From Herbiconiux aconitum (lineage in GTDB: Bacteria > Actinomycetota > Actinomycetes > Actinomycetales > Microbacteriaceae): 64,000 nt of DNA. Below are positions 1 to 64,000 of the stretch, one piece after another. The notes below the pieces were generated by a model. That model searched no databases, was not told the origin of the DNA, and worked only from the letters and a program-made list of their open reading frames with translations. Position numbers and translations under genes: made by a program. Location: the NCBI RefSeq assembly GCF_024979235.1, contig NZ_JANLCM010000001.1, forward strand, positions 496,001 to 560,000. The letters run 5' to 3'. The first letter of the stretch is position 1, and each line of letters begins with the position of its first letter.

Positions 1-554
1 CCTTCTCCGGCCACGCCCTGCGCATCCGCATCACCGGGCGGAACGAAGGATCGGTCGACGCCCCGTTCGCCAGCGGCTGGCATCCGTACTTCCGCCTGGG
101 CGCGGCACCGGTCGCCGACCTCGAGCTGACGGTGCCGGCCAGCGTGCGCGTGGCCACCGACGACGACCTCATCCCGTTCGACGGGCGCGCCGCCTTCGTG
201 GCGCTCGACGACGACGATCCGCTCTCGTTCCGGTCGGGTCGTGCTGTCGGCGACACCGCCGTCGACACCTACTACACGGGATTGCAGGGCTTCGAGGGCG
301 GGCCGTTCCACACGCACCTCCGCGACCCGACGACCGGGCGTGCGCTCGACGTGTGGCAGGAGCGCGGATCGATGCACGTGTACACCGCAGACCACCTCGC
401 CCGGGAGCCGCGCGGATCGATCGCGCTCGAACCGGTGGAGCGGCTGACGAACGCCTTCAATCGAAGCGACCAGCGGGCCCACATCGTGCTGGCCCCGGGG
501 CAGGAGCGCTCGTTCGCGTTCGGTGTCTACCTCGTGCCGGCCGCCTCGGCCTGA
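1..554 (+). CDS. Aldose 1-epimerase (galactose mutarotase) family, C-terminal part
   Basis: The open frame enters from the left edge of the window (first full codon at base 3) and stops at 554, so about 183 C-terminal residues are present and the start is missing. The motif GWHPYF near the beginning is the family signature around a substrate-binding histidine. The late segment ALEPVERLTNAFN carries the glutamate position typical of the catalytic base. Members interconvert alpha and beta anomers of aldoses in the cytoplasm. It is followed directly by a strong terminator, so it ends its own transcription unit and is probably not part of the leftward sugar operon that converges on it. The exact sugar cannot be told. 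Confidence 0.9.
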   Translation, partial: FSGHALRIRITGRNEGSVDAPFASGWHPYFRLGAAPVADLELTVPASVRVATDDDLIPFDGRAAFVALDDDDPLSFRSGRAVGDTAVDTYYTGLQGFEGGPFHTHLRDPTTGRALDVWQERGSMHVYTADHLAREPRGSIALEPVERLTNAFNRSDQRAHIVLAPGQERSFAFGVYLVPAASA

Positions 555-600
555 GCAGTGGCGATCGCGCAGGGCTGCCAAAGCGCGGCGGGCACAGCGA

Positions 601-641
601 AGCGGGGCGGACCCACCACAGTCCCGCCCCGCTGGCCTTTT
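601..641 (+). terminator. Intrinsic terminator after the epimerase gene
   Basis: A ten-base perfect stem (AGCGGGGCGG at 601-610, CCGCCCCGCT at 624-633) encloses a 13-base loop and is followed by CTTTTC. It lies 46 bp after the rightward stop codon and 23 bp from the stop of the converging leftward gene, so it may act in both directions; the T-run favours the rightward direction. Confidence 0.8.
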
Positions 642-663
642 CGATCAGATCTCGTCGACCGGA

Positions 664-1776
664 TCAGCTCACCGCCGTGCGTTCACCGGTCTCCGACGAC
701 CGCGTGATCGCCTCGGCGACCTTCGCGGCGGCCAGTCCGTCGGCGAAGGTCGCGGCTTCGGGCCCGACCTCCCCGCCGTCCGCGACGGCAGCGAGGAAAT
801 GCGCGAGCATGTTGACGTGGGAATGCTCCCAGCCCAGGATGTGCCCACTCGGCCACCACGCGCCCACCAGCGGATGCTGCGACTCGTTCACGATGACGTC
901 GGCGAAGCCGTCGAGCGGGCCGCCGGTGCGGGTGAACGCCTTCAGCACGTTCAGGTTCTCGAGGTCCCACACGAGGGAACCCTTGGAGCCGTTGATCTCC
1001 CAACCCAGCCGGTTCCGGCGCCCGGGGGCGATCAGGCTCGCCCCGATGTCACCGGTGGCGCCCCCGCTGAACTGCACGATCGACGCGACCGTGTCGATGG
1101 GCTCGGCCCGGTCGGCCGAGGTCACCGGGTTCGAGAGGATCGCCGAGACGGAGTCGAGCTCCCCCACCAGGTAGCGCGCTTGATCGACCGCGTGGCATCC
1201 GATGACGGAGAGCGCACCCGTCCACGTGGGCAGCTCCGCTTCAGGATCGGTGCGCCATTCCTGCGCGTAGCGGAAGCTTGCGCTGTAGATCTCGCCCAAG
1301 TCGCCGTTCGCGATGATGTCGTGGGCGAGTCGCACGGCCGGCACGAAGCGGTAGTTGAAGCAGGTGAGGTTCTTGACCCCGGCCGCTTCGGCGGCGTCGA
1401 CCAGGCGTGCTGCCTCGGCGACCGTGGTGGCCAGCGGTTTCTCGCAGACGACGTGCTTGCCCGCCTCGATGGCGGCCAGCGTCGGTTCGAAATGAGCGGC
1501 ATCCGGGCCCACGTTGTCGAAGACCTGGATGTCGGGATCGGCCACGATGTCGCGCCAGTCGGTGGTGTACTGCTCCCAGCCGAATCGGGTCGCGGCCCGG
1601 CGCACGGCGTCTTCGGATCTCCCCGCAATGGCCCGCAGATCGGGTCTGGGGCCATCGGGGAACATGTAGGAGAGCGTCTTCAGTGCGTTGCTGTGCGCGG
1701 TGCCCATGAAGCCGTAGCCGAGCATCCCCACACGGATGGCGTCGCGGTCGTCGCCGGGGGCGGGCCTCAGCGTCAT
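664..1776 (-). CDS. Gfo/Idh/MocA-family sugar oxidoreductase
   Basis: 370-residue NAD(P)-dependent dehydrogenase. The N-terminal Rossmann domain shows GYGFMG followed by TAHSNAL, and the family EKP motif is present as CEKPLA. A C-terminal alpha/beta domain follows, with GCHAVDQ supplying the usual histidine and aspartate of the active site. Members oxidise or reduce carbonyl or hydroxyl positions of sugars, inositols and glycosides. Its start overlaps the stop of the upstream isomerase by four bases (ATGA), so the two are translationally coupled and probably act on successive intermediates. The substrate is not determinable; the surrounding aldolase and lactonase-like genes point to a sugar or sugar acid. 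Confidence 0.9.
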   Translation of the reverse strand: MTLRPAPGDDRDAIRVGMLGYGFMGTAHSNALKTLSYMFPDGPRPDLRAIAGRSEDAVRRAATRFGWEQYTTDWRDIVADPDIQVFDNVGPDAAHFEPTLAAIEAGKHVVCEKPLATTVAEAARLVDAAEAAGVKNLTCFNYRFVPAVRLAHDIIANGDLGEIYSASFRYAQEWRTDPEAELPTWTGALSVIGCHAVDQARYLVGELDSVSAILSNPVTSADRAEPIDTVASIVQFSGGATGDIGASLIAPGRRNRLGWEINGSKGSLVWDLENLNVLKAFTRTGGPLDGFADVIVNESQHPLVGAWWPSGHILGWEHSHVNMLAHFLAAVADGGEVGPEAATFADGLAAAKVAEAITRSSETGERTAVS

Positions 1777-2678
1777 GCGCTCACCTCCGGCACCTTCGAC
1801 GACTCGAGCTCCGCGACGACCGACTTGAGGAAGGCGATGCTCTCTGCCACGTTCTCCTCTTCGGTTCGGTCGTTCCAGGGCGAGGCGAGCAGATCGAGCT
1901 CGATCGCGAGGGAACCCTCGAACCCGGCTTCGTCGAGCACCCGGGCGATGCCGTGGAAGTCGATGAGCCCTTCGCCGGCCGGGCAGGACGGCCAGAACAG
2001 GAAGCGCTCCGACGGAGCTCCGCCGCGGCGCGTGGTGATGTCCTTGGTGTGGGTCGCCACCGTGTAGGGAGCGAGGTTGCGCGCCGCCTCCACCGGGTCT
2101 TCATAGAGCCGCAACGCGTTGCCGGTGTCGAAGTTCACGCGGAAATTCGGGGAATCGATGCTCTGCACGATTTCGAGGATTTCGAGCGAGGTGAAGTCGA
2201 TGTGGTTCTCGATGGCCAGGGTGACGTTGTTGTCTTCGGCCACCTTGGTGGCCTCCTTGAGCATCTTGATCGACGCCTCGACCTGCGGTCCGTGCGGCTC
2301 GTCGACGTAGAGCATGCTCGACGCCACGATGCGCATGATGTCGGCTCCGACCTTGCCGGCCCGGGGGATGTGGCGGATCAGGTCTTGCAGAGCCTCGGCG
2401 TCCTGCCCGCGGTGCAGGCCATCCGGATGCCCCCACCCGATCACCCGGCGGAGGCCGGCTTCGTCGAGCGCGTCGCTGACGGCCGAGCAGTAGGCGTCGT
2501 CGAAGGCGGGGAAGAACAGGGTCTCCAAGGCCACCTCGTCGACGTCGAGAGAGACAGCGAAGGGAATGAAGTCGTCTTTCATGTCCCAGCGCGTGCCCGG
2601 ATCGGTCTGCTGGGGGTAGATCTCCCCGAAGTAGCGGTGGAAGCTGTAGCTGTCGATGCCCACAAGCACGGTGGTCAC
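1773..2678 (-). CDS. Sugar phosphate isomerase/epimerase family (xylose isomerase-like TIM barrel)
   Basis: 301 residues of the AP-endonuclease-2/xylose-isomerase-like TIM-barrel family. Likely metal ligands occur in the expected order at strand ends: AIENH, NFDTGNAL, THTKD and AIELD. Such enzymes isomerise, epimerise, dehydrate or cleave sugar derivatives and are often paired with Gfo/Idh dehydrogenases, as here. Start choice is uncertain: the GTG at 2678 lies directly against the Shine-Dalgarno-like AGGAG, whereas the in-frame GTG at 2669 has normal spacing, so the protein may be three residues shorter. It is the first gene of a leftward two-gene operon driven from the divergent region that holds two operator-like palindromes. 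Confidence 0.88.
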   Translation of the reverse strand: MTTVLVGIDSYSFHRYFGEIYPQQTDPGTRWDMKDDFIPFAVSLDVDEVALETLFFPAFDDAYCSAVSDALDEAGLRRVIGWGHPDGLHRGQDAEALQDLIRHIPRAGKVGADIMRIVASSMLYVDEPHGPQVEASIKMLKEATKVAEDNNVTLAIENHIDFTSLEILEIVQSIDSPNFRVNFDTGNALRLYEDPVEAARNLAPYTVATHTKDITTRRGGAPSERFLFWPSCPAGEGLIDFHGIARVLDEAGFEGSLAIELDLLASPWNDRTEEENVAESIAFLKSVVAELESSKVPEVSA

Positions 2679-2722
2679 TCCTCTTCTTTGAGTTTCTGAG
2701 CCGATTCGGACCCAACGTTCTG

Positions 2723-2733
2723 TAGTAGAACTA
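2723..2733. promoter_or_regulatory. FadR-type GntR operator candidate, left site
   Basis: TAGTAGAACTA fits the FadR-subfamily GntR consensus TNGTNNNACNA exactly and is the centre of the 13-bp perfect palindrome GTAGTAGAACTAC (2722-2734). It sits just downstream of a leftward TTGACC (2748-2743, a near-consensus -35), so a bound protein would block the isomerase/oxidoreductase promoter. Confidence 0.6.
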
Positions 2734-2805
2734 CTTGAATCCGGTCAATACCGCAAGGGTCGAGGCGATATCTGGGGTTGCTTCCCGCCTTGCGTCATGC
2801 TTTAT

Positions 2806-2820
2806 TGTAGTACTACTACA
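2806..2820. promoter_or_regulatory. FadR-type GntR operator candidate, right site
   Basis: TGTAGTACTACTACA is a perfect palindrome around its central base and contains TAGTACTACTA, again an exact TNGTNNNACNA match. It overlaps the end of a weak rightward promoter candidate (TTGCTT 2778-2783, 17-bp spacer, TTTATT 2801-2806) and lies 26 bp before the dehydrogenase start. The two sites are 85 bp apart centre to centre. Confidence 0.6.
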
Positions 2821-2845
2821 TCGAAGTGGGAAGACGGGCAGGGCG

Positions 2846-3808
2846 ATGCTGGGACGGATACTGGTGACTCCGCGGTCGTTGACCAAAGCGGGACTGAGGG
2901 CGGTGCCCGAGCTGCGCCCGCTCGAAGAGGCAGGCTTCGAGCTGATCGCGACCCCGGCCGGGATGACACCGAGTGACGAGGACCTGGCATCCGCTCTTCC
3001 CGGCGTGCGCGGGTGGCTCGCCGGAGTCGAACCCATCACGCGCGCCACGCTGGAGCACGCCGATGGGCTGGAAGTCATCAGCCGCAACGGAACGGGTGTC
3101 GACAACATCGACGCCCAGGCGGCCGCCGATCGGGGCATCCGGATCACCCGAGCGGCTGGGGCCAACGCGCAAGGCGTGGCGGAGCTCGCCCTCGCAGCAG
3201 CGCTCAGTTGCGCGCGATCGCTGTCCTGGTCATCCGACTCGGTGAAGCGTGGCAGCTGGGATCGCTGGCAGGGCCGAGAGATCGCCGACCTCCGGGTGGG
3301 CGTTGTCGGTCTCGGCGCCATCGGAGCCACCGTGGCCGGTCTCTTCCGGTCGCTCGGGGCATCCGTCGTCGGGCACGACCCGTTCACCGACCTCGACGGG
3401 CTCGACAACCTCCCGCTCGAAGAACTCTTCGCGCGCTCGAACACGGTGTCGCTGCACGCACCTCCCCCGACCGACGGGCGCGCCCTGGTCGACGAGAGGC
3501 TGCTCTCGCTGATGCCGGCCGGATCGACACTGGTGAACACGGCCCGATCCGCACTCGTCGATGACGCCGCCGTGCTCGCGGCGCTGGAATCGGGCCGGCT
3601 CGGAGGCTACGCCGTCGATGCATACGACACCGAGCCGCCGGCGCCGTCGGCCCTGCTTCGTCATCCCCGCGTGCTCGCGACTCCGCACCTCGGCGGCTAC
3701 ACCGGCGCCAGCGTCAGCCGTGCGACCTCCATGGCCGTCGACAACCTCCTCGCCCACCTGGCGCCCGCCAGGGTGCCGATCCGCCACGACTCAGGAAGCC
3801 TGCCATGA
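2846..3808 (+). CDS. D-2-hydroxyacid dehydrogenase (phosphoglycerate dehydrogenase-like)
   Basis: 320 residues from the ATG at 2846. An earlier in-frame TTG at 2735 would put the right operator inside the coding region and is rejected. The NAD-binding domain shows VGLGAIG in the usual mid-protein position. The catalytic histidine lies in ATPHLGGYT near the C-terminus, and the Arg/Glu pair of the family falls in SRNGTG and the segment around DTEPP. Members oxidise D-2-hydroxyacids or reduce 2-ketoacids. It is the first gene of the rightward arm and overlaps the aldolase by four bases, which suggests a sugar-acid intermediate rather than serine synthesis. SerA-type regulatory domains are absent. 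Confidence 0.88.
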   Translation: MLGRILVTPRSLTKAGLRAVPELRPLEEAGFELIATPAGMTPSDEDLASALPGVRGWLAGVEPITRATLEHADGLEVISRNGTGVDNIDAQAAADRGIRITRAAGANAQGVAELALAAALSCARSLSWSSDSVKRGSWDRWQGREIADLRVGVVGLGAIGATVAGLFRSLGASVVGHDPFTDLDGLDNLPLEELFARSNTVSLHAPPPTDGRALVDERLLSLMPAGSTLVNTARSALVDDAAVLAALESGRLGGYAVDAYDTEPPAPSALLRHPRVLATPHLGGYTGASVSRATSMAVDNLLAHLAPARVPIRHDSGSLP

Positions 3809-4464
3809 CCGAACACGACCTGTCCGCCGTTCGCCGTCACGGAGTCATCGCGGTGCTTCGCGCGCCGAGTGTGGCAACAGCCCTCGACACCACCGAAGCG
3901 CTCCTGCGGGGCGGCATCACGGCGATCGAGGTCACCTACAGCACGCCCGACCCGGCCGCCGTGATCGCCGAGATCGTGCGGCGGCACGGTGACGAGGTGT
4001 ACGTGGGCGCCGGCACCATCCGTCGGCCCGAGCAGGCCGCCGAGGTGGCCGACGCGGGAGCGGCCTTCCTCGTCAGCCCAGGCACCGATGCCGAGCTCGC
4101 CGCCGCGATGAAGGCCACCGGGGCCATGGTGATGCTCGGCGGCATGACACCGAGCGAGGTGATGCTGGCCTCGAAACTCGGCGCCGACCTGGTGAAGGTG
4201 TTCCCGTCGTCGCTCGGCGGCCCGGGCTATCTCGGGGCCCTTCGGGGGCCTTTCCCCGACATCGCGTTCATGCCCACCGGTGGCGTGACGGCAGAGAACC
4301 TCGACGCCTGGTTCGCCGCCGGAGCGACGGCCGTGGGCGCGGGTGGCGATCTCGTGTCGAGTCACGCAATGGCGGCCGGCGACTGGGAGACCATCGAAGC
4401 CACGGCTCGGCGATTCGCCCGGGCGCTGCACGCGACCCGCGCCACGGCCGATGCCGCACGCTGA
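3805..4464 (+). CDS. 2-dehydro-3-deoxy-phosphogluconate (KDPG/KDPGal/KHG) aldolase family
   Basis: 219-residue class I aldolase of the Eda family. The Schiff-base lysine is visible in LVKVFPS, the catalytic glutamate in AIEVTY, and the phosphate-binding glycine loop in PTGGV. The enzyme splits 2-keto-3-deoxy sugar acid phosphates to pyruvate and an aldehyde. Its start overlaps the dehydrogenase stop by ATGA, and its stop is overlapped by the hydrolase gene that follows. This makes the rightward arm a coupled three-gene operon for a sugar-acid route. Which keto-deoxy acid is cleaved cannot be read from sequence. Confidence 0.92.
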   Translation: MTEHDLSAVRRHGVIAVLRAPSVATALDTTEALLRGGITAIEVTYSTPDPAAVIAEIVRRHGDEVYVGAGTIRRPEQAAEVADAGAAFLVSPGTDAELAAAMKATGAMVMLGGMTPSEVMLASKLGADLVKVFPSSLGGPGYLGALRGPFPDIAFMPTGGVTAENLDAWFAAGATAVGAGGDLVSSHAMAAGDWETIEATARRFARALHATRATADAAR

Positions 4465-5419
4465 GCCGGAGACCCGCAGCCGCCTGGTTCGCACCGTGAC
4501 CGGCGATGTGGCACCGGAGGCTCTCGCGAAGATCGACTACCACGAGCATCTCTTCCAGATCTCCCCCCTCCTGCCCGGCGACGAGCTCGACGACGAGCGC
4601 GCCAGCTCAGAGGAGGCCGCGTCGCTCGTGCAATCGGGTTTCGACGCCATGATCGACGCGACACCGATCGGTCTCGGCCGCTCGCCCGCAGCCACCGTGC
4701 GGATCAGCGCCGCCACCGGCCTGGCGGTCATCGCCACCACCGGCGTGCACCACGACGGACACTACGCCCCGAACCACTGGCTCCGCGAGTGGAGTGCCGC
4801 GCAGCTGGTCGACGCTCTGGTGACGGATGTCACGGAGGGACTTCCGCCGGAAGACGCGCCCTCCCGGCAGCCTCCTCTCCCGGGTGGGCGGCGTGCGGGT
4901 GTGCTGAAGGCCGGCATCGGCTACTGGAGCATCTCGCGCTTCGAACGCCGAACGCTCAACGCGATCGGGCAGGCCCACGCTGAGACCGGGGCGCCCGTCA
5001 TGGTGCATCTGGAGCACGGCAGTGCCGCCTTCGAAGTCATCGACATCCTCATCGCGGGCGGGGTCGAGCCCGAGGCCACGGTGCTCGCTCATGTCGACCG
5101 GAACCCCGATCCCTACTTGCATGCCGACCTCGCGGCGACCGGCGCGTATCTCGGTTATGACGGTTTCGCCCGATCGAAGTCGTGGCCCGATTCCGTGATC
5201 GTGGAGTGCGCGGTGCGCGCGGCATCGATGGGGGCTGCTCGGCGCATCCTGATCGGGGGCGATGTCGCCCGTCGTAGTCGCTACCCGGCCTATGGCGGCA
5301 TGCCGGGCCTCGCCTACCTCGGGCGGCGCGGACTGCCCCTGATCGAACGGATCGGAGGAGCGGATCTCGCGCACCTCGTCGCGACCGAGAACCCGCGTCG
5401 CTTCCTCGCCCGCTTCTGA
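4451..5419 (+). CDS. Phosphotriesterase-family metal-dependent hydrolase (possible sugar lactonase)
   Basis: 322 residues from the ATG at 4451, chosen because it overlaps the aldolase end by 14 bp and gives the normal family length. Binuclear-metal TIM-barrel landmarks are in order: HEH in DYHEHLF, the bridging lysine in VLKAGIG, histidines in MVHLEHG and LAHVDR, and the aspartate in IGGDVAR. Family members include phosphotriesterases, N-acyl homoserine lactonases and sugar lactonases. Co-transcription with a dehydrogenase and a KDPG-type aldolase favours a lactonase or carbohydrate-ester role; that is inference. No signal peptide, so it should be cytoplasmic. Confidence 0.85.
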   Translation: MPHAEPETRSRLVRTVTGDVAPEALAKIDYHEHLFQISPLLPGDELDDERASSEEAASLVQSGFDAMIDATPIGLGRSPAATVRISAATGLAVIATTGVHHDGHYAPNHWLREWSAAQLVDALVTDVTEGLPPEDAPSRQPPLPGGRRAGVLKAGIGYWSISRFERRTLNAIGQAHAETGAPVMVHLEHGSAAFEVIDILIAGGVEPEATVLAHVDRNPDPYLHADLAATGAYLGYDGFARSKSWPDSVIVECAVRAASMGAARRILIGGDVARRSRYPAYGGMPGLAYLGRRGLPLIERIGGADLAHLVATENPRRFLARF

Positions 5420-5471
5420 ACGGGGCGGTTCACCCGATACCGGCTGGACGGCAATTCCGGGGAAGAAATGC

Positions 5472-5554
5472 GGGGGCGCCACCGGCTGGGTGGCAATGGG
5501 GGGGGCGCCACCGGCTGGGTGGCAATGGGGGGGGCGCCACCGGCTGGGTGGCAA
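5472..5554. repeat. Three tandem 29-bp hairpin repeats
   Basis: Three near-identical copies with exact 29-bp period (GCGCC blocks at 5476, 5505 and 5534). Each contains GCCACC-GGCTG-GGTGGC, a six-base stem with a five-base loop, followed by CAA and, between copies, an eight-G run. A decayed fourth copy is recognisable just upstream (about 5435-5465). The array lies between the hydrolase stop and the 3' end of tRNA-Tyr, so leftward transcripts leaving the tRNA would run through three successive hairpins. The G runs are likely to vary in length. Confidence 0.85.
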
Positions 5555-5562
5555 AAATACAG

Positions 5563-5644
5563 TGGCGGGTGAGGGATTCGAACCCCCGAATGCGAAGCAG
5601 TCTGATTTACAGTCAGATCCCTTTGGCCACTTGGGTAACCCGCC
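5563..5644 (-). tRNA. tRNA-Tyr (GTA)
   Basis: Read leftward, the 7-bp acceptor stem GGCGGGT/ACCCGCC closes the molecule, with discriminator A and no encoded CCA. The anticodon stem-loop reads TCTGA-CTGTAAA-TCAGA (anticodon GTA) and the T arm contains GGTTCGAATCC. The 82-nt length includes the long variable arm of class II tRNAs, as expected for bacterial tyrosine tRNA. Confidence 0.96.
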
Positions 5645-5732
5645 AGGGCGCACCCGACCACGTTCTGCAACACAACCGAAGGCGCTGATAAAGAATACCC
5701 AGGACTGCGCCCGGAGAGAAATCGCCTGCGGG

Positions 5733-6497
5733 TCAGTTCTCAGCCATGGCCTCACTCGCGTACCGGTTCGCGTAGTCGAGCACTTCGTCGAGGTAGGCGG
5801 GTGACTCGTTGTAGGCGCCGATCGCGGTGCGCCAGCCGTCTTCGGTGCCGAGGTCTCCGCCCGAGTAGCAGAGGTATTCCGCCGCCGAGAGGGAGGAGTC
5901 GTCGATGTTGTGGATGTCGGGCACCCCGTCGCCGTTGGCTTCCGTGGCCCAGGCGGCCCAGGTGGTGGGCACGATCTGCATGGGCCCGACCGCGCGATCC
6001 CATTCGGTGTCGCCGTCGACGGCGCCGGCATCCGAGTCGGGGATCTCCTGGAATCCGTTGCCGTCGAGCGCCACTCCGATGATGAGGTCGCTGGTGACCC
6101 CGTTGTCTTGGATGTGCCCGCCGAAGATGGTGCCGTGGTGCGATTCGACCCAGCCGATGCCGGCGAGGGTGTTCCAGCCGAGGTGGCAGTCGGGTTGTTG
6201 CTCGCCGATCGCGAGCGCTGCTCCCGCGTAGCCCTGCAGGGCGCGGCGCGGGATGTCGGTCGCCTCGGCGACCCGGTCCAGCCATCCGGTGTCGACGAGG
6301 TCGGCGCTCGGCGTTCCGTCGTCGAAGGCGGTGTCAGTGACCCCGGATGCGCGGGCCGCCTCGGCGTTCACCGCGAACGTGGCATCGGGCCCGGTCGCCG
6401 TCGATCCGCCCGCGCCCGCCGTGCACCCCGTCAGCAGCACCACCGCGGTCAGCCCTGCGCCGACAACGGCACCCCACGTTTTCCTCACGCCCCCCAC
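5733..6497 (-). CDS. Lytic transglycosylase-like lipoprotein
   Basis: 254-residue exported protein. The N-terminus has a hydrophobic signal ending in the lipobox LLTGC (Cys25), so it should be a membrane-anchored lipoprotein. The rest matches the lysozyme-like SLT/MltB-type fold: the catalytic glutamate in GWVESHHG (about residue 118), the conserved GPMQIVPTTW block and the AIGAYN block. Members cleave the MurNAc-GlcNAc bond of peptidoglycan without water, forming the anhydro product. It stands alone between the tRNA and the toxin-antitoxin pair. A role in wall remodelling is inferred from the family. Confidence 0.9.
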   Translation of the reverse strand: MGGVRKTWGAVVGAGLTAVVLLTGCTAGAGGSTATGPDATFAVNAEAARASGVTDTAFDDGTPSADLVDTGWLDRVAEATDIPRRALQGYAGAALAIGEQQPDCHLGWNTLAGIGWVESHHGTIFGGHIQDNGVTSDLIIGVALDGNGFQEIPDSDAGAVDGDTEWDRAVGPMQIVPTTWAAWATEANGDGVPDIHNIDDSSLSAAEYLCYSGGDLGTEDGWRTAIGAYNESPAYLDEVLDYANRYASEAMAEN

Positions 6498-6524
6498 TCA
6501 ATCAGACCCGCCTGACAGCAGCGG

Positions 6525-6908
6525 TCAGAACGTCTCGATCGCAAGACCTCCGGCTGCGTTCTGGAGGCGAAGGTCATTGGTCCAGAGCGAATCGCATTCG
6601 TGCACCTGGGCGGTCGCCAGGTGAAGCGAGTCCATCGCTTTGGTTCCGTAGCGAGCTCTGACCGTTGCCGCCTGACGATAGACGGCCGGCGACATGTCGA
6701 GCATGCGAACCCGGGCGAATGCTCGCTCGAAACGGCGGAGCAGTATCGCATTTCCGTCTCGAAGCGGGCCGACCCGGCATTCGAGTTCGACGAGAGGACT
6801 CGCGACGAGCTGATCGGCGAACATCGCGAACCGCGCCCGAACGGCATCGCCTTTCGCCGACAGGTCCTCGATCGAATAGATGAACATGCACGAATCCACG
6901 TAGATCAC
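6525..6908 (-). CDS. PIN-domain ribonuclease toxin (VapC-like)
   Basis: 127 residues forming one PIN domain. Acidic catalytic positions are visible at the N-terminal YVDSC, in the central VELECRV segment, in KAMDSLHLATA, and in the late LWTNDLRL. PIN toxins cleave RNA (often tRNA or rRNA) in a magnesium-dependent way. The start overlaps the stop of the antitoxin gene by four bases, the classic antitoxin-first arrangement. The target RNA cannot be predicted. Confidence 0.88.
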   Translation of the reverse strand: MIYVDSCMFIYSIEDLSAKGDAVRARFAMFADQLVASPLVELECRVGPLRDGNAILLRRFERAFARVRMLDMSPAVYRQAATVRARYGTKAMDSLHLATAQVHECDSLWTNDLRLQNAAGGLAIETF

Positions 6909-7165
6909 TCGTCGTCATCCCCCCGCAGATCAGCGATGATCGCGTCGATCTCTTCGGGTGTCTTGCGGAGATGCTCCGGAAGGGGATTCGCCTCGAGCCA
7001 TTCGACGAAAGTCTTGCCCGTGAAATACTCGGGCTCTTCGACGAACCGAACGATCTTGGCGACGGGTTTTCCGCGGCGCGAGACAACGACCTCTTCTCCT
7101 GCTTCAGCTCGTGCAATGAGTTTCGCGAACTGATTTCGCGCGTTCAGCATGTCGTAACTCTCCAT
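6905..7165 (-). CDS. Phd/YefM-family antitoxin
   Basis: 86 residues. The N-terminal half has the Phd/YefM DNA-binding fold, with the typical ARNQFAKLIARAEAGEEVVVSRRGKPVA-type layout (AEAGE, then the turn SRRGKPVA at residues 28-36). The acidic C-terminus (ending RGDDDE) would wrap the toxin. It lies upstream of and overlaps the PIN gene, and such antitoxins normally repress their own promoter. Start could be Met1 or Met6; Met6 is closer to the usual family length. Confidence 0.87.
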   Translation of the reverse strand: MESYDMLNARNQFAKLIARAEAGEEVVVSRRGKPVAKIVRFVEEPEYFTGKTFVEWLEANPLPEHLRKTPEEIDAIIADLRGDDDE

Positions 7166-7231
7166 GGTCTCCCCGACCTCCAGGCCATAAGTCTAGCCAT
7201 GTTGAGCCTTCGTCACAACCGTCGATCCACG

Positions 7232-7237
7232 TAAAAT
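7232..7237 (+). promoter_or_regulatory. -10 element for a likely leaderless yajQ mRNA
   Basis: TAAAAT lies six bases before the A of the yajQ ATG (7244), the spacing that puts transcription start on the start codon. No Shine-Dalgarno sequence is visible before that ATG, which agrees with leaderless translation, common in actinobacteria. The -35 region is weak. Confidence 0.45.
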
Positions 7238-7243
7238 GAGCGC

Positions 7244-7732
7244 ATGGCAGATTCATCGTTTGACGTGGTCAGCAAGGTCGACAAGATGGAGGCGGACAAC
7301 GCCCTCAATCAGGCGCAGAAGGAGGTCGCGCAGCGCTACGACTTCAAGAACATCGGGGCCTCGATCGAGCAGAGCGGTGAGAAGGTGCTGATGAAGGCCA
7401 ACTCCGAGGAGCGGGTGAAGGCCATCCTCGAGGTCTACGAGTCGAAGCTCATCAAGCGCGGCATCTCCCTCCGCTCGCTCGACGCCGGCGAACCCTACGC
7501 GAGCGGCAAGGAGTACCGCCTCGAGGCCTCCATGAAGGAGGGCATCGCTCAAGACGACGCGAAGAAGATCAACAAGCTCATCCGCGACGAGGCTCCGAAG
7601 AGCGTCAAGTCGCAGATTCAGGGCGACGAGCTGCGGGTCTCCTCCAAGAGCCGCGACGACCTCCAGGCCACGATGGCGCTGCTGAAGGGCGCCGACCTCG
7701 ACGTGGCCCTCCAGTTCATCAACTTCCGCTGA
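7244..7732 (+). CDS. yajQ: YajQ family nucleotide-binding protein
   Basis: 162 residues, the full length of the YajQ/DUF520 family, starting with the diagnostic [10 protein letters not shown] and ending in [10 protein letters not shown]. Recognisable internal blocks are the segment around RYDFKNIG and the conserved [16 protein letters not shown]. The protein has two RNP-like ferredoxin folds; some family members bind cyclic di-GMP or RNA. Cytoplasmic. It is followed after four bases by the NUDIX gene, so the two are probably co-transcribed. Confidence 0.95.
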
Positions 7733-7736
7733 TCCG

Positions 7737-8447
7737 GTGGCGATCGACCCGCTGACGAACGATCAGCCGGGGCGCCCGGGCATCGACATCCCCGACCGCC
7801 GGGGTCGCACCCGACTCGATCAGACCGGGCGCGACCTCACCGGCAATCCGCGCGTGCGGGTGACGGATGTCGACCTGCTCACCTCGAATTGGTACGTCAC
7901 CCGCACCACCCGATTCGAGTTCCAGCACAGCGACGGCCACTGGTCGACCGAGGAGCGCGAGACCTACGACCGCGGCAACGGGGCCACGATCCTGCTGCAC
8001 GACGCAGCGCGCCGAACAGTGCTGCTCATCCGGCAATTCCGTTATCCCGCCTACGTCAACGGCCATCCCGACGGACTGCTGCTCGAACTGCCCGCCGGGT
8101 TGCTCGACGAAGACGACCCCGAGACCGCCATCCGTCGCGAGGCCCGCGAAGAGACCGGCTACGCGATCGGCGAGGTGCAACACGTCTTCGACGCTTACAT
8201 GAGCCCCGGATCGGTCACCGAGAAGCTCTTCTTCTTCGCCGCCCCCTACGACGCCTCGAACCGCGCGGATGCCGGTGGCGGGCTCGCCGACGAAGGCGAA
8301 GACATCGAGTTGGTCGAGCTGGGCATCGACGACGCGCTCGCCCGCATCGGCACCGACATCGTCGACGCGAAGACGATCATGTTGCTCCAGTGGGCCGCGC
8401 TGTCGGGCCCCTTCGCTCACTCGCCGCGATCGGGGAAGTCGGGGTAG
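7737..8447 (+). CDS. NUDIX hydrolase (NudK/AdpP-like nucleoside diphosphate sugar hydrolase)
   Basis: 236 residues from a GTG four bases after the yajQ stop. The NUDIX box is clear as REAREETGY preceded by ELPAGLLDEDDPE; this ELPAG-plus-long-loop form is that of ADP-sugar and GDP-mannose pyrophosphatases. The segment YMSPGSVTEK is also typical of that subgroup. It would hydrolyse nucleoside diphosphate sugars in the cytoplasm. Its last 31 bases overlap the end of the converging flavoprotein gene. The first ~40 residues are polar and may not belong if translation starts later. Confidence 0.85.
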   Translation: MAIDPLTNDQPGRPGIDIPDRRGRTRLDQTGRDLTGNPRVRVTDVDLLTSNWYVTRTTRFEFQHSDGHWSTEERETYDRGNGATILLHDAARRTVLLIRQFRYPAYVNGHPDGLLLELPAGLLDEDDPETAIRREAREETGYAIGEVQHVFDAYMSPGSVTEKLFFFAAPYDASNRADAGGGLADEGEDIELVELGIDDALARIGTDIVDAKTIMLLQWAALSGPFAHSPRSGKSG

Positions 8448-9802
8448 GGGAACACATGGGTGGGGTCGTAGGCCCGCCGCACCTCGGCCAGGCGATCGAA
8501 GATGGCTGCCGGCCAGGACTCCTCGTAGAGACCCGGCACCGAGAGTGAACCGCTCGCGAAGTTGATGTTGGTCTCCGTCGACACCCACTCCGACAACTGC
8601 GCCGTGATGCCGTCGGCGATCTGCGGCAGCACCGTGTCGAAGAGGGACGGATCGGGTGCCCCGATCATCACGAACGCATACTCCGCCGACCGGCCACCCA
8701 CGGCACTGCCGCCCGGCACGTCGCGTGCCGTCGCCCCACCGAGGTGCCGCAGCTCGGCGACGATGATCGGAACCTCGCGCCCAGGGCCGAACATCGCGAG
8801 GAAACGATCGATGAACTCGCCGTCGATGCCGCCGAGGAGCATCCCTCGGTCCCAGCTCGGCCCGGGGTCGGTTGGGTCGCTGTGGATCGTCGAGACCTCG
8901 CTCGCCGGCATCTCGCCGACCCGACCGAGGAATGCCGAGCCGGCGTCTCGGATCGGCTGGAACAGCCGCTCCCCTTCCGCCGGATCGCCGACGTAGGCGA
9001 ACCGTGCCGAGATGACCGTCTTGCCCCGCAACGGCTCGGGGATGACCTCGAACGGAGGGAATCGCACGACCGCCACCGACGAGGTCGCCTCCTCGGGCGC
9101 AGTCTCGGTGAACGTCGCCCAAGCCCGCAGGACGGATGGGATGTCGCTCTCCTCGAAGAACAGCGAGCCTCCGTAGAAGCTCGGCAGCCGCACCAGCCCG
9201 AACTCCATCGAGGTCACCACCCCGAGCCCGCCCTTGCCGCCGCGCAGCGCCCAGAACAGATCGGGATGCTCCTCGGCGCTCGCCGTCACGACCTCGCCGT
9301 CGGCCGTCACCACCCGGAAGCTCCGCGCGTAGTCGGAGGAGAATCCGAAAGTGCGCGCCAACGGGCCGACCCCGCCGCCGAGGGTGTAGCCGATGCATCC
9401 GACGTGCCCCGACGCTCCCGTGATGGGTGCCAGGCCGTGCTCCGCGGCAGCAGCGACCACGCTTTCCCACCGGTTCCCCGCACCGATCGATGCGACCGCG
9501 CTCTCGGGGTCGATGGACAGACCGGTGACACGCGAGGTCGTGATGATGACCCCCGACGTCACGGGCACGGTGCTGCCGTGGCCCGTGGCGAGCACGTGCA
9601 CCGGGAGACTGTTGGCTATGGCGAACCGCACGGCGGCCGCGACATCCGCTTCGTCGACCGCGGAGACGGCGACCTCGGGGTCGTGAACGACGGCGGTGTT
9701 CTGGGCGGCGACCTCGGCGGCGAGCGCCGCGTCACCGCGTTGCAGAACCGGCCCGGAGGCCGTGGAGACGAGCTCGGCGAAGGATTCGGAGGAGAAAGTC
9801 AT
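8417..9802 (-). CDS. FAD-binding oxidoreductase, berberine-bridge-enzyme-like
   Basis: 461 residues from the ATG at 9802, the start that gives a normal N-terminus ahead of the FAD domain. The FAD-binding PCMH domain has ATGHGST, where the histidine is at the position that can carry covalent flavin, and YTLGGGVGPLAR followed by GFSSD, the family's flavin loop. The C-terminal YDPTHVFPY block is the BBE-type tail. Such oxidases act on alcohols, sugars or alkaloid-like compounds using oxygen. No signal sequence is seen. The gene is monocistronic and its 3' end overlaps the NUDIX gene by 31 bp. Confidence 0.9.
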   Translation of the reverse strand: MTFSSESFAELVSTASGPVLQRGDAALAAEVAAQNTAVVHDPEVAVSAVDEADVAAAVRFAIANSLPVHVLATGHGSTVPVTSGVIITTSRVTGLSIDPESAVASIGAGNRWESVVAAAAEHGLAPITGASGHVGCIGYTLGGGVGPLARTFGFSSDYARSFRVVTADGEVVTASAEEHPDLFWALRGGKGGLGVVTSMEFGLVRLPSFYGGSLFFEESDIPSVLRAWATFTETAPEEATSSVAVVRFPPFEVIPEPLRGKTVISARFAYVGDPAEGERLFQPIRDAGSAFLGRVGEMPASEVSTIHSDPTDPGPSWDRGMLLGGIDGEFIDRFLAMFGPGREVPIIVAELRHLGGATARDVPGGSAVGGRSAEYAFVMIGAPDPSLFDTVLPQIADGITAQLSEWVSTETNINFASGSLSVPGLYEESWPAAIFDRLAEVRRAYDPTHVFPYPDFPDRGE

Positions 9803-9882
9803 GCTTGTGACTGTAGCGAGCCCCTCCGACACGGGTCGAGCGGTCGTCGCGAGGATTGCGGAACCCCGCATCCGGCGGAAGA

Positions 9883-11295
9883 TCAGGTGTCCAGCACACC
9901 GGCCATCACCCGGACCGCCTCCTCGAATCGCCCCGGATCGGGGCCCGAGTAGTTCAGCCGCACGAACGCCCCGGTCGGTTCAGCCGGGAACCACTCCTCA
10001 CCCGGCGAGATCAGCACGCGCTCGCGGCCGCAGGCCTCCACGAACTCGTCGGCATCGACCCCGGCCGGCAATCGCAACCAGATGTTCAACCCGCCGCGCG
10101 GAACCGCGGTGAGCGTGCCGGGCGGGAGCAACTCGTCCACCAGCCCGACCAGGGCGTCACGCCGGGCGCGCAACTGCTCACGCATCCGCCGCAGGTGTGG
10201 CTCCCAGCCGGGCGCGGTCACCACCTCGAGCGCCGCCGTCTGCAGCACTCCGCTCACGTAGAGTCCGTCGACCACCCGGTCGGTCTGGATGCGCGACCTG
10301 GCCGGTCCCCGCGCGATCACCGCCGCGATCCGGATGGCGGGCGACACGCTCTTCGTGAGCGAGCGCACGTAGACGACGTGCCCGTCGGCATCCTGAGCGA
10401 TCAGCGGACGCACGACGGTGTCGAGAGCGAAGTCGTGCGCCCAGTCGTCCTCCACGAGGAACGCTCCGTTCGACCGCACCACCTCGAGGATCGCTGCCGC
10501 CTGCGCCGCCGGCCAGGTGGCCCCGGTGGGGTTCGCGAAGTGCGGCATGGCGTAGAACAGACGCGCCCGTGTGCGGTCGAACGCCTCGGCGAGCACGACC
10601 GGATCGACCGCGTTCCCGCTCTCGTCGCGCGGCACCGGCACGACCTCGAGCCCGGCCTGACGGGCGGCAGCGATCGCTCCCCAATAGCCCGGCGACTCCA
10701 TCACGATGGCGTCGCCGGGCCGTGCGAGCGCCCGGAACACCGACGACAGAGCGCTCTGGCCGCCGGGCATCACGAGAACGTCGGATGCGGTGGGCGCCGA
10801 TCCGCCGGCCGACGTCGCCTCGCCCACTTCCCGCGCGAACCAGGAGCGCAGCTCGGGAAGACCGGATGCCGGCGGCCGGTCGAGTGCCGAGCGTGACCGT
10901 GCTGCGCGCCCGAGTGCCGCCTGCACCGCTCGCACTGGAAGCAGGTCGTCGACCGGGTAGCCGCTGTGCAACGCGATGACATCGGGTCCAGCGGTCTGCA
11001 TGGTCGATCCGACGTAGCCGCCGTCGGCGCGGATCGCGCCGAGCGCCGCTGTCTGCCAGCCGTAGTCGGCACGTGGCGCCGGCTGGGCATGGCGCACGAA
11101 GGTGCCGGCTCCGGGGCGCGACTCGACGAGGCCCTCGCGCACGAGCATCCGCACCGCCTGCTGCACCGTCACCGGGCCGGCGCCGAAGCGCACCGTCAGC
11201 TCGCGAGTGGACGGCAGTCGCGCGCCTGCTCGCAGACCGTCGACCACGGTACGGAGTTCGACGGCGATGCGCGCCGCACTGCTACTCTGGTTCAT
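9883..11295 (-). CDS. MocR-type regulator (GntR winged helix fused to PLP aminotransferase domain)
   Basis: 470 residues from the ATG at 11295. The first ~70 residues are a GntR winged helix (RLPSTRELTVRF, then the wing SRPGAGTFV). The remainder is an aspartate-aminotransferase-fold domain with the PLP lysine in RSLTKSVSPAIR and the ENPTG-like block HFANPTGATWPA. MocR proteins sense amines or PLP-related ligands and usually control the divergent gene. Here that gene is an EamA exporter whose start codon overlaps this one. The related PdxR group controls vitamin B6 synthesis, but no pdx gene lies nearby, so the ligand is unknown. Confidence 0.9.
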   Translation of the reverse strand: MNQSSSAARIAVELRTVVDGLRAGARLPSTRELTVRFGAGPVTVQQAVRMLVREGLVESRPGAGTFVRHAQPAPRADYGWQTAALGAIRADGGYVGSTMQTAGPDVIALHSGYPVDDLLPVRAVQAALGRAARSRSALDRPPASGLPELRSWFAREVGEATSAGGSAPTASDVLVMPGGQSALSSVFRALARPGDAIVMESPGYWGAIAAARQAGLEVVPVPRDESGNAVDPVVLAEAFDRTRARLFYAMPHFANPTGATWPAAQAAAILEVVRSNGAFLVEDDWAHDFALDTVVRPLIAQDADGHVVYVRSLTKSVSPAIRIAAVIARGPARSRIQTDRVVDGLYVSGVLQTAALEVVTAPGWEPHLRRMREQLRARRDALVGLVDELLPPGTLTAVPRGGLNIWLRLPAGVDADEFVEACGRERVLISPGEEWFPAEPTGAFVRLNYSGPDPGRFEEAVRVMAGVLDT

Positions 11296-11317
11296 GAAGG
11301 ATGATAGTAGCGCTACT
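11281..11317. promoter_or_regulatory. Operator candidate overlapping both divergent start codons
   Basis: GCTACT occurs at 11281-11286 and 11312-11317, and its inverse AGTAGC at 11306-11311. The last two form the 12-bp perfect palindrome AGTAGCGCTACT (11306-11317). One direct plus one inverted copy is the layout known for MocR operators. The site covers the start codons of the MocR gene and of the divergent exporter gene. Confidence 0.5.
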
Positions 11318-12322
11318 GCCGCCCTGACCGCTCCGCTATCGCGGAAGGCGGCTGGGGCAAGCGGCCCGGCCACCACCCGCGACGCGGTTGCCCCAGCCTC
11401 TGCCTCGCCCGCGCCGCCGCCGCCCGCTTCCGCCGCCGCCCGGGCCCGCGGACTCACCGCCCCCGGTCTCGCCTGGGGGTTCCTCGGGGTGCTCGCCTTC
11501 TCGTTCACTCTCCCCTTCACCCGCATCGCCGTCGCGACACTCGACCCGATCATGGTGAGCGCCGGCCGCGCCGTGGTGGCGGCCGCCCTCGCCGCCATCG
11601 TGCTGCTCGTGACCCGCACGTCGCTGCCACCACGCGCCGTCTGGCCGCGCATCCTGGTCGTAGCGGCCGGGGTAGTGGTCGGGTTTCCGATGCTCACCTC
11701 CTTCGCCCTGCAGACCTCGCCCGCCAGTCACGGCGCCGTCGTGATCGGCCTGCTGCCGGCCGCGACCGCAGTGGTCGCGGTGGTGCGCGGCCGGGAACGC
11801 CCGAGCCGGCTGTTCTGGCTCGCGTCGATCGCCGGCGCGGCCGCCGTCGTCGCCTTCACCCTCATCAGCGGTGGCGGATTCGGCGGCGTGCACATCTCCG
11901 ATCTCCTCCTCCTCGGAGCGGTGATCGCCGCGGCGGTCGGCTACGCCGAAGGCGGCCTGCTCTCGCGCGAGATCGGCTCCTGGCAGGTGATCTGCTGGGC
12001 GCTCGTGGTGGCCGCACCGGTGATGGCCGTGCTGACCGGGATCTCCGTGGTGCAGCATCCGCCGACCGCGCCGCTCGACGGCTGGCTCGCCTTCGCCTAC
12101 GTGAGCGCGATCAGCATGTTCCTCGGCTTCTTCGCGTGGTATCGCGGCCTCGGAATCGGGCCCATCGCATCCGTGAGTCAGATCCAGCTGGTGCAGCCGG
12201 TGCTCACCATCGTCTGGGCAGCACTCCTCCTCGGAGAACCGTTGACTCCACTCACGATCGTGGGAGCCCTCGCGGTCATCGTGTGCGCGGCCGCGGCCGT
12301 ACGTTCCCGAGTGCGCCGTTAG
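11294..12322 (+). CDS. EamA/DMT-family transporter
   Basis: 342 residues with about ten hydrophobic segments in two EamA repeats (one from roughly residue 55 to 185, one from 200 to 330). It belongs to the drug/metabolite transporter superfamily, whose members export amino acids, purines or other metabolites across the cell membrane. The first ~45 residues are Ala/Pro-rich and polar. No later ATG or GTG keeps the first membrane helix, so the ATG at 11294 is used even though it overlaps the divergent MocR start by two bases. MocR is the likely regulator. The stop overlaps the converging fprA-like gene by four bases. Confidence 0.82.
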   Translation: MKDDSSATAALTAPLSRKAAGASGPATTRDAVAPASASPAPPPPASAAARARGLTAPGLAWGFLGVLAFSFTLPFTRIAVATLDPIMVSAGRAVVAAALAAIVLLVTRTSLPPRAVWPRILVVAAGVVVGFPMLTSFALQTSPASHGAVVIGLLPAATAVVAVVRGRERPSRLFWLASIAGAAAVVAFTLISGGGFGGVHISDLLLLGAVIAAAVGYAEGGLLSREIGSWQVICWALVVAAPVMAVLTGISVVQHPPTAPLDGWLAFAYVSAISMFLGFFAWYRGLGIGPIASVSQIQLVQPVLTIVWAALLLGEPLTPLTIVGALAVIVCAAAAVRSRVRR

Positions 12323-13677
12323 GCGCGGGAGATGTCGATCATCTCGTCGCGCGGCACGACTTTGATGCGCAGACGCGGCGGGGTGTCGGCAGCTCCGAGC
12401 GCCAACTCGTGCTGGTCGAGCTTGTGCCAGCCGTCGAGGTCGGTGTACGCCACGCCCCGCGACGAGAGCAGCGCGGGCATCGCTTCCTCGGAGGGATCGG
12501 CCGGGCTCCACCAGTTCGCCTGGTCGCGCACGAGGTGCGACAGCGTCTCCATCGCGTCGGACTTGGTGTGGCCGATCAGTCCGACCGGTCCGCGCTTGAT
12601 CCACCCGGTGGCGTACACGCCCGGGATGACCTCGTTGTGGTCGTCGAGCACCTGGCCCTCGTGGTTCGGGATGACGCCGTGGTGCTCATCGAACGGGATG
12701 CCGTCGAGCGGCGACCCGAAGTAGCCGACGGCGCGGTAGACGGCCTGGATCGGGATCTCGCGGATCTCGCCCGTGCCGACCACGCCGCCCGCCGCATCCG
12801 GCTTGGTGCGCTCATATCGGATGGCCGAAACACGGCCGTCGGCGTCGCCGACGATCTCGAGCGGCTTCGCGTAGAAGTGCAGGTGCAGTCGCCGGGACGC
12901 CTGGCCCACCGGCCGCTCGCGCCATTGGTTCAGCACCTTGTTGATGACGAAGACCTGCTTGTTCGACTCGATGGCCGCCTTCGAGGCGTCGTCGAGCTCG
13001 AAGTCCTCGTCGGCCACGATCATGTCGACGTCGTTCATCTCGCCGAGCTCGCGGAGCTCAAGCGGAGTGAACTTCACCTGAGCCGGCCCCCGGCGGCCGA
13101 ACACGTGCACGTCGGTGACGGGCGAGGCCTTGAGGCCCTCGTAGACGTTCGTCGGGATCTCGGTGACCAGGAGGTCGTCGGCGTGCTTGGCCAGGATGCG
13201 CGACACGTCGAGCGCTACGTTGCCGTTACCGATCACCGCGACCGACTGCGCGTCGAGCGGCCAGGTGCGCGGAACATCCGGATGCCCGTCGAACCAGCTC
13301 ACGAAATCGGCGGCACCGTAGGAGCCCTCGAGGTCGATGCCTGGAACGTTCAACGAGGCGTCGCGGACGGCGCCGGTGGAGAAGATGACGGCGTTGTAGT
13401 GCTTCTTCAGGTCGTCGAGCGTGATGTCGACGCCGTAGCGCACGTTGCCGAAGAACCGGATGACACCCGAGTCGAGCACCTCGCGGAGCGCGGTGATGAT
13501 GCCCTTGATGCGCGGATGGTCGGGCGCGACGCCGTAGCGCACGAGACCGTAGGGGGCGGGCAGCTGCTCGAACAGGTCGATCGAGACGTCGAAGTGACGC
13601 TCGGCCTTCACGAGCAGGTCTGCGGCGTAGATTCCGGCGGGGCCGGCTCCGACGATGGCCAAACGGAGCTTGGTCAC
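12319..13677 (-). CDS. FprA-type ferredoxin/adrenodoxin NADP+ reductase
   Basis: 452 residues from a GTG at 13677, preceded by AAGGA at normal spacing; an upstream in-frame ATG at 13728 lacks such a site. The FAD-binding GAGPAG is at the N-terminus, the YGVAPDH motif follows, and GNGNVALDVSR is the NADP-binding loop. The block GWIKRGPVGLIGHTKSDA is highly diagnostic of adrenodoxin-reductase-like FprA. It transfers electrons between NADPH and ferredoxins, for example to feed P450s or other iron-sulfur enzymes. It lies 76 bp downstream of the polyprenyl synthase on the same strand. Confidence 0.93.
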   Translation of the reverse strand: MTKLRLAIVGAGPAGIYAADLLVKAERHFDVSIDLFEQLPAPYGLVRYGVAPDHPRIKGIITALREVLDSGVIRFFGNVRYGVDITLDDLKKHYNAVIFSTGAVRDASLNVPGIDLEGSYGAADFVSWFDGHPDVPRTWPLDAQSVAVIGNGNVALDVSRILAKHADDLLVTEIPTNVYEGLKASPVTDVHVFGRRGPAQVKFTPLELRELGEMNDVDMIVADEDFELDDASKAAIESNKQVFVINKVLNQWRERPVGQASRRLHLHFYAKPLEIVGDADGRVSAIRYERTKPDAAGGVVGTGEIREIPIQAVYRAVGYFGSPLDGIPFDEHHGVIPNHEGQVLDDHNEVIPGVYATGWIKRGPVGLIGHTKSDAMETLSHLVRDQANWWSPADPSEEAMPALLSSRGVAYTDLDGWHKLDQHELALGAADTPPRLRIKVVPRDEMIDISRA

Positions 13678-13753
13678 GGTGAGTTCCTTCGTATCGGTGG
13701 AGACGCTCGGCGTCTGAGGTGCACGCAACCGAGTCGGCTGCGCGAAGAGTGGT

Positions 13754-14812
13754 CTAGCTGGTGCGCTCGACCACGGTGTCGGCGAAACGGGTGAGGGTCT
13801 TCTTCACGGTGCCGGCCGGCAGCGGGGCGAGCGCCTCCGTGGCCTCGCGGGCGAACCGACGGGCTTCGTCGATCGTGCGCTGGGTGACCGGATGCTCGCG
13901 AAGCGCTCGGATGGCGTCGTCGGCCTCCGTGCCGCCCGCCGCGAGCGCCTCGGGAGTCAGCCGTGCCAGCAACGCCGCAGCCGTGGGGTCGTTGACCGCT
14001 TCCTGCTGCAGGAACAGCACCGGCAGTGTCGCGACGCCCGCGCGGATGTCGGTACCGGGCGTCTTGCCCGACTCCCGGTCGCTCGGGGCGATGTCGATCA
14101 CGTCGTCGACCAGCTGGAAGGCGATGCCGACCTTCTCGCCGAACTCCCGCACCGGCTCCTCGAACGTCGGGTCGCCACCCGAGAAGATGATGCCGAGCTG
14201 GGCGGATGCCGAGATGAGCGACCCTGTCTTGTCGGCGAGCACGCGGAGGTAATGAGCAACGGCGTCTTCGCCGTCTTGCGGGCCGATGGTCTCGTTGAGC
14301 TGGCCGAGGCACAGGCGCTCGAAGGTGTCCGCCTGCAATCGGATGGCCCGCTCGCCGAGCTGGGCGAGCAGGGCGCTGGCCCGCGCGAACAGCAGGTCGC
14401 CGGTGAGGATGGCGACCGAGTTGCCCCACACGTTCTGGGCGCTCGGCACCCCGCGGCGCTGATCCGCGTCATCCATCACGTCGTCGTGATAGAGGGAAGC
14501 GAGGTGGGTGAGCTCGATCGACGTGGCCGCCGTGATGACCTCGTCGGTCACACCCTCGCCGAGCTGGGCGGTGAGGAAGGCGAGGATGGGCCGCACCCGC
14601 TTGCCGCCGGCATCCAGCAGATACCGCGACACGACATCCACGAGACCACCGGTGAACTTCGTCTCGGCGGCGAGGCGGATCTCGAGCGCATCGATGCTCT
14701 CCTCGATGAGACGGGCGGTGCGCCGGTCTTCGCCGGTGGAGAAGAGGCGGTCCGCGAGCGAGAGCGGAGTGGACCGGCCCGTGGCACGGCGGAGACTGGG
14801 GGTCACGTTCAC
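13754..14812 (-). CDS. Long-chain trans-polyprenyl diphosphate synthase (menaquinone side chain)
   Basis: 352 residues from GTG. The first aspartate-rich motif is in LYHDDVMDDADQRRG and the second in LVDDVIDI, with GGKRVRP at the isopentenyl-diphosphate site. Such enzymes condense isopentenyl diphosphate onto allylic primers to make C35-C45 chains. It begins four bases after the menG stop codon, so the two form an operon: the synthase supplies the prenyl tail and MenG methylates demethylmenaquinone. Product chain length cannot be deduced reliably. An alternative GTG lies two codons downstream. Confidence 0.92.
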   Translation of the reverse strand: MNVTPSLRRATGRSTPLSLADRLFSTGEDRRTARLIEESIDALEIRLAAETKFTGGLVDVVSRYLLDAGGKRVRPILAFLTAQLGEGVTDEVITAATSIELTHLASLYHDDVMDDADQRRGVPSAQNVWGNSVAILTGDLLFARASALLAQLGERAIRLQADTFERLCLGQLNETIGPQDGEDAVAHYLRVLADKTGSLISASAQLGIIFSGGDPTFEEPVREFGEKVGIAFQLVDDVIDIAPSDRESGKTPGTDIRAGVATLPVLFLQQEAVNDPTAAALLARLTPEALAAGGTEADDAIRALREHPVTQRTIDEARRFAREATEALAPLPAGTVKKTLTRFADTVVERTS

Positions 14813-14816
14813 TAGC

Positions 14817-15530
14817 CTACTTTTCTTCCGGCAGCGGCTTCGTGCCCTTGTGCAGGGCCACGATCCCGGCGCTCAGGTCGCGATACTTCACGTGCCCGAA
14901 CCCGGCCTGGCGCAGCCACCCCGCCAGGGTCTTCTGGTCGGGCCAGGATTCGATCGACTCGAAGAGGTAGTCATAGGCGGGCACGTTCGACGAGGCCGCC
15001 TTGGCGAGTGTGGGCATGACATTCTTGAGATACCAGTAATAGGCGGAACGGATCGGCGCCACGGGCTTACTGAACTCGCAGATCACGATGCGGCCACCGG
15101 GTGCCGTCACCCGGAAGAGCTCGGCGAGCGCGGTCTGCGGCTCCGCGATGTTGCGCAGGCCGAACGAGATGGTGACGGCGTCGAACTCGTCGTCGGCGAA
15201 GGGCAGGTTCATGCCGTCAGCCACCACGAACTCGATGTTCGGCAGGCCGGCCTGCCGCTTCTTGCCGACCTCGATCATGCCCGGCGAGAAGTCGGCGGCC
15301 ACGATGTGCGCGCCGCTGCGTGCGAGCGAAGCGCTCGAGGTTCCGGTGCCGGCCGCGAGGTCGAGGATGCGCTCCCCCGGTCGCGGGGCGACCGCGCGGG
15401 TGGTCGCCACGCGCCAGAGCATGGCGTTGCCGACCGAGAGCACGGTGTTGGTGCGGTCGTATCCGGCTGCCACCTGGTCGAACATGGCAGAGACCTGCTC
15501 GGGTCGCTTGGTGAGGTCTGCCTTAGTCAC
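14817..15530 (-). CDS. menG: Demethylmenaquinone methyltransferase
   Basis: 237-residue SAM methyltransferase of the UbiE/MenG family. It carries the family opening (FDQVAAGYDRTN), SAM motif I LDLAAGTGTSS, and the late signatures SFGLRN and CEFSKP. It methylates demethylmenaquinone to menaquinone, the last step of the pathway. Start is a GTG. A TAAACT hexamer lies six bases before it, so the mRNA may be leaderless. menF diverges from the same 84-bp region, which places two menaquinone genes under one divergent control region. Confidence 0.94.
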   Translation of the reverse strand: MTKADLTKRPEQVSAMFDQVAAGYDRTNTVLSVGNAMLWRVATTRAVAPRPGERILDLAAGTGTSSASLARSGAHIVAADFSPGMIEVGKKRQAGLPNIEFVVADGMNLPFADDEFDAVTISFGLRNIAEPQTALAELFRVTAPGGRIVICEFSKPVAPIRSAYYWYLKNVMPTLAKAASSNVPAYDYLFESIESWPDQKTLAGWLRQAGFGHVKYRDLSAGIVALHKGTKPLPEEK

Positions 15531-15614
15531 CGTCTCAGTTTACGTTCAGTTACCGGGCGATCGCTGCGCACTGCCCGTGACAGGGGTGCCGAATGCCGGG
15601 CGTAAGCTGATTCG

Positions 15615-16862
15615 GTGAGTGATACTCCCCCGGTTCCGCGTCTGCACGTCGAGACCACCCGGGTAGACGACCTGAAGCTCCTCATCCCACTCATCGATCC
15701 GCGGCATCCGCTGATTTGGATGCGCAAGGGCCAGGGAATCGCCGGCATCGGCGAGGCGCTGCGACTCGAATTCTCGGGGCCCGACCGGATGCTCGACGCC
15801 TGCGCCGCCTGGAAAGAGGTGGTCGACGCCGCGACCGTCACCGACCCGATCTCAGCCCCCGGCACGGGCCTCGTGGCCTTCGGCACCTTCGCCTTCGCCG
15901 ACGACTCCGCCGCGTCGAGCGTGCTGATCGTGCCGCGCCTGGTGCTGGGCAAGCGCGACGGCCGGTTCTGGATCACGCGCACGAGTGTCGAGGGCGAAGA
16001 TCCGGCCTCCGTCGTCACCCCCACCGCTCGCCCTCTCGGCCCCGAATACCGCATCTCGCTGCTGCCGGGCGCCGTGTCTGCGGAGGGGTTCCGGGCATCC
16101 GTCGACGCCGCGATCGCCCGCATCGCCGACCAGCAGCTGAGCAAGGTGGTGCTGGCCCGCGACCTCACCGGCCATCTGCCGGCGGGCTCCGACCTGCGCC
16201 GCCCGCTCACCGACCTCGCCCTCGGCTACCCCGACTGCTGGACCTACGCCGTCGACGGTTTCGTGGGCTCGAGCCCCGAGACGCTCGTGCGGGTCGACCA
16301 CGGAACCGTCAGCGCCCGGGTGCTCGCCGGAACCACCTCACGGGGAACGGATGCGGAGGCCGACCAGGAGAAGGCGGTCGCGCTCGCGACGTCCACCAAA
16401 GACCTCGATGAGCACGGCTACGCGGTCACCAGCGTGATGGCGGCACTCACGCCGCACAGCCGCAACCTCACCGTGAGCGAGATCCCGTTCACCCTCAAGC
16501 TGCCGAACCTCTGGCACCTCGCGAGCGACATCGAAGGCACGCTGAGTGATGGCTCCACCTCGCTCGACCTGATCGCGGCGCTGCACCCGACCGCGGCCGT
16601 GGCGGGCACACCCACCTCCTCGGCTCTGGCTCTCATCCACGAACTCGAACCGTTCGACCGCGGCCGCTACGCCGGGCCCGTGGGCTGGGTGGGCGCCGAC
16701 GGCGACGGCGAGTGGGCTGTCGCCCTGCGCTCGGCCCAGGTCGACGAATCCGGTGACATCACGGCGTTCGCCGGGTGCGGGATCGTGACCGACTCCGATC
16801 CGGAGCACGAATACCTCGAGACGAAGATGAAATTCCGCCCGATCGTCGAGGCTTTCGGCTAG
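15615..16862 (+). CDS. menF: Isochorismate synthase
   Basis: 415-residue chorismate-binding enzyme. The conserved C-terminal core is clear: SKVVLARDL, SSPETLVR, LAGTTSRG, HPTAAVAGTP and the metal-binding glutamate in GPVGWVGADGDGE and HEYLETKMKF. It converts chorismate to isochorismate, the first committed step toward menaquinone, though the same reaction also feeds some salicylate-type siderophores. Divergence from menG favours the menaquinone role. Start is GTG 15615. No terminator is obvious in the 129 bp before the next gene. Confidence 0.93.
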   Translation: MSDTPPVPRLHVETTRVDDLKLLIPLIDPRHPLIWMRKGQGIAGIGEALRLEFSGPDRMLDACAAWKEVVDAATVTDPISAPGTGLVAFGTFAFADDSAASSVLIVPRLVLGKRDGRFWITRTSVEGEDPASVVTPTARPLGPEYRISLLPGAVSAEGFRASVDAAIARIADQQLSKVVLARDLTGHLPAGSDLRRPLTDLALGYPDCWTYAVDGFVGSSPETLVRVDHGTVSARVLAGTTSRGTDAEADQEKAVALATSTKDLDEHGYAVTSVMAALTPHSRNLTVSEIPFTLKLPNLWHLASDIEGTLSDGSTSLDLIAALHPTAAVAGTPTSSALALIHELEPFDRGRYAGPVGWVGADGDGEWAVALRSAQVDESGDITAFAGCGIVTDSDPEHEYLETKMKFRPIVEAFG

Positions 16863-16991
16863 CCATTCTTCTGCCGCTTCCAATCCGATGCGGGTGCGCC
16901 TCCGAAGACCCTCTGAAGGCTCGGCCACCTGACACCGCAACGAAAGCGCTGGTCAGGGGTCGGTTACATCCATCCCTGAAGGAGAAGGTCC

Positions 16992-17666
16992 ATGCGTATC
17001 ACCAAGCGCCACACACTGACGGCTCTCGCAATCGCTGCCGTCGCCACGTTCGGTCTCGCCGGATGTTCCGGCTCCAGCACCGACACCTCCGGCTCGTCGT
17101 CGACCGGAGAGTCGACTGCTCCCTCGGAGATGGCGACGCCCAGCCCCGAAGCAATGGCCGACCCCGCGTCCGACCTCGTCGGTTCCGGATGCGCCGCCTA
17201 CGCGGATGCCGTTCCGGACGGCGCGGGCTCCGTAGCCGGCATGGCTGCCGACCCGGTCGCCACCGCCGCCTCGAACAACCCGTTGCTGAAGACCCTGGTC
17301 GCCGCGGTCTCCGGTGGAGTGAACCCCGACGTCAACCTCGTCGACACCCTGAACGGCAGTGAGTTCACGGTCTTCGCCCCCGTCGACGACGCGTTCGCCA
17401 AGATCGACGCCGCAACGCTCGACTCGCTGAAGACCCCGGAAGGCGCCGCGACGCTGACCCAGATCCTCACCTATCACGTGGTTCCCGGTCAGATCTCGCC
17501 TGACATGATCGACGGCGACCACACCACCGTCGAAGGCGGCACCGTGACCGTCACCGGCAGTGGCGACGACCTCATGGTCAACGACGCCAAGGTCATCTGC
17601 GGCGGCGTGCACACCGCCAACGCCACCGTGTACCTCATCGACTCGGTGCTGATGCCCACGATGTAG
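16992..17666 (+). CDS. Secreted FAS1 (fasciclin) domain lipoprotein
   Basis: 224 residues preceded by a good ribosome site (GAAGGAGAAGGTCC). The signal peptide ends in the lipobox GLAGC near residue 25, followed by a Ser/Thr-rich linker. One FAS1 domain follows, with the two family blocks [14 protein letters not shown] and LTYHVVPGQ visible and a closing [10 protein letters not shown]. Such domains mediate adhesion or surface binding, as in the mycobacterial MPT70/MPT83 family. Free cysteines in the mature part may form a disulfide (GSGCAAY and VICGGVH). Monocistronic, with its own terminator. Confidence 0.92.
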
Positions 17667-17683
17667 TCTCGGGCACAACGGCC

Positions 17684-17715
17684 AAGGGCCGGTCACCTCA
17701 GGGTGGCCGGCCCTT
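17684..17715 (+). terminator. Hairpin terminator after the FAS1 gene
   Basis: Nine-base perfect arms AAGGGCCGG (17684-17692) and CCGGCCCTT (17707-17715) with a 14-base loop, 18 bp after the stop codon. A T-run is not pronounced. Confidence 0.7.
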
Positions 17716-17736
17716 CGGCGTCGGTAGAGTTCGGGT

Positions 17737-18162
17737 ATGGATGAATCGGCTGCCAGCTCCTCGGAGCCGGCTGCGCAGGAGCCACCGGACACCCGCCGGC
17801 CGCGTTCGGTCTACGGCGTCGGCCGCGATCCGGATGTACGGTTCAGCCTCGCCAACGAGCGCACGGCTCTCGCCTGGGTGCGAACGGGGCTCTCCCTCGT
17901 CGCGGGCGGCGTGGCACTCACGACGCTCGCGACCATCGCCGACCTGCCCTGGGTCGTCGACGTCATCGCCCTGGTCGCCTGTCTCGCCGGTGGCGCGCTG
18001 GCCGCGTCGGCCCTGTTCTCCTGGCGGCGGGTCGAGCGGGCACTCCGCGAAGACCGACCGCTGCCCGCCCCCGTCGCCCTGCCATGGCTCGTGGGCGGCG
18101 TGGTGGTTCTGGCGCTGGTGCTCGGCGGCTACGCGGTGTTCGAGATCGGGCGGGGTCTGTGA
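17737..18162 (+). CDS. DUF202 (YidH-like) membrane protein
   Basis: 141 residues. A polar N-terminus leads into the family signature FSLANERTALAWVRTGLSL, then three hydrophobic segments (about residues 48-66, 72-92 and 112-134). The function of DUF202/YidH proteins is unknown; they are small inner-membrane proteins often found in pairs. Its stop TGA overlaps the GTG start of a second DUF202 gene, so the two are translationally coupled and may form a heteromer. Confidence 0.88.
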   Translation: MDESAASSSEPAAQEPPDTRRPRSVYGVGRDPDVRFSLANERTALAWVRTGLSLVAGGVALTTLATIADLPWVVDVIALVACLAGGALAASALFSWRRVERALREDRPLPAPVALPWLVGGVVVLALVLGGYAVFEIGRGL

Positions 18163-18491
18163 GTCCGAAATCAGTCGAGGGCGACACCTCGACGCCGCGT
18201 GACCCCGGCCTGCAGCCCGAGCGCACCGCCTTGGCGTGGCAACGCACGGCTCTCTCCACGGCCATGATCGCGTTGTTGCTCGCGTTCGCCTGTCTGCGGG
18301 GCGGTTTCCTGATCGGCACCGCGATCGCCGCCCTCGTCGCGATCGGTGCCGGTGCGACGCTGTTCTTCACGCGCCGCGCTTCGGCCCGCAAGAACCGCGT
18401 CTCGCCGTGGACGCCCCTCACCCGCATCGCCGTACTTCTGATCGCCACCGCCGTGCTCGGCGTGATCTTCGCGCTGATCGCCCTGTTCTGA
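18159..18491 (+). CDS. DUF202 membrane protein, second copy
   Basis: 110 residues from a GTG that overlaps the previous stop by four bases; the frame is open further upstream but that part lies inside the first gene. It shows PERTALAWQRTALS followed by three hydrophobic segments, the same layout as its neighbour, but with a short N-terminus. Function unknown. The pair is closed by a terminator hairpin. Confidence 0.85.
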   Translation: MSPKSVEGDTSTPRDPGLQPERTALAWQRTALSTAMIALLLAFACLRGGFLIGTAIAALVAIGAGATLFFTRRASARKNRVSPWTPLTRIAVLLIATAVLGVIFALIALF

Positions 18492-18500
18492 AACGGCCGA

Positions 18501-18529
18501 CGGCCGGCACCCTCGAGGGGCACCGGCCG
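18501..18529. terminator. Hairpin between the DUF202 pair and the converging cell-wall gene
   Basis: Arms CGGCCGG (18501-18507) and CCGGCCG (18523-18529), with an inner CCC/GGG pairing after a small internal loop. It sits between two converging stop codons, so it could serve both strands. Confidence 0.6.
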
Positions 18530-18545
18530 CCGCTTACTCCTGGAG

Positions 18546-19880
18546 CTACCCCAGGTGGGTCGCCAGCGCGGCGTACGTCGCGTCGGAGATGGTGTTGATG
18601 CCACCGAGAACCACGATGTGCACCGGGTTGATGCGGTCGAGTTCGGTGGCGATCGTGGCCGGGATGCTCTCTTTCGACACCAGCAGCACCGGCGCGTGGG
18701 AGTGGATGGCCGCCGCCGAGCCGGACAGTGCATCCGGGAACACCTCGCCCGACGCCACGTACACCGTGCCGGTGTCGTCGACGTCGAAAGCATCGGCCGA
18801 GACGCTCGCCGACACGGCGTAGCGGTCGGCGCCGTCGATGCGCGTGGTCGGCGCAATCGCCGTGAGTCCGGTCGCGACGGAGTCAGCCACCGTATTCGTG
18901 CCACCGAGCACCACGATCCGGCTGGGGTGCAACCGCTCCAGCTCGGTCTTCACGTCGGCCGGAATACCGGTCTTCGTGACAAGCAGCACGGGGCCACCCA
19001 GCAGCCCGGCCGCGGCCGATCCCGACAGGGCGTCGGGGAAGACTTCGCCCGATGCCACGTACGCCACCTCGCGGTCAGGGTCGAAGACGCCCCGCGAGAC
19101 CGCGGCCGAGACGACGAAGCGGTCGGCGCCTCCGATGCGATCCACCGCATCGGTGTAAGCGCCCAGCGCCGTCTCGACCGCGGCGCCGATGGTGTTCAGA
19201 CCGCCCATCAGCACGATCCGCTGCGGCTGCAGGCGCCGCAGTTCGGCGTCGACCACCGCGGGGATGGCGTCCTTCGTGACCAGCAGCACGGGCGCATCCT
19301 GTGCTCCGGCCGCGGCGGAGGCGGAGAGGGCGTCGGGGAACACAGCACCCGAAGCGACGTAGACGGTGTCGATGTCGGCCGGGAACTTCGCGGAGACGCC
19401 CGCCGACACGGCGTAGCGGTCGGCGCCGCCGATCCGCTCGATCGTCGGCTCGACGGTGAGTGTCACTTTCGCCGTGAGCAGCGGCAGACAGGGGAGAGCC
19501 TTGCCCAACTTGATGCAGTAGACGAACGAGTCGCTGCCCACATACGTGTTGTCGGGCGAGTAGGTGAACTCGCCGCCATCGCCCAGGCCCTCGATGGAGC
19601 CGTGCGTGGGCCCGGCCACGATCGAGATGAGCGCGTTCAACCCGAGATCGACATCGTTCGCGAACACCCCCTGACCGGCGGGCGTCGTGAAGGTCTGCCC
19701 AGCCGACAGAGTGTAGGCGTCGTTGTTCAACACCGGGACGAGCTCCTCGGCGTTGGCCGCCGCTGGGGCGAGGGCGACAGACCCGATCACGGCGACTGCC
19801 GCGGCGATTCCCGCCAGCCGGAGCCGCCCGAGCCCGCCGCGCCCGCGCCCTTCGTGCACTGAATCCGTAATGACCGGCAT
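18546..19880 (-). CDS. Secreted protein with three cell-wall-binding repeat 2 modules and an N-terminal Ig/cadherin-like domain
   Basis: 444 residues from the ATG at 19880, which has AGGAG at eight bases; the GTG three codons earlier lacks this spacing. A signal peptide ends near the AAANA site. Residues ~45-145 resemble a tandem-95/cadherin-like bacterial Ig fold (start VLNNDAYTL, later FTYSPDNTYVGSDSF). Then come three copies of the CWB2 module, each opening with RI(G/D)GADRYAVSA, carrying VYVASG(A/E)VFPDALS, and closing with a VLGG-N-T-I segment. CWB2 modules anchor surface proteins to anionic wall polymers in Firmicutes. The protein is probably surface-attached; the N-terminal domain is its likely effector part. 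Confidence 0.9.
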   Translation of the reverse strand: MPVITDSVHEGRGRGGLGRLRLAGIAAAVAVIGSVALAPAAANAEELVPVLNNDAYTLSAGQTFTTPAGQGVFANDVDLGLNALISIVAGPTHGSIEGLGDGGEFTYSPDNTYVGSDSFVYCIKLGKALPCLPLLTAKVTLTVEPTIERIGGADRYAVSAGVSAKFPADIDTVYVASGAVFPDALSASAAAGAQDAPVLLVTKDAIPAVVDAELRRLQPQRIVLMGGLNTIGAAVETALGAYTDAVDRIGGADRFVVSAAVSRGVFDPDREVAYVASGEVFPDALSGSAAAGLLGGPVLLVTKTGIPADVKTELERLHPSRIVVLGGTNTVADSVATGLTAIAPTTRIDGADRYAVSASVSADAFDVDDTGTVYVASGEVFPDALSGSAAAIHSHAPVLLVSKESIPATIATELDRINPVHIVVLGGINTISDATYAALATHLG

Positions 19881-19966
19881 GATCCACACTCCTGAGTCGA
19901 TGATAATTCCTCAGTAGTATGGCACCCCGCCCAGCCCATTGCACGAGATCGGCGAGAATTACTCAC

Positions 19967-20341
19967 TCATTCGCGAAAGTACTCGTTCGCCCGCCGCGTG
20001 TAGAGCAGGATCAGCCCGATCACGGCGAGCAGCGCGCTCACCAGCTGGCTCCAGAAACTGTTTGTCGCGAACATCGAGAAGATCGCCGTCGCCAGCGAGA
20101 TGAGAAGCACGATCGTGGTGAGGATGCGCGCGCCGCTGCTGCCACGCAGCAATCCGAACCCGACGGCGATCGTGATGATGCCGATGATGATCGAGATGAT
20201 CGCCACGGCGAGGAACGCCCCACCGACGGCGCCGGGAGCGAACGCGCCGATCAGGGCGATGATGCCGCCGATCAGTGTCAGCAGGCCTTGGATCCAGACG
20301 ATGACGGCTACGAGGGTGACTCCCCCGGGTCGTGCAGCCAT
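19967..20341 (-). CDS. Small four-helix membrane protein
   Basis: 124 residues with about four membrane segments (starting VTLVAVIVWIQGLL) and short connecting loops, ending YTRRANEYFRE. The ribosome site GAAGGAG is well placed. It resembles the short actinobacterial membrane proteins annotated only as hypothetical or DUF7144-like. No catalytic residues are apparent and the neighbours give no clue to function. Confidence 0.75.
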   Translation of the reverse strand: MAARPGGVTLVAVIVWIQGLLTLIGGIIALIGAFAPGAVGGAFLAVAIISIIIGIITIAVGFGLLRGSSGARILTTIVLLISLATAIFSMFATNSFWSQLVSALLAVIGLILLYTRRANEYFRE

Positions 20342-20398
20342 GAGAACTCCTTCGTTCGCTCCGCACCTCGTCGTGCGGATGGTGTCACCAAAGTAGCG

Positions 20399-21055
20399 TC
20401 AGGGCGCGAAGCCTGCCAAGAGGTTCACCAGGCTCGCCAGGATGACCGACCCGAAGAGGTAGGACAGGAGCGCGTGCCGTAGTGCCGTCATCCGGATCGC
20501 CGACGACGTGAGGTTCGTGTCGGAGACCTGGAACGTCATTCCGAGCGTGAAGGCGAGATAGGCGAAGTCGGCGTATCGGGGCAGCTCGTCTTGGTTGAAC
20601 GAGACGCCGCCGACGGTGCCGGAGTAGTAGATCACCGCGTAGCGCAGCGTGTAGAGCGTGTGCACGAGCCCCCAGGACAGCACCACACTCATCACCGCGA
20701 TGCCGCTCAGGATGTCGCGCTCGACGTCGGCCGTGGTCGACGCCAGCACGAGCACGAAGACCACCACCAGCACACTCGCCAGGCTGGCGATGATGAGCAG
20801 CACGTCGCTGATCGTTCGGGTCGGGTCTTCGCGGAAGGCGTGCTCCTCGGTCTCCCGGGCATCCATGGTGCCGATCGTCGCCCAGATCCAGATCAGGTAC
20901 ACGATGCAGGCCGCGCTCCAGCCGGCTATCGCCGCCACGTCGCCGTGACCGAGCACAACGGAGGCGCCGGCGACGGCCAGCCCCACCACTGCCATCACGG
21001 CGAACCGCACGCGGGCATGGCGCATCCGGACTGCGCGGGATTCGCGTTCTTCCAT
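20399..21055 (-). CDS. DUF1345 family membrane protein
   Basis: 218 residues from the ATG at 21055. The frame stays open for another 740 bp upstream, but that part lies antisense to the S-component gene and has no membrane-protein character. Family landmarks include the paired N-terminal helices, the EDPTRT loop, a helix with SWGLVHTLYTLRYA, and the downstream FNQDELPRYADFAYLAFTLGMTFQVSDT block, which is very typical of DUF1345. About five membrane segments. The function of the family is unknown. It diverges from the S-component gene with 102 bp between starts. Confidence 0.88.
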   Translation of the reverse strand: MEERESRAVRMRHARVRFAVMAVVGLAVAGASVVLGHGDVAAIAGWSAACIVYLIWIWATIGTMDARETEEHAFREDPTRTISDVLLIIASLASVLVVVFVLVLASTTADVERDILSGIAVMSVVLSWGLVHTLYTLRYAVIYYSGTVGGVSFNQDELPRYADFAYLAFTLGMTFQVSDTNLTSSAIRMTALRHALLSYLFGSVILASLVNLLAGFAP

Positions 21056-21157
21056 ACCCCGATCGTCGCACGCCTCCGGCCCAGCGCAAGCAGCACGGCC
21101 GGACGCCGGGGCATCGGAGCAGAACTCCCGCGACCGTAGACTTCTGCTGGAGGACCC

Positions 21158-21712
21158 ATGAAGAACACCAGCACCCGCCTGCTGCTCAGTTGTGCGGCCA
21201 TCGGCGTCGCCGGCGGCATCCTGTACGTCGTCGCGTCGTATCTCGGCGGAACGGTCAACGCGGTCGTGCCGATGCTCTACGGCTTGACCCTCGGGGTGTA
21301 CTTCCTGCCGGGTGCGATCGCGCAGTTCCTGTTCCGCCGCGGCGGCGTCGCCCTGCTGGTGGCCGTTCTTTCGGGCCTCGTGTCGGCCGCCTTCCAGCCG
21401 CTCGGCTTCGTGGCGGCCCTGATCGCCCTGGGTATCGGCGTGCTGCAGGAGCTGCCGTTTCTGATCCTCCGGTATCGCCGCTGGCCCGTCTGGCTCTTCC
21501 TGGCGGGCGCGGTGTTCTCGGGTGTGGTGCTCGCGGTCGGAATGTATCGCCTGGTGGGCGCCCGCGAGCTCGACTCGGCGGGCGCGATCGTGCTCGTGGC
21601 CGGGTCGGTGCTGTCGCCCGTTCTCTTCACGCTGCTGGCGATCGCGATCGCCCGTGCGCTCGCGGCGACGGGCGTTGCGCGGGGCCTCGCGCGACCTGCG
21701 AACCGACGCTAG
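21158..21712 (+). CDS. ECF transporter substrate-binding S component, YkoE-like
   Basis: 184 residues with about five membrane helices and a good ribosome site (GGAGG). The layout and the short Arg-rich C-terminus fit the YkoE-type S subunits of energy-coupling factor transporters, which bind a vitamin or metal complex in the membrane and dock onto the T/ATPase module. YkoE of Bacillus is assigned to a thiamine precursor, but no TPP riboswitch precedes this gene. The matching double ATPase and T subunit are encoded 2 kb downstream in the same direction, beyond an opposing gene. The substrate is therefore open; see the iron-box entry. Confidence 0.78.
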   Translation: MKNTSTRLLLSCAAIGVAGGILYVVASYLGGTVNAVVPMLYGLTLGVYFLPGAIAQFLFRRGGVALLVAVLSGLVSAAFQPLGFVAALIALGIGVLQELPFLILRYRRWPVWLFLAGAVFSGVVLAVGMYRLVGARELDSAGAIVLVAGSVLSPVLFTLLAIAIARALAATGVARGLARPANRR

Positions 21713-21719
21713 GCGCCGC

Positions 21720-21783
21720 TTCGGGAGGAGCAAACGCGAGCGAGCTCCTCCACGGAGGCTCGTTGCACGCAGCTCCTCCCGAA
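21720..21783. repeat. Nested inverted repeat between convergent genes
   Basis: Perfect 12-base arms TTCGGGAGGAGC (21720-21731) and GCTCCTCCCGAA (21772-21783). Inside them lies a second stem built from CGAGC/GCTCG and CTCC/GGAG. It starts eight bases after the S-component stop, in the 186-bp gap before the end of the opposing peptidase gene, so a bidirectional terminator is likely. The rest of the gap (21784-21898) is GC-rich and shows no gene. Confidence 0.65.
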
Positions 21784-21898
21784 ATGCGCCCGCCCACACG
21801 CCAGCGCGAGCGGCCGCCTTGGTGGAGACCCCGCGGAGGCTGCTCCGGTGAGGCTAAGGCTGAGGCGCAGACCGCCGCAGCCGCAGCCGCCTCGCGCG

Positions 21899-23608
21899 TT
21901 ACTGCGTGGTGAGCAGCGAGTCGTCGGTGAGCAGCAGCGGCGCATCCGTCACGGGAACGTCGACGTGCATGTGCGTGCAGGCGTCGTCGAACTCGGTCCA
22001 GTTGGTCAGCTGCAGTTTGATGCCGGCGGAGGCCCGGCACTCGGCCTGGCCGACGTGCGCGCCGACGGGCATCACGGGGTCGAGCAGGCTGATGAGCTTG
22101 AGCGTTCCGGGGTCGGTGCCGTCAAGACTCTTGTTGTTGAGCAGGTAGAAGTCGACCGCGTGACCGCCGCCGTCGATGTAGTGCGATGAACTCGTGCCGG
22201 CGCCCTCGATCTGGCCCGTGCACTTGCGGTTGATGTCGCTCACACCCACCTGGTCGAAGTTGCGCACGGCGATCGCGATGATCTCGAGCACGCGGTAATC
22301 GACTCCGCAATCGGGAACCGTGACACCCTGGGCGATCCAGCGGATCTCTTTGATGTGATCGGGGGTCGACCCGACGAGTTTGCCCGAATCGACCGCGTTC
22401 ACGAGCTCCTGCGCGAGGGAGCGACCCACCAGCAGCTGCGCCGTGGAGTACCCGGCGGCCTGCAACTCGCCGGCGTCGGTGACGGCGTAGCCGTCGCGGT
22501 TCACGACCTCGGAGGCCGAACCCGCCGTGATGAGCTTCTGCGAGGCAGGGGCGGTTCCGGCGTTGAGGCTGAGGTTCACCACGTTCGCATCGACGGGGCT
22601 CGCCGACACGGTCGAGGGGATGGCGGTGACCGCCGTGATGCCGAGCACGAACGTCATCGCCACAGCGGTGAGCCCGGCCTTCGCCCAGCCGCCTCGGCGG
22701 CGGGCCGTGCGGGCGAGCTTCGGGGCGCGGGAGAGCGATGCTGCCGCGGCGACATCGTCGCCCGCCACGGCCAACTGGGCGGGCGTGGTGGGGGCGGCGA
22801 GCGCCAGCGACGCCGAACGGGCGACGAAGGCGTTGGATGCGCCGGACGCGCCGGAGAAGGCGAGCGCGGATGCAGACGAGGGAGCCGTCGTTGCGCTCGA
22901 AGTGCGGGATGTGGCGTTCGAGTGGGAAGGAGTCGTGAACGTCGGAGCAGGGGCCGTGACCGGCGCTGCGGCGCCGGCCGCCGCGGATTCCGCGGTCACG
23001 TCGATGAGCTCGGCCTCGACGACCTCGCCCTCGGTCGTGGCCGACCGGGTCGCGCGCTTGCGCTCCCGACGGGTCGTTGGCACGAGGTGCAGGGCCGGCT
23101 CGGTGGCCTGGGGGTCGGCGATCGCGGATTCGGGCGCGACCGGTTCGAGCGCGAGTTCGACCGACGGCTCGAGCGCACCGGAATCGAGGGTCGCGATCTC
23201 CAGATCGGCAATCTCTTCGACGCGCAATTCCACTTCCCGTTCGCGCAGCTGCTGCTCCCGCTCGCGCAGCTGACGCCGGGTGAGCGGTGCAGGCTCCGCG
23301 ACGGGCACGATCACGATCTCCGTGGTGACGACCGGCACGACCTCGGCCGCCGGCACGACCTCGACGTCGCCGGAGGTGGGGGAAGCGACATCCGTTGCCG
23401 CAGCAGCCGCTTCGGCCGCGATCCGCTCCCGCCGGCTCAACGCCCTGGGCCGACCGGGCGCCTCTGCCGATGCCTCCGCCTGACGCTCCAGCGCCTCGCG
23501 TTCGAGTGCCGCTTCGCGCAGCTGCCGCCGGGTGAGCGGGGTCGACGAACCGTCGATGCGCGCTCTGCGGGCCGACTTTCGGTCGGATCGCGATTCCGGG
23601 TTTGTCAA
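21899..23608 (-). CDS. Membrane-anchored M15-like (D-Ala-D-Ala carboxypeptidase-type) protein with long basic cytoplasmic region
   Basis: 569 residues from a TTG start. Residues 1-305 are polar and low in complexity, with the motif (P)LTRRQLRE at ~24 and ~108 and RRER variants at ~59 and ~180. One membrane helix follows (about 308-330). The outer domain (370-569) ends in SSHYIDGGGHAVDFY and, 60 residues on, CTHMHVDV: the H...D...HxH zinc pattern of M15/VanY-type peptidases and of the actinobacterial ARB_07466/VldE C-terminal domain. Role in peptide trimming of the wall is inferred. It opposes and splits the ECF gene cluster. The start is the least certain part, as no good ribosome site precedes it. 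Confidence 0.78.
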   Translation of the reverse strand: MTNPESRSDRKSARRARIDGSSTPLTRRQLREAALEREALERQAEASAEAPGRPRALSRRERIAAEAAAAATDVASPTSGDVEVVPAAEVVPVVTTEIVIVPVAEPAPLTRRQLREREQQLREREVELRVEEIADLEIATLDSGALEPSVELALEPVAPESAIADPQATEPALHLVPTTRRERKRATRSATTEGEVVEAELIDVTAESAAAGAAAPVTAPAPTFTTPSHSNATSRTSSATTAPSSASALAFSGASGASNAFVARSASLALAAPTTPAQLAVAGDDVAAAASLSRAPKLARTARRRGGWAKAGLTAVAMTFVLGITAVTAIPSTVSASPVDANVVNLSLNAGTAPASQKLITAGSASEVVNRDGYAVTDAGELQAAGYSTAQLLVGRSLAQELVNAVDSGKLVGSTPDHIKEIRWIAQGVTVPDCGVDYRVLEIIAIAVRNFDQVGVSDINRKCTGQIEGAGTSSSHYIDGGGHAVDFYLLNNKSLDGTDPGTLKLISLLDPVMPVGAHVGQAECRASAGIKLQLTNWTEFDDACTHMHVDVPVTDAPLLLTDDSLLTTQ

Positions 23609-23743
23609 ACGAAGTGCTTTCGGGGTCTTACTGGGGTCGTATCCGCGGGCAGCGAGACCTCGACCAGGGGCGTTACGAGAATAGCGTCTGGTCGCTGGAA
23701 AATCCCAGAGCGAGTGAAACCTTCCTCCGACGACGCTATCGAC

Positions 23744-23762
23744 CCAGGCAAGGCTTACCTAA
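23744..23762. promoter_or_regulatory. DtxR/IdeR-type iron box candidate
   Basis: CCAGGCAAGGCTTACCTAA agrees with the DtxR/IdeR consensus (TTAGGTTAGSCTAACCTAA) at 14 of 19 positions, with the right half nearly complete. It is 54 bp upstream of the ECF ATPase start, in the region that also serves the divergent peptidase gene. An iron-loaded DtxR-family repressor bound here would switch off the ATPase, T-subunit and siderophore-interacting genes when iron is plentiful. Confidence 0.55.
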
Positions 23763-23816
23763 GCTAGAGTGCAGAGCGACGCGATCCGTTCTCTCCGAAG
23801 TCGTTCGAAAGGCGCC

Positions 23817-25697
23817 ATGAGTCCGAGCTCTCCCGTCATCAGAGTGGCGGATGTGCGCATCCGTCACGATGGGAACGCCCGGTTCACGCCCGACGGCGTG
23901 AGTTTCGACGTGCACCCCGGGGAGGTGGTGCTGCTACTCGGCCCCTCCGGCAGCGGAAAGTCCACTCTCGCGCTGGCGCTCGACGGCCTCATTCCCCACG
24001 CCGTGCCGGCCGTCATCGACGGAGCCGTGCTCGTCGACGGGGTCTCGACCGCCGACGCGACGGTCGCCCGGCTCAGCGAGACGGTCTCCATGGTCTTCCA
24101 AGATCCGGACGCCCAGATCGTCACCGGCACCCTGCTCGACGAAGTGTGCTTCGGCCCCGAGAATCTGTCGCTCCCCGTCGAGGAGGTGCACGCCCGCGCG
24201 GAGGCGGCGCTGCGGCACGTCGGCCTCTGGGGACGCCGCGGAGAGAACCCCGACCGCCTCTCCGGTGGCGGGCGGCAGCGCCTCGCGATCGCCTGCGTGC
24301 TCGCCCTCCGGTCGCCCGTGATCGTGCTCGACGAGCCCACGGCGAACCTCGATCCGGTCGGCACTGAGGAGGTCTACGCGGTTCTGGGCGAACTCGTGCG
24401 GGGCGGCGAGCACGCTCTCGTGCTGATCGAGCACAACCTCGACGCGGCCATGGAGATCGTGGATCGGGTCGTGGTGATCGATCGCGCCGGCCGGCTCGTC
24501 TTGGATGGACCGGCCGAATCCGTGCTGCGCGACAACGTCGACGAGCTGATCGCGCTCGGCGTCTGGCTGCCGACTGCGGCCCTTGCGGGGCTGCGCCTGC
24601 GCTCGGCCGGTGTGCCGGTGCCGACGCTCCCGCTGACCCCCGCCGAGCTGACAGCGACCCTGGATGCGGTGCCCACGGGCGCGGCCGAGGTCATCGCGCC
24701 GGACGTCGTGACCACCCCCGCGCGCCGGGCGACGCCGGATGCCGAGACCGCTATCCGGGTCGGAGGCCTGCGCGTGAAGCGGGGGCGCACCGAGATCCTG
24801 CACGGCATCGACCTCACGATCGCGGCCGGTTCGTTCGTGGCGGTCGTCGGAACCAACGGCGCCGGCAAGACCACATTGCTGCAGGCCATCGCCGGTGTCG
24901 TCGCGCCACCACGCGAAGCGGTCGACCTGCTCGGCCTCGACCCGGCCCGCGCCGACGTGCGCACCCTCGCCCGCACGGTCGGCTTCGTCTTCCAGAACCC
25001 CGAGCACCAGTTCATCCGCTCGACCGTGGCCGACGAACTCGCGCACGGCCTCGAACTGCAGCGGCTTCCGCCGGCCGAGATCGCCGATCAGGTCGACCGG
25101 ATGCTCGCCCGCTTCGGTCTCGCCGAACAGCGCGACGCGCATCCCTTCCTCCTCTCCGGGGGGCAGAAACGGCGGCTCTCGGTGGGAACAGCGCTCATCG
25201 CGGGTGCGCCCGTGCTCGTGCTCGACGAACCGACCTTCGGGCAAGACCGCGAGCGCGCCGTCGAACTGCTCGACCTGGTCACCGCGCTCAACCGCGAGGG
25301 CACCACCATCATCGTCTCCACCCATGATCTGCAGCTCGTGGCCGACCACGCCTCGCACATCGTGGTGCTCGACCAGGGCCGAGTGGCGGCGCACGGACGC
25401 ACCGCCGACGTGCTCGCCGGCGACGCTCTCGAGCACGCCGGACTGCTCGCCCCGCCGCTCGTGCGCGCCTTCCGCGCGGCGGCGGACCCGGCCTGGCACG
25501 GGGTGACCCGCCTCAGCGACCTCGCCGCGTCGACCGCAGCCGCACCCGTCGCTGCCCATCCGCCCGCCGCCGCACCCGACGCCCACCCGGCTCCACCCGC
25601 CGCCGCACCCGACGCCCACCCCGCTCCATCCACCGCCGCACCCGACGCCCACCCCGCTCCGGCCGCCTGGCGGCCCACACAGGGCAGCTCCTCATGA
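23817..25697 (+). CDS. ECF transporter duplicated ATPase (YkoD-like)
   Basis: 626 residues from the ATG at 23817 (GAAAGG before it). Two ABC ATPase domains lie in one chain: the first with GPSGSGKS and LSGGGRQRLAIA (about residues 10-240), the second with GTNGAGKT and LSGGQKRRLSVG (about 320-560), and both have full Walker B motifs (VLDEPT). This is the fused CbiO/EcfA arrangement of YkoD. The last ~45 residues are Ala/Pro-rich tandem repeats unlike anything needed for catalysis. Its stop overlaps the T-subunit start by four bases. It powers uptake together with the S and T subunits. Confidence 0.92.
   Translation: MSPSSPVIRVADVRIRHDGNARFTPDGVSFDVHPGEVVLLLGPSGSGKSTLALALDGLIPHAVPAVIDGAVLVDGVSTADATVARLSETVSMVFQDPDAQIVTGTLLDEVCFGPENLSLPVEEVHARAEAALRHVGLWGRRGENPDRLSGGGRQRLAIACVLALRSPVIVLDEPTANLDPVGTEEVYAVLGELVRGGEHALVLIEHNLDAAMEIVDRVVVIDRAGRLVLDGPAESVLRDNVDELIALGVWLPTAALAGLRLRSAGVPVPTLPLTPAELTATLDAVPTGAAEVIAPDVVTTPARRATPDAETAIRVGGLRVKRGRTEILHGIDLTIAAGSFVAVVGTNGAGKTTLLQAIAGVVAPPREAVDLLGLDPARADVRTLARTVGFVFQNPEHQFIRSTVADELAHGLELQRLPPAEIADQVDRMLARFGLAEQRDAHPFLLSGGQKRRLSVGTALIAGAPVLVLDEPTFGQDRERAVELLDLVTALNREGTTIIVSTHDLQLVADHASHIVVLDQGRVAAHGRTADVLAGDALEHAGLLAPPLVRAFRAAADPAWHGVTRLSDLAASTAAAPVAAHPPAAAPDAHPAPPAAAPDAHPAPSTAAPDAHPAPAAWRPTQGSSS
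25566..25664 (+). repeat. 33-bp in-frame tandem repeat in the ATPase C-terminus
   Basis: Three copies with exact 33-bp period (GCACCCGAC at 25572, 25605 and 25638), coding for an 11-residue unit based on AAPDAHPAP. Copies differ at only a few bases, so the array is recent or kept uniform. Because 33 is a multiple of three, copy-number changes would alter tail length without a frameshift. Confidence 0.85.
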
Positions 25698-26521
25698 CCC
25701 GCACCGCGGTCCCTGCCCACCGCGTAAACCGCGATCCCTACGCCGACGCGCCGGACTACGGCGCGATCCGGTTCCTGCACCGCCTCAACCCGCTCGCGAA
25801 AATCGCCGGGCCACTTCCCGCGATGGTGGTGCTGATCTTCTCGCGCGACCTCGGCATCCCGCTCGCGCTGGTCGCCCTGGCACTCGCGCTGCTGCTCGTC
25901 GGCGCGCACCTCTCGGGCCGCGCGCTCCTCGGCCTCTTCGTCGTGCTCCCCCTCGCCACCGCCGTGCTCGCGGTGAGCCTCGGGCTGTGGACGGATGCGT
26001 CGCGCGTCGACAGCACGCCGGTGCTCTTCCAGATCGGCGACTTCCGTTTCTACGCCGGCTCCCTGCTGGTGGGCGCGACAGCCGCGCTCCGGCTCGCGGG
26101 CATCCTCTCCCTCTCCCTCATCGCGGGACTCACCTCCACCGGCCCCGACCTCGTGCGCGCACTCGTGCAGCACCTCCACGTGCCCTACCGCGTCGGTTAC
26201 ACGGCCCTCGCGGCCTACCGATTCGTGCCGCGCTTCGGCCACGAGCTCGACGTCATCCGGCAGGCGCACCGCGTGCGTGGGATGGCGGCGGGTCGTGGTC
26301 CGGTCGCGGCCGTGCGCCGCGGATTCGGCACTGTGGTTCCGCTCTTGGCGGGCGGCATCCGGCACGCCGAACGGGTCGCCCTCGCCATGGACTCGCGGGC
26401 CTTCGGCGCCTCAGCCACCCGCACCGAACGGCACCTCGTGCCGTTCCGCGCGCGCGACTGGGCATTCATGGCCGCGTTCTGGCTCGCCACCGCCGCGATC
26501 GTCATCGCTCAGGGCTTCTGA
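25694..26521 (+). CDS. ECF transporter T component (CbiQ/EcfT family)
   Basis: 275 residues with about five membrane segments and the cytoplasmic coupling helices typical of EcfT. The family block AAYRFVPRFGHELDVIRQAHRVRGM lies around residues 175-200, with RGFG and ALAMDSRAFGA marking the second coupling helix. It joins the S subunit to the two ATPase domains. Start ATG overlaps the ATPase stop (ATGA). The siderophore-interacting gene follows after 48 bp, probably in the same transcript. Confidence 0.9.
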   Translation: MTRTAVPAHRVNRDPYADAPDYGAIRFLHRLNPLAKIAGPLPAMVVLIFSRDLGIPLALVALALALLLVGAHLSGRALLGLFVVLPLATAVLAVSLGLWTDASRVDSTPVLFQIGDFRFYAGSLLVGATAALRLAGILSLSLIAGLTSTGPDLVRALVQHLHVPYRVGYTALAAYRFVPRFGHELDVIRQAHRVRGMAAGRGPVAAVRRGFGTVVPLLAGGIRHAERVALAMDSRAFGASATRTERHLVPFRARDWAFMAAFWLATAAIVIAQGF

Positions 26522-26569
26522 GACCCGGAACCGCACCCAAATGCACCACCGCAGAACGGAGACCGCCCC

Positions 26570-27406
26570 GTGGCCGGACGACTCACCCAGGTCAAGCCCG
26601 AGAAACCTCAGCTCATCGTGGCCGAAGTCACTCGCACCGAACGCGTCTCGCCCAACCTCGTGCGCGTCACGTTCGGCGGCGAGGCGATCCGGCGATTCCG
26701 CCCGATCGGGTTCGATCAGTGGTTCCGGCTCTTCTTGCCCCGTGAAGGCCAGGAGGTGCTGCGCCTACCCACCCGGTCGAGCTTTCTCTGGTACGCCCAG
26801 TTCCTCACGACACCCAAGCAGCGCCGCCCCCACGTGCGCAACTACACGGTGCGGGCGTACCGTGCGGCCGGGGGTGAGCTGACGCATCCGGAGCTCGACG
26901 TCGACTTCGTGGTGCACGGCGCCGGATCAGGCCCGGCCTCCGACTGGGCCGTGAACGCGCAGCCCGGCACCACCGCGGGCATCCTCGACGAGGGCTCCTC
27001 GTACGCAGCCGCCGACGACGTGGACTGGCACCTCATCGCGGCCGACGAGACCGGACTCCCGGCCGCCGTCGGCGTTCTGGCCCGCCTGCCGCGCGACGCC
27101 GTCGGTCATGCCTGGATCGAGCTGCCGGATGCCGCCGACGTCCAGCCCGTCCAGGCCCCGGCCGGCGTGACCGTGAACTGGCTCCCGCGCTCCGACCCCC
27201 ATGCGGTTCCGGGAGTGCTCGCCCGCGAGAGCGTTCAGGCGGCGATCACGGCGGCGACCCTGCCGTCGGGCCGCGGGTACGCGCACCTGGTCGGCGAATC
27301 CGCCCTCGTCACCGGGCTCCGCCGCCACCTCGTCGCGGCGGGCATGCCGAAATCCGACGTGACCTTCATCGGGTACTGGCGGATGGGCCACGCCGCCGTC
27401 GGCTAG
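26570..27406 (+). CDS. Siderophore-interacting protein (ViuB/FhuF-like ferric-siderophore reductase, SIP family)
   Basis: 278 residues from GTG. The N-terminal FAD-binding beta-barrel has the signature RNYTVRAYR, followed by DVDFVVHG. The C-terminal NAD(P)H-binding half has HLIAADETGLPA and ends with the family closing block FIGYWRMG. SIP proteins reduce iron in imported ferric siderophores or related complexes in the cytoplasm. Its place directly after the ECF ATPase and T genes, and behind an iron-box candidate, links that transporter to iron or heme uptake by context. The 50-bp gap after it holds a small GGCGGCGCCG hairpin. Confidence 0.92.
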   Translation: MAGRLTQVKPEKPQLIVAEVTRTERVSPNLVRVTFGGEAIRRFRPIGFDQWFRLFLPREGQEVLRLPTRSSFLWYAQFLTTPKQRRPHVRNYTVRAYRAAGGELTHPELDVDFVVHGAGSGPASDWAVNAQPGTTAGILDEGSSYAAADDVDWHLIAADETGLPAAVGVLARLPRDAVGHAWIELPDAADVQPVQAPAGVTVNWLPRSDPHAVPGVLARESVQAAITAATLPSGRGYAHLVGESALVTGLRRHLVAAGMPKSDVTFIGYWRMGHAAVG

Positions 27407-27456
27407 GACGGCGGCGCCGTTCGAGTGCGGTCTCGTTCGCCGGGAGGGGCTGGAGC

Positions 27457-28488
27457 TCACGCCCGGAGGCTGATGTTCTCGGCGGTGTCGGCCGCGTTCT
27501 TGCGGCTGACGCGGCCACCACGTCGCCCGGGCAACGACACCACCAGCACGGCGACTACCACGAACACGGCGGCGATCGGCGTGGTCCAGTCGACGGAGTG
27601 GCCCGATCCGGGGGCGACGAGATCGATCACGATCGACCCACCCAGCTGACCGGCGACCGAGCAGAGCCCGAGCAGCAGCACACCCGTGGTGCGCACGGCC
27701 GTGGCGAGGCCGAAGATGAATACAACGCCGATCGGGCCGCCGAGGTACAGCCACCACTCGGCGGGGAAAACCGCCGGCAGGCCGCCGGCCAGGAGCGCGT
27801 GGACGGCGGCGACGATGACGAGCGCCGTCGCACCGGCGATGAAGTTGAAGAGCGTCGACGTCACTGCGGAGCCCGCTGCGTTGGCGACGCGCCCGTTCGC
27901 AGCCTGTTGGGCGGCGACGGCGGCGCCCGCGATCACGGGGAGCACGAGCATCCAGAGCGGGATGTCGGGTTCGAGGTGCGACAGGATCGACCAGACGACC
28001 ACGGCGAGCGCGATGCCCGCCCCGAGCACCCGGCGGAGAGTCAGGTAGCGCACGCCGCCAGGGCCGAGGCCGGCGCGGTCGACGACCAGGCCGCTGAGTG
28101 TCTGCCCGCCGATGAAGGCGACGGTGAAGAGAGAGACTCCGACGACCGCCGACGCGAGCCCTTGCGAGAGCACGAACACGGCGCCGCCGAAGCCTGCGAA
28201 GAAGGTCCAGAGCGGGAGCCGGTGCTGCTTCACTTCTTCGAAGGCGTAGCGGGTGCCGCGGCGTGCCGAGGGCATGAACGCGACGACGATCAGCACGATC
28301 ACGAGGCCGATGGTGAAACTGAGGGCAGCGGCAGTGAATCCGTCGCCGAGCTGCCCGCCGAGCTCGCCGTTGACGCGCGACTGCGTGACCATCAGCACTC
28401 CGCACACCACGGCGACGACGACCGCCGCCCCCAGGGGCAGGCGGCCGAGGTGGGCGCGGGAGTGATGGGCGTCGGGCTGCGAAGACAT
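27457..28488 (-). CDS. DMT transporter of the YdcZ (DUF606) group
   Basis: 343 residues from the ATG at 28488. About ten membrane segments in two homologous halves of five; each half carries the DUF606 pattern of a glycine-rich helix near its end (AFIGGQTLSGL in the first, SVAGQLGGSIVIDL in the second). Full-length two-repeat form, whereas many homologues are single-repeat dimers. Substrate unknown; the family is grouped with small-molecule exporters. Monocistronic. Confidence 0.87.
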   Translation of the reverse strand: MSSQPDAHHSRAHLGRLPLGAAVVVAVVCGVLMVTQSRVNGELGGQLGDGFTAAALSFTIGLVIVLIVVAFMPSARRGTRYAFEEVKQHRLPLWTFFAGFGGAVFVLSQGLASAVVGVSLFTVAFIGGQTLSGLVVDRAGLGPGGVRYLTLRRVLGAGIALAVVVWSILSHLEPDIPLWMLVLPVIAGAAVAAQQAANGRVANAAGSAVTSTLFNFIAGATALVIVAAVHALLAGGLPAVFPAEWWLYLGGPIGVVFIFGLATAVRTTGVLLLGLCSVAGQLGGSIVIDLVAPGSGHSVDWTTPIAAVFVVVAVLVVSLPGRRGGRVSRKNAADTAENISLRA

Positions 28489-28553
28489 GTCAGAAAACCC
28501 TACCCGTCGACGAATGCCCGCGAGGCTCGTGAAGGAGCGCAACCGTCCTGGAA

Positions 28554-28593
28554 CGCGAAAGGGACGCAACCCTGCGGCCACGTCCCTTTCGCG
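28554..28593. terminator. Hairpin terminator downstream of the DEAD-box gene
   Basis: A 13-base perfect stem (CGCGAAAGGGACG at 28554-28566, CGTCCCTTTCGCG at 28581-28593) with a 14-base loop lies 8 bp beyond the helicase stop. It is also in the upstream region of the DMT gene, which reads the same way. Confidence 0.75.
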
Positions 28594-28600
28594 CTGGAAC

Positions 28601-30979
28601 CTACTGATCGGCGGCGAGCTCGCTCACCAAGGAGTCGCCGGGAGCGACCGTGATCATCTCGGCCTCGATCTCGGCGCGACCCAGCAGTTCCTGCATGCGG
28701 CGACCACGGCTGCGCGGGATGAGGGTGACGACCGTGCCCTTCTTGCCGGCGCGACCGGTGCGGCCGGCGCGGTGCAGGTAGGTCTTGTACTCGTCGGGCG
28801 CGTCGGCCTGGATGACCAGATCGATGTCGTCGACGTGGATGCCGCGGGCTGCGACATCCGTGGCCACCAGCACACTCACGCGACCGCTGGTGAGCTGCTG
28901 CAGGTTGCGGGTACGGCGCGCCTGGTTGAGGTCTCCGTGGAGGCTCGTCGCCGGGAACCCGGCGTCTTCGAGCTGCTCGGCGAGCATCTCGGCGTAGGCG
29001 CGGGTGCGGGAGAAGATCAGCGTCTTGCCCTGGCGGTCGGCGAGCTGCTTGATGATCTCGCTCTTGTCACGGCTCTCGACGATCAGCACGCGGTGGTCGA
29101 TGGTCGATGACGCCTGGTCTTCGCCGGCGACTTCGTGCACGCTCGGCTCCACCAGGAACTCCTCGACCAGCGTCGCGACGCCCTTGTCGAGGGTGGCGGA
29201 GAAGAGGAGCTTCTGCCCGCCGTCTTTGGTGTGACGCAGGATGCGCTGAACCGGCTCGAGGAAGCCAAGGTCGCACATGTGGTCGGCCTCGTCGAGCACC
29301 GTGATGGTGACCTCGCTGAGGTCGAGCCGACGCTGCTCGATGAGGTCTTCGATGCGGCCGGGGGTGCCGATGATGATGTCGACACCGCGCTGCAGGGCAC
29401 CGACCTGGCGCGCCTGGGGCACACCGCCGTAGATCTGCGTGGTGAACAGACCGACGGCGCGGGCGATCGGCTGCACGGTGCGGTCGATCTGCAACGCGAG
29501 CTCACGGGTGGGGGCGAGGATGAGCGCACGGGGCTTGCGGCCCGGCTTGCGGTTCGCTCCTCCCCCGTTCTCCATCAGGCGCTCCACCAGGGGGGCGCCG
29601 AAGGCGATGGTCTTGCCGGAGCCGGTGCGGCCACGGCCGAGAACGTCACGGCCGTTCAGCACCTCGGGGATCGTCGCCGACTGGATCGGGAACGGGCTCT
29701 CGGCGCCGAGCTCACCGAGCACGCGCACGATGTTGCCGCCGAGTCCGAGGCTCGCGAACGTCGCGCCCTCGACCTCTTCGGCCAGAGTGGCCTGCGCCTC
29801 GAGGCGCTCGAGCACCACGTCGTCGGCGTGGAAGTTCTGCTTCGCGTCGCGCGACGGGTAGAAGTCGCTGCCGCGGTCGTCGCGGGTGTGGGCCGGGCGG
29901 TCGTAACCGCCGGTGCGCGGCGCGCGATCGGTGCGCGGGGAACGGTCGTCGCGGTCGAAGCTGCGCTTCGGGCGGTCGTCGTAGCTGCGGGCCGGGCGGT
30001 CACCGTAAGACGGACGCTCCGTGCGCGCCGGACGGTCGCCGTAGGCAGGACGCTCCGTGCGCGCCGGGCGGTCGCCGTAGGCAGGACGCTCGGCACGGTC
30101 GCGGTTGTACGCCGGGCGCTCGCCGCGGTCTCCGTTGTAGGCCGGACGCTCGCCGCGATCCTTGTTGTACGCCGGGCGCTCGCCGCGGTCGTAGCCTCCG
30201 GTGCGAGGCGCGCGGTCGTCGCGGTTGTACGACGAGCGGGCCGGACGGTCGGCGCGCTCACCGGGCTGGTAGTCGGACTTCGGGCGGGCGCTGCGGTTGT
30301 AGCCGCGGTCGTCGGTGCGGGGCGGCTTGCCGCCGTAACCACGAGTGGATGCGCCACGGTCGGAACCGCGGTCGGACGTTCCACGCTCGGCAGCCGCGGC
30401 GGCACGGCGCTCTTCGTTGCGGGCGTCGTTCCACTTCTGGCGGTCGGTGCGCTGGCCGCGGTCGTGGCCGCGACGCTCGCCCTCGCCCGTGGGGCGGTCG
30501 GCGCGGTCGTAGGACGGGCGGTCGTAGGAGGGTCGCTCGCCACGGTTGTACGCAGGGCGCTCGCCACGGTCGTAAGACGGACGCTCGGAGCGGCCGGTGC
30601 CGGTGCCCGACTTGTGGAAGCCGTTCTCGCGGCTCGGGCGCTCGTAGCCCCCGCGTGCGGGGCGGTCACCGTAGGAGGGACGCTCAGATCGCTCAGAACG
30701 GTCGTATCTGCCGCGCTCGCCGTCACGGGCCGGGCGGGCCGGGCGCTCGGCGCGGTCGTTGTAGCTCGGGCGCTCGGTGCCACGGTTCGACGGAGCAGCA
30801 CCGCGAGCGGCGCGATCATCCGAGTTCCAACGCTGCTTGCGCGGCGCCGACTCGTCGACGGCCTTGTAGCCGCGGTGACCGGGGCTGCGGCTGCCGGCCT
30901 TGGGGCCACCCTTGGCGGGCGTGCGCGGCTCGTAGTTCTTGGCGGCCTTGAAGCCACCGGACTTGTTGGTTTTGGGCAT
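28601..30979 (-). CDS. DEAD-box RNA helicase with long Arg-rich N-terminal extension
   Basis: 792 residues from the ATG at 30979 (GGAAAG four bases before). The helicase core is complete: Q motif (PFPIQ), motif [29 protein letters not shown] in [11 protein letters not shown] in [14 protein letters not shown] and [10 protein letters not shown]. The first ~370 residues are low-complexity, rich in Arg, Asp, Tyr and Gly, built from repeats such as GERPAYN, DRPAR and RTERPSYG. Such RGG/RPY-like tails bind RNA and favour condensate formation. RhlE/CsdA-type helicases unwind RNA in ribosome assembly and at low temperature. The long upstream leader fits cold-type regulation. Confidence 0.93.
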
Positions 30980-31235
30980 GATACTTTCCGGGTTTTTTAA
31001 TTGCGCGCACTTCTCCACACCGTTCTTGCGCTCGAAAACGCTCGTGGTGAAGTGCAAACTAGAACCCGGTTGTTTCGTATCCGGGGCCGTGTCGTACGCG
31101 ACATTCCTCAGTGACCAGCGCAACAACGCACTGACTGGGAAACCGGCCCACCAGACTTACAAACCCATCCGCGATGCAACTCGCGGTGTCCAGAGCCGAC
31201 CGACTTACATTACACGAACTGCCGTCACCTGTCGA
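30980..31235 (-). promoter_or_regulatory. Long structured 5' leader and promoter of the DEAD-box gene
   Basis: Reading leftward, TCGACA and TAATGT separated by 17 bp (around 31235-31205) make a plausible promoter, which would leave about 220 nt of untranslated leader. The leader contains the hairpin CCGCGA-GTTGCA-TCGCGG (31169-31186) and an A-rich stretch just before the ribosome site. No coding capacity is convincing here. Long leaders are known for cold-inducible DEAD-box genes; that link is inference. Confidence 0.4.
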
Positions 31236-31266
31236 GGTTCGACCTTCCCTGCACTGCGGATGAGGG

Positions 31267-31557
31267 CTACTCGACCACGAGGTAGCGGGTGAGCGTGGGC
31301 GGGCCCGCGAGAATCGTGCCCAGATCACTTGCGCCCTCGGGCGTGGCCCGGAAAGCGCGGTATGCGTCGTCGCGCTCGAGCGTGGTCCACTTCTCGAGCA
31401 ACACGATGTGGGCGGGGTCGGTGACGTCGACGATCACCTCGACACCGAGGCAGCCTTCGAAGGCCCGGGTGGCCTCGAGAACGCGGTCGATGTGGGCGAC
31501 GGCGCCGTCGACGGCCTCGGGTGCGATGGTCAGTTCGAGCAGAGAGTTCACGGTCAT
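31267..31557 (-). CDS. Antibiotic biosynthesis monooxygenase (ABM) fold protein
   Basis: 96 residues, a single ferredoxin-like ABM domain: LLELTIAPE opening, EVIVDVTDPAHIVLLEKW centre with the conserved tryptophan, and a closing strand LTRYLVVE. Family members include quinone monooxygenases (YgiN-like) and heme-degrading IsdG-type enzymes. The asparagine/tryptophan/histidine triad of IsdG enzymes is not evident, so heme degradation is unlikely. Stands alone between the helicase leader and the luciferase-like gene. Confidence 0.82.
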   Translation of the reverse strand: MTVNSLLELTIAPEAVDGAVAHIDRVLEATRAFEGCLGVEVIVDVTDPAHIVLLEKWTTLERDDAYRAFRATPEGASDLGTILAGPPTLTRYLVVE

Positions 31558-31598
31558 GGCCCCACCCTATTCCGCGGGGTCGGCTGTCGCCGGGCCGC

Positions 31599-32519
31599 TC
31601 ACAGCTGCGGCAGCACGTCCCGCGCCAGGAAGTCGAGGTGATCGAGGTCGGCGAGATCGATGATCTGCAGATACACCCGCTCGACACCCTGTTCGCGGAG
31701 TGCCCCGAGCTTGTCGACGACCTCGGCCGTGGTGCCGGCGAGCCCGTTCTGGCGCAACTCGCCGGGCTCCCGACCGACAGCTGCCGCTCGGCGCGCGAAC
31801 GACGCGTCATCCGCCCCGGCCACCGCGATCTGGGCGACGGAGTAGACGATCTCGTCGGGGTCGCGGCCGAGCGAAGCGCACGCCGACCGCACGTTCTCGA
31901 AGAGACCCGGGATGGTGCCGGGGTCAGGGAACGGGATGTTGAACTCGCTCGCGAAGCGCGCGGCCAGAAGAGGGGTGCGCCGGGCGCCCTTGCCGCCGAT
32001 CAGCACCGGCAGCGGCGACTGCACGGGCTTCGGCAGCGCGGGCGAATCTTCGAGCGTGTAATGCTCGCCGCTGAACGAGAAGGTCGACCCGGGCTCGGTG
32101 GCCCAGAGCCCTGTCACGATCTCGAGCTGCTCTTCGAGCAGGTCGAACCGCTTCGCCGGGAACGGGATGCCGTAAGCGCGGTGTTCCCGTTCGAACCAGC
32201 CGGTGCCGAGGCCGAGTTCTGCCCGGCCGCCCGACATCTGGTCGACCTGCGCCACCTGGATCGCCAGGATGCCCGGATAGCGGTAGGTCACCGAGGAGAC
32301 GAGCGTGCCGAGCCGGATGCGCGAGGTCTCGCGGGCGAGCCCGGCCAGCGTCGTCCAGGCATCCGTCGGGCCCGGTCCGGGATCTCCGTCGCCCATGCGC
32401 AGGTAGTGATCCGAGCGGAAGAACGCATCGAATCCGAGGCGTTCGGCGGCCTGGGCCACGGCAAGCAGGTCGTCGTAGCTGGCACCCTGCTGGGGTTCGG
32501 TGAAGATTCTGAAGTCCAC
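31599..32519 (-). CDS. Luciferase-like (F420-dependent type) oxidoreductase
   Basis: 306 residues from GTG. TIM-barrel fold of the bacterial luciferase superfamily: opening MDFRIF, AERLGFDAFFRSDHYLR, RIRLGTLVSSVTYR, and GRAELGLGTGWFEREH, which are typical of the F420-dependent class of actinobacteria (TIGR03560-like). It would transfer hydride between F420 or FMN and an organic substrate. It follows the MFS gene by nine bases on the same strand, so the two are likely an operon, but the pairing does not reveal a substrate. Confidence 0.88.
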   Translation of the reverse strand: MDFRIFTEPQQGASYDDLLAVAQAAERLGFDAFFRSDHYLRMGDGDPGPGPTDAWTTLAGLARETSRIRLGTLVSSVTYRYPGILAIQVAQVDQMSGGRAELGLGTGWFEREHRAYGIPFPAKRFDLLEEQLEIVTGLWATEPGSTFSFSGEHYTLEDSPALPKPVQSPLPVLIGGKGARRTPLLAARFASEFNIPFPDPGTIPGLFENVRSACASLGRDPDEIVYSVAQIAVAGADDASFARRAAAVGREPGELRQNGLAGTTAEVVDKLGALREQGVERVYLQIIDLADLDHLDFLARDVLPQL

Positions 32520-32528
32520 CCGCCAAGA

Positions 32529-33791
32529 CTACGGGCTCGGCGTGAGACGACCTCCGCGCGGGCCCGTCGCCCGGATCGCCCCGGCGAGCCCGGCGCCGCT
32601 GAACACGAGGGTGCCGACCAGCACCACGCCGATCGGCAAGGTCCAGGCGCCGGTGGCGTCGTGCGCGGCACCCACGAGGGTGGGAGCGGTGGCGCCGAGC
32701 GCATAGCCGACCCCCTGGATCATGGCCGAGAGACGACGGGCGTGGGTGCCGCTCATCGCGAGCTGCACGATGAGCATGAACACGATCGTGATGCCGCCGC
32801 CCTGAGCGACCCCGCCGAGGAATCCCCAGAGCAACCAGGTCGAGGGCGCCACGATCATTCCGAGCGGAAAGCTCACCCAGAGCACCGCGACACCGAGGAA
32901 GGTGAACGGGATGCCGATGCGTTTCGACAGCAGCGGAACCCCGAGCGCGCCGACGACGGCCGCGATCTGGAAGATCGAGGAGCTGCTGCCCGCCTCCGCT
33001 GCCGAGTAGCCGACCTCCTGCTCGAGGATGGTGGGGAACCACGCGGTGAGCCCGTAATACGAGAAGGCCTGCCCGGCGAAGGCCAGGGCGAGCAGCACGG
33101 CGGAGAGGTTGCGCCAGGTGCGCGGCTCCTCGCCGGTGAGCGGCACGGATCGGGTGTCGATCACCACGGTGTCGACGGCCCCGGTCTCGACCGAGCGCCG
33201 CACCGGACCCCAGTGGAACGCGCGCCGCGGACCGATGGCCAGGAGCCACGCCGCGGCGGCCAGCACCACGAACCCGAGCCAGGCCAGCAGCGCTCCCCGC
33301 CAGCCGAAGGTCACGGCGAGCGGCACGGTGGCGAGCGAGGTGATCATCGAGCTCACGTTCATGGCCGAGGTGTAGGCGCCGGTGACGATGCCCACGCGTT
33401 CCTCACGGATGTCGCGGCGGATGATCACCGGAATCACGACGTTGCCGATCGTGATGAAGGCACCCATGATGATGGTGCCGGTGAACGTGGCCTCCAGCCC
33501 GCCCGCCGAGCGCACGATCGACCCGATCCCGACTCCGATGATCGCGATCGTGGTGGCGAAGTTCGCGCCGGCCTTCCCCACGAAGAGGGAGGCGAACGGG
33601 GTGATCACGGCGAAGCAGAGCACGGGCAGGCTGGTGAGCAACCCCGCCTGGGCCGCCGTCATCCCGAGCTCGTCGCTGATCGTGCCCGTGATGGGCGCGA
33701 CGGCGATCAGCGGGCCGCGCAGGATGAATCCGATGAAGACGATGCCGACCACGAGCATCCAGGGAAACCCGGCGCGTGAGAGTCGGCTCAT
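32529..33791 (-). CDS. MFS transporter, CynX/NimT-like
   Basis: 420 residues from the ATG at 33791; an upstream in-frame GTG would place the start inside the divergent gene's promoter. Twelve membrane segments are apparent. The segments RGPLIAVAPITGTI, LPVLCFAVITPFA and GVAQGGGITIVFMLIV match the CynX/NimT group (cyanate or 2-nitroimidazole type exporters) of the major facilitator superfamily. Substrate unknown. It diverges from the ketopantoate-reductase-like gene with 56 bp between starts. Confidence 0.87.
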   Translation of the reverse strand: MSRLSRAGFPWMLVVGIVFIGFILRGPLIAVAPITGTISDELGMTAAQAGLLTSLPVLCFAVITPFASLFVGKAGANFATTIAIIGVGIGSIVRSAGGLEATFTGTIIMGAFITIGNVVIPVIIRRDIREERVGIVTGAYTSAMNVSSMITSLATVPLAVTFGWRGALLAWLGFVVLAAAAWLLAIGPRRAFHWGPVRRSVETGAVDTVVIDTRSVPLTGEEPRTWRNLSAVLLALAFAGQAFSYYGLTAWFPTILEQEVGYSAAEAGSSSSIFQIAAVVGALGVPLLSKRIGIPFTFLGVAVLWVSFPLGMIVAPSTWLLWGFLGGVAQGGGITIVFMLIVQLAMSGTHARRLSAMIQGVGYALGATAPTLVGAAHDATGAWTLPIGVVLVGTLVFSGAGLAGAIRATGPRGGRLTPSP

Positions 33792-33847
33792 GAGTCGGAT
33801 CTTACGCGTAGCGTTGACAGTGACACGTCGGCGGAAAGGACGGGACA

Positions 33848-34798
33848 ATGCGCACTCTCATCGTCGGGGCCGGTGCGATCGGCGGATTCTTCGGATCGCG
33901 GCTGATCGCCGCCGGGCGTGACGTCACCTTCCTCGCCCGCGAGAACCGCGCCGAATCGCTGCGCCGCGACGGACTGCGCATTGCGGGCCGGGTGCCGGGC
34001 GACGGGCCGGACGCGGTCGAGACGTTCGCGGGCATCCGTGCCATCTCCGCCGGAGAGCATGACTCCTTCGACCTCGTGCTGCTGGCGGTGAAGTCGTATG
34101 CGCTGCACGGCGTGATCGACGACATCGCCCCGTTCGTCGGGCCCGAGACGACGGTCTTGCCGCTCCTGAACGGCCTGAAGCACATCGACACGCTGAAGGA
34201 GAGGTATGGAGCCGAGTCCGTCATCGGCGGCCTCTGCGTCGCCTCCTCGCAGCTGACCGGCGATGGCACGGTGCGGCTGCTCGCGCCGGGCACGAGCATG
34301 ACCTACGGCGAGCTCGACGGTTCGATGACCGAACGTATCCGGGCGGTCGACGAGACGCTGCGGGTGCCCGACCGCGACGGCGCGGAGTACAAGGCGCGAC
34401 TGTCGGAGGACATCCTCGCCGACATGTGGGTGAAATGGGTGTTCCTGGCGTCGGGCGGCGCGGTGACGACCTTGATGGGCGGGCCGGTCGGTCGGGTCGC
34501 CGCCACCCCGACCGGGCCGGAGACGGCACGAGCGATCGTGGAGGAGTGCGCGGCGGTGGCCGCGGCATCCGGATACCCGATGAGCGAACGGGTGGTGGAG
34601 ACCGCGACCGAGCGCGTGACCGAGCAGGGCTCGCCGTTCACCACCTCGATGTACCGCGACCTCGAGGAGGGGCGGCCGATCGAGGTGGAGTCGGTGATCG
34701 GCGACCTCGTCGACCGCGGGGGCGCACTCGGGGTGGCCACGCCGCTGCTCGGCGCCTGCTACGCACGGTTGTGCGTGTACGCGAGTTCGCTTCAGTAG
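33848..34798 (+). CDS. Ketopantoate reductase family protein (PanE/ApbA)
   Basis: 316 residues. N-terminal NADP-binding loop VGAGAIGGFFG; central block LLAVKSYAL with the conserved lysine, followed by VLPLLNGLKH; the C-terminal helical domain has KWVFLASGGAVTTL and ends with the family glutamate in REIEVES-like PIEVESVIGDLV. The enzyme would reduce 2-ketopantoate to pantoate for coenzyme A, but the family has many paralogues with other 2-ketoacid substrates, and no other pan gene is near. Ribosome site GGAAAGGACGGG. Confidence 0.87.
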   Translation: MRTLIVGAGAIGGFFGSRLIAAGRDVTFLARENRAESLRRDGLRIAGRVPGDGPDAVETFAGIRAISAGEHDSFDLVLLAVKSYALHGVIDDIAPFVGPETTVLPLLNGLKHIDTLKERYGAESVIGGLCVASSQLTGDGTVRLLAPGTSMTYGELDGSMTERIRAVDETLRVPDRDGAEYKARLSEDILADMWVKWVFLASGGAVTTLMGGPVGRVAATPTGPETARAIVEECAAVAAASGYPMSERVVETATERVTEQGSPFTTSMYRDLEEGRPIEVESVIGDLVDRGGALGVATPLLGACYARLCVYASSLQ

Positions 34799-34812
34799 AG
34801 GCCGCGCGGTCG

Positions 34813-34880
34813 GACTTCTCCAAACGAGACGGCAAGCGCAGCCCTATGGCGGGGCGGTGGTCGTCTCGTTTGGAGAAGTC
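34813..34880. repeat. Long perfect inverted repeat between convergent genes
   Basis: Arms of 19 bases (GACTTCTCCAAACGAGACG at 34813-34831 and its exact complement at 34862-34880) with a 30-bp centre. It begins 14 bp after the panE-like stop and ends 14 bp before the YhgE stop. It may be a bidirectional terminator, but the arms are less GC-rich than other hairpins here and have no T-run, so a dispersed repeat is equally possible. Confidence 0.75.
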
Positions 34881-34894
34881 GGAGCGGAATCGGG

Positions 34895-36784
34895 TCAGGC
34901 GATCCCGGGGCGCGGGGCCGGGTGGGGCTTCGGTTTGGCCGCGGGCAGGGCTGCTCGGGCGGGCACGAGCCAGCCGATCTCCACGGGGCGCCGTCGGCGG
35001 GCCAGCGCGAAGGCGGAGAGCAGGATGCTCAGCACGAGCATGCCGGCCATCACGAGCGCCGCGGTCACCACGGTGCCGACGTCGCCGCCCGTGAGGATGG
35101 TCTGGATGCCCGAGACCGCGTAGCTCATCGGACTGATCGTGTTGATCACCTGGAACGGCCCGGAGAGGATCTCGACCGGGTACAGCCCACCCGTCGCCGC
35201 GAGCTGCAGGGCGAGCAGCACGAGCGAGATCACCGCGCCGACCCGCCCGAACGCGGTGGCGAGGAACTGGTGGAACGCCGTGAACGCGAGCGCCACGATG
35301 AGGGAGAACCCGAGGGTGGCCGGGAGCGAGCTCCACGCCACGCCGAGCGAGAGGTGCAGGAAGCCGACGAGCAGCAGCACCTGAGCCGCGGCGATTCCGG
35401 ATGCGCGGGCGAAGGTTCGCGCGGTGAGTCGCGCGGTCGTCGCCGAGCTCGCGAGCACCGCACGGGAGAACGGGCGCAGCCAGAGGAACAGGGCGAGCGC
35501 GCCGATCCAGAGGGCGGTGGGCAGCAGGATGGTCGACACGATCTGGCCGAGGTTCGTGACCTGGTTCTCGGTGCTGACGTCGACCTTCACGGGCTGGGCC
35601 ACGACGTCACCGGCAGTCGAACTGCCGGCGGCAGGGTCGCTGTTCGCGGTGATCTGGTCGGCACCCGACTGCAGACCGGAGGCGAGCGTGCGTGCACCGT
35701 CGCCGAGCTGTGTGGCCCCGGTGGAGAGTTGCGTCGCGCCGTCGCCGAGCTGCTGGGCGCCGGTGACCAGGGCGGGGCCACTGGCGGCGAGGGTGTCGGC
35801 GCCGGATGCGAGCTCCGAGACACCCGAGGGGAGCGCCGCGAGACCGGCTGTCTGCGAGATCAGCGTGGTGCCCTCCTCGCTGAGCTTCTGAAGTGTTCCC
35901 TGGGCGATTCCGAGCTGCTGTTTGGCGGCGGCGGACACCGAGGTGTTCCCCATGACCTCGGCGAGCGCGTTGTTCAGGCTGCTCGAGGCGAACTGGGTGC
36001 CTCCGACGTACTGCGAGATCCCGTCAGGCAGCGCCGCGATCGGTGCGGTCTGCGCAGCAAGCTGGTCGATGCCACCCGACAGCTGACTCACCCCGTCCGT
36101 GTACTGGGTGAGGCCCGAGCTGAGCTGCGTGGCCCCATCGGCGAGCTGGGTCGCGCCCGTCGCCAGACCGTCGGCGCCGGTGCCGAGCTGCGTAGCGCCA
36201 CCCGCGGCATCCGAGAGGCTCGTGCCGACCCCACCGAAGCTGGTGTAGATGCCGTTCACGACCTGGGCCGTGACCTGCTGACCGAAACCGGCCTGCACGG
36301 CCGAGGCGACGGTGCTCGCGACGATTCCGGAGAGGTAGCCGTGCGAGTCATCCGTGGTGATGTCGATCAGGCCCTGCTTCGGATCGGCAGTGCCGAGCGT
36401 GTTGAGGGAGGCCGAGAAGTCTTTCGGAATGGTGAGCACCGCGTAGTAGGTGCCGTTCTCGAGGCCCTTCTGGGCGTCGGACGAGTTCGTGGCGTGCCAG
36501 TCGAAGCCGGTCTGGCCGGCGCCGGTGAGCTCGGTCACGAGACCACGGCCCGCGAAGTTCGTCGAGGTCGTGCCATCTGCGTTCGTGGTGGTGGTCATCG
36601 TGTCGTTGTTCACGATCGCGGCGGGCACGGTGCTGATGTTCGTGTCGGCGTTCGCGAGAGCGCCGGCGAACAGGCCGTTCACCGCGAGCGGTGTGAAGGC
36701 CACCGCGAGGGCGGCGAGAACGACGAGCACGATCTTGGTGCGGCGGCGCATCCGGGGCGTCGGTGTGGTGGTCGAGCTGCTCAT
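34895..36784 (-). CDS. YhgE/Pip-family membrane protein (ABC-2-permease-like)
   Basis: 629 residues. One membrane helix near the N-terminus (around residues 14-35), a ~400-residue outer region rich in repeated heptad-like units (TQLGDGATQLS, GATQLADGA, repeats from ~190 to 390) that predict a long coiled coil, then about five helices at the C-terminus with the ABC-2-type permease pattern. Homologues act as phage-infection protein or in export of unidentified cargo and type VII-related surface functions. Its start overlaps the MMPL stop by four bases, so the two are made together. An ordinary ABC-2 permease needs an ATPase; the only ABC-like domain nearby is the degenerate one on the MMPL protein. 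Confidence 0.88.
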   Translation of the reverse strand: MSSSTTTPTPRMRRRTKIVLVVLAALAVAFTPLAVNGLFAGALANADTNISTVPAAIVNNDTMTTTTNADGTTSTNFAGRGLVTELTGAGQTGFDWHATNSSDAQKGLENGTYYAVLTIPKDFSASLNTLGTADPKQGLIDITTDDSHGYLSGIVASTVASAVQAGFGQQVTAQVVNGIYTSFGGVGTSLSDAAGGATQLGTGADGLATGATQLADGATQLSSGLTQYTDGVSQLSGGIDQLAAQTAPIAALPDGISQYVGGTQFASSSLNNALAEVMGNTSVSAAAKQQLGIAQGTLQKLSEEGTTLISQTAGLAALPSGVSELASGADTLAASGPALVTGAQQLGDGATQLSTGATQLGDGARTLASGLQSGADQITANSDPAAGSSTAGDVVAQPVKVDVSTENQVTNLGQIVSTILLPTALWIGALALFLWLRPFSRAVLASSATTARLTARTFARASGIAAAQVLLLVGFLHLSLGVAWSSLPATLGFSLIVALAFTAFHQFLATAFGRVGAVISLVLLALQLAATGGLYPVEILSGPFQVINTISPMSYAVSGIQTILTGGDVGTVVTAALVMAGMLVLSILLSAFALARRRRPVEIGWLVPARAALPAAKPKPHPAPRPGIA

Positions 36785-39700
36785 CGGGGGCCTCCCTTCG
36801 AAGCGGATGATGGTGAAGCGGATGATTCGGCGGATGGGGTGACCTCGAGCGCGCCCGGGTCGGAGCCCGGCAATGCGATGCGGATGAGCTCGCGGTTGCC
36901 CAGGGTGGCGGCGTGGGTGGCGGGTTCGGATTCGAGGCCGATCATGACGGTGGTCGACGCATCCGCGATGCTCGCGACGGCGCCGGCGAATGCGGGGGTC
37001 GACGGATGCGCGAAGTCGCCGTCGCCCGCATCGATCACGAGCACGTCGGAACGATCGGCGACGCCGAGCGCCACGGCGAGCAACGACTGCGCGAGGGGTG
37101 TGAGTTCACCGAGGGTGCGGTGGATGTCGATCGGCGTCTCGCCTTCACGGCCGGCGAGTGCGCCGTTGATGCGGCCGACCAGCGCCTCGGCGTCGCCTCG
37201 GGGAACGCGACGGAACCAGGGCAGGCCCAGACGCAAACGCTCGTTCAGGGCGTCGCCGACCGTGGTGGTCGCATCCGGTCGCCGCGATTCGAGGTCGACC
37301 AGCGTGACACGCTTGGCCACCGAACCCGACTCGGAGGGAAGCACGTGGCCGAGAACCTGCAGGTGTCCCTCGTCGGGGGCGATACGCCCCGCGACAGTGG
37401 CCGCGATCAGCCGGCGGGCGGCAGTCTCGCCGGTGATGACCGCCACGGAACCGGCCGGGATCTCGAACGACACCGGGGCACCAGACCCCTCGACCGCGAG
37501 GTCTTCGGCGCTGACCGCGGCGTCGTGGCGGCGAGCCCATTCGCGTTCGCCGATGTGTTCGCGCAGGCTCTCGCCCTCCACGTCGACGTTCGGCAGGATG
37601 CGGCCGAGCCACTTCGGCAGATACCAGGCGTGCTTGCCGAGGAGCGTCATGACCGCGGGAACCAGGGTCATGCGCACCAGGAACGCGTCGACGAAGACGC
37701 CGACCGCGAGGGCGAGAGCGATGGCCTTGATGGCTCCTTCTCCCTCGGGTACGAAGGCGAAGAAGACGAAGAACATGATGAGCGCCGCCGCGGTGACCAC
37801 GCGGGCCCCGTGCTGGAAGCCCACGCGCACCGCTCTTCGGGCATCCTTCGTCTTCACGTACTCCTCACGCATGCCCGAGACGAGGAAGACCTCGTAGTCC
37901 ATGGCGAGCCCGAACAGGATCGCCATCAGCAGGATCGGGAGGAAGCTGATGATCGGGCCGGTGCTGTGCACGCCGAGCAGGTCGGCGAAGAGGCCGTTCT
38001 GGAAGACCGCGACCGTCACGCCGAACGAGGCGCCGACCGAGAGGGCGAAGCCGAGCGCCGCCTTGATGGGCACGGCGATGGAGCGGAACACCATCGCGAG
38101 CAAGAGGATCGACAGCCCGATCACGAGGATGCCGAACGGGATGAGCGCGTTGGTGAGCTGGTTCGACACGTCGATGGCGACGGCCGTCTGCCCGCTCACG
38201 GTGAACGGCGTGCCGTACTGCGCCTCGACTTCGCCCTTCATGTCGCGAAGACGCTCGACGAGCGCTTTCGTCTCCGGGGCGTCGGGCGCGGTGGTGGGCA
38301 CGACCTGGAAGATCGCGGTGTCGAGGGTCTCGTCGGGGAGGCCGGGGCCCACCGTCGCGACGCCGTCGACCGCTTCGAGATCGCTCCGGATGCCCGCCAG
38401 GTCGTTCTGGATGTCGGTGGTCTGCGTGATGTCGGCCACCACCACGATGGTGCCGTTGTAGCCGGGGCCGAACTTGTCGGCGATGGTGTCGTAGGCGATA
38501 CGCGACGAGTCGCCCTCGGGCTGCGAGGCCGCGGTGGGGAGGTTGAGGTCGAGGCTGAACGCGGGGATCGCGGCCACACCGAGCAGGCCCACGACCGCCA
38601 CGATGAACACGATCGGGGCCTTCATCACCCGGCGCACCCAGCGGCCGCCGAGGGAGGGCTTGGCGGGTTTGGCCTGCTTGACCGGCTCGCCGGATTCGTC
38701 GGTGGTGGCGGCGGCGGGCTGAGCCGGTGCATCCGTCTTCTCGTCGTCGTGCGAGGCGGCGGCGATCGCCCGGCGGGCGGCCCGCGAGCCGGGCTTCGGG
38801 GCGAGCTTGCCCTTCGAGATGCCCATGATGGCGGGCAGGAGCGTGATGGCGATGCTCACTGCCGCGAAGACCGCGAAGGCGGCCGCGACCCCCATCACGG
38901 AGAGGAACGGGATGCCCACCACGAGCAGACCGAGCAGCGCGATGATGACCGTGAGCCCCGCGAACACGACCGCGGCGCCGGCGGTGGCCACCGATTGCGC
39001 GGCCGACTCCTCCGCATCCATTCCCTGCGCCAGCTGGGATCTGTGTCTCGACAGGATGAACAGGGCATAGTCGATGCCGACCGCGAGGCCGATCATGACG
39101 GCGAGCATCGGGGCGGTGCTCGAGACGCTGGTGAAGGCGGCGACGAGGGTGATGCCGGCGAAGGAGACGCCGACGCCGATGAGGGCGGAGAGCAGGGGCA
39201 GACCGGCTGCGAGCAGGGAGCCGAAGGTGATGAAGAGCACGATTCCGGCGAAGAGCACGCCGATGCCCTCGGTGATGGTGAGGCCGAAGGTCTGGTTCGA
39301 GAAGACCTCGCCGCCGTAGGCGACCGTCATGCCGTCGGCTTGGAGGGTGTCGCCCGCGGTGGTGACCTGCTTGAGCGTCGCATCCGTCACATCCGTCGTC
39401 GGACCGTCGAACTGCACTTTGAGCAGGGCTGTCGTGCCGTCTTCGGAGATCGCGTTCGTGGCGTATTCGGAGTAGGGGCTCACAACCGCGGCGACCTGGT
39501 CGAGCTTGCCGAGGTCGTCGGCGACGTCGCTGATCTCCTGCTTCACGTCGGCGTCTTTGACGCTCTGGCCGTCGGGAGCGACGATCACGACGGTGGCGGC
39601 TGCGCCCGCCGCGGAGGGGAAGAGGTTCTCGAGCTTGTCGATGGTCTGCTGCGACTCGGTGCCCGGGATGGTGAAGCTCTCCTGGGTCTGGCCGCCGAGC

Positions 39701-39807
39701 GCGAGGCCCGTGCCGAGCAGCGCGCCGAGGACGAGCACCCAGGCGGCCACGACGTACCAGGCTTTGCGGAAGGCGAATCGTCCGATTCGGTAGAGCAGTG
39801 TAGCCAC
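36781..39807 (-). CDS. MMPL/RND-family transporter with C-terminal degenerate ABC-ATPase-like domain
   Basis: 1008 residues from GTG (AGGAG eight bases before). Residues 1-~370 and ~410-755 are two MMPL halves, each with an outer loop and about six helices; VFANQTF-type and GLAVGIDYALFILSRHRSQL and GLAMDYEVFLVSGMREEY blocks carry the proton-relay Asp-Tyr pairs. Residues ~763-985 (about 37521-36855) read like an ABC ATPase: EIPAGSVAVITG, PDEGHLQVLGHVLP, GELTPLAQSLLAVALG, VLVIDAGD. The Walker A lysine and the Walker B glutamate are missing. MMPL pumps export lipids or drugs. Middle gene of a TetR-MMPL-YhgE operon. Confidence 0.9.
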   Translation of the reverse strand: MATLLYRIGRFAFRKAWYVVAAWVLVLGALLGTGLALGGQTQESFTIPGTESQQTIDKLENLFPSAAGAAATVVIVAPDGQSVKDADVKQEISDVADDLGKLDQVAAVVSPYSEYATNAISEDGTTALLKVQFDGPTTDVTDATLKQVTTAGDTLQADGMTVAYGGEVFSNQTFGLTITEGIGVLFAGIVLFITFGSLLAAGLPLLSALIGVGVSFAGITLVAAFTSVSSTAPMLAVMIGLAVGIDYALFILSRHRSQLAQGMDAEESAAQSVATAGAAVVFAGLTVIIALLGLLVVGIPFLSVMGVAAAFAVFAAVSIAITLLPAIMGISKGKLAPKPGSRAARRAIAAASHDDEKTDAPAQPAAATTDESGEPVKQAKPAKPSLGGRWVRRVMKAPIVFIVAVVGLLGVAAIPAFSLDLNLPTAASQPEGDSSRIAYDTIADKFGPGYNGTIVVVADITQTTDIQNDLAGIRSDLEAVDGVATVGPGLPDETLDTAIFQVVPTTAPDAPETKALVERLRDMKGEVEAQYGTPFTVSGQTAVAIDVSNQLTNALIPFGILVIGLSILLLAMVFRSIAVPIKAALGFALSVGASFGVTVAVFQNGLFADLLGVHSTGPIISFLPILLMAILFGLAMDYEVFLVSGMREEYVKTKDARRAVRVGFQHGARVVTAAALIMFFVFFAFVPEGEGAIKAIALALAVGVFVDAFLVRMTLVPAVMTLLGKHAWYLPKWLGRILPNVDVEGESLREHIGEREWARRHDAAVSAEDLAVEGSGAPVSFEIPAGSVAVITGETAARRLIAATVAGRIAPDEGHLQVLGHVLPSESGSVAKRVTLVDLESRRPDATTTVGDALNERLRLGLPWFRRVPRGDAEALVGRINGALAGREGETPIDIHRTLGELTPLAQSLLAVALGVADRSDVLVIDAGDGDFAHPSTPAFAGAVASIADASTTVMIGLESEPATHAATLGNRELIRIALPGSDPGALEVTPSAESSASPSSASKGGPR

Positions 39808-39860
39808 GGGAGGGCTCCTCGGTTGTTCGTAGGGAAAATCGTGCGTGAGGGTGAGGGGAC

Positions 39861-40445
39861 TCAGCCCGAGAGGGGCAGGATCAGCTCGGTGACGACGTCG
39901 ATGAGGGCTTCCCTGACCTCGTCGACGGGTTCCATGACCACGTTGCCCGCGGGCGCGGCGACCAGGATGTAGGCGGCTCCGGCGAGCGCGATGCCGAGGC
40001 GCACGCGTTGCTGCGTGGTGGGGAGTTCGGACATGAAGGCATCGCCGATGCGAGCCATGTAGCCGAGTGCTTCATCGATCAGACGGATGTCGCCGAGGGT
40101 CTGCCCTTGGTTGATGATGATGTGTGCGGCCAGGCGGTACTCGAGCAGCAGGTCGACGAATTCGACCACGAAGGCCTCGCGCAGCTCGCGCGACGAAGCG
40201 CGCTCGACCGTCGAGGCGAGGAAGGTGCCCAGCCGCTCGACGGCGGGGGCGATGGCGCCTTCGAAGAGCGCTTCCTTCGACGAGAAGTGATAGAGCACGC
40301 TCGACTTCGAGTAGCCGGCGGCGTCGGCGATCTGCTGCAGACTCGTGCCCGCGTAGCCGTTCTCGGCGAACATCTGCAGCGCGATCTGGCGCAGCTCGGC
40401 GCTGACGTCGGTCTGGGTGCGGGTGATCGGCTGAGGGGAGGGCAC
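39861..40445 (-). CDS. TetR-family repressor of the MMPL operon
   Basis: 194 residues from GTG. Helix-turn-helix block [21 protein letters not shown] is a textbook TetR recognition region; the C-terminal ligand-binding half is helical. It is the first gene of the leftward unit, 53 bp ahead of the MMPL gene, and has two palindromes directly upstream, so autoregulation and control of the efflux genes are expected. The inducer is unknown; lipophilic compounds are usual for TetR/MMPL pairs. Confidence 0.9.
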
Positions 40446-40459
40446 ACGACGACTGTAAT

Positions 40460-40495
40460 CTGACCGATCGGTCAGGCACTGTCCGATCGGTCAGA
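40460..40495. promoter_or_regulatory. Double TetR operator
   Basis: CTGACCGATCGGTCAG (40460-40475) is a 16-bp perfect palindrome. A second, nearly identical copy, TGTCCGATCGGTCAGA (40480-40495), follows with its CCGATCGG core 20 bp away, two helical turns, so two dimers could sit on the same face of the DNA. The first lies 15 bp from the GTG start of the TetR gene. Confidence 0.8.
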
Positions 40496-40531
40496 TTCGG
40501 GGTCTACGCCCAGCTTTTCCGCAGCCCCCGT

Positions 40532-42820
40532 TCACCTGCGCAGATACTTCTCGAGCTCATCCTTCACGGTGTCGGAGATCGTGTTCGGCCCGCCGAGCAC
40601 GACGATGCGGTAGGGGTCGAGGCGATCCAATTGTGTTGCAACCGAGGGCGGAATCGAATCTTTCGTGACCAAGAGCACCGGGCTCTTGTCTGCAATCGCG
40701 GCCGCCGATCCCGAAAGCGCGTCGGGGAACACCGCACCTGATGCCACGTAGACCACGTCTCGGCTCTGGAACACGTCCTGGGACACGTTGGCGGAGACCT
40801 CGAAGCGGTCTAGGCCGTCCACCCTCTTGATCTGGGTCGCCAGGGGCTTCAGCTTCAGGAAGGTGGCATCGGAGATCGAGTTGGTGCCGCCGAGCACCAC
40901 GATGTTCTTGGGCTTCAGCCGGGTGAGCTCGGCTGTGATGGCGGCGGGAACGACATCCTTGTCGACCAACAGAACAGGCCCGCCGAGGAGGCCGGCAGCG
41001 GCGGAGCCCGACAGGGCGTCGGGGAACACGGCACCGGAGGCCACATAGGCAGTGTTGAGGCTCGGAGCGAATCCGTTCGCTGAGATGGACGCCGACACGG
41101 CGAATCGATCAGTGCCGGCGATTCGCGATACCCCCGCGCCGAACGCACTGAGTGCCGTCTCCACGCCGGCGCTGATGGTGTTGAGCCCGCCGAGCACGAC
41201 GATCTTCGCGGGTTTGAGTCTCTTCAACTCGGTAGCGATCGCTTCCGGAACGGAATCCTTACCGACCAGCAAGACGGGGCCGCCCTGCGCGCCCGCGATG
41301 GCCGACCCCGAGAGCGCGTCACTGAACACAGCACCAGAAGCGACATACGCGACGGGCACCCCGGGCGGGAAGGTCTCCGCGGAAACCCGTGCCGACACGG
41401 CGAACCGATCCGCTCCACCGATTCGTTCCACCCGCGGCCCCTCCAACCCCTGGAGGTAGACCTGCGCAGGCTCGGTCTCCGTGCCGCCCAGCAGGTCACG
41501 CGACGCACTGAACGCGACGAGCCGCCCGTCGCCCGAGATGCTCGGATTACCGCCGCCCCCTGCGCTGCCTCGCAGCGGATCGGCCGCTGTGGCACTGACG
41601 AGACTCGTCACACCCAGCCGGACGTCGCGCCAGTACGCCTGCCCGCTACCCCCAACGTCAGCCCGGACCAGATCCCCGGCGTACGAGGCGAAAGCCACCC
41701 GCTGCCCGTCATCGGATATCGAGGCGGAGAACGACGGGCCGATCGCGGACGTGGCACCGGACTGGTTCACGCTCACCAGCTGAGATGCGAGCGCCGACGT
41801 GTCTCGCAGATAGACCTGCTCGTCGACGGTGCCCACGGCCTTCGGCGAGAGGTTCCCGGCCTTCGAGTCGTACGCAATGCGCCGACCATCCGCGGAGACC
41901 ACCGGACGGCGCGAATCGCCGTTCCCACCGCCGCTACCGTCAGGTACAACGCTCACCAACCCCGTGCTGCCGGAGTCGATCGCATGCAGGAAGACTTGGT
42001 AGACCGTGCCTGAAACCGCGTTCGAACTGAGGTTCGTCGACTTCGATGCGAACGCCACCACCGTGCCGTCGCGCGACAACGATGGAGAATATGAATCACC
42101 GTTTCCGATCCGACCTGGTGAGGGCAGATTCGCGTCGCGCGTGCTGAGCAATCTGACGACTGTCATCACGCCGCTTTTCATCTCTGCCCCGAAGATCTGA
42201 CTGACATCGAAAGACGTCCCCGGCAACAGATTCGTCGCGATCGAACCGAAAGCCAATCGCGATCCATCACCGGACAGCGACGGCTGGAACGAGTTGTAGA
42301 CGCCCGCTGCCCTGCTGGTCGGGTTCCTACTGACCAGTTGCGTCGATCCAGTCGTCAGGTCTCGCAGGTAGATCTGGGTGTGACCATCGTAAGTAACTGA
42401 CGTGTCCAGATCGCTTGCATCTGACGCGAACGCCACATATCGGCCGTCGTCGGAGATCGAAGGGTTGTAGGAGTTCGAGTTACCTCCGGCCTTTTCCACT
42501 GCATTGACACTTACGAGCACGGTCTGCCCACTCGTGACGTCTCGCACGTACACCTGAGACTTCGAGGGCGGCACGGGAAGGCTGGTGAGGTTGCGAGCCG
42601 CGGACGTGAAGGCCACGAATCGGCCATCAGGCGACACCGAAGTGTCGGTCGACCCGTCGTCTCCGACCCCTCCTGAAGTGCCGGCACTGATCAGCTGCGT
42701 CTCCCCCGGCGCCGGTGTCGCCCCACCCGCCGCCTGGGCAGCGGGCAAGCCGGCGAAGAGCGAGATCGCTACGCCCAGCGCCACAGCGGGCAGGATGCGT
42801 CGGCGGAGTGCAGCAGGCAT
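40532..42820 (-). CDS. Secreted TolB/WD40-like beta-propeller protein with three cell-wall-binding repeat 2 modules
   Basis: 762 residues. A signal peptide ends near AAQAA. Residues ~40-465 contain seven or so repeats of the form SxSxDGRxVAFxSxAxNL followed by QVYLRD and a turn with LVSV: the PD40/TolB-type blade signature, predicting one six- or seven-bladed propeller. From ~470 three CWB2 modules follow, each with R(I/V)xGxDRFxVSA and VYVASGAVFPDALSGSA. Same C-terminal architecture as the protein at 18.5-19.9 kb. A wall-attached binding protein is likely; there are no catalytic motifs. Upstream region 42821-42920 holds an inverted repeat. Confidence 0.9.
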   Translation of the reverse strand: MPAALRRRILPAVALGVAISLFAGLPAAQAAGGATPAPGETQLISAGTSGGVGDDGSTDTSVSPDGRFVAFTSAARNLTSLPVPPSKSQVYVRDVTSGQTVLVSVNAVEKAGGNSNSYNPSISDDGRYVAFASDASDLDTSVTYDGHTQIYLRDLTTGSTQLVSRNPTSRAAGVYNSFQPSLSGDGSRLAFGSIATNLLPGTSFDVSQIFGAEMKSGVMTVVRLLSTRDANLPSPGRIGNGDSYSPSLSRDGTVVAFASKSTNLSSNAVSGTVYQVFLHAIDSGSTGLVSVVPDGSGGGNGDSRRPVVSADGRRIAYDSKAGNLSPKAVGTVDEQVYLRDTSALASQLVSVNQSGATSAIGPSFSASISDDGQRVAFASYAGDLVRADVGGSGQAYWRDVRLGVTSLVSATAADPLRGSAGGGGNPSISGDGRLVAFSASRDLLGGTETEPAQVYLQGLEGPRVERIGGADRFAVSARVSAETFPPGVPVAYVASGAVFSDALSGSAIAGAQGGPVLLVGKDSVPEAIATELKRLKPAKIVVLGGLNTISAGVETALSAFGAGVSRIAGTDRFAVSASISANGFAPSLNTAYVASGAVFPDALSGSAAAGLLGGPVLLVDKDVVPAAITAELTRLKPKNIVVLGGTNSISDATFLKLKPLATQIKRVDGLDRFEVSANVSQDVFQSRDVVYVASGAVFPDALSGSAAAIADKSPVLLVTKDSIPPSVATQLDRLDPYRIVVLGGPNTISDTVKDELEKYLRR

Positions 42821-42844
42821 GGGCGGGGTTCCTCACTCGAGCGA

Positions 42845-42873
42845 TGAGCAACACACCGGGTGAGGGTTGCTCA
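42845..42873. promoter_or_regulatory. Inverted repeat in the leader of the propeller gene
   Basis: TGAGCAAC (42845-42852) and GTTGCTCA (42866-42873) are perfect eight-base arms 13 bp apart, 25 bp upstream of the start codon. A further GATGAGCA copy lies at 42882-42889. It could be an operator or a leader hairpin; nothing decides between these. Confidence 0.4.
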
Positions 42874-42920
42874 CTTCAAACGATGAGCATACCTCGCTTC
42901 ACGCCAACTCAGCAAGTAGA

Positions 42921-43784
42921 TCAGACCTGGTCGCGCCAGGAATGCTTGGGGGCGAACCAGAGCTGCTCCCGGGCCTTGTCGATCGAGAGGAGGGTCTCGG
43001 TGCCGTCGACCGAGCGCGTGAACGGCACCGTCGGGAAGTGCTCCGCCGCCAGAGCGGCCGACGGGGTCGACATCACCGTGTCGGCCGCGGCGATGACGAA
43101 AGCCTCGAAGCCGCGCAGAGTGCTCTCGAGCGACAGGCGCACCGCCTGCGCGCCGTCGCGGGCATCGATGTAGCCCCAGGCGTTCCAGGCGCGCGACAGC
43201 GGAGACTCCTCGAACGACGGGAAGGCGGCGTAGTCGGCCACGTCCATGACGTTGGAGAAACGCAGGCCGATGAGCTTCAGGTTCGGGTTCCAGCGCGTGA
43301 AGTGCCGGGCCATCTCCTCCTCCACAGCCTTGCCGAGGGAGTACGTCGACTGCGGGCGCACCGCATACGACTCGTCGACCGGGAACGAGGGCGGAGGCGT
43401 CTCGGTGAACGGCAGGCCCAGCACGGTCTCGCTCGAGGCCCAGACGATGTTGTCGATGCCGGCCGCCTGCGCCGCTGCGAAGATGTTGTAGGTGCTCGGC
43501 ACGTTGTTGGCGAAGGTCGCCGAGTTGGTGAACATGCCCGGGGCCGGGATCGCTGCCAGGTGCACCACGGCGTCGACCTGGCTGTAGCGGTCGTCGACCG
43601 AGGTCAAGGCTTCGGCGACCTCGCCGTAGTTCGACAGGTCGACCCGCACGAACTTGGACCGCGCATCCGGTTCGGGCGACGGCGCCCGGTCTAGGTTCAC
43701 CACCTCGTACCCGTTGTCGAGCAACTCCCGCACCACTGCTCTGCCGAGCTTTCCGCTTCCACCAGTGACGGCCACGTTCACCAT
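42921..43784 (-). CDS. NAD-dependent epimerase/dehydratase (extended SDR)
   Basis: 287 residues from the ATG at 43784, preceded by an excellent GGAGGAG; two earlier in-frame ATGs have none. Extended short-chain dehydrogenase: NAD-binding TGGSGKLG at residue 7, the DLS acidic loop, LAAIPAPG, and the active-site YSLGKAVEEE. Substrates are usually nucleotide sugars or, for this smaller group, uronic acids and related compounds; it resembles uronate-dehydrogenase-like SDRs in length and in its short C-terminal domain. Monocistronic and divergent from the DUF1304 gene. Confidence 0.87.
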   Translation of the reverse strand: MVNVAVTGGSGKLGRAVVRELLDNGYEVVNLDRAPSPEPDARSKFVRVDLSNYGEVAEALTSVDDRYSQVDAVVHLAAIPAPGMFTNSATFANNVPSTYNIFAAAQAAGIDNIVWASSETVLGLPFTETPPPSFPVDESYAVRPQSTYSLGKAVEEEMARHFTRWNPNLKLIGLRFSNVMDVADYAAFPSFEESPLSRAWNAWGYIDARDGAQAVRLSLESTLRGFEAFVIAAADTVMSTPSAALAAEHFPTVPFTRSVDGTETLLSIDKAREQLWFAPKHSWRDQV

Positions 43785-43855
43785 GAGGGCTCCTCCGAGA
43801 TCGAATCGATTGCGCTTCATAAAGTATCTCGCCTCACCGCCGCTAGGCTGACCGC

Positions 43856-44245
43856 ATGGCCATCGTCGCATCCGTTCTCGTCGGCCTCGCGGCCTTGCTG
43901 CACGTCTACATCTGGTACATGGAGAGCGTGCGCTGGCGCACCCCCGTCATCTGGAAGCGCTTCGGCCTCGCCAGCCAGGCGGATGCCGACGCCACCGCGC
44001 CGCTCGCCTACAACCAGGGCTTCTACAACCTGTTCCTGGCAGTCGGTGCGGCCCTCGGCGTCATCCTCTACTGGACGGATGCCCGCGAGGCCGGCTTCGC
44101 TCTCGCCGTGTTCTCCGCGGGAAGCATGTTCGCGGCCTCCGTCGTGCTCCTCAGCACCGGTCGCGCCCGCCTCCAGGCGGCGGCAACCCAGGGCACCCTC
44201 CCCCTGCTGGGTGTGATCTTCTTCTTACTCGCCCTGGCGTTCTAG
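43856..44245 (+). CDS. DUF1304 membrane protein
   Basis: 129 residues with four membrane helices. The family signature is clear: HVYIWYMESVRW in helix 1 and YNQGFYNLFLAVGA at helix 2, with TQGTLPLLGVIFF at the end. Function unknown; small integral membrane proteins of this family are widespread. Starts 71 bp from the divergent epimerase start. A set of competing hairpins follows the stop. Confidence 0.9.
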   Translation: MAIVASVLVGLAALLHVYIWYMESVRWRTPVIWKRFGLASQADADATAPLAYNQGFYNLFLAVGAALGVILYWTDAREAGFALAVFSAGSMFAASVVLLSTGRARLQAAATQGTLPLLGVIFFLLALAF

Positions 44246-44255
44246 TTGCCCCTGC

Positions 44256-44334
44256 CGAAACGACGGAGGATTCACCGGCAAACGGGCTGACCCTCCGTCA
44301 TTCCCGTTCCACCCCGCAAAAGTCCGTCGTTCCG
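44256..44334 (+). other. Three-arm region able to form two alternative hairpins
   Basis: Segment a (44256-44269, centred on ACGACGGAGG) can pair with CCTCCGTC at 44292-44299 over eight bases, or with TCCGTCGTTCCG at 44323-44334 over 11 of 12 bases. The pairings exclude each other. It lies just after the DUF1304 stop and before the 141-bp repeat. A plain terminator with a decayed duplicate is the simplest reading. Confidence 0.45.
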
Positions 44335-44354
44335 ACGAACAAAGACCCGGCACC

Positions 44355-44495
44355 GCACGCAACAGGCCCTTATCGACGACCCAAGGTGAGCGCGAGGCCG
44401 CGTCAGCGACCTCACGCGAACATGTCGCGGAGCGCCGGGCAAGGACCGGCGCGACCCGAGTAGGCCGCGCGAAGCACGGCCTACTCGGCAGCTAG
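44355..44495 (-). repeat. Structured ~141-bp repeat, copy A (3' end of the RND pump gene)
   Basis: Aligns by eye with 58863-59004 along its whole length, roughly five positions in six identical. It folds into three stem-loops: GCGAGG/CCTCACGC (about 44391-44418), GCGCCGG/CCGGCGC (44432-44452), and a 12-base perfect stem CCGAGTAGGCCG/CGGCCTACTCGG around the loop CGCGAAGCA (44457-44489). The last 15 bases lie inside the RND gene and code for its final residues and stop. Orientation is given as that of the adjacent gene. Confidence 0.85.
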
Positions 44496-47400
44496 CACAG
44501 TCAACGAAGCCGCCGCAACTTCCTGCGCCCGCGCCTCGCGCCGCTCCCGCCGCCGCTCCCGCGACCCCTCCACGAGGTTGTAGAGCACCGGCAGCACGAT
44601 CAGGGTGAGCAGCGTCGACGACACCAGGCCGCCGATGACGATGATCGCGAGCGGCTGTGAGATGAACCCGCCGTGCCCGGTGAGTCCGACCGCCATCGGC
44701 AGCAACGCGAAGATCGTGGCCAGCGCGGTCATGAGGATGGGCCGCAGACGACGCGAAGCACCCTCCACGAGCGCCTCCCGCACGGGCAGACCTCGAGCCC
44801 GGTATTGGTTCACGAGGTCGACGAGCACGATCGCGTTCGTCACCACGATGCCGATGAGCATCAGCACTCCGATGATCGACGGAACGCCGAGAGGGATGCC
44901 CGAGATGACCTGCAGCGCGATGGCGCCGGTGGCCGCGAACGGGATGGAGACGAGCAGCAGGACGGGCTGCAGCAGGCTCTTGAAGGTGGCCACCATGACG
45001 ACGTAGACGATCAGGATGGCGACCAGCAGCGCGATGCCGAGCTGCGAGAACGCATCCGACTGGTCGGTGACGACACCGCCGACGCTCGCGGTGGCGCCCG
45101 CCGGGAGCGAGACCGTGTCGAGCGCCTTCGTGACCTCGGCGCTGGCGGTGCCGAGGTCTTCGCTGTTGGGCGTGACCGACACGGTCGCGGTGCGCACGCC
45201 CTTGACGGTCGTGATGGTCGCCGGGCCGTCGACGATCGACACCGTCGCGAGCGAGTCGAGCCGCACCGGGCCGAGAGCGGTCGGGATCTGCAGAGCGGCC
45301 AGCTGGTCTTGAGTGGTGGGCGGGTCGTCGGCGACGATGAAGATCGTGTAGTTCTTGTCGTCGATCACGATCGAGCCGACGGTGGTGGGCTGCATGGTCT
45401 GCGAGACGATGCTGCCGACCGCCACCTCGTTGAGCCCGGCCAGGGCGGCCTTGTCGCGGTCGACCGCGACCTGGATGAAGGGCCTCGAGGCGCTGAGGTT
45501 CGACGACGCCTGCTTCACCTCGTCGAGCCCCTGCATGCTCGTCAGCACCGCAGCGGCCGCCGTGGCGAGATCGCTCTGGGTGGGCGCGGTGACGTCGATC
45601 GCGATGTCGGAGGTGCCGCCGAAGCCGCCACCCGACGAGACCGAGATCTCACCGGCATCCGGGATCTTCTCGAGGGTGGTGCGCACGGTGTCCTGCAAGG
45701 TGTCTTGATCGACGTCTTCGTCGGTGGTGATGTTGTAGGTGATGGCGCTGTCACCGCCGCCCACGAAGGCATCGCGCAGAGCGCTGCCCGAGGAGCCGAT
45801 GGTGAGCTGCACGGTCTGAATGCCGTCGATGCCTTCGAGCGCGGTCTCGACCTGGGTGGCGGCGGCCGACTGGGCGTCGAGGCTCGAGCCGACCGGCACG
45901 GTCTGCGTGACGGTGAAGGTGTTCTGGCCGCTGGAGCCGAGGAAGTTCGTCTTCATCAGCAGCGTCAGGGGCACGGTGCCCACCAGCACGAGGATGGCGA
46001 TGATGATGGTGACGACGGAGTGCTTCAACGTCCAGGAGATGATCGGCAGGTAGCGGCGCTGGAGGGCAGTGGGCGGCTCGTCTTCGATCTCGACGCGATG
46101 GTTGCGGGCGCGGCGGCTGGGCGCTTCGAGGGCCGAGCCGGGCTCGGCGACGGCCGCGTGCGCGTGCGCGTGCTCCTGGGAGCGGGCATCCGTCGATGTC
46201 GTCGCCGCGGCATCCGTGGCCGTAGCAGCGGCCTTCTTCGCCTTCGGGGGCCGCACGAACCAGTACGCGAGCACCGGCACGATGGTGAGAGCGACCAGCA
46301 GCGACGCGAGCAGCGCGATGGTGACAGTGAGCGCGAACGGCCGGAACAGCTCACCGGTGGTGTCTCCCACGAAGGCGAGCGGCAGGAAGACGGCCACCGT
46401 GGTGATGGTGGAGGCTGTGATGGCGCCGGCGACCTCGCGCACGGCGTCGACGATGAGCGAGGCCCGGGCGACGCCCGCCTCCTTCGGCGAGAGCTGCACG
46501 CCGGCGAGCGCCGACAGGTGTCTCTTGATGTTCTCGATCACGACGATGGAGTCGTCGACCACTCGCCCGATCGCGATGGTGAGCGCGCCGAGGGTGATGA
46601 TGTTGAGGGTGTAGTTGGCGGTCTGCAAGCCGATGAAGGTGATGAGCACCGAGGTCGGGATGGAGATGGCGGTGACGATCGTCGATCGGATCGACAACAG
46701 GAACACGAAGACGACGAGCACCGCGAAGAACAGACCGAGCAGGCCCTCGGTGGCGAGCGATTCGATGGACTCCTGGATGAACGGGGCCTGGTCGAAGACG
46801 ACGGTGAAGGTGGCCCCGGGGATGGCGCTCTCGAGCTGAGGCAGCAGATCGCGCACTCCCTGCGACACCTCGACGGTGTTCGCGGAGGGGAGTTTCGTGA
46901 TCGACAGGGTGAGCGCATCCTTGCCGTTGACGCGCGAGATGGAGGTCACCGGGTCGTCGACGAGGGCGACGGATGCGACCTGTCCGATGGTCACAGGCGT
47001 GCCTTCCGCGGTGACCGCGGGAAGCGGAAGGGAGGCGATGTCGTCGGTGGAGGTGAGCTTCGATCCGGCCTGCACGGCGTAGCTCTGGCCGTCTTGCGTG
47101 AGGGTTCCGGCGGGAATCAGCTGGCCGTTCGCGGCGATCGCGTCAGTGATGTCCTTCGTGGTGACGCCTGCGATGGCGAGCGATGCGGGTGAGGGCGTGA
47201 TGGTGACCCGTTGGCCGATGGCCCCGAGAACCTCGGCGGCGCGCACCCCGCTGAGCTCTTCGAGATCGGGCACGGCCGAGGTCTCGAGCTGCTGCGCGAG
47301 GGTCTTGGTGTCTTCGCCGGAGACGGCGATCGAGATGATCGGCAGGTCGTTGATGCTGCCGGAGAGCACCTGCGGATCGAGGTTCTCGGGCAGCGTCGAC

Positions 47401-47750
47401 TTGATGCGGTTGACCGCCTGCTGGATCTTCTGCTCGGCGGTGGCGAGGTTCGTGCCGTAGGTGAAGGTGGCCGAGATGATGGAGAGGTTCGTGCTGCTCG
47501 TCGCACTCGTGGTCTCGATGCCTTCGACGCCCTGGATCGCGCTCTCGATCGGTGTCGAGACGTCGTCGTTCACCACCTCGGGGCTGGCCCCCGGGTAGGT
47601 GGTGAGCACGGCGAGCTGCGGGAACTCGATCGAGGGGATCAGCTCCTGCTTGAGGTTCGTGAGGGCGAGCCCACCGAACACGGCGACCACGATCGTGACG
47701 AGGGCGATCAGGGCCCGGTTCTTCATGCTGAGAACGGCAAGGAAATGCAC
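44481..47750 (-). CDS. RND efflux pump, HAE1/AcrB-like
   Basis: 1089 residues, full length for the HAE1 family. It begins MHFLAVLSMKNRALIAL and has twelve predicted helices and two large outer loops. The helix-4 proton-relay pair is in GRVVDDSIVVIENIKRHL, the fourth-segment signature GASPEVVND-type near residue 55 is present, and GVLMLIGIVVTNAIVLVDLVNQYR is the matching second half. In Gram-positive bacteria these pumps act without an outer-membrane channel; a substrate is not predictable. An Ala/Thr-rich loop of ~60 residues links the halves. It appears monocistronic. The C-terminal codons are supplied by the 141-bp repeat. Confidence 0.92.
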   Translation of the reverse strand: MHFLAVLSMKNRALIALVTIVVAVFGGLALTNLKQELIPSIEFPQLAVLTTYPGASPEVVNDDVSTPIESAIQGVEGIETTSATSSTNLSIISATFTYGTNLATAEQKIQQAVNRIKSTLPENLDPQVLSGSINDLPIISIAVSGEDTKTLAQQLETSAVPDLEELSGVRAAEVLGAIGQRVTITPSPASLAIAGVTTKDITDAIAANGQLIPAGTLTQDGQSYAVQAGSKLTSTDDIASLPLPAVTAEGTPVTIGQVASVALVDDPVTSISRVNGKDALTLSITKLPSANTVEVSQGVRDLLPQLESAIPGATFTVVFDQAPFIQESIESLATEGLLGLFFAVLVVFVFLLSIRSTIVTAISIPTSVLITFIGLQTANYTLNIITLGALTIAIGRVVDDSIVVIENIKRHLSALAGVQLSPKEAGVARASLIVDAVREVAGAITASTITTVAVFLPLAFVGDTTGELFRPFALTVTIALLASLLVALTIVPVLAYWFVRPPKAKKAAATATDAAATTSTDARSQEHAHAHAAVAEPGSALEAPSRRARNHRVEIEDEPPTALQRRYLPIISWTLKHSVVTIIIAILVLVGTVPLTLLMKTNFLGSSGQNTFTVTQTVPVGSSLDAQSAAATQVETALEGIDGIQTVQLTIGSSGSALRDAFVGGGDSAITYNITTDEDVDQDTLQDTVRTTLEKIPDAGEISVSSGGGFGGTSDIAIDVTAPTQSDLATAAAAVLTSMQGLDEVKQASSNLSASRPFIQVAVDRDKAALAGLNEVAVGSIVSQTMQPTTVGSIVIDDKNYTIFIVADDPPTTQDQLAALQIPTALGPVRLDSLATVSIVDGPATITTVKGVRTATVSVTPNSEDLGTASAEVTKALDTVSLPAGATASVGGVVTDQSDAFSQLGIALLVAILIVYVVMVATFKSLLQPVLLLVSIPFAATGAIALQVISGIPLGVPSIIGVLMLIGIVVTNAIVLVDLVNQYRARGLPVREALVEGASRRLRPILMTALATIFALLPMAVGLTGHGGFISQPLAIIVIGGLVSSTLLTLIVLPVLYNLVEGSRERRRERREARAQEVAAASLTVLAAE

Positions 47751-47846
47751 GGGGAAGTCTCTCTATCCGAGCGAGTGCAGGGCGATACAGCTAGGCAGCT
47801 TAACTATCGCATCTTTCCGAGACGCGACATTTCCGTTACGGCGTTT

Positions 47847-48818
47847 TCAGAGCCATCCTCGTCGCTTGAAGATCTTGTAGAGCGCGAAGCCGAGCCCGAG
47901 CATCAGGGCCAGCGCGAAGGGGTAGCCGAGCACCCAGTGCAGTTCGGGCATGTACTCGAAGTTCATGCCGTAGATGGTGCCGACGAGCGTCGGGGTGAAG
48001 AGGATGGCGGCCCAGGAGGAGATCTTCTTGATCTCGTTGTTCTGGTCCTGGCCCACCAGGGTGGTGTGCACCATCAGCGCGTTCTGCAGCAGCTGGCGGA
48101 AGGAGTCGGCGCGCTCCACGATGCGCAGCACGTGATCGTGCACGTCACGCAGGTTGTCCCGAAGAGTCTCATCGGCGCCGCTCTCGGCGAGCGAGTCGCG
48201 CACGGACTCCAGCATGTCCGAGAGCGGATGCGTGGCCCGCTGGAACGCCAGCACCTCCCGCGAGAGCTGGTAGATGCGCCGTGAGACCTCCTGGTCGCCG
48301 TTGAACAGTTGGTCCTCGATCTCGTCGATGTCGTTCTCGAGACCGTTGATGACGGGCAGGTACTCGTCGACCACCTGGTCGAGCACGGCGTAGAGCACCG
48401 CGAGCGGCCCTTTCGCCAGCAGGTCGGGATCGCCTTCGAGCCGCTTGCGAACGAGGGCCAGGTCGGGTGACTCGGCATGCCGGACCGTGATGAGGTAGTC
48501 GGCGCCGAGGAAGATGTCGAGTTCGCCGAACTCCACCCGCTCGTCGGCGTCGAGGTAGCGGGCGGGACGAAGCGCGAGGAAGGTCGAGCCGCCGTACTTC
48601 TCGATCTTCGCGCGCTGATGCCCTTGCAAGGCGTCTTCCACGGCGAGCGGAGGCAGGGCGAACTCGTCGGCCACCGACTGCAGCTCTTCGGGGTTCGGGC
48701 GGTACATCCCGATCCAGGCGAAGCCGTTGCGCGCTCGCATCACCTCAAAGGTCTCGTCGAGGCTCGGCGGGTCGGCGGTGCGGCGGCCGGCCACGTACAC
48801 GGCGTTGTCGACGATCAT
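47847..48818 (-). CDS. corA: CorA-family divalent metal (Mg2+/Co2+) channel
   Basis: 323 residues from the ATG at 48818, which overlaps the kdpE stop by four bases; the frame is open into kdpE but that part is shadow. Typical CorA: soluble funnel domain, long stalk helix, two C-terminal helices, and the selectivity signature YGMNFEYMPEL between them, followed by a basic KIFKRRGW tail. It mediates magnesium uptake. Being the last gene of the kdp operon, translationally coupled to kdpE, ties magnesium entry to potassium-limitation signalling. Confidence 0.93.
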   Translation of the reverse strand: MIVDNAVYVAGRRTADPPSLDETFEVMRARNGFAWIGMYRPNPEELQSVADEFALPPLAVEDALQGHQRAKIEKYGGSTFLALRPARYLDADERVEFGELDIFLGADYLITVRHAESPDLALVRKRLEGDPDLLAKGPLAVLYAVLDQVVDEYLPVINGLENDIDEIEDQLFNGDQEVSRRIYQLSREVLAFQRATHPLSDMLESVRDSLAESGADETLRDNLRDVHDHVLRIVERADSFRQLLQNALMVHTTLVGQDQNNEIKKISSWAAILFTPTLVGTIYGMNFEYMPELHWVLGYPFALALMLGLGFALYKIFKRRGWL

Positions 48819-49534
48819 CGGCGTCCTCCCTCTTCGTGCACCGGCGTAGGGTCGGGCACGAAACGGTAGCCCATTCCGGCCTCCGTCAGGAAGTGCACGG
48901 GATGCGACGGTTCGGCCTCGAGCTTCTTGCGCAGCTGCCCGATGTAGAGCCGAAGGTACCCGGTCTCCTTCACGAGGTGGGTGCCCCAGACCTCGGTGAG
49001 CAGTTCCTGGTGGGTCACGAGACGACCGGGGTTGCGCACCAGCAGCTCGAGGATCTTCCACTCCGTCGGGGTCAGACGGATGGCGGTGCGGTCCCCGTGC
49101 CGCATCACCTGGTGGGCGGCGAGGTCCACGGTGATGCCGCTGAAGGTCACCGCCGGTTCGTCGCCCGTTGAGCCTGGGCCACTGCGTCGGGTGAGAGCCC
49201 GGATGCGCGCCAGCAGCTCGTCCATCGCGAACGGCTTCGTCACGTAGTCGTCGGCACCGGCGTCGAGCGCATCGACCTTGTCGGCCGAACCGGCGCGGCC
49301 CGACACCACGAGGATCGGCACGCTCGACCAGCCGCGCACGGCCTGGATCACCTCGAGGCCGTTGAGTCGCGGCATGCCGAGGTCGAGCATGATGAGGTCG
49401 ACCGTGCCCTCGGTCGCGACGCGGATCGCGTCGGCGCCGTCGACGGCGGTGACGATGTCGTAGCCCTGCGAACCCAGAGTGATGCGGAGCGCCCGCAGGA
49501 TCTGCGGATCGTCGTCGGCGATCAGGATCTTCAT
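48815..49534 (-). CDS. kdpE: Response regulator KdpE
   Basis: 239 residues. Receiver domain with acidic pocket DDD at 8-10, phosphoacceptor aspartate in IMLDLGMP (residue ~53), and the lysine in VTKPF; OmpR-type winged helix from ~135 with LTPTEWKILELLVRNPGRLVTH and VWGTHLVKETGYLRLYIGQLRKKLE, diagnostic of KdpE. It activates the kdp promoter under potassium limitation. Start overlaps the kdpD stop by four bases. Confidence 0.95.
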   Translation of the reverse strand: MKILIADDDPQILRALRITLGSQGYDIVTAVDGADAIRVATEGTVDLIMLDLGMPRLNGLEVIQAVRGWSSVPILVVSGRAGSADKVDALDAGADDYVTKPFAMDELLARIRALTRRSGPGSTGDEPAVTFSGITVDLAAHQVMRHGDRTAIRLTPTEWKILELLVRNPGRLVTHQELLTEVWGTHLVKETGYLRLYIGQLRKKLEAEPSHPVHFLTEAGMGYRFVPDPTPVHEEGGRR

Positions 49535-52173
49535 GCGCTGTCCTCGGTGTCGTCGGCATCGCCTCTCCCCGGCACCCGATCGCCCATCGCGGCCGTCGAG
49601 GCCGTCGAGGCCGTCGAGGCCGTCGACGTCGCCGGTGCCGGCGTGGCCGGAGCTGCGACCGGCAGCGTCACCACCATCGTGAGCCCACCGCCCGGCGTGT
49701 CCTCGGCGTCGAGCGTGCCGCCCATGCCCTCGACGAAGCCTTTCGACAGCGCGAGACCGAGCCCGAGGCCTGCGGCGTTGTCGGTGTCGCCGAGACGCTG
49801 GAACGGCAGGAACACCTCATCGCGCCGTTCGACAGGGATGCCGGGGCCGCGGTCGATCACGCGCAGCTGGACGGTGTCGGCGAAGGTGCTGGCCGACACC
49901 ACCACCCGCTCCCCCTCCGGGCGGAAGCGCAGCGCGTTCGAGAGCAGGTTGACGAGCACGCGGTCAAGGAGCACGGGATCGGCCGGAAACACGGGCAGGC
50001 CGGAGGGGATGTCGAGGTCGACCTCGGCGGGGCCGATACCGAGCTCGTCGAGCACGGCGGGCAGCAGGTCGTCGAGATCGACGTCGACGAGCGAGACGCC
50101 GAGCACCCCGGCCTGCACACGGCGCACGTCGAGCAGATCGGTGAGCAGCTGGGCGAGCGAGGCCAGGCTCTCCTCGGCCGTCGCGAGAAGCTCCTCGCGG
50201 TCGGACTCGCTGAGCGTCGCACCGCGGGCCCGCAGACCCGTCACCGCGGCGGTGGCAGCCGTGAGCGGCCGGCGGAGGTCGTGCCCGAGTGCGGCCAGCA
50301 GGGCGGTGCGCACCCGGTCGGCCGCCTCGAGCGGCGCCATGCCGCGAGCGGTCTCCTCGAGGTTCGCGTGCTCGACTGCGGCCGCGATCTGCGCCACGAT
50401 GACGGCGAGCAGACGGCGGTCGGATGCCTGCAGCTCGCGACCGTAGAGCTCCAACACGGTGTCGTCGTCGACGGGCATCGAGACCCGAGCCCCTGCCGAG
50501 GGAGAGGGAGAGGTGGACTGGGATGGGGAACCGGACGGGGGCTCCCACGAGCCCGGCTCGCCGTCGGAGTAGAGCGTGCGATCGTCGTGCATCAGCCGCA
50601 CGCCGACGAGACCGAAGGCTTCACGGGTCTGGGTCACGAGCGCCTGCAACGCATCCTCCCCGCGCAGCACGCTGCCGGCCACGGTGGCGAGGAGTTCCGA
50701 CTCGGCGGCCGACCGCCGCGCCACCCGCGAGCGGCGGGCCGCTTGGTCGACCACGATGCTCACCAGCACCGCGATGACCACGTAGAGAACGAGCGCGAGA
50801 ACGTGCAGCGGCTCGTTGACGGTGACGGTGTAGAGCGGTTCGACGAAGAAGAAGTCGAGCGTGAATCCGCTCAGCACCGCGGCGAACAGAGCGGGCCAGA
50901 TTCCGCCGATCAAGGCGGCGACCACCACGAGCAGCTGGTAGCTCAGCACGTTGGAGGTGATGGATTCGTCGGAACGGAACGCCGTGAGCAACCAGGTGAG
51001 CAACGGGCCCGCCACGATCGCGAACGCGAAGCCGTAAAGGCGGCGGCGGAGGGTGAGCGCTCCCCGGGTGCCGGGCAGGCGCATCCGGCCGCCCGCCGCC
51101 GCGTGGGTGACGATGTGCACGTCGATGTCGCCGGACTCCCGGATGACCGTGGCGCCGATTCCCGGACCGGTCAGCAGCACGGAGAGCCTGCTGCGCCGGC
51201 TGACGCCGATGACGAGCTGGGTGGCGTTGGACGCGCGGGCGAACTCCACGAGTGCTGAGGGGATGTCGTCGCCCACGACCTGATGGAAGCTGCCGCCGAG
51301 GCTCTCGACGAGGGTGCGCTGGGCGGCGAGGGCACCGGGGTTGGGCTCGCGCAATCCGTCTTGCGCCGTGACGTGCACGGCCATCAGCTGCCCGCCGGAG
51401 GAGCGGGCCGCGATCCGGGCGCCCCGACGTAGCAGGGTCTCGCCCTCGGGGCCGCCGGTGAGTGCCACCACCACCCGTTCGCGGGCCTCCCATTTGTCAC
51501 CGATGCCGTGGTCGGTGCGGTAGCGGCGCAGCGAGCTGTCGACCTCGTCGGCCAGCCAGAGCAGCGCGAGTTCGCGAAGGGCGGTGAGGTTGCCGAGCCG
51601 GAAGTAGTTCGACAGCGCCGCATCCACGCGCGTCGCCGGATACACCACACCTTCAGCCAGGCGGTCGCGGAGCGCCTGCGGAGCCAGGTCGACGACCTCG
51701 ATCTGGTCGGCCGAGCGCAGCACCGCATCCGGAACCGTCTCGCGCTGCGGAACGCCGGTGATCTGCTGCACCACGTCGTTCAACGACTCGATGTGCTGGA
51801 TGTTCACGGTGGAGAGCACGTTGATGCCGGCATCCAGCAGCGTCTCCACGTCGCGCCAGCGCTTCTCGTGCGCGAGCCCCGGCGCGTTGGTGTGGGCGAG
51901 TTCATCGACGAGGGCGTACTCGGGCGCCCGGGCGAGCACCGCGTCGAGATCCATCTCGTCGAGCTCGACGCCGCGGTGCCCCACCCGCAGGCGGGGCACC
52001 ACCTCGAAGCCGGCCGTCATCGACGCGGTGCCGGAGCGGCCGTGGGTCTCCACGATGCCGATCACCACGTCTTTGCCCGCGGCCCGGAGGCGCCGCCCCT
52101 CCTCCAGCATCGTGTAGGTCTTGCCCACTCCGGGTGCGGCGCCGAGCAGCACCCGCAGCCGCCCCTGTTTCAC
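49531..52173 (-). CDS. kdpD: Sensor histidine kinase KdpD
   Basis: 880 residues from GTG. N-terminal KdpD domain with Walker-A-like GAAPGVGKTYTML and ETHGRSGT, then a universal-stress-like domain (about 230-360), four close membrane helices (about 385-480), a GAF-like linker, HisKA with the phosphorylated histidine in ALGHDLRRPLTA, and HATPase with GLGLGLALSKGF. It senses potassium and turgor-related signals and phosphorylates KdpE. The C-terminal tail is a low-complexity extension coded partly by a nine-base repeat. Starts 18 bp after kdpC. Confidence 0.95.
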   Translation of the reverse strand: MKQGRLRVLLGAAPGVGKTYTMLEEGRRLRAAGKDVVIGIVETHGRSGTASMTAGFEVVPRLRVGHRGVELDEMDLDAVLARAPEYALVDELAHTNAPGLAHEKRWRDVETLLDAGINVLSTVNIQHIESLNDVVQQITGVPQRETVPDAVLRSADQIEVVDLAPQALRDRLAEGVVYPATRVDAALSNYFRLGNLTALRELALLWLADEVDSSLRRYRTDHGIGDKWEARERVVVALTGGPEGETLLRRGARIAARSSGGQLMAVHVTAQDGLREPNPGALAAQRTLVESLGGSFHQVVGDDIPSALVEFARASNATQLVIGVSRRSRLSVLLTGPGIGATVIRESGDIDVHIVTHAAAGGRMRLPGTRGALTLRRRLYGFAFAIVAGPLLTWLLTAFRSDESITSNVLSYQLLVVVAALIGGIWPALFAAVLSGFTLDFFFVEPLYTVTVNEPLHVLALVLYVVIAVLVSIVVDQAARRSRVARRSAAESELLATVAGSVLRGEDALQALVTQTREAFGLVGVRLMHDDRTLYSDGEPGSWEPPSGSPSQSTSPSPSAGARVSMPVDDDTVLELYGRELQASDRRLLAVIVAQIAAAVEHANLEETARGMAPLEAADRVRTALLAALGHDLRRPLTAATAAVTGLRARGATLSESDREELLATAEESLASLAQLLTDLLDVRRVQAGVLGVSLVDVDLDDLLPAVLDELGIGPAEVDLDIPSGLPVFPADPVLLDRVLVNLLSNALRFRPEGERVVVSASTFADTVQLRVIDRGPGIPVERRDEVFLPFQRLGDTDNAAGLGLGLALSKGFVEGMGGTLDAEDTPGGGLTMVVTLPVAAPATPAPATSTASTASTASTAAMGDRVPGRGDADDTEDSA
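49591..49626 (-). repeat. Four copies of a 9-bp repeat in the kdpD tail
   Basis: GGCCGTCGA is repeated four times without interruption (period nine, in frame), giving the repeating TAS tripeptides near the KdpD C-terminus. Copy-number change would alter the tail by whole triplets. Confidence 0.85.
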
Positions 52174-52191
52174 GCGCGCACCCGCATCCGG

Positions 52192-52797
52192 TCAGCCGGC
52201 CAGCTGGGCGAGCGCGATATTGAGCTGCAGCACGTTGACCGTTTCGTTGCCGAGGTAACCCAGGTCACGACCCTGAATGGAGGCTTCGACGAGATCATGA
52301 ACCTGCGACTCCTCCAGTCCCCGGGCCTCCGCGACGCGGGGCACCTGCAGTAGAGCGTATTGCGGGCTGATGTGAGGGTCGAGTCCGGAGCCGGAGGCCG
52401 TGAGCGCATCGACCGGGATGTCGGCCGGGTCAACGCCCTCGAGCTCCGCGATCGCGGCCTTCCGTTCCGCGATCGCGTCGAGGAAGTCGGGGTTCTCGGG
52501 CCCGAAGTTGCTGCCGACCGAGCCTGCTGCGTCGTAGCCCGCCGCCGATGGCCGCGACTGGAACCACTCGGGCAGCGCGTTGCCGTCGGCGTCGGTGAAC
52601 GACTGCCCGATCAGGGTGGAGCCGAGCACGCTGCCGTCGGCGTTCGTGACCAGGCTGCCGTTGGACTGCGCCGGCAGCACGAGCTGGCCGACACCGAGCA
52701 CGGCGAGGGGGTAGACGATTCCGAGCGCGATCGTCGCGACGATCATGTATCGGAGCGCCACCCAGTAGGGGCGGGCGAATCCGCGAGTGGATGCCAT
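52192..52797 (-). CDS. kdpC: Potassium-transporting ATPase subunit KdpC
   Basis: 201 residues. One N-terminal helix (about residues 16-40), then the exported domain with the family blocks STLIGQSF, FQSRPSAAGYDA, GSNFGPENPDF, VPVDALTASGSGLDPHIS and a closing NVLQLNIALAQ. KdpC stabilises the KdpA/KdpB complex and aids ATP use. Second-last transport subunit of the operon, followed by the sensor genes. Confidence 0.96.
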   Translation of the reverse strand: MASTRGFARPYWVALRYMIVATIALGIVYPLAVLGVGQLVLPAQSNGSLVTNADGSVLGSTLIGQSFTDADGNALPEWFQSRPSAAGYDAAGSVGSNFGPENPDFLDAIAERKAAIAELEGVDPADIPVDALTASGSGLDPHISPQYALLQVPRVAEARGLEESQVHDLVEASIQGRDLGYLGNETVNVLQLNIALAQLAG

Positions 52798-52826
52798 GGG
52801 AGTGTGCCTTTCAGAGGTTTCTGAGT

Positions 52827-54974
52827 TCAGAATCCGGGGATGAGAGCGACCACGAGGTCGATCAGCTTGATGCCGATGAACGGCGCGATCACGCCACCCA
52901 GTCCGTAGACGAGCAGGTTGCGGTTGAGGATGCGTGATGCCGACAACGGCCGGTATTTCACGCCGCGCAGGGCCAGCGGGATGAGGATCACGATGATGAT
53001 CGCGTTGAAGATGACCGCCGAGAGGATGGCCGAGGACGGCGAGTGCAGGCCCATGATGTTGAGCAGGCCGAGGCCCGGGAACACGGCGCTGAACATGGCG
53101 GGGATGATGGCGAAGTACTTCGCCACGTCGTTCGCGATCGAGAAGGTCGTGAGCGCACCGCGCGTGATGAGCAGCTGCTTGCCGATGGCCACGATGTCGA
53201 TGAGCTTCGTGGGGTCGGAGTCGAGGTCGACCATGTTGCCGGCCTCTTTCGCGGCCGACGTTCCGGTGTTCATGGCCACGCCGACATCCGCTTGGGCGAG
53301 CGCCGGGGCGTCGTTGGTGCCGTCGCCGGTCATCGCGACCAGCCGGCCGCCCTCCTGCTCCTTCTTGATGAGCGCGAGCTTGTCCTCCGGGGTGGCCTCG
53401 GCGAGGTAGTCGTCGACGCCCGCCTCTTCGGCGATCGCCTTGGCCGTGAGCGGGTTGTCACCCGTGATCATCACGGTGCGGATGCCCATCGCGCGCAGTT
53501 CGGCGAACCGGCCGGCCATCCCCTCCTTCACGATGTCCTTCAGGTAGACGACGCCGAGGATGCTCGCGGCCTGGTCAGGTTCGCGCACGGCGACAACCAG
53601 TGGAGTGCCCCCGAGCCCGCCGATACGATCGGTCGAGAGCTGCAGCTCGTCGAAGAGCGTGCTGCCGGTCGTTCCGGTCGCCCGGGCCCAGGCGGTGACG
53701 GCGGAGCCGGCGCCCTTGCGGATCTGGCGGCCGTCGGCGAAGTCGATGCCGCTCATGCGGGTCTGCGCGGTGAACGGCACGATCTCGCCGTCGACCGTCG
53801 ACGGCCGGCGGAAGCCCTGCTGTTCGGCCAGGTCGACGATCGACTTGCCCTCGGGTGTCGGGTCGCTGAGCGAGGAGAGGGCGGCGGCATCGCGCAGCGC
53901 GGTGTCGTCGACGCCGGTGAGGGCGATGAACTCCGAGGCACGACGGTTGCCGTAGGTGATCGTTCCGGTCTTGTCCATCAGCAGGGTGGTGACGTCACCG
54001 GCCGCCTCGACCGCGCGGCCCGACATGGCGAGCACGTTGCGCTGCACCAGGCGGTCCATGCCGGCGATGCCGATGGCCGAGAGCAACGCCCCGATGGTGG
54101 TGGGGATGAGGCAGACCAAGAGTGCCACCATGACGGCGATCGACGGGGTGGCGTTGGAGTAGCCCGCGATCGGGCCGAGGGTGAGCACCACGATCACGAA
54201 GATGATGGAGAGGCTCGCGAGCAGGATGTTCAGCGCGATCTCGTTCGGCGTCTTCTGCCGGCTGGCGCCCTCGACGAGTCGGATCATCCGGTCGACGAAG
54301 GTCTCGCCCGGCTTCGAGGTGATGCGCACCACGACCCGGTCGGAGAGCACCCGGGTGCCACCGGTGACGGCACTGCGGTCGCCACCGGACTCGCGCACCA
54401 CGGGAGCGGATTCGCCCGTGATGGCCGACTCGTCGATGGAGGCGATTCCCTCGATGATGTCGCCGTCGCCCGGGATGAGGTCTCCCGCAACCACGACCAC
54501 CACGTCACCGAGCCGCAGGTCGGACGAGGCCACCTGGCTGGTGGTCGCCCGCAGGGCGGCGGGGTCACCGGCCGCGTCGTAGTCGACGACGCGGGCGGCC
54601 ATCGTGCTGGTGCGGGTGGCCCGCAGGGTGGCGGCTTGCGCCTTGCCGCGGCCCTCGGCCACCGACTCGGCCAGGTTGGCGAAGAGCACGGTGAGCCAGA
54701 GCCACACCGCGATGCTCCAGGTGAAGGCCAGCGAGGTGGCCTGGCTGCCTTCCTCGGCGGGCAGGAACGGCTGCGCGATCGCGATCACCGTGGTGAGCGC
54801 GGCGCCGATCTCCACGAGGAACATGACAGGGTTGTGCCACATCTCGCGGGGATCGAGTTTTCGGAAGGCTCCGGGGAGGCCCTTCCAGAGCTGGCCGACA
54901 CTGAAGGCGCGCTGCGCGCCCGTGCGGGACTCCGCGACGGCGGAGCCGCGGGACGGATGGGTGAGGGTGGACAT
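52827..54974 (-). CDS. kdpB: Potassium-transporting P-type ATPase subunit KdpB
   Basis: 715 residues from the ATG at 54974, whose A is shared with the kdpA stop (TAATG). Seven helices; phosphorylation motif [11 protein letters not shown], actuator TGES in AITGESAPV, and [17 protein letters not shown] in the P domain. It hydrolyses ATP to drive potassium uptake through KdpA. An open frame extends 79 codons upstream into kdpA but is Arg/Pro-rich shadow. Confidence 0.96.
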
Positions 54975-56656
54975 TACTGAAGCCCTTCGGCGAGAGGTCC
55001 GAGTGCGAGCACGGGGAAGTAGGTGAGGGCGACGACGATCACGACGACGCCGACGAGAAGGCCCACGAACTGCGGGCGGTGGGTGGGCAGCGTTCCGGCG
55101 GTGACCGGCACCTTGCCCTGGGAAGCGAGGGAACCGGCGAGCGCCAGCACGAACACGATCGGCACGAACCGTCCGAGCAGCATCGCCACACCGAGCGCGG
55201 TGTTGAACCACGGGGTGTTCGCGGTGAGGCCGGCGAAGGCCGATCCGTTGTTGTTCGCCGCCGAGGTGAAGGCGTAGAGCACTTCACTGAAGCCGTGCAG
55301 GCCCGGGTTGAAGATCGAGACGGTCTCGACATCCGTTCGTATCGCGGGAATCGCGAAGCTGAGGGCGGTGCCGGCCAGAACCAGGGTGGGCGTGGCGAGG
55401 ATGTAGAGGCTCGCCAGCTTGATCTCCCGCGGGCCGAGCTTCTTGCCGAGGTATTCCGGCGTGCGCCCCACGAGCAGTCCTGCGATGAAGACGGTGATGA
55501 TCGCGATCACGAGGATGCCGTAGAGCCCCGCCCCGATGCCACCCGGCGCGATCTCACCGAGCATCATGTTGAACATCGTCATCATGCCGCCGAGCGAGGT
55601 GTAACTGTCGTGCATCGAGTTCACCGCGCCCGTGGACGTGATGGTCGAGGTGGTGCCGAAGAGAGTCGACCCGAAGATCCCGAATCGTTGTTCCTTGCCC
55701 TCCATCGCTCCGCCCGCGGCCATCGGACCGGAACCCGAGCCGATCGCCTCGAAGATGGTGAGCGCGGTGAGTGAGACGACGAAGATCGCTCCCATCGCGG
55801 CGAGGATGGCGTAACCCTGGCGCTTGTCGCCCACCATCGTTCCGAAGGTGCGTGGCAACGAGAACGGGATGGCCAGCATCAAGAAGATCTCGAAGAGGTT
55901 CGTCCACTGCGTCGGGTTCTCGAACGGATGCGCGGAGTTCACATTGAAGAACCCGCCACCGTTGTTGCCGAGCAGCTTGATCGCCTCCTGCGACGCGACC
56001 GGGCCACCCGGGATCGATTGGGTTCCACCCGTCAAGGTCGTCACATCCGTGAACCCGGCGACGTTCTGGATGACGCCGCCGGCGATCAGCACGATCGCGG
56101 CAAGGAAGGAGATCGGCAGCAGAACGCGCAGCACGCCGCGGGTCAGGTCGACCCAGAAGTTGCCGATGGTGCCGGTCGAGCGCCGGGAGAAGCCGCGGAT
56201 CAGCGCGATCGCCACGGCGAGGCCGACGCCGGCCGAGACGAAGTTCTGCACCGCGAGGCCGATCAACTGGACGGTGTAGCCCATGGTGACGTCAGGCGAG
56301 TAGGACTGCCAGTTCGTGTTGGTCACGAACGAGACGGCCGTGTTGAACGAGAGGCCCTCCGGGATCGCGGGGAACCCCAGCGAGTAGGGCAGAACGGCCT
56401 GAAGGCGCTGAATGAGGTAGACCAGCAGAACGCCGACCACCGAGAAGGCGAGAACGCCCCGGAGGTACGCTCCCCAACTCTGCTCGGAGTGGGACGCGAC
56501 GCCGATGAGCCGGTAGAAACCGCGCTCGACCTTGAGGTCTTTCGACGAGGTGAAGGTGCGGGCGATGTAGTCGCCGAGCGGCCGGTAAATCAGGCCGAGG
56601 GCGAGAACGAGGGTCGCGAATTGCGCGACGGCGAGCCAGATTTCGAGAGTGGACAC
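54974..56656 (-). CDS. kdpA: Potassium-transporting ATPase subunit KdpA
   Basis: 560 residues from GTG. Ten predicted helices and four pore loops of the superfamily of K+ transporters, with filter-like glycine segments in [53 protein letters not shown] and [11 protein letters not shown]. It binds and passes potassium with high affinity. Starts three bases after the kdpF stop and is coupled to kdpB. Confidence 0.96.
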
Positions 56657-56659
56657 GGG

Positions 56660-56749
56660 TTAGAACCGCTCCGGCTTCACGAGCGCGTACACCAGGTAGG
56701 CGACCGAGGCCGCGCCGAGCACGAAGGCCAGGACATCGATGACGATCAC
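56660..56749 (-). CDS. kdpF: KdpF small stabilising subunit
   Basis: 29 residues from GTG (VIVIDVLAFVLGAASVAYLVYALVKPERF-type, one helix ending in LVKPERF). The C-terminal KPERF/KPEKF is the mark of KdpF. It stabilises the KdpABC complex in the membrane. Too short for ordinary gene calling. Its GTG overlaps the stop of the preceding 31-residue frame by four bases (GTGA). Confidence 0.92.
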   Translation of the reverse strand: MIVIDVLAFVLGAASVAYLVYALVKPERF

Positions 56750-56841
56750 AGCTTCTCAACCCCCCAGGCGACCAGGGCGACGAGACCGAACACGGCCAGG
56801 ATCGCAGCGACATAGACGATGTCGAGCACGGGATTCTCCAT
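56746..56841 (-). CDS. Small single-helix peptide preceding kdpF
   Basis: 31 residues, starting MENPVLDIVYVA and ending WGVEKL. One hydrophobic helix fills residues ~8-27 with a charged tail, the same plan as KdpF but without the KPE(R/K)F end. Its stop overlaps the kdpF start (GTGA), so translation of the two is linked. It is the first frame of the kdp transcript and has no clear Shine-Dalgarno site. Either a second KdpF-like subunit or a translated leader that controls kdpF; I do not recognise a named family. Confidence 0.6.
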   Translation of the reverse strand: MENPVLDIVYVAAILAVFGLVALVAWGVEKL

Positions 56842-56998
56842 CCGAAAAGGGCAAGTTGACGGAAGTCGATCCAACGCCTTTTCACCGGCCGTATGGGGAG
56901 TCCTAACGTTTTCCTATCGACCCGCCCGGGGAACCCTGCACGTTCCATACGCGTCGCTGAGCATCTATGATTCTTTGAGTCGAGTTCGAAGGAGAACA

Positions 56999-57205
56999 AT
57001 GACGGAAACACTGCTGAACCGCGCCATCACCTGGCAGGAAGCACAGCTGGGCTTGTGGGTCGCGAAATCATCCGATTCCCGTCCGCTCGGAATCGTGGCC
57101 GAGAAATGGGTGCACGGCTTCGTCGTGACCGGCCGCACCGGTAAGAACCTGGGCAGCTACCCGAGCCTCGAGGAGGCGAAGGCGGCGCTGGAGGCGTCCC
57201 TCTAG
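56999..57205 (+). CDS. Small soluble protein of unknown function
   Basis: 68 residues from the ATG at 56999, with a strong AAGGAG seven bases before; the frame is open further upstream but without a ribosome site. It starts MTETLLNRAITWQEAQLG and contains WVHGFVVTGRTGKNLGSY then SLEEAKAALEASL, a compact alpha/beta pattern resembling KTSC- or DUF-type small domains, but I do not recognise the family. It diverges from the kdp operon with about 157 bp between starts, a gap that must hold both promoters; no riboswitch could be recognised there. Confidence 0.75.
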   Translation: MTETLLNRAITWQEAQLGLWVAKSSDSRPLGIVAEKWVHGFVVTGRTGKNLGSYPSLEEAKAALEASL

Positions 57206-57224
57206 CGCGGGGTCGTCCCCCGCG
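57206..57224. terminator. Hairpin between two converging small genes
   Basis: CGCGGGG (57206-57212) and CCCCGCG (57218-57224) form a seven-base stem with a five-base loop, starting right after the stop codon at 57205 and 28 bp before the end of the opposing gene. Confidence 0.7.
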
Positions 57225-57251
57225 CGAAGGCGACTCGTGGCCGAAGCACGC

Positions 57252-57614
57252 TCAGCGGACGGTGGCCGGCCCACTCGCTCCGTTGTGACCGTTTCCGCTG
57301 CCGTTGGTGCCGGGTGCGCCCGGCTCCTCGGTGAACTGGAGCCCACCGCTTCCGTTGGAGGAGGCGGTGAGGATGTCGAGCCACTCCCGATTGATGGCCG
57401 GCACCCGCCCGCCCGCGAACTTGAAGTAGAGCGGAATCGACGAGTCGAGCCAGATGCTCGACCGGCCGTCACCGATCGCAGGGTCGTCTTTCCAGGAGAA
57501 GAAGAAGCTCTCTTTTCGGCGCAGTTTCGCTGCGATCACGATCTGCAGATGTGTGAGCGTGCGGTCGTCGAACTCGATCTCGATGCCCGAAGTGCCGTAG
57601 AGCAGCTTTCCCAT
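57252..57614 (-). CDS. DUF7882-type protein of Microbacteriaceae
   Basis: 120 residues from the ATG at 57614; Met three codons earlier (57623) is possible. The family pattern is strong: GKLLYG start, FDDRTLTHLQIVIAAKLRR, SFFFSWKDDP, GRSSIWL and PAINREWLD. These are sometimes mislabelled ATP-dependent DNA ligase; no ligase motif is present. Function unknown. A TATTAAT (57628-57622) sits seven bases before the ATG at 57614, so the mRNA is probably leaderless from that codon, which supports the shorter form. The Gly/Asn-rich C-terminus is disordered. Confidence 0.82.
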   Translation of the reverse strand: MGKLLYGTSGIEIEFDDRTLTHLQIVIAAKLRRKESFFFSWKDDPAIGDGRSSIWLDSSIPLYFKFAGGRVPAINREWLDILTASSNGSGGLQFTEEPGAPGTNGSGNGHNGASGPATVR

Positions 57615-57658
57615 ACGTCCCATTAATACATGGCGGGCGTCGCCGTGCTCGGCGGGCT

Positions 57659-58831
57659 ATGGTTGCGAGCAAGTCGAGATGGGGTGTTTTCGTGTTCACC
57701 AGGAAATCGCGTGTGCAAAAAACGGAGAGCGAAGCACTCCAGGCGGGGTCTGATCTGGAGGTCTCCGGCCAGGAGACCGTTCCGTCGGTGCGGGTGAACG
57801 CGTTCCGCATCGGCCTGGTCGGCGGGCTCGGCGTTCTGCTCGCCATCCTGATCGGCGGGGTCGTCACCCAGTTGAGCACGGTGCTCATCTACATCGGCGT
57901 CGCCATCTTCCTGGCGCTCGGTCTCGACCCGCTGGTTTCCTGGCTCGAGAAGAAGATGGCGCGGCCGCTCGCGATCGTGATCGTCTTCGCCGTGGTCATC
58001 CTGATCTTCGGTGGGTTGCTGTTCGCCGTCATCCCGCTGATCGTCGACCAGGCCTCGAACTTCATCGACCAGTTCCCGCAGATCGTGAAGGACTTCACCT
58101 CGAGCGACTTCGTGAAGGGTCTGCAATCGCAGATCGGCGGATTCATCGACATCGACAAGGCCGTTCAGGATGCGACGGCCTTCTTCCAAGACCCGAACAA
58201 CCTGCTGAACATCGGCGGCGGTCTGCTCGCCGTGGGCACGGGCATCGCGAGCGGGGCCACCGGCGCCGTGATCGTGCTGATCCTCACCCTCTACTTCCTC
58301 GCCTCGCTCCGCAGCATGAAGCGCGTCACCTACCGCTTCGTTCCGGCCAACAAGCGAGCAGCCTTCGCTTCGCTCACCGACGACGTCACCGGGGCGGTCG
58401 GCCGCTACGTGGTGGGACAGATCGGGCTCGCCGCCATCAACGGCATCCTGAGCCTCATCTTCCTGACGATCATCGGGGCGCCGCTGCCGGCGCTCTTCGC
58501 CTTCATCGCGTTCCTGGCCTCACTCATCCCGCTCGTCGGAACGTTGAGCGGCGCGATCATCATCACCCTGGTCTGCCTGTTCGCCTCGCCGCTCACGGCT
58601 CTGGCCGCCGCGATCTACTACCTCATCTACATGCAGGTGGAGGCCTACTTCTTGAGCCCGCGCATCATGAACCGCGCGGTGGCGGTGCCCGGCTCGATCG
58701 TGGTGATCGCGGCGGTGGCCGGCGGCACGCTCGGCTCGGTGCTCGGGGCGCTCGTCGCCATCCCGATCGCTGCGTCGGCGATCATCATCGTGCAGAAGGT
58801 GGTCTTCCCGAAGCAGGACGCAAAAGTGTGA
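57659..58831 (+). CDS. AI-2E family permease
   Basis: 390 residues, about eight helices arranged as in the AI-2E (UPF0118/TqsA/PerM) family: two or three N-terminal helices, a long amphipathic loop (FIDQFPQIVKDF), then the conserved AFIAFLASLIPLVGTLSG and YYLIYMQVEAYFLSPRIMNRAVAVPG blocks. Members are proposed exporters of small signals or sodium/lithium antiporters; the function here is open. The ATG at 57659 has no ribosome site; the in-frame GTG at 57692 is an alternative. Confidence 0.87.
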   Translation: MVASKSRWGVFVFTRKSRVQKTESEALQAGSDLEVSGQETVPSVRVNAFRIGLVGGLGVLLAILIGGVVTQLSTVLIYIGVAIFLALGLDPLVSWLEKKMARPLAIVIVFAVVILIFGGLLFAVIPLIVDQASNFIDQFPQIVKDFTSSDFVKGLQSQIGGFIDIDKAVQDATAFFQDPNNLLNIGGGLLAVGTGIASGATGAVIVLILTLYFLASLRSMKRVTYRFVPANKRAAFASLTDDVTGAVGRYVVGQIGLAAINGILSLIFLTIIGAPLPALFAFIAFLASLIPLVGTLSGAIIITLVCLFASPLTALAAAIYYLIYMQVEAYFLSPRIMNRAVAVPGSIVVIAAVAGGTLGSVLGALVAIPIAASAIIIVQKVVFPKQDAKV

Positions 58832-58862
58832 AGGTCTGGCCAATGACATCGGGTAAGAGATC

Positions 58863-59004
58863 GCACGCAACAGGCCGCTCCCGAACGACCCAGAGTGAGC
58901 GCGCGGCCGCGTCAGCGACCGCACGCGAACATGTCGCGCGGCGCCGGGCAGGGACCGGCGACGCCCGAGGACGCCGCGCGAAGCACGGCGCCCGAGGCAG
59001 CTAG
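58863..59004 (-). repeat. Structured ~141-bp repeat, copy B (3' end of the thioesterase gene)
   Basis: Second copy of the element at 44355-44495. Fixed blocks shared by both include GCACGCAACAGGCC, GCGTCAGCGACC, ACGCGAACATGTCGCG, CGCGAAGCACGGC and GGCAGCTAG. Its stems differ in sequence but keep pairing at several positions: GCGG/CCGC replaces GAGG/CCTC in hairpin 1, and in hairpin 3 two pairs are exchanged (G-C to C-G, T-A to G-C), although three other pairs are lost. The terminal CTAG supplies the stop codon of the thioesterase gene. Confidence 0.85.
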
Positions 59005-59510
59005 AAGGGGAATATTAGGAGGGAGCTTGTGGCCGTGGCCACCAAAGCTCCCTTGCCGTCGGTCAGCTCCGCCTCGGCGAACGCGACGCGGCGACCGGGT
59101 TTCACGACGCGGCCGACGCAGCGGAGCGTTCCGCTGTCGCGGCTGATCGGGCGCAAGAAGTTCACCTTCAACTCGATCGAGGTGTAGCCGACTCCCGCGG
59201 GCAGTGTGGACTGCACCGCACAGCCGAGGGCCGAGTCGAGCAGGGTGCTGATGAGGCCCCCGTGCACGATGCCGAGCGGGTTGTAGTGGTATTCACCCGG
59301 TTCGCAGGTGAAGGTCGCCGTGCCTTCGCCGACCTCGGCGAGCGTCATGCCGACGAGCTTGCCGATCGGCGGCGGGGGAAGCTCACCGCCCACCATCGCG
59401 CGAAGAAAGTCGATGCCCGCCATTCCGGGCGCGGCGTCGACGTTCTGTTGCGGGTCGTCCCATTCCACGACCCGTCGGCGGCCGGCTGCGCTGTCGTCGT
59501 TCCCTGGCAT
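59001..59510 (-). CDS. Hotdog-fold acyl-CoA thioesterase (PaaI-like)
   Basis: 169 residues from the ATG at 59510; the frame runs on into the next gene but there only as shadow. Single hotdog domain: NPLGIVHGGLISTLLDSALGCAV with the HGG(L/M) motif and the acidic residue on the central helix, then VGYTSIELKVNFLRPI and the final strands. Such enzymes hydrolyse acyl- or aryl-CoA. The last codon and stop are at the edge of the 141-bp repeat. Confidence 0.9.
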   Translation of the reverse strand: MPGNDDSAAGRRRVVEWDDPQQNVDAAPGMAGIDFLRAMVGGELPPPPIGKLVGMTLAEVGEGTATFTCEPGEYHYNPLGIVHGGLISTLLDSALGCAVQSTLPAGVGYTSIELKVNFLRPISRDSGTLRCVGRVVKPGRRVAFAEAELTDGKGALVATATSSLLIFPF

Positions 59511-59527
59511 GCCGCCAGCGTAACTCG

Positions 59528-60991
59528 CTAGACCACGTCGGCGTAGAGCTCGGCGGGCGGCACCGGCGCGTGCGAGAGCGCATTGCTGCTCTCGGCCAGG
59601 GCGTCGATACCGCGGGCGAGTTCGCCCAGCTGGTAGCCGATCGGGATGCGGATGAAGCGCTCGAAAGCGCCGTCCAGCCCGAAGCGCGGCCCCGCCGTGA
59701 TCAGCACGCCCCGCGACCGGGCAGCGAGCGCGAGCTGCGAGCTGATGGGCGCGCCGAGGTTCACCCAGGTGGCGAGACCCCCGTCGACGCGCGGCACCCT
59801 CCAGTCGGGGAAACGTTCGCCGAGCATCCGGATGACCGTGTCCCGCCCCTCTCGCAGCTGGGCGGAACGCAGAGCGAGGATCGGCTCGAAATCGCGCAGC
59901 AGCCGCGCCACCACGAGCTGCTCGAGCACCGGTGTGCCGAGGTCGCCCGCGAAACGCGCACCCGCGAGCTTGCGGATGATCGACGGCTCGGCACGGATCC
60001 ACCCCACCCGCAGCCCCGACCACACCGTCTTGCCGACCGACCCGATCATCACGGCCGAGGCCGCCGTGGCCGCATCGCCGTAGGCGGCGAACGGCAGGAA
60101 CGACTCGGCGCGGTCGATGTCGAGCTCGCCCGAGGTCTCGTCGGCGATGACGAGAGTGCCCTGACGGGCGGCGTCACCCAGCACCTGCGCGCGCAACTCG
60201 GCCGGCATCGACTCCCCGGTGGGATTGTGGAAGTCGGGCATCAGATAGGCGAGTGCGGGGCTCGTGCGAGCGAACGCCTGTGCGAGGCCCGCCGCATCCC
60301 AGCCGTGCATGCCGTCGTCGCTCGTGCCTGCCGCCGCGACCGTCACCGGCACCAGCCGTGCACCGGCCGCTTTCAGCGCCTCGTAGGCGTGCGGATAGCT
60401 CGGCAACTCCACCACCGCACGATCGCCGCGACCGAGCAGCACGCGCGCCAGCAGAAAGATCGCGTGCTGCGCACCGATCGTGATCATCACCTGCTCCACC
60501 GACGTGGGGAGGCCACGCGCCGTGTACCGGGCGGCCACCGCCTCGCGCAGCAGGAGTTCGCCGAACGGGTCGAGCCCGCTCGTGGCGAGTGCGGCGGGGT
60601 AGTCGCCGAGGGCCTCCTGCGTGGCCGCGAAGAGGCCGGGGTAGGCCGGCAGAGTGGCCTTCGAGAAGTCGATGAAATCGCCCGAGATGTCATGGCCGCC
60701 CACCGGCGCACGCCCGGGCAGCCGCGTGACACTGCCCGAACCGCGCACGCTCTGGGTGTAGCCGGCGTCGCGCAACTCTCGATAAGCCGCCGACACCATC
60801 GTGCGGCTCACCCCGAGCGCCTGGGCCAGATCGCGCTCGGCGGGCAGCCGGGTGTCGACCGCGATGCGGCCGTCGAGCACGAGCAGACGGATGCGGTCGA
60901 ACAACGCCAGATACGACGGCCCGGCTGCGGGCACTCGCCAATCGCCGAGCAGTGCGAGAAGCGAGCGGGTTCCGATGCGAGCGTCAGACAT
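59528..60991 (-). CDS. MocR-type regulator of the YczR group
   Basis: 487 residues. GntR winged helix at ~25-95 (RLPAERDLAQALGVSRTMVSAAYRELR) joined to an aminotransferase-fold domain with FHNPTGE, DETSGELD and the PLP lysine in SVGKTVWSGLRVGW. It diverges from a YczE-type membrane protein gene, the pairing that defines the YczR subgroup of MocR regulators in Firmicutes and Actinobacteria. It should control that gene and itself through the ATTGGC sites between them. Ligand unknown. Confidence 0.92.
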   Translation of the reverse strand: MSDARIGTRSLLALLGDWRVPAAGPSYLALFDRIRLLVLDGRIAVDTRLPAERDLAQALGVSRTMVSAAYRELRDAGYTQSVRGSGSVTRLPGRAPVGGHDISGDFIDFSKATLPAYPGLFAATQEALGDYPAALATSGLDPFGELLLREAVAARYTARGLPTSVEQVMITIGAQHAIFLLARVLLGRGDRAVVELPSYPHAYEALKAAGARLVPVTVAAAGTSDDGMHGWDAAGLAQAFARTSPALAYLMPDFHNPTGESMPAELRAQVLGDAARQGTLVIADETSGELDIDRAESFLPFAAYGDAATAASAVMIGSVGKTVWSGLRVGWIRAEPSIIRKLAGARFAGDLGTPVLEQLVVARLLRDFEPILALRSAQLREGRDTVIRMLGERFPDWRVPRVDGGLATWVNLGAPISSQLALAARSRGVLITAGPRFGLDGAFERFIRIPIGYQLGELARGIDALAESSNALSHAPVPPAELYADVV

Positions 60992-61008
60992 GCATCCACC
61001 TTAGTCAT

Positions 61009-61045
61009 ATTGGCTTCTTGATCAAGGGCCAATTAGACGATTGGC
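61009..61045. promoter_or_regulatory. YczR operator candidate
   Basis: ATTGGC at 61009-61014 and 61040-61045 with the inverse GCCAAT at 61028-61033, and the 10-bp palindrome CTTGATCAAG at 61017-61026 between them. It fills the 61-bp gap between the divergent yczR and yczE starts. Two direct plus one inverted half-site fits the MocR mode of binding. Confidence 0.6.
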
Positions 61046-61052
61046 TACCTGA

Positions 61053-61736
61053 ATGACTCCCCGCATCCTGCGCCTCCTCGGCGGACTCGTGCTCTACGGC
61101 TTCGCGGACAGCCTGATCATCCGCGCGGCCATCGGTGTCGAGCCGTGGACGGTGCTCGCTCAGGGCGTGGCGGAACGCACCGGCGGGGGTATCGGCATCC
61201 TCACCAACGTGATCGGGCTCGGCGTGCTGCTGCTCTGGATTCCCCTCCGCCAACGACCCGGCATCGGCACGCTCCTCAACGTGCTGCTGGTGGGCACCAC
61301 CATCGAGCTCGGTCTGTGGCTCATTCCCCCGGTCGATCAGCTGTGGCTGCAGATCATGCTCTTCGCAGCCGGACTGCTGCTGCTCGCCGTGGCCAGCGGC
61401 ATCTACATCGGGGCCGCATTCGGGCCGGGCCCGCGCGACGGACTGATGACGGGCATCCACTCGCGCCTCGGCTGGCCGATCTGGCTCGCCCGCGCACTGG
61501 TGGAGGGGAGTGTGCTGCTCGTGGGGTGGCTCCTCGGGGGCGACGTGGGAATCGGCACGCTCGTGTTCGCACTGACGATCGGGCCGCTCTGCGGGCTCAC
61601 GCTGCGCTGGTTCGGAGCGCGGACACCGTATGGCAGCATGAAGACGGTGCCGGATGCGGCGCCGCCGAACAGTCCGACCCCGACCCCGACCCCGAAGGAC
61701 AGCGATGCGCGTCGCCCTGCACTCCCTCACCCGTGA
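61053..61736 (+). CDS. YczE-type membrane protein
   Basis: 227 residues, about five to six helices with the family blocks LYGFADSLIIRAAIGVEPWTVL near the start and GIYIGAAFGPGPRDGLMTGI in the middle, then GLTLRWFG before a polar tail of ~45 residues. YczE homologues are small membrane proteins of unclear function, linked in Bacillus to antibiotic and surfactin-locus regulation. The tail overlaps the mutarotase gene by 32 bp, so its last residues may not be under strong selection. Confidence 0.88.
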   Translation: MTPRILRLLGGLVLYGFADSLIIRAAIGVEPWTVLAQGVAERTGGGIGILTNVIGLGVLLLWIPLRQRPGIGTLLNVLLVGTTIELGLWLIPPVDQLWLQIMLFAAGLLLLAVASGIYIGAAFGPGPRDGLMTGIHSRLGWPIWLARALVEGSVLLVGWLLGGDVGIGTLVFALTIGPLCGLTLRWFGARTPYGSMKTVPDAAPPNSPTPTPTPKDSDARRPALPHP

Positions 61737-62049
61737 CGGCCTCGAAGAGGGCTACGACCAGACCCACGCCACGATTCCGCCGGCGCTGGCCGCGCGCTTC
61801 CCCGAGGTGGGCATCCACGACTGGACCATCTGGCGCAGTGGTCGCGACCTCTTCCACCTGGTGGAGTGCGACGACTTCCTCGCCGCATTGGCCGCGCTCG
61901 ACGCCGACCCCGCGAACGTGGAATGGCAGGCCACGATCGGCCCGTTCGTCGACCACTACGAGGTGACGGGCGACGGGGATGCCGGCATGCCGGTGCCGCT
62001 GGTGTGGCGGTTCCGCGCGCAGCAGGAGGGCATCGCGGGCGACGCCTGA
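61705..62049 (+). CDS. L-rhamnose mutarotase family protein
   Basis: 114 residues from the ATG at 61705 (GAAGGACAG before it), lying over the end of the YczE gene. RhaU/RhaM-type fold: MRVALHSLTRDGLEEGYDQTH with the family histidine, HDWTIWRSGRDLFHLVECDDF, and a closing PLVWRF block. The enzyme equilibrates anomers of L-rhamnose or related 6-deoxy sugars such as L-fucose. No rhamnose catabolic genes are next to it. Confidence 0.88.
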   Translation: MRVALHSLTRDGLEEGYDQTHATIPPALAARFPEVGIHDWTIWRSGRDLFHLVECDDFLAALAALDADPANVEWQATIGPFVDHYEVTGDGDAGMPVPLVWRFRAQQEGIAGDA

Positions 62050-62068
62050 TCGGGCCGGGCCCGGGGCG

Positions 62069-62755
62069 TCAGCTCTCGTCGACCCGCGCCGCGATGCGCC
62101 GGTAGGAGAGAGCGATGTGCTCGCGCATGGCCTCCTCCGCGGCATCCGCGTCTCCGGTGTGCAATGCCCTCAGCACGGCATCGTGCTCGCCCGCCGCGTC
62201 TTCGGCGATGCCGTGGGCGAAGTACAGCCGGTAGAGGTGCAGGTGCGAGCGCAGCCGCCCGATCGCGTCGGCCAGCAACGGATTGCCGGAGTGCTGGGCG
62301 ATCAGACGGTGGAACTCGGCGTCTTGGTCGGCGAACGCGCGGTAGTCGCGAAAACGGTCGTCGTCGCGACCCCCACGGGCACCCTCCGCCATCCGCCGGG
62401 AGAGGGCGTCGAGAGCATCGAGGAACTCAGCCGTCGTGCGCCTCGCTGCGAGACCGGCGGCCGGCGGCTCGAGCAGGGTGCGCAGTTCGAACAGCTGCCG
62501 GAGCCCCTCGGCGTCGAGCAGCGGTGTCGCCGTGTAGCCCTTCAGCGGCCGCTTCACCACGAGCCCTTCCGCCTCCAGCCGGGTGAGCGCTTCTCGAACG
62601 GGCGTGGGCGAGACGTCGAGCTGTCGGGCGATGCCGTCGATGCTCACACGGGAACCAGGAGCGATCTCCTGATCCATCAGCAGGCCGAGCACGGCGTCGT
62701 AGACGTCGTCGACCAGGGCTCGCCGGGCCGGCAGGAAGCGCGAACGGTCATCCAT
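62069..62755 (-). CDS. GntR-family regulator with FCD domain
   Basis: 228 residues. Winged helix at ~15-75 (ISIDGIARQLDVSPTPVREALTRLEAEGLV-type, with PVREAL) and an all-helical FCD domain whose metal/ligand residues appear as DAEFHRLI, GEHDAVLRAL and MREHIALS. Such regulators bind organic acids and control their catabolic genes. Its start shares a base with the stop of the enolase-superfamily gene (TGATG), so the two are one operon and the regulator likely represses it through the palindrome at 63876. Confidence 0.92.
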   Translation of the reverse strand: MDDRSRFLPARRALVDDVYDAVLGLLMDQEIAPGSRVSIDGIARQLDVSPTPVREALTRLEAEGLVVKRPLKGYTATPLLDAEGLRQLFELRTLLEPPAAGLAARRTTAEFLDALDALSRRMAEGARGGRDDDRFRDYRAFADQDAEFHRLIAQHSGNPLLADAIGRLRSHLHLYRLYFAHGIAEDAAGEHDAVLRALHTGDADAAEEAMREHIALSYRRIAARVDES

Positions 62756-63858
62756 CAGGCGACCCGGAGCGCGTCGAGGGCATCGAAGTCCCAGTCGATG
62801 CCGAGCCCGGGTTCATCGGAGGGCACCCCGGCACCCTCGACGACGACCATCTCGGTGCGGGTCACGGCCCGCAGCTGCGGGATGTGCTCGAGGTAGAGGG
62901 CGTTCGGCACGGCGCAGGTGAGCGAGACGTGCAGTTCCATCAAGAAGTGCGGCGCGACCTTCACGGTGAAGGCTTCGGCGAGGTGCGCCACCTTGAGCCA
63001 CGGCGTGATGCCGCCGATGCGGGCCACGTCGACCTGCACGATGGCCGCCGACTGCGACTGCAGGTACTCCCGGAACTGCCCGAGCGAATACAGGCTCTCC
63101 CCCACAGCGACCGGGATGCTCGTCGAGCGCGCCAGCGCCCGGTGCCCGGCCACGTCGTCGGCCGGCAGGGGCTCCTCGAACCAGAAGATGTCGAGCGGTT
63201 CGAAAGCGGCCGCGCGCCGGATGGCCTCGGCAGCCGTCAGCGACTGGTTGGCGTCGACCATGATGTCGAGGTCGGGCCCGACGGCGTCGCGCACCGCCTG
63301 GAGCCGTTCTCGGTCGTCGTGCATTCGGGGCTTTCCGACCTTGATCTTCACGCCGCGCATCCCGCGCTCCTGCGATTCCCGGGCTCCGGCCACGAGCTCG
63401 TCGGTGCTGAGGTGCAGCCAGCCGCCTTCGGTGTCGTAGAGCGGGATCGAGGGATTCGCGCCGCCGGCGGCCACCCAGAGTGGCAGGCCCGTGTGCTTGC
63501 AGCGGGCATCCCACACCGCGGTGTCGACGGCGGCGAGGGCGAGACACGTGATCACGCCGACGGCCGTGGCGCGCGTCGTGGCGGCGAGGGCGAGCCAGAC
63601 GGCTTCGGGCCGCGCGGCGTCCAGCCCGATCAGGGCGTCGAGGAGGGTCGTGCGCAAGAGGCTCAGCACGGCGGGGCCGCCGGTGCCGATGGTGTAGCTG
63701 TAGCCGACGCCTTCTCCGCCCGATGCGGTGCGGATGCGCACCAGAATCGTCTCCTGCTTCTGGAAGGACTGCATCGCATCCGTTCGCACCGTCTCGACGG
63801 GGAGGTCGCAGAGCCAGGCCTCGGCGCTGACGATCGTGGTGTCGGGCGTGCTGGTCAC
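62755..63858 (-). CDS. Enolase-superfamily sugar-acid dehydratase (mandelate racemase/muconate lactonizing type)
   Basis: 367 residues from GTG with AAGGA upstream. Mandelate-racemase subgroup residues are in order: KxK lysines in GVKIKVGK, metal ligands Asp in MVDANQ, Glu in WFEEPLP and Glu in AVGESLY, and the general-base histidine in VAPHFLMELH. Dehydratases of sugar acids such as galactonate, fuconate or gluconate fit this pattern. Coupled to a GntR-FCD regulator, typical of sugar-acid loci; the specific acid cannot be assigned. Confidence 0.9.
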   Translation of the reverse strand: MTSTPDTTIVSAEAWLCDLPVETVRTDAMQSFQKQETILVRIRTASGGEGVGYSYTIGTGGPAVLSLLRTTLLDALIGLDAARPEAVWLALAATTRATAVGVITCLALAAVDTAVWDARCKHTGLPLWVAAGGANPSIPLYDTEGGWLHLSTDELVAGARESQERGMRGVKIKVGKPRMHDDRERLQAVRDAVGPDLDIMVDANQSLTAAEAIRRAAAFEPLDIFWFEEPLPADDVAGHRALARSTSIPVAVGESLYSLGQFREYLQSQSAAIVQVDVARIGGITPWLKVAHLAEAFTVKVAPHFLMELHVSLTCAVPNALYLEHIPQLRAVTRTEMVVVEGAGVPSDEPGLGIDWDFDALDALRVA

Positions 63859-63875
63859 GGTATTCCTTCGGCGTG

Positions 63876-63889
63876 TTTCCTATAGGAAA
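63876..63889. promoter_or_regulatory. GntR operator candidate before the dehydratase gene
   Basis: TTTCCTATAGGAAA is a 14-bp perfect palindrome 18 bp upstream of the GTG start. A second partial copy, TAGGATATAGG, follows at 63890-63900. AT-rich compared with its surroundings. The remaining bases to 64000 show no supportable gene apart from a possible rightward start at the very edge. Confidence 0.65.
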
Positions 63890-64000
63890 TAGGATATAGG
63901 TCGGAGGACTTGAACGCCACCCACAATGAAGTGGCCTGGGCTGGCGGCATTCGCCGACCCCCACCCGATGGCACGATGGAACGCGTGCCCGAAGACCCCC

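Follow-up and report, generated by a model that had tools for sequence, protein, structure and literature searches.

The stretch of DNA analysed, here called the window, comprises 64,000 nucleotides of the Herbiconiux aconitum genome and carries two full-length class 1 copies of a structured repeat on the minus strand, copy A at 44353..44497 and copy B at 58861..59006. The claim that the two are alike over their whole length was borne out by an end-to-end alignment and by a single covariance model, R1, built from 35 copies (alignment A2), which fits both over positions 1-145 with 156.8 bits for A and 143.0 bits for B. Copy A is flanked by a leftward gene at 44481..47750 (minus strand), presumably for a long membrane transporter of the RND/MMPL-like kind, with orthologues in 16/16 Herbiconiux genomes, and by a convergent gene at 43856..44245 (plus strand); between the latter and copy A lies a companion repeat, GAAACGACGGAG, at 44257..44268 (plus strand). 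Copy B is flanked by a leftward gene at 59001..59468 (minus strand), which we take to be thioesterase-like and which has a relative in 12/16 Herbiconiux genomes, and by a convergent gene at 57713..58831 (plus strand), gene calls here and below being those of a home-made finder based on codon usage. The original prediction placed both copies at the 3' end of a leftward gene in the same orientation. The stop codons do lie inside the elements, that of the transporter gene, at 44481, within hairpin 3 of copy A, and the TAG of the thioesterase-like gene being supplied by the CTAG at the outer end of copy B, but the shared orientation is partly automatic because in convergent regions both neighbouring genes end there.

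Three hairpins had been proposed for each copy and all are present, together with a fourth, short one and a closing stem that is weak. In copy A, on the minus strand, hairpin 3 with a variable stem and the loop TTC spans 44456..44488 (R1 positions 10-42), hairpin 2 with the arms CGCCGG / CCGGCG spans 44429..44455 (positions 43-69), hairpin 1 with 12 pairs and the loop TGAC spans 44390..44417 (positions 81-108) and a tail hairpin of 4 pairs spans 44364..44382 (positions 116-134). The same model positions of copy B, again on the minus strand, place hairpin 3 at 58965..58997, hairpin 2 at 58938..58964, hairpin 1 at 58899..58926 and the tail hairpin, with one inserted base, at 58872..58891. The difference between the copies in hairpin 1, GAGG/CCTC against GCGG/CCGC, is indeed a compensating change, and copy B, for which a loss of pairs in hairpin 3 had been noted, does have an internal mismatch there. 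For both copies the minus strand, which is the sense strand of the leftward genes, is the better one, folding against shuffled sequences giving z = -4.7 (minus) and -4.5 (plus) for copy A and z = -2.3 (minus) and -0.46 (plus) for copy B. Copy B alone is thus only modestly above chance and its support comes from the family. No T-tract terminator was found at copy A by pattern. A search of the window against Rfam returned no family over threshold except tRNA, with no score near gathering at copy A, in agreement with the earlier statement that no named element could be recognised.

Where two copies had been noted, searches of the genome and of its relatives revealed many, with homologues in other species. 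Within H. aconitum copy A gave 44 matches by blastn and model R1 gave 93 at E<=0.1, 91 of them at E<=1e-6, which excludes chance. Contig C3 of this genome (65,861 bases) holds four copies and is denser in them than the rest. Among 60 genomes searched with stricter filters, matches were found in 15/16 from Herbiconiux and in 0/44 from 42 other genera, and the number of copies per genome within Herbiconiux ranged from 0 to at least 53. A survey of 396 genomes of the order, in which 8 candidates per genome were scored, matched H. aconitum alone. Scanning of 84,980 species genomes with an exact core pattern yielded 58 stretches, of which 57 fit the model; 56 of these are in records that bear the name Herbiconiux or Microbacteriaceae, and the remaining one carries a Corynebacterium-like label, but its position and score coincide with those of Herbiconiux genome G007. 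A stretch from Photorhabdus (L074) had no model match and was taken as chance. It must be borne in mind that foreign loci chosen by an exact core pattern are biased toward conserved copies; the 58 named loci contained 76 model matches, of which 73 were used after removal of two L080 fragments and a weak L115 match. No match was found in plasmids, phages or viral contigs, and a plasmid, phage or viral origin was rejected on that basis. No description of the family was found in the literature, the available text of the Herbiconiux pangenome paper (PMC10011130) having no passage on it. The element is a genus-specific dispersed extragenic palindromic repeat family in Herbiconiux.

The unit is ~145 nt long and consists of three hairpins and a short tail hairpin, which on the folding strand follow the order outer end CTGWGYTRGYTGCC, hairpin 3, hairpin 2, GCGACATGTT, hairpin 1, TCACCCTGGGTCGTCGA and tail hairpin. 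The outer end reads YTRG-YTGCC, the stem of hairpin 3 is very variable and the linker GCGACATGTT is near-fixed. A second class of copy is without the hairpin-3 end, has other outer hairpins and often terminates in GGTACC. In 12/142 copies (e.g. L136:5681-5847, L119:3001-3166) an extra hairpin stands in place of the hairpin 1 loop; its stem is variable and its tip, GGCCTGCGGTC, near-constant. The tail of some variants, at C1:601405 (L036) and C2:1439363/1439570 (L037) of H. aconitum, is a bidirectional A-tract/T-tract hairpin, AAAAAGGCCCGCAGC ... GCTGCGGGCCTTTTT, that resembles an intrinsic terminator. Elements occur singly or as inverted, converging pairs, of which there are 16, most with spacers of 127-139 nt. 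Many of these spacers carry inverted GAAACGACGGAG repeats (e.g. L009, L011, L017, L026), and the motif, found exactly in 32/259 loci, some of them overlapping, could represent either a binding site or another repeat family. Ten composites at different sites are 82-95% identical over 420 nt.

The position of the family relative to genes was tabulated for 91 of the 93 copies in H. aconitum, two on C3 being missing from the table. Convergent genes flank 58 of them, 16 lie in sense and 14 in antisense between co-directional genes, 2 are divergent and 1 is inside an ORF; the other 90 are outside predicted ORFs, some overlapping ORF ends. Counted by site, 46/74 are convergent as against 135/794 gene junctions in G002. 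A same-sense gene lies upstream of 31/39 full-length copies and its stop falls within -20..+20 nt of the element start in 29/31, inside the element in 16 of these, the element frequently providing the stop codon of its neighbour. Sense orientation is automatic in convergent regions, but the anchoring of the hairpin-3 end at stop codons is not, and the proposal that the position after stop codons is fixed rather than random with respect to genes was upheld. Only at convergent sites does the folding strand correspond to the sense strand of the upstream gene; in co-directional pairs, with 16 sense and 14 antisense copies, there is no constant sense orientation to the transcript, which argues against a purely sense-RNA role. 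Three antisense or divergent copies, at C1:2222417 (L032), C2:454561 (L031) and C2:946316 (L038), lie 3-6 nt from a predicted gene start, and their outer end resembles an outward-facing promoter -10 box.

Comparisons across the genus showed that species often have sites in common, but that the copies in a common site are rarely best matches. Both flanking genes were predicted for 64 of the 73 foreign copies used, and 26 of these 64 occupy the same site as a copy in H. aconitum, which was the best match within that genome in 2/26 cases. Direct comparison with G002 gave a same-site best match in 3/9, two of the nine orthologue pairs having been allocated to arms by guesswork. Where two elements form a pair in one site, they inevitably score one 'same' and one 'flip' in orientation; among 14 unpaired foreign copies facing a single H. 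aconitum copy, 8 have the same orientation and 6 are flipped. Site A, downstream of the transporter gene, holds an element in 3/11 readable genomes, the eight others being judged empty by eye and the remaining 5 of the 16 orthologues not being found by script. G002 has a copy at 9/14 comparable sites, nine tiles having been picked mainly around known copies; restricted to tiles selected for reasons other than the presence of a copy, the figure is 3/5. Where an orthologous site in G002 lacks the element it carries other intergenic DNA, and no clean empty site was obtained.

Locus L089 (H. oxytropis) and locus L075 (MAG nzgw90) share near-identical flanks, spacer and right arm at one site, whereas the hairpins of the left arm have been replaced by new matching stems; the stem arm TCAGGC of L075 is complementary to GCCTGA at the end of the neighbouring gene. 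At C1:1832922 of H. aconitum a 113-bp core is 94.7% identical to that of G002 and is inverted relative to the flanking genes (L134, C1:1832800-1833260, against G002 C2:202981-203420), with L109 agreeing with the orientation in G002. The three genomes G001, G009 and G013, with 0, 1 and 1 copies, form one well-supported clade that is apparently nested (84/97) in a midpoint-rooted, one-gene tree of 15 genomes. The single copy in G013 lies at a site where other species carry one too, which favours loss.

Covarying stems with near-fixed loops were a central part of the original prediction and were confirmed in the family as a whole. A model-fitted alignment of 142 copies has double-sided changes in 28/40 pairs (644 cells), far over both shuffled controls, which ignore the relatedness of copies (19.4 pairs, 199 cells), and slid controls (at most 18 pairs and at most 140 cells). 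A MAFFT alignment of 35 copies, not fitted to the model, gave 16 pairs and 78 double-change cells against 6.2 pairs and 22 cells when shuffled and at most 6 pairs and 6 cells when slid. The excess of G-U cells (623) over A-C cells (51) points to one folding strand; the model was built on that strand, but A-C cells would nonetheless occupy the same columns as G-U. G-U pairs in hairpin 1 are fixed at the same places in 139/140 and 127/140 cells, and loops of three or four bases are of the form T..C in 124/126 cases in hairpin 1 and 84/98 in hairpin 3. Read on the other strand these loops are C-GNA-G or C-GNNA-G, so that the loop pattern does not fix which strand matters in them.

Perfect complementarity holds between the outer triplets of hairpin 1 in 131/140 copies, with five different triplets represented, and in the 12 pairs that have both G-C and C-G the minority type accounts for 347 cells as against 13 GG/CC intermediates. 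Stem changes are thus block-like and almost without intermediates. Covariation alone is no proof of RNA function here because template switching or conversion can partly explain matched stems, a template-switching mechanism of this kind being described in the available part of PMC8794818. The wobble pairs that persist and the loop ends that stay fixed suggest that a strand-specific constraint is at work as well. None of the outcomes named beforehand as refuting came about, the copies being many, the covariation well over its controls and the positions non-random. As for the interpretation as a folded RNA, the conserved fold with its covariation stood, but with the stems changing in blocks the RNA role itself is a possibility.

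Among known systems the closest include the ERIC or IRU elements of enterobacteria, of about 127 bp, and similar MITE-like repeats between genes. The Herbiconiux family is like them in length class, in being intergenic and palindromic with a conserved fold and in lacking coding capacity, but differs in sequence and phylum, in having three separate hairpins where ERIC has one long one, and in its ~420 nt inverted composites and stems renewed in blocks. Structured ncRNAs in Rfam have similar covarying stems and conserved loops, but no family there matches the element. The kind is a known one: REPs, ERIC and other extragenic palindromic repeats occur as inverted dimers and near ORF ends (as described in parts of PMC3733652 and PMC2267715). 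REP/REPIN sequences of the GTAG and CGTC super-families often lie <20 bp from ORF 3' ends, and the CGTC REPs are without a known transposase, according to the available text of PMC3733652, whose main text, to that extent, does not mention Actinobacteria. Judged against that account, the Herbiconiux elements share inverted dimers, convergent and unidirectional intergenic placement and variable stems with REP/REPIN, but the unit is four to seven times longer and has no terminal GTAG tag and no RAYT. CGTC REPs have a terminal CGTC and a stem of 8-9 bp in the same account. For the Herbiconiux elements, too, no known transposase was found, but their CGTC-like letters are confined to the tail and the unit is of another size.

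Several candidate mobilisers were sought. No Y1 transposase (PF01797) was detected in H. aconitum or in any of the 15 copy-bearing Herbiconiux genomes. The sole one of the genus, at G001:C11:24558-24878, is in a genome without any copy. A TnpB guide RNA, as a remnant of IS200/IS605, was rejected on finding PF07282 in 0/16 genomes and PF01797 in 1/16, the copy-free G001. Retro-mobility was likewise discarded, with reverse transcriptase in 3/16 genomes and none in H. aconitum, as was an autonomous version between nearby copies, the predicted proteins in four copy clusters looking by eye like ordinary cellular ones. No terminal inverted repeats or target-site duplications, such as a MITE of a known IS would carry, were recognised by eye in the flanks or in five sites aligned to G002.

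These observations bear on several explanations. A family of chromosomal protein-binding sites selected as DNA, putatively bound by gyrase or a nucleoid protein or serving as a recombination site, could account for the in-place inversion and for the other-strand loops C-GNA-G or C-GNNA-G of most copies, a loop shape that is unusually stable in single-stranded DNA, but a copy number of 0 to at least 53 in one genus and the near-total loss in one clade speak against an essential chromosomal role and make this improbable. A functional 3'-end RNA element under selection (terminator, insulator or exonuclease block between convergent genes), its copies homogenised by gene conversion, is rather unlikely. 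It would fit the stop-anchoring of 29/31 full-length copies, the 46/74 convergent sites, the excess of G-U over A-C on the strand that is gene-sense at convergent sites and the classic bidirectional T/A-tract hairpin of some variants, but not the 14 antisense against 16 sense copies in co-directional pairs, the near absence of the family from one clade with many sites empty in relatives, or the lack of a T-tract at copy A. A RAYT-mobilised REPIN population would be in keeping with the inverted dimers, the location between convergent genes and the short distance to ORF ends, all of them features of the REPs described in the accessible text of PMC3733652. It is very improbable, however, since Y1_Tnp was found in 0/15 copy-bearing genomes with its sole match in the copy-free G001, there is no GTAG tag, and the ~145 nt unit with three hairpins is not one of 20-40 bp; in the form that requires a resident RAYT it is refuted, as no Y1 transposase is present where copies exist.

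A less remote alternative, combinable with any origin of the repeat and possible though not the likelier course, is that mutation accounts for most of the covariation, with DNA stems kept perfect by template switching or quasi-palindrome correction and without selection on RNA. The block changes nearly without intermediates, the mechanism as set out in part of PMC8794818 and the whole-stem replacement between sister genomes all favour it, as does the match of TCAGGC in L075 to the gene end GCCTGA, but this match covers six bases in a single copy and may be fortuitous. Perfect copying would, moreover, repair the fixed G-U pairs of hairpin 1 to Watson-Crick pairs, and the loop ends are fixed, with T..C in 124/126 three- or four-base loops of hairpin 1. 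On balance the elements are probably a REP/ERIC-like extragenic palindromic family and, most likely, mobile DNA of a non-autonomous type, which would form a structure at 3' ends. Such a family would be spread by an enzyme acting in trans, its hairpin tips being kept while whole blocks of stem are renewed by template switching during replication, by gene conversion from copy to copy, or by both; once transcribed from the adjacent gene, the element would give the transcript a stable 3' end, curbing read-through and attack by exonucleases. A bolder version, which is unlikely as it stands, would have protein-free mobile DNA defined by its hairpin tips and not by its ends, with stems rewritten blockwise by template switching, ectopic conversion and perhaps copying of the neighbouring gene as tips and wobbles persist, and with an enzyme that lets it enter anew, or flip, at stop codons in the gap between convergent genes.

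The family has all but disappeared from one clade, so that a search for genes that went missing together with it could point to its mobiliser. Covariation is ordinarily taken as proof that an RNA is functional, and here textbook covariation arises in blocks nearly without intermediates. With dozens of copies per genome and close species for comparison, Herbiconiux offers a test bed in which template switching or conversion can be set against stepwise compensation as the means by which stems are maintained.
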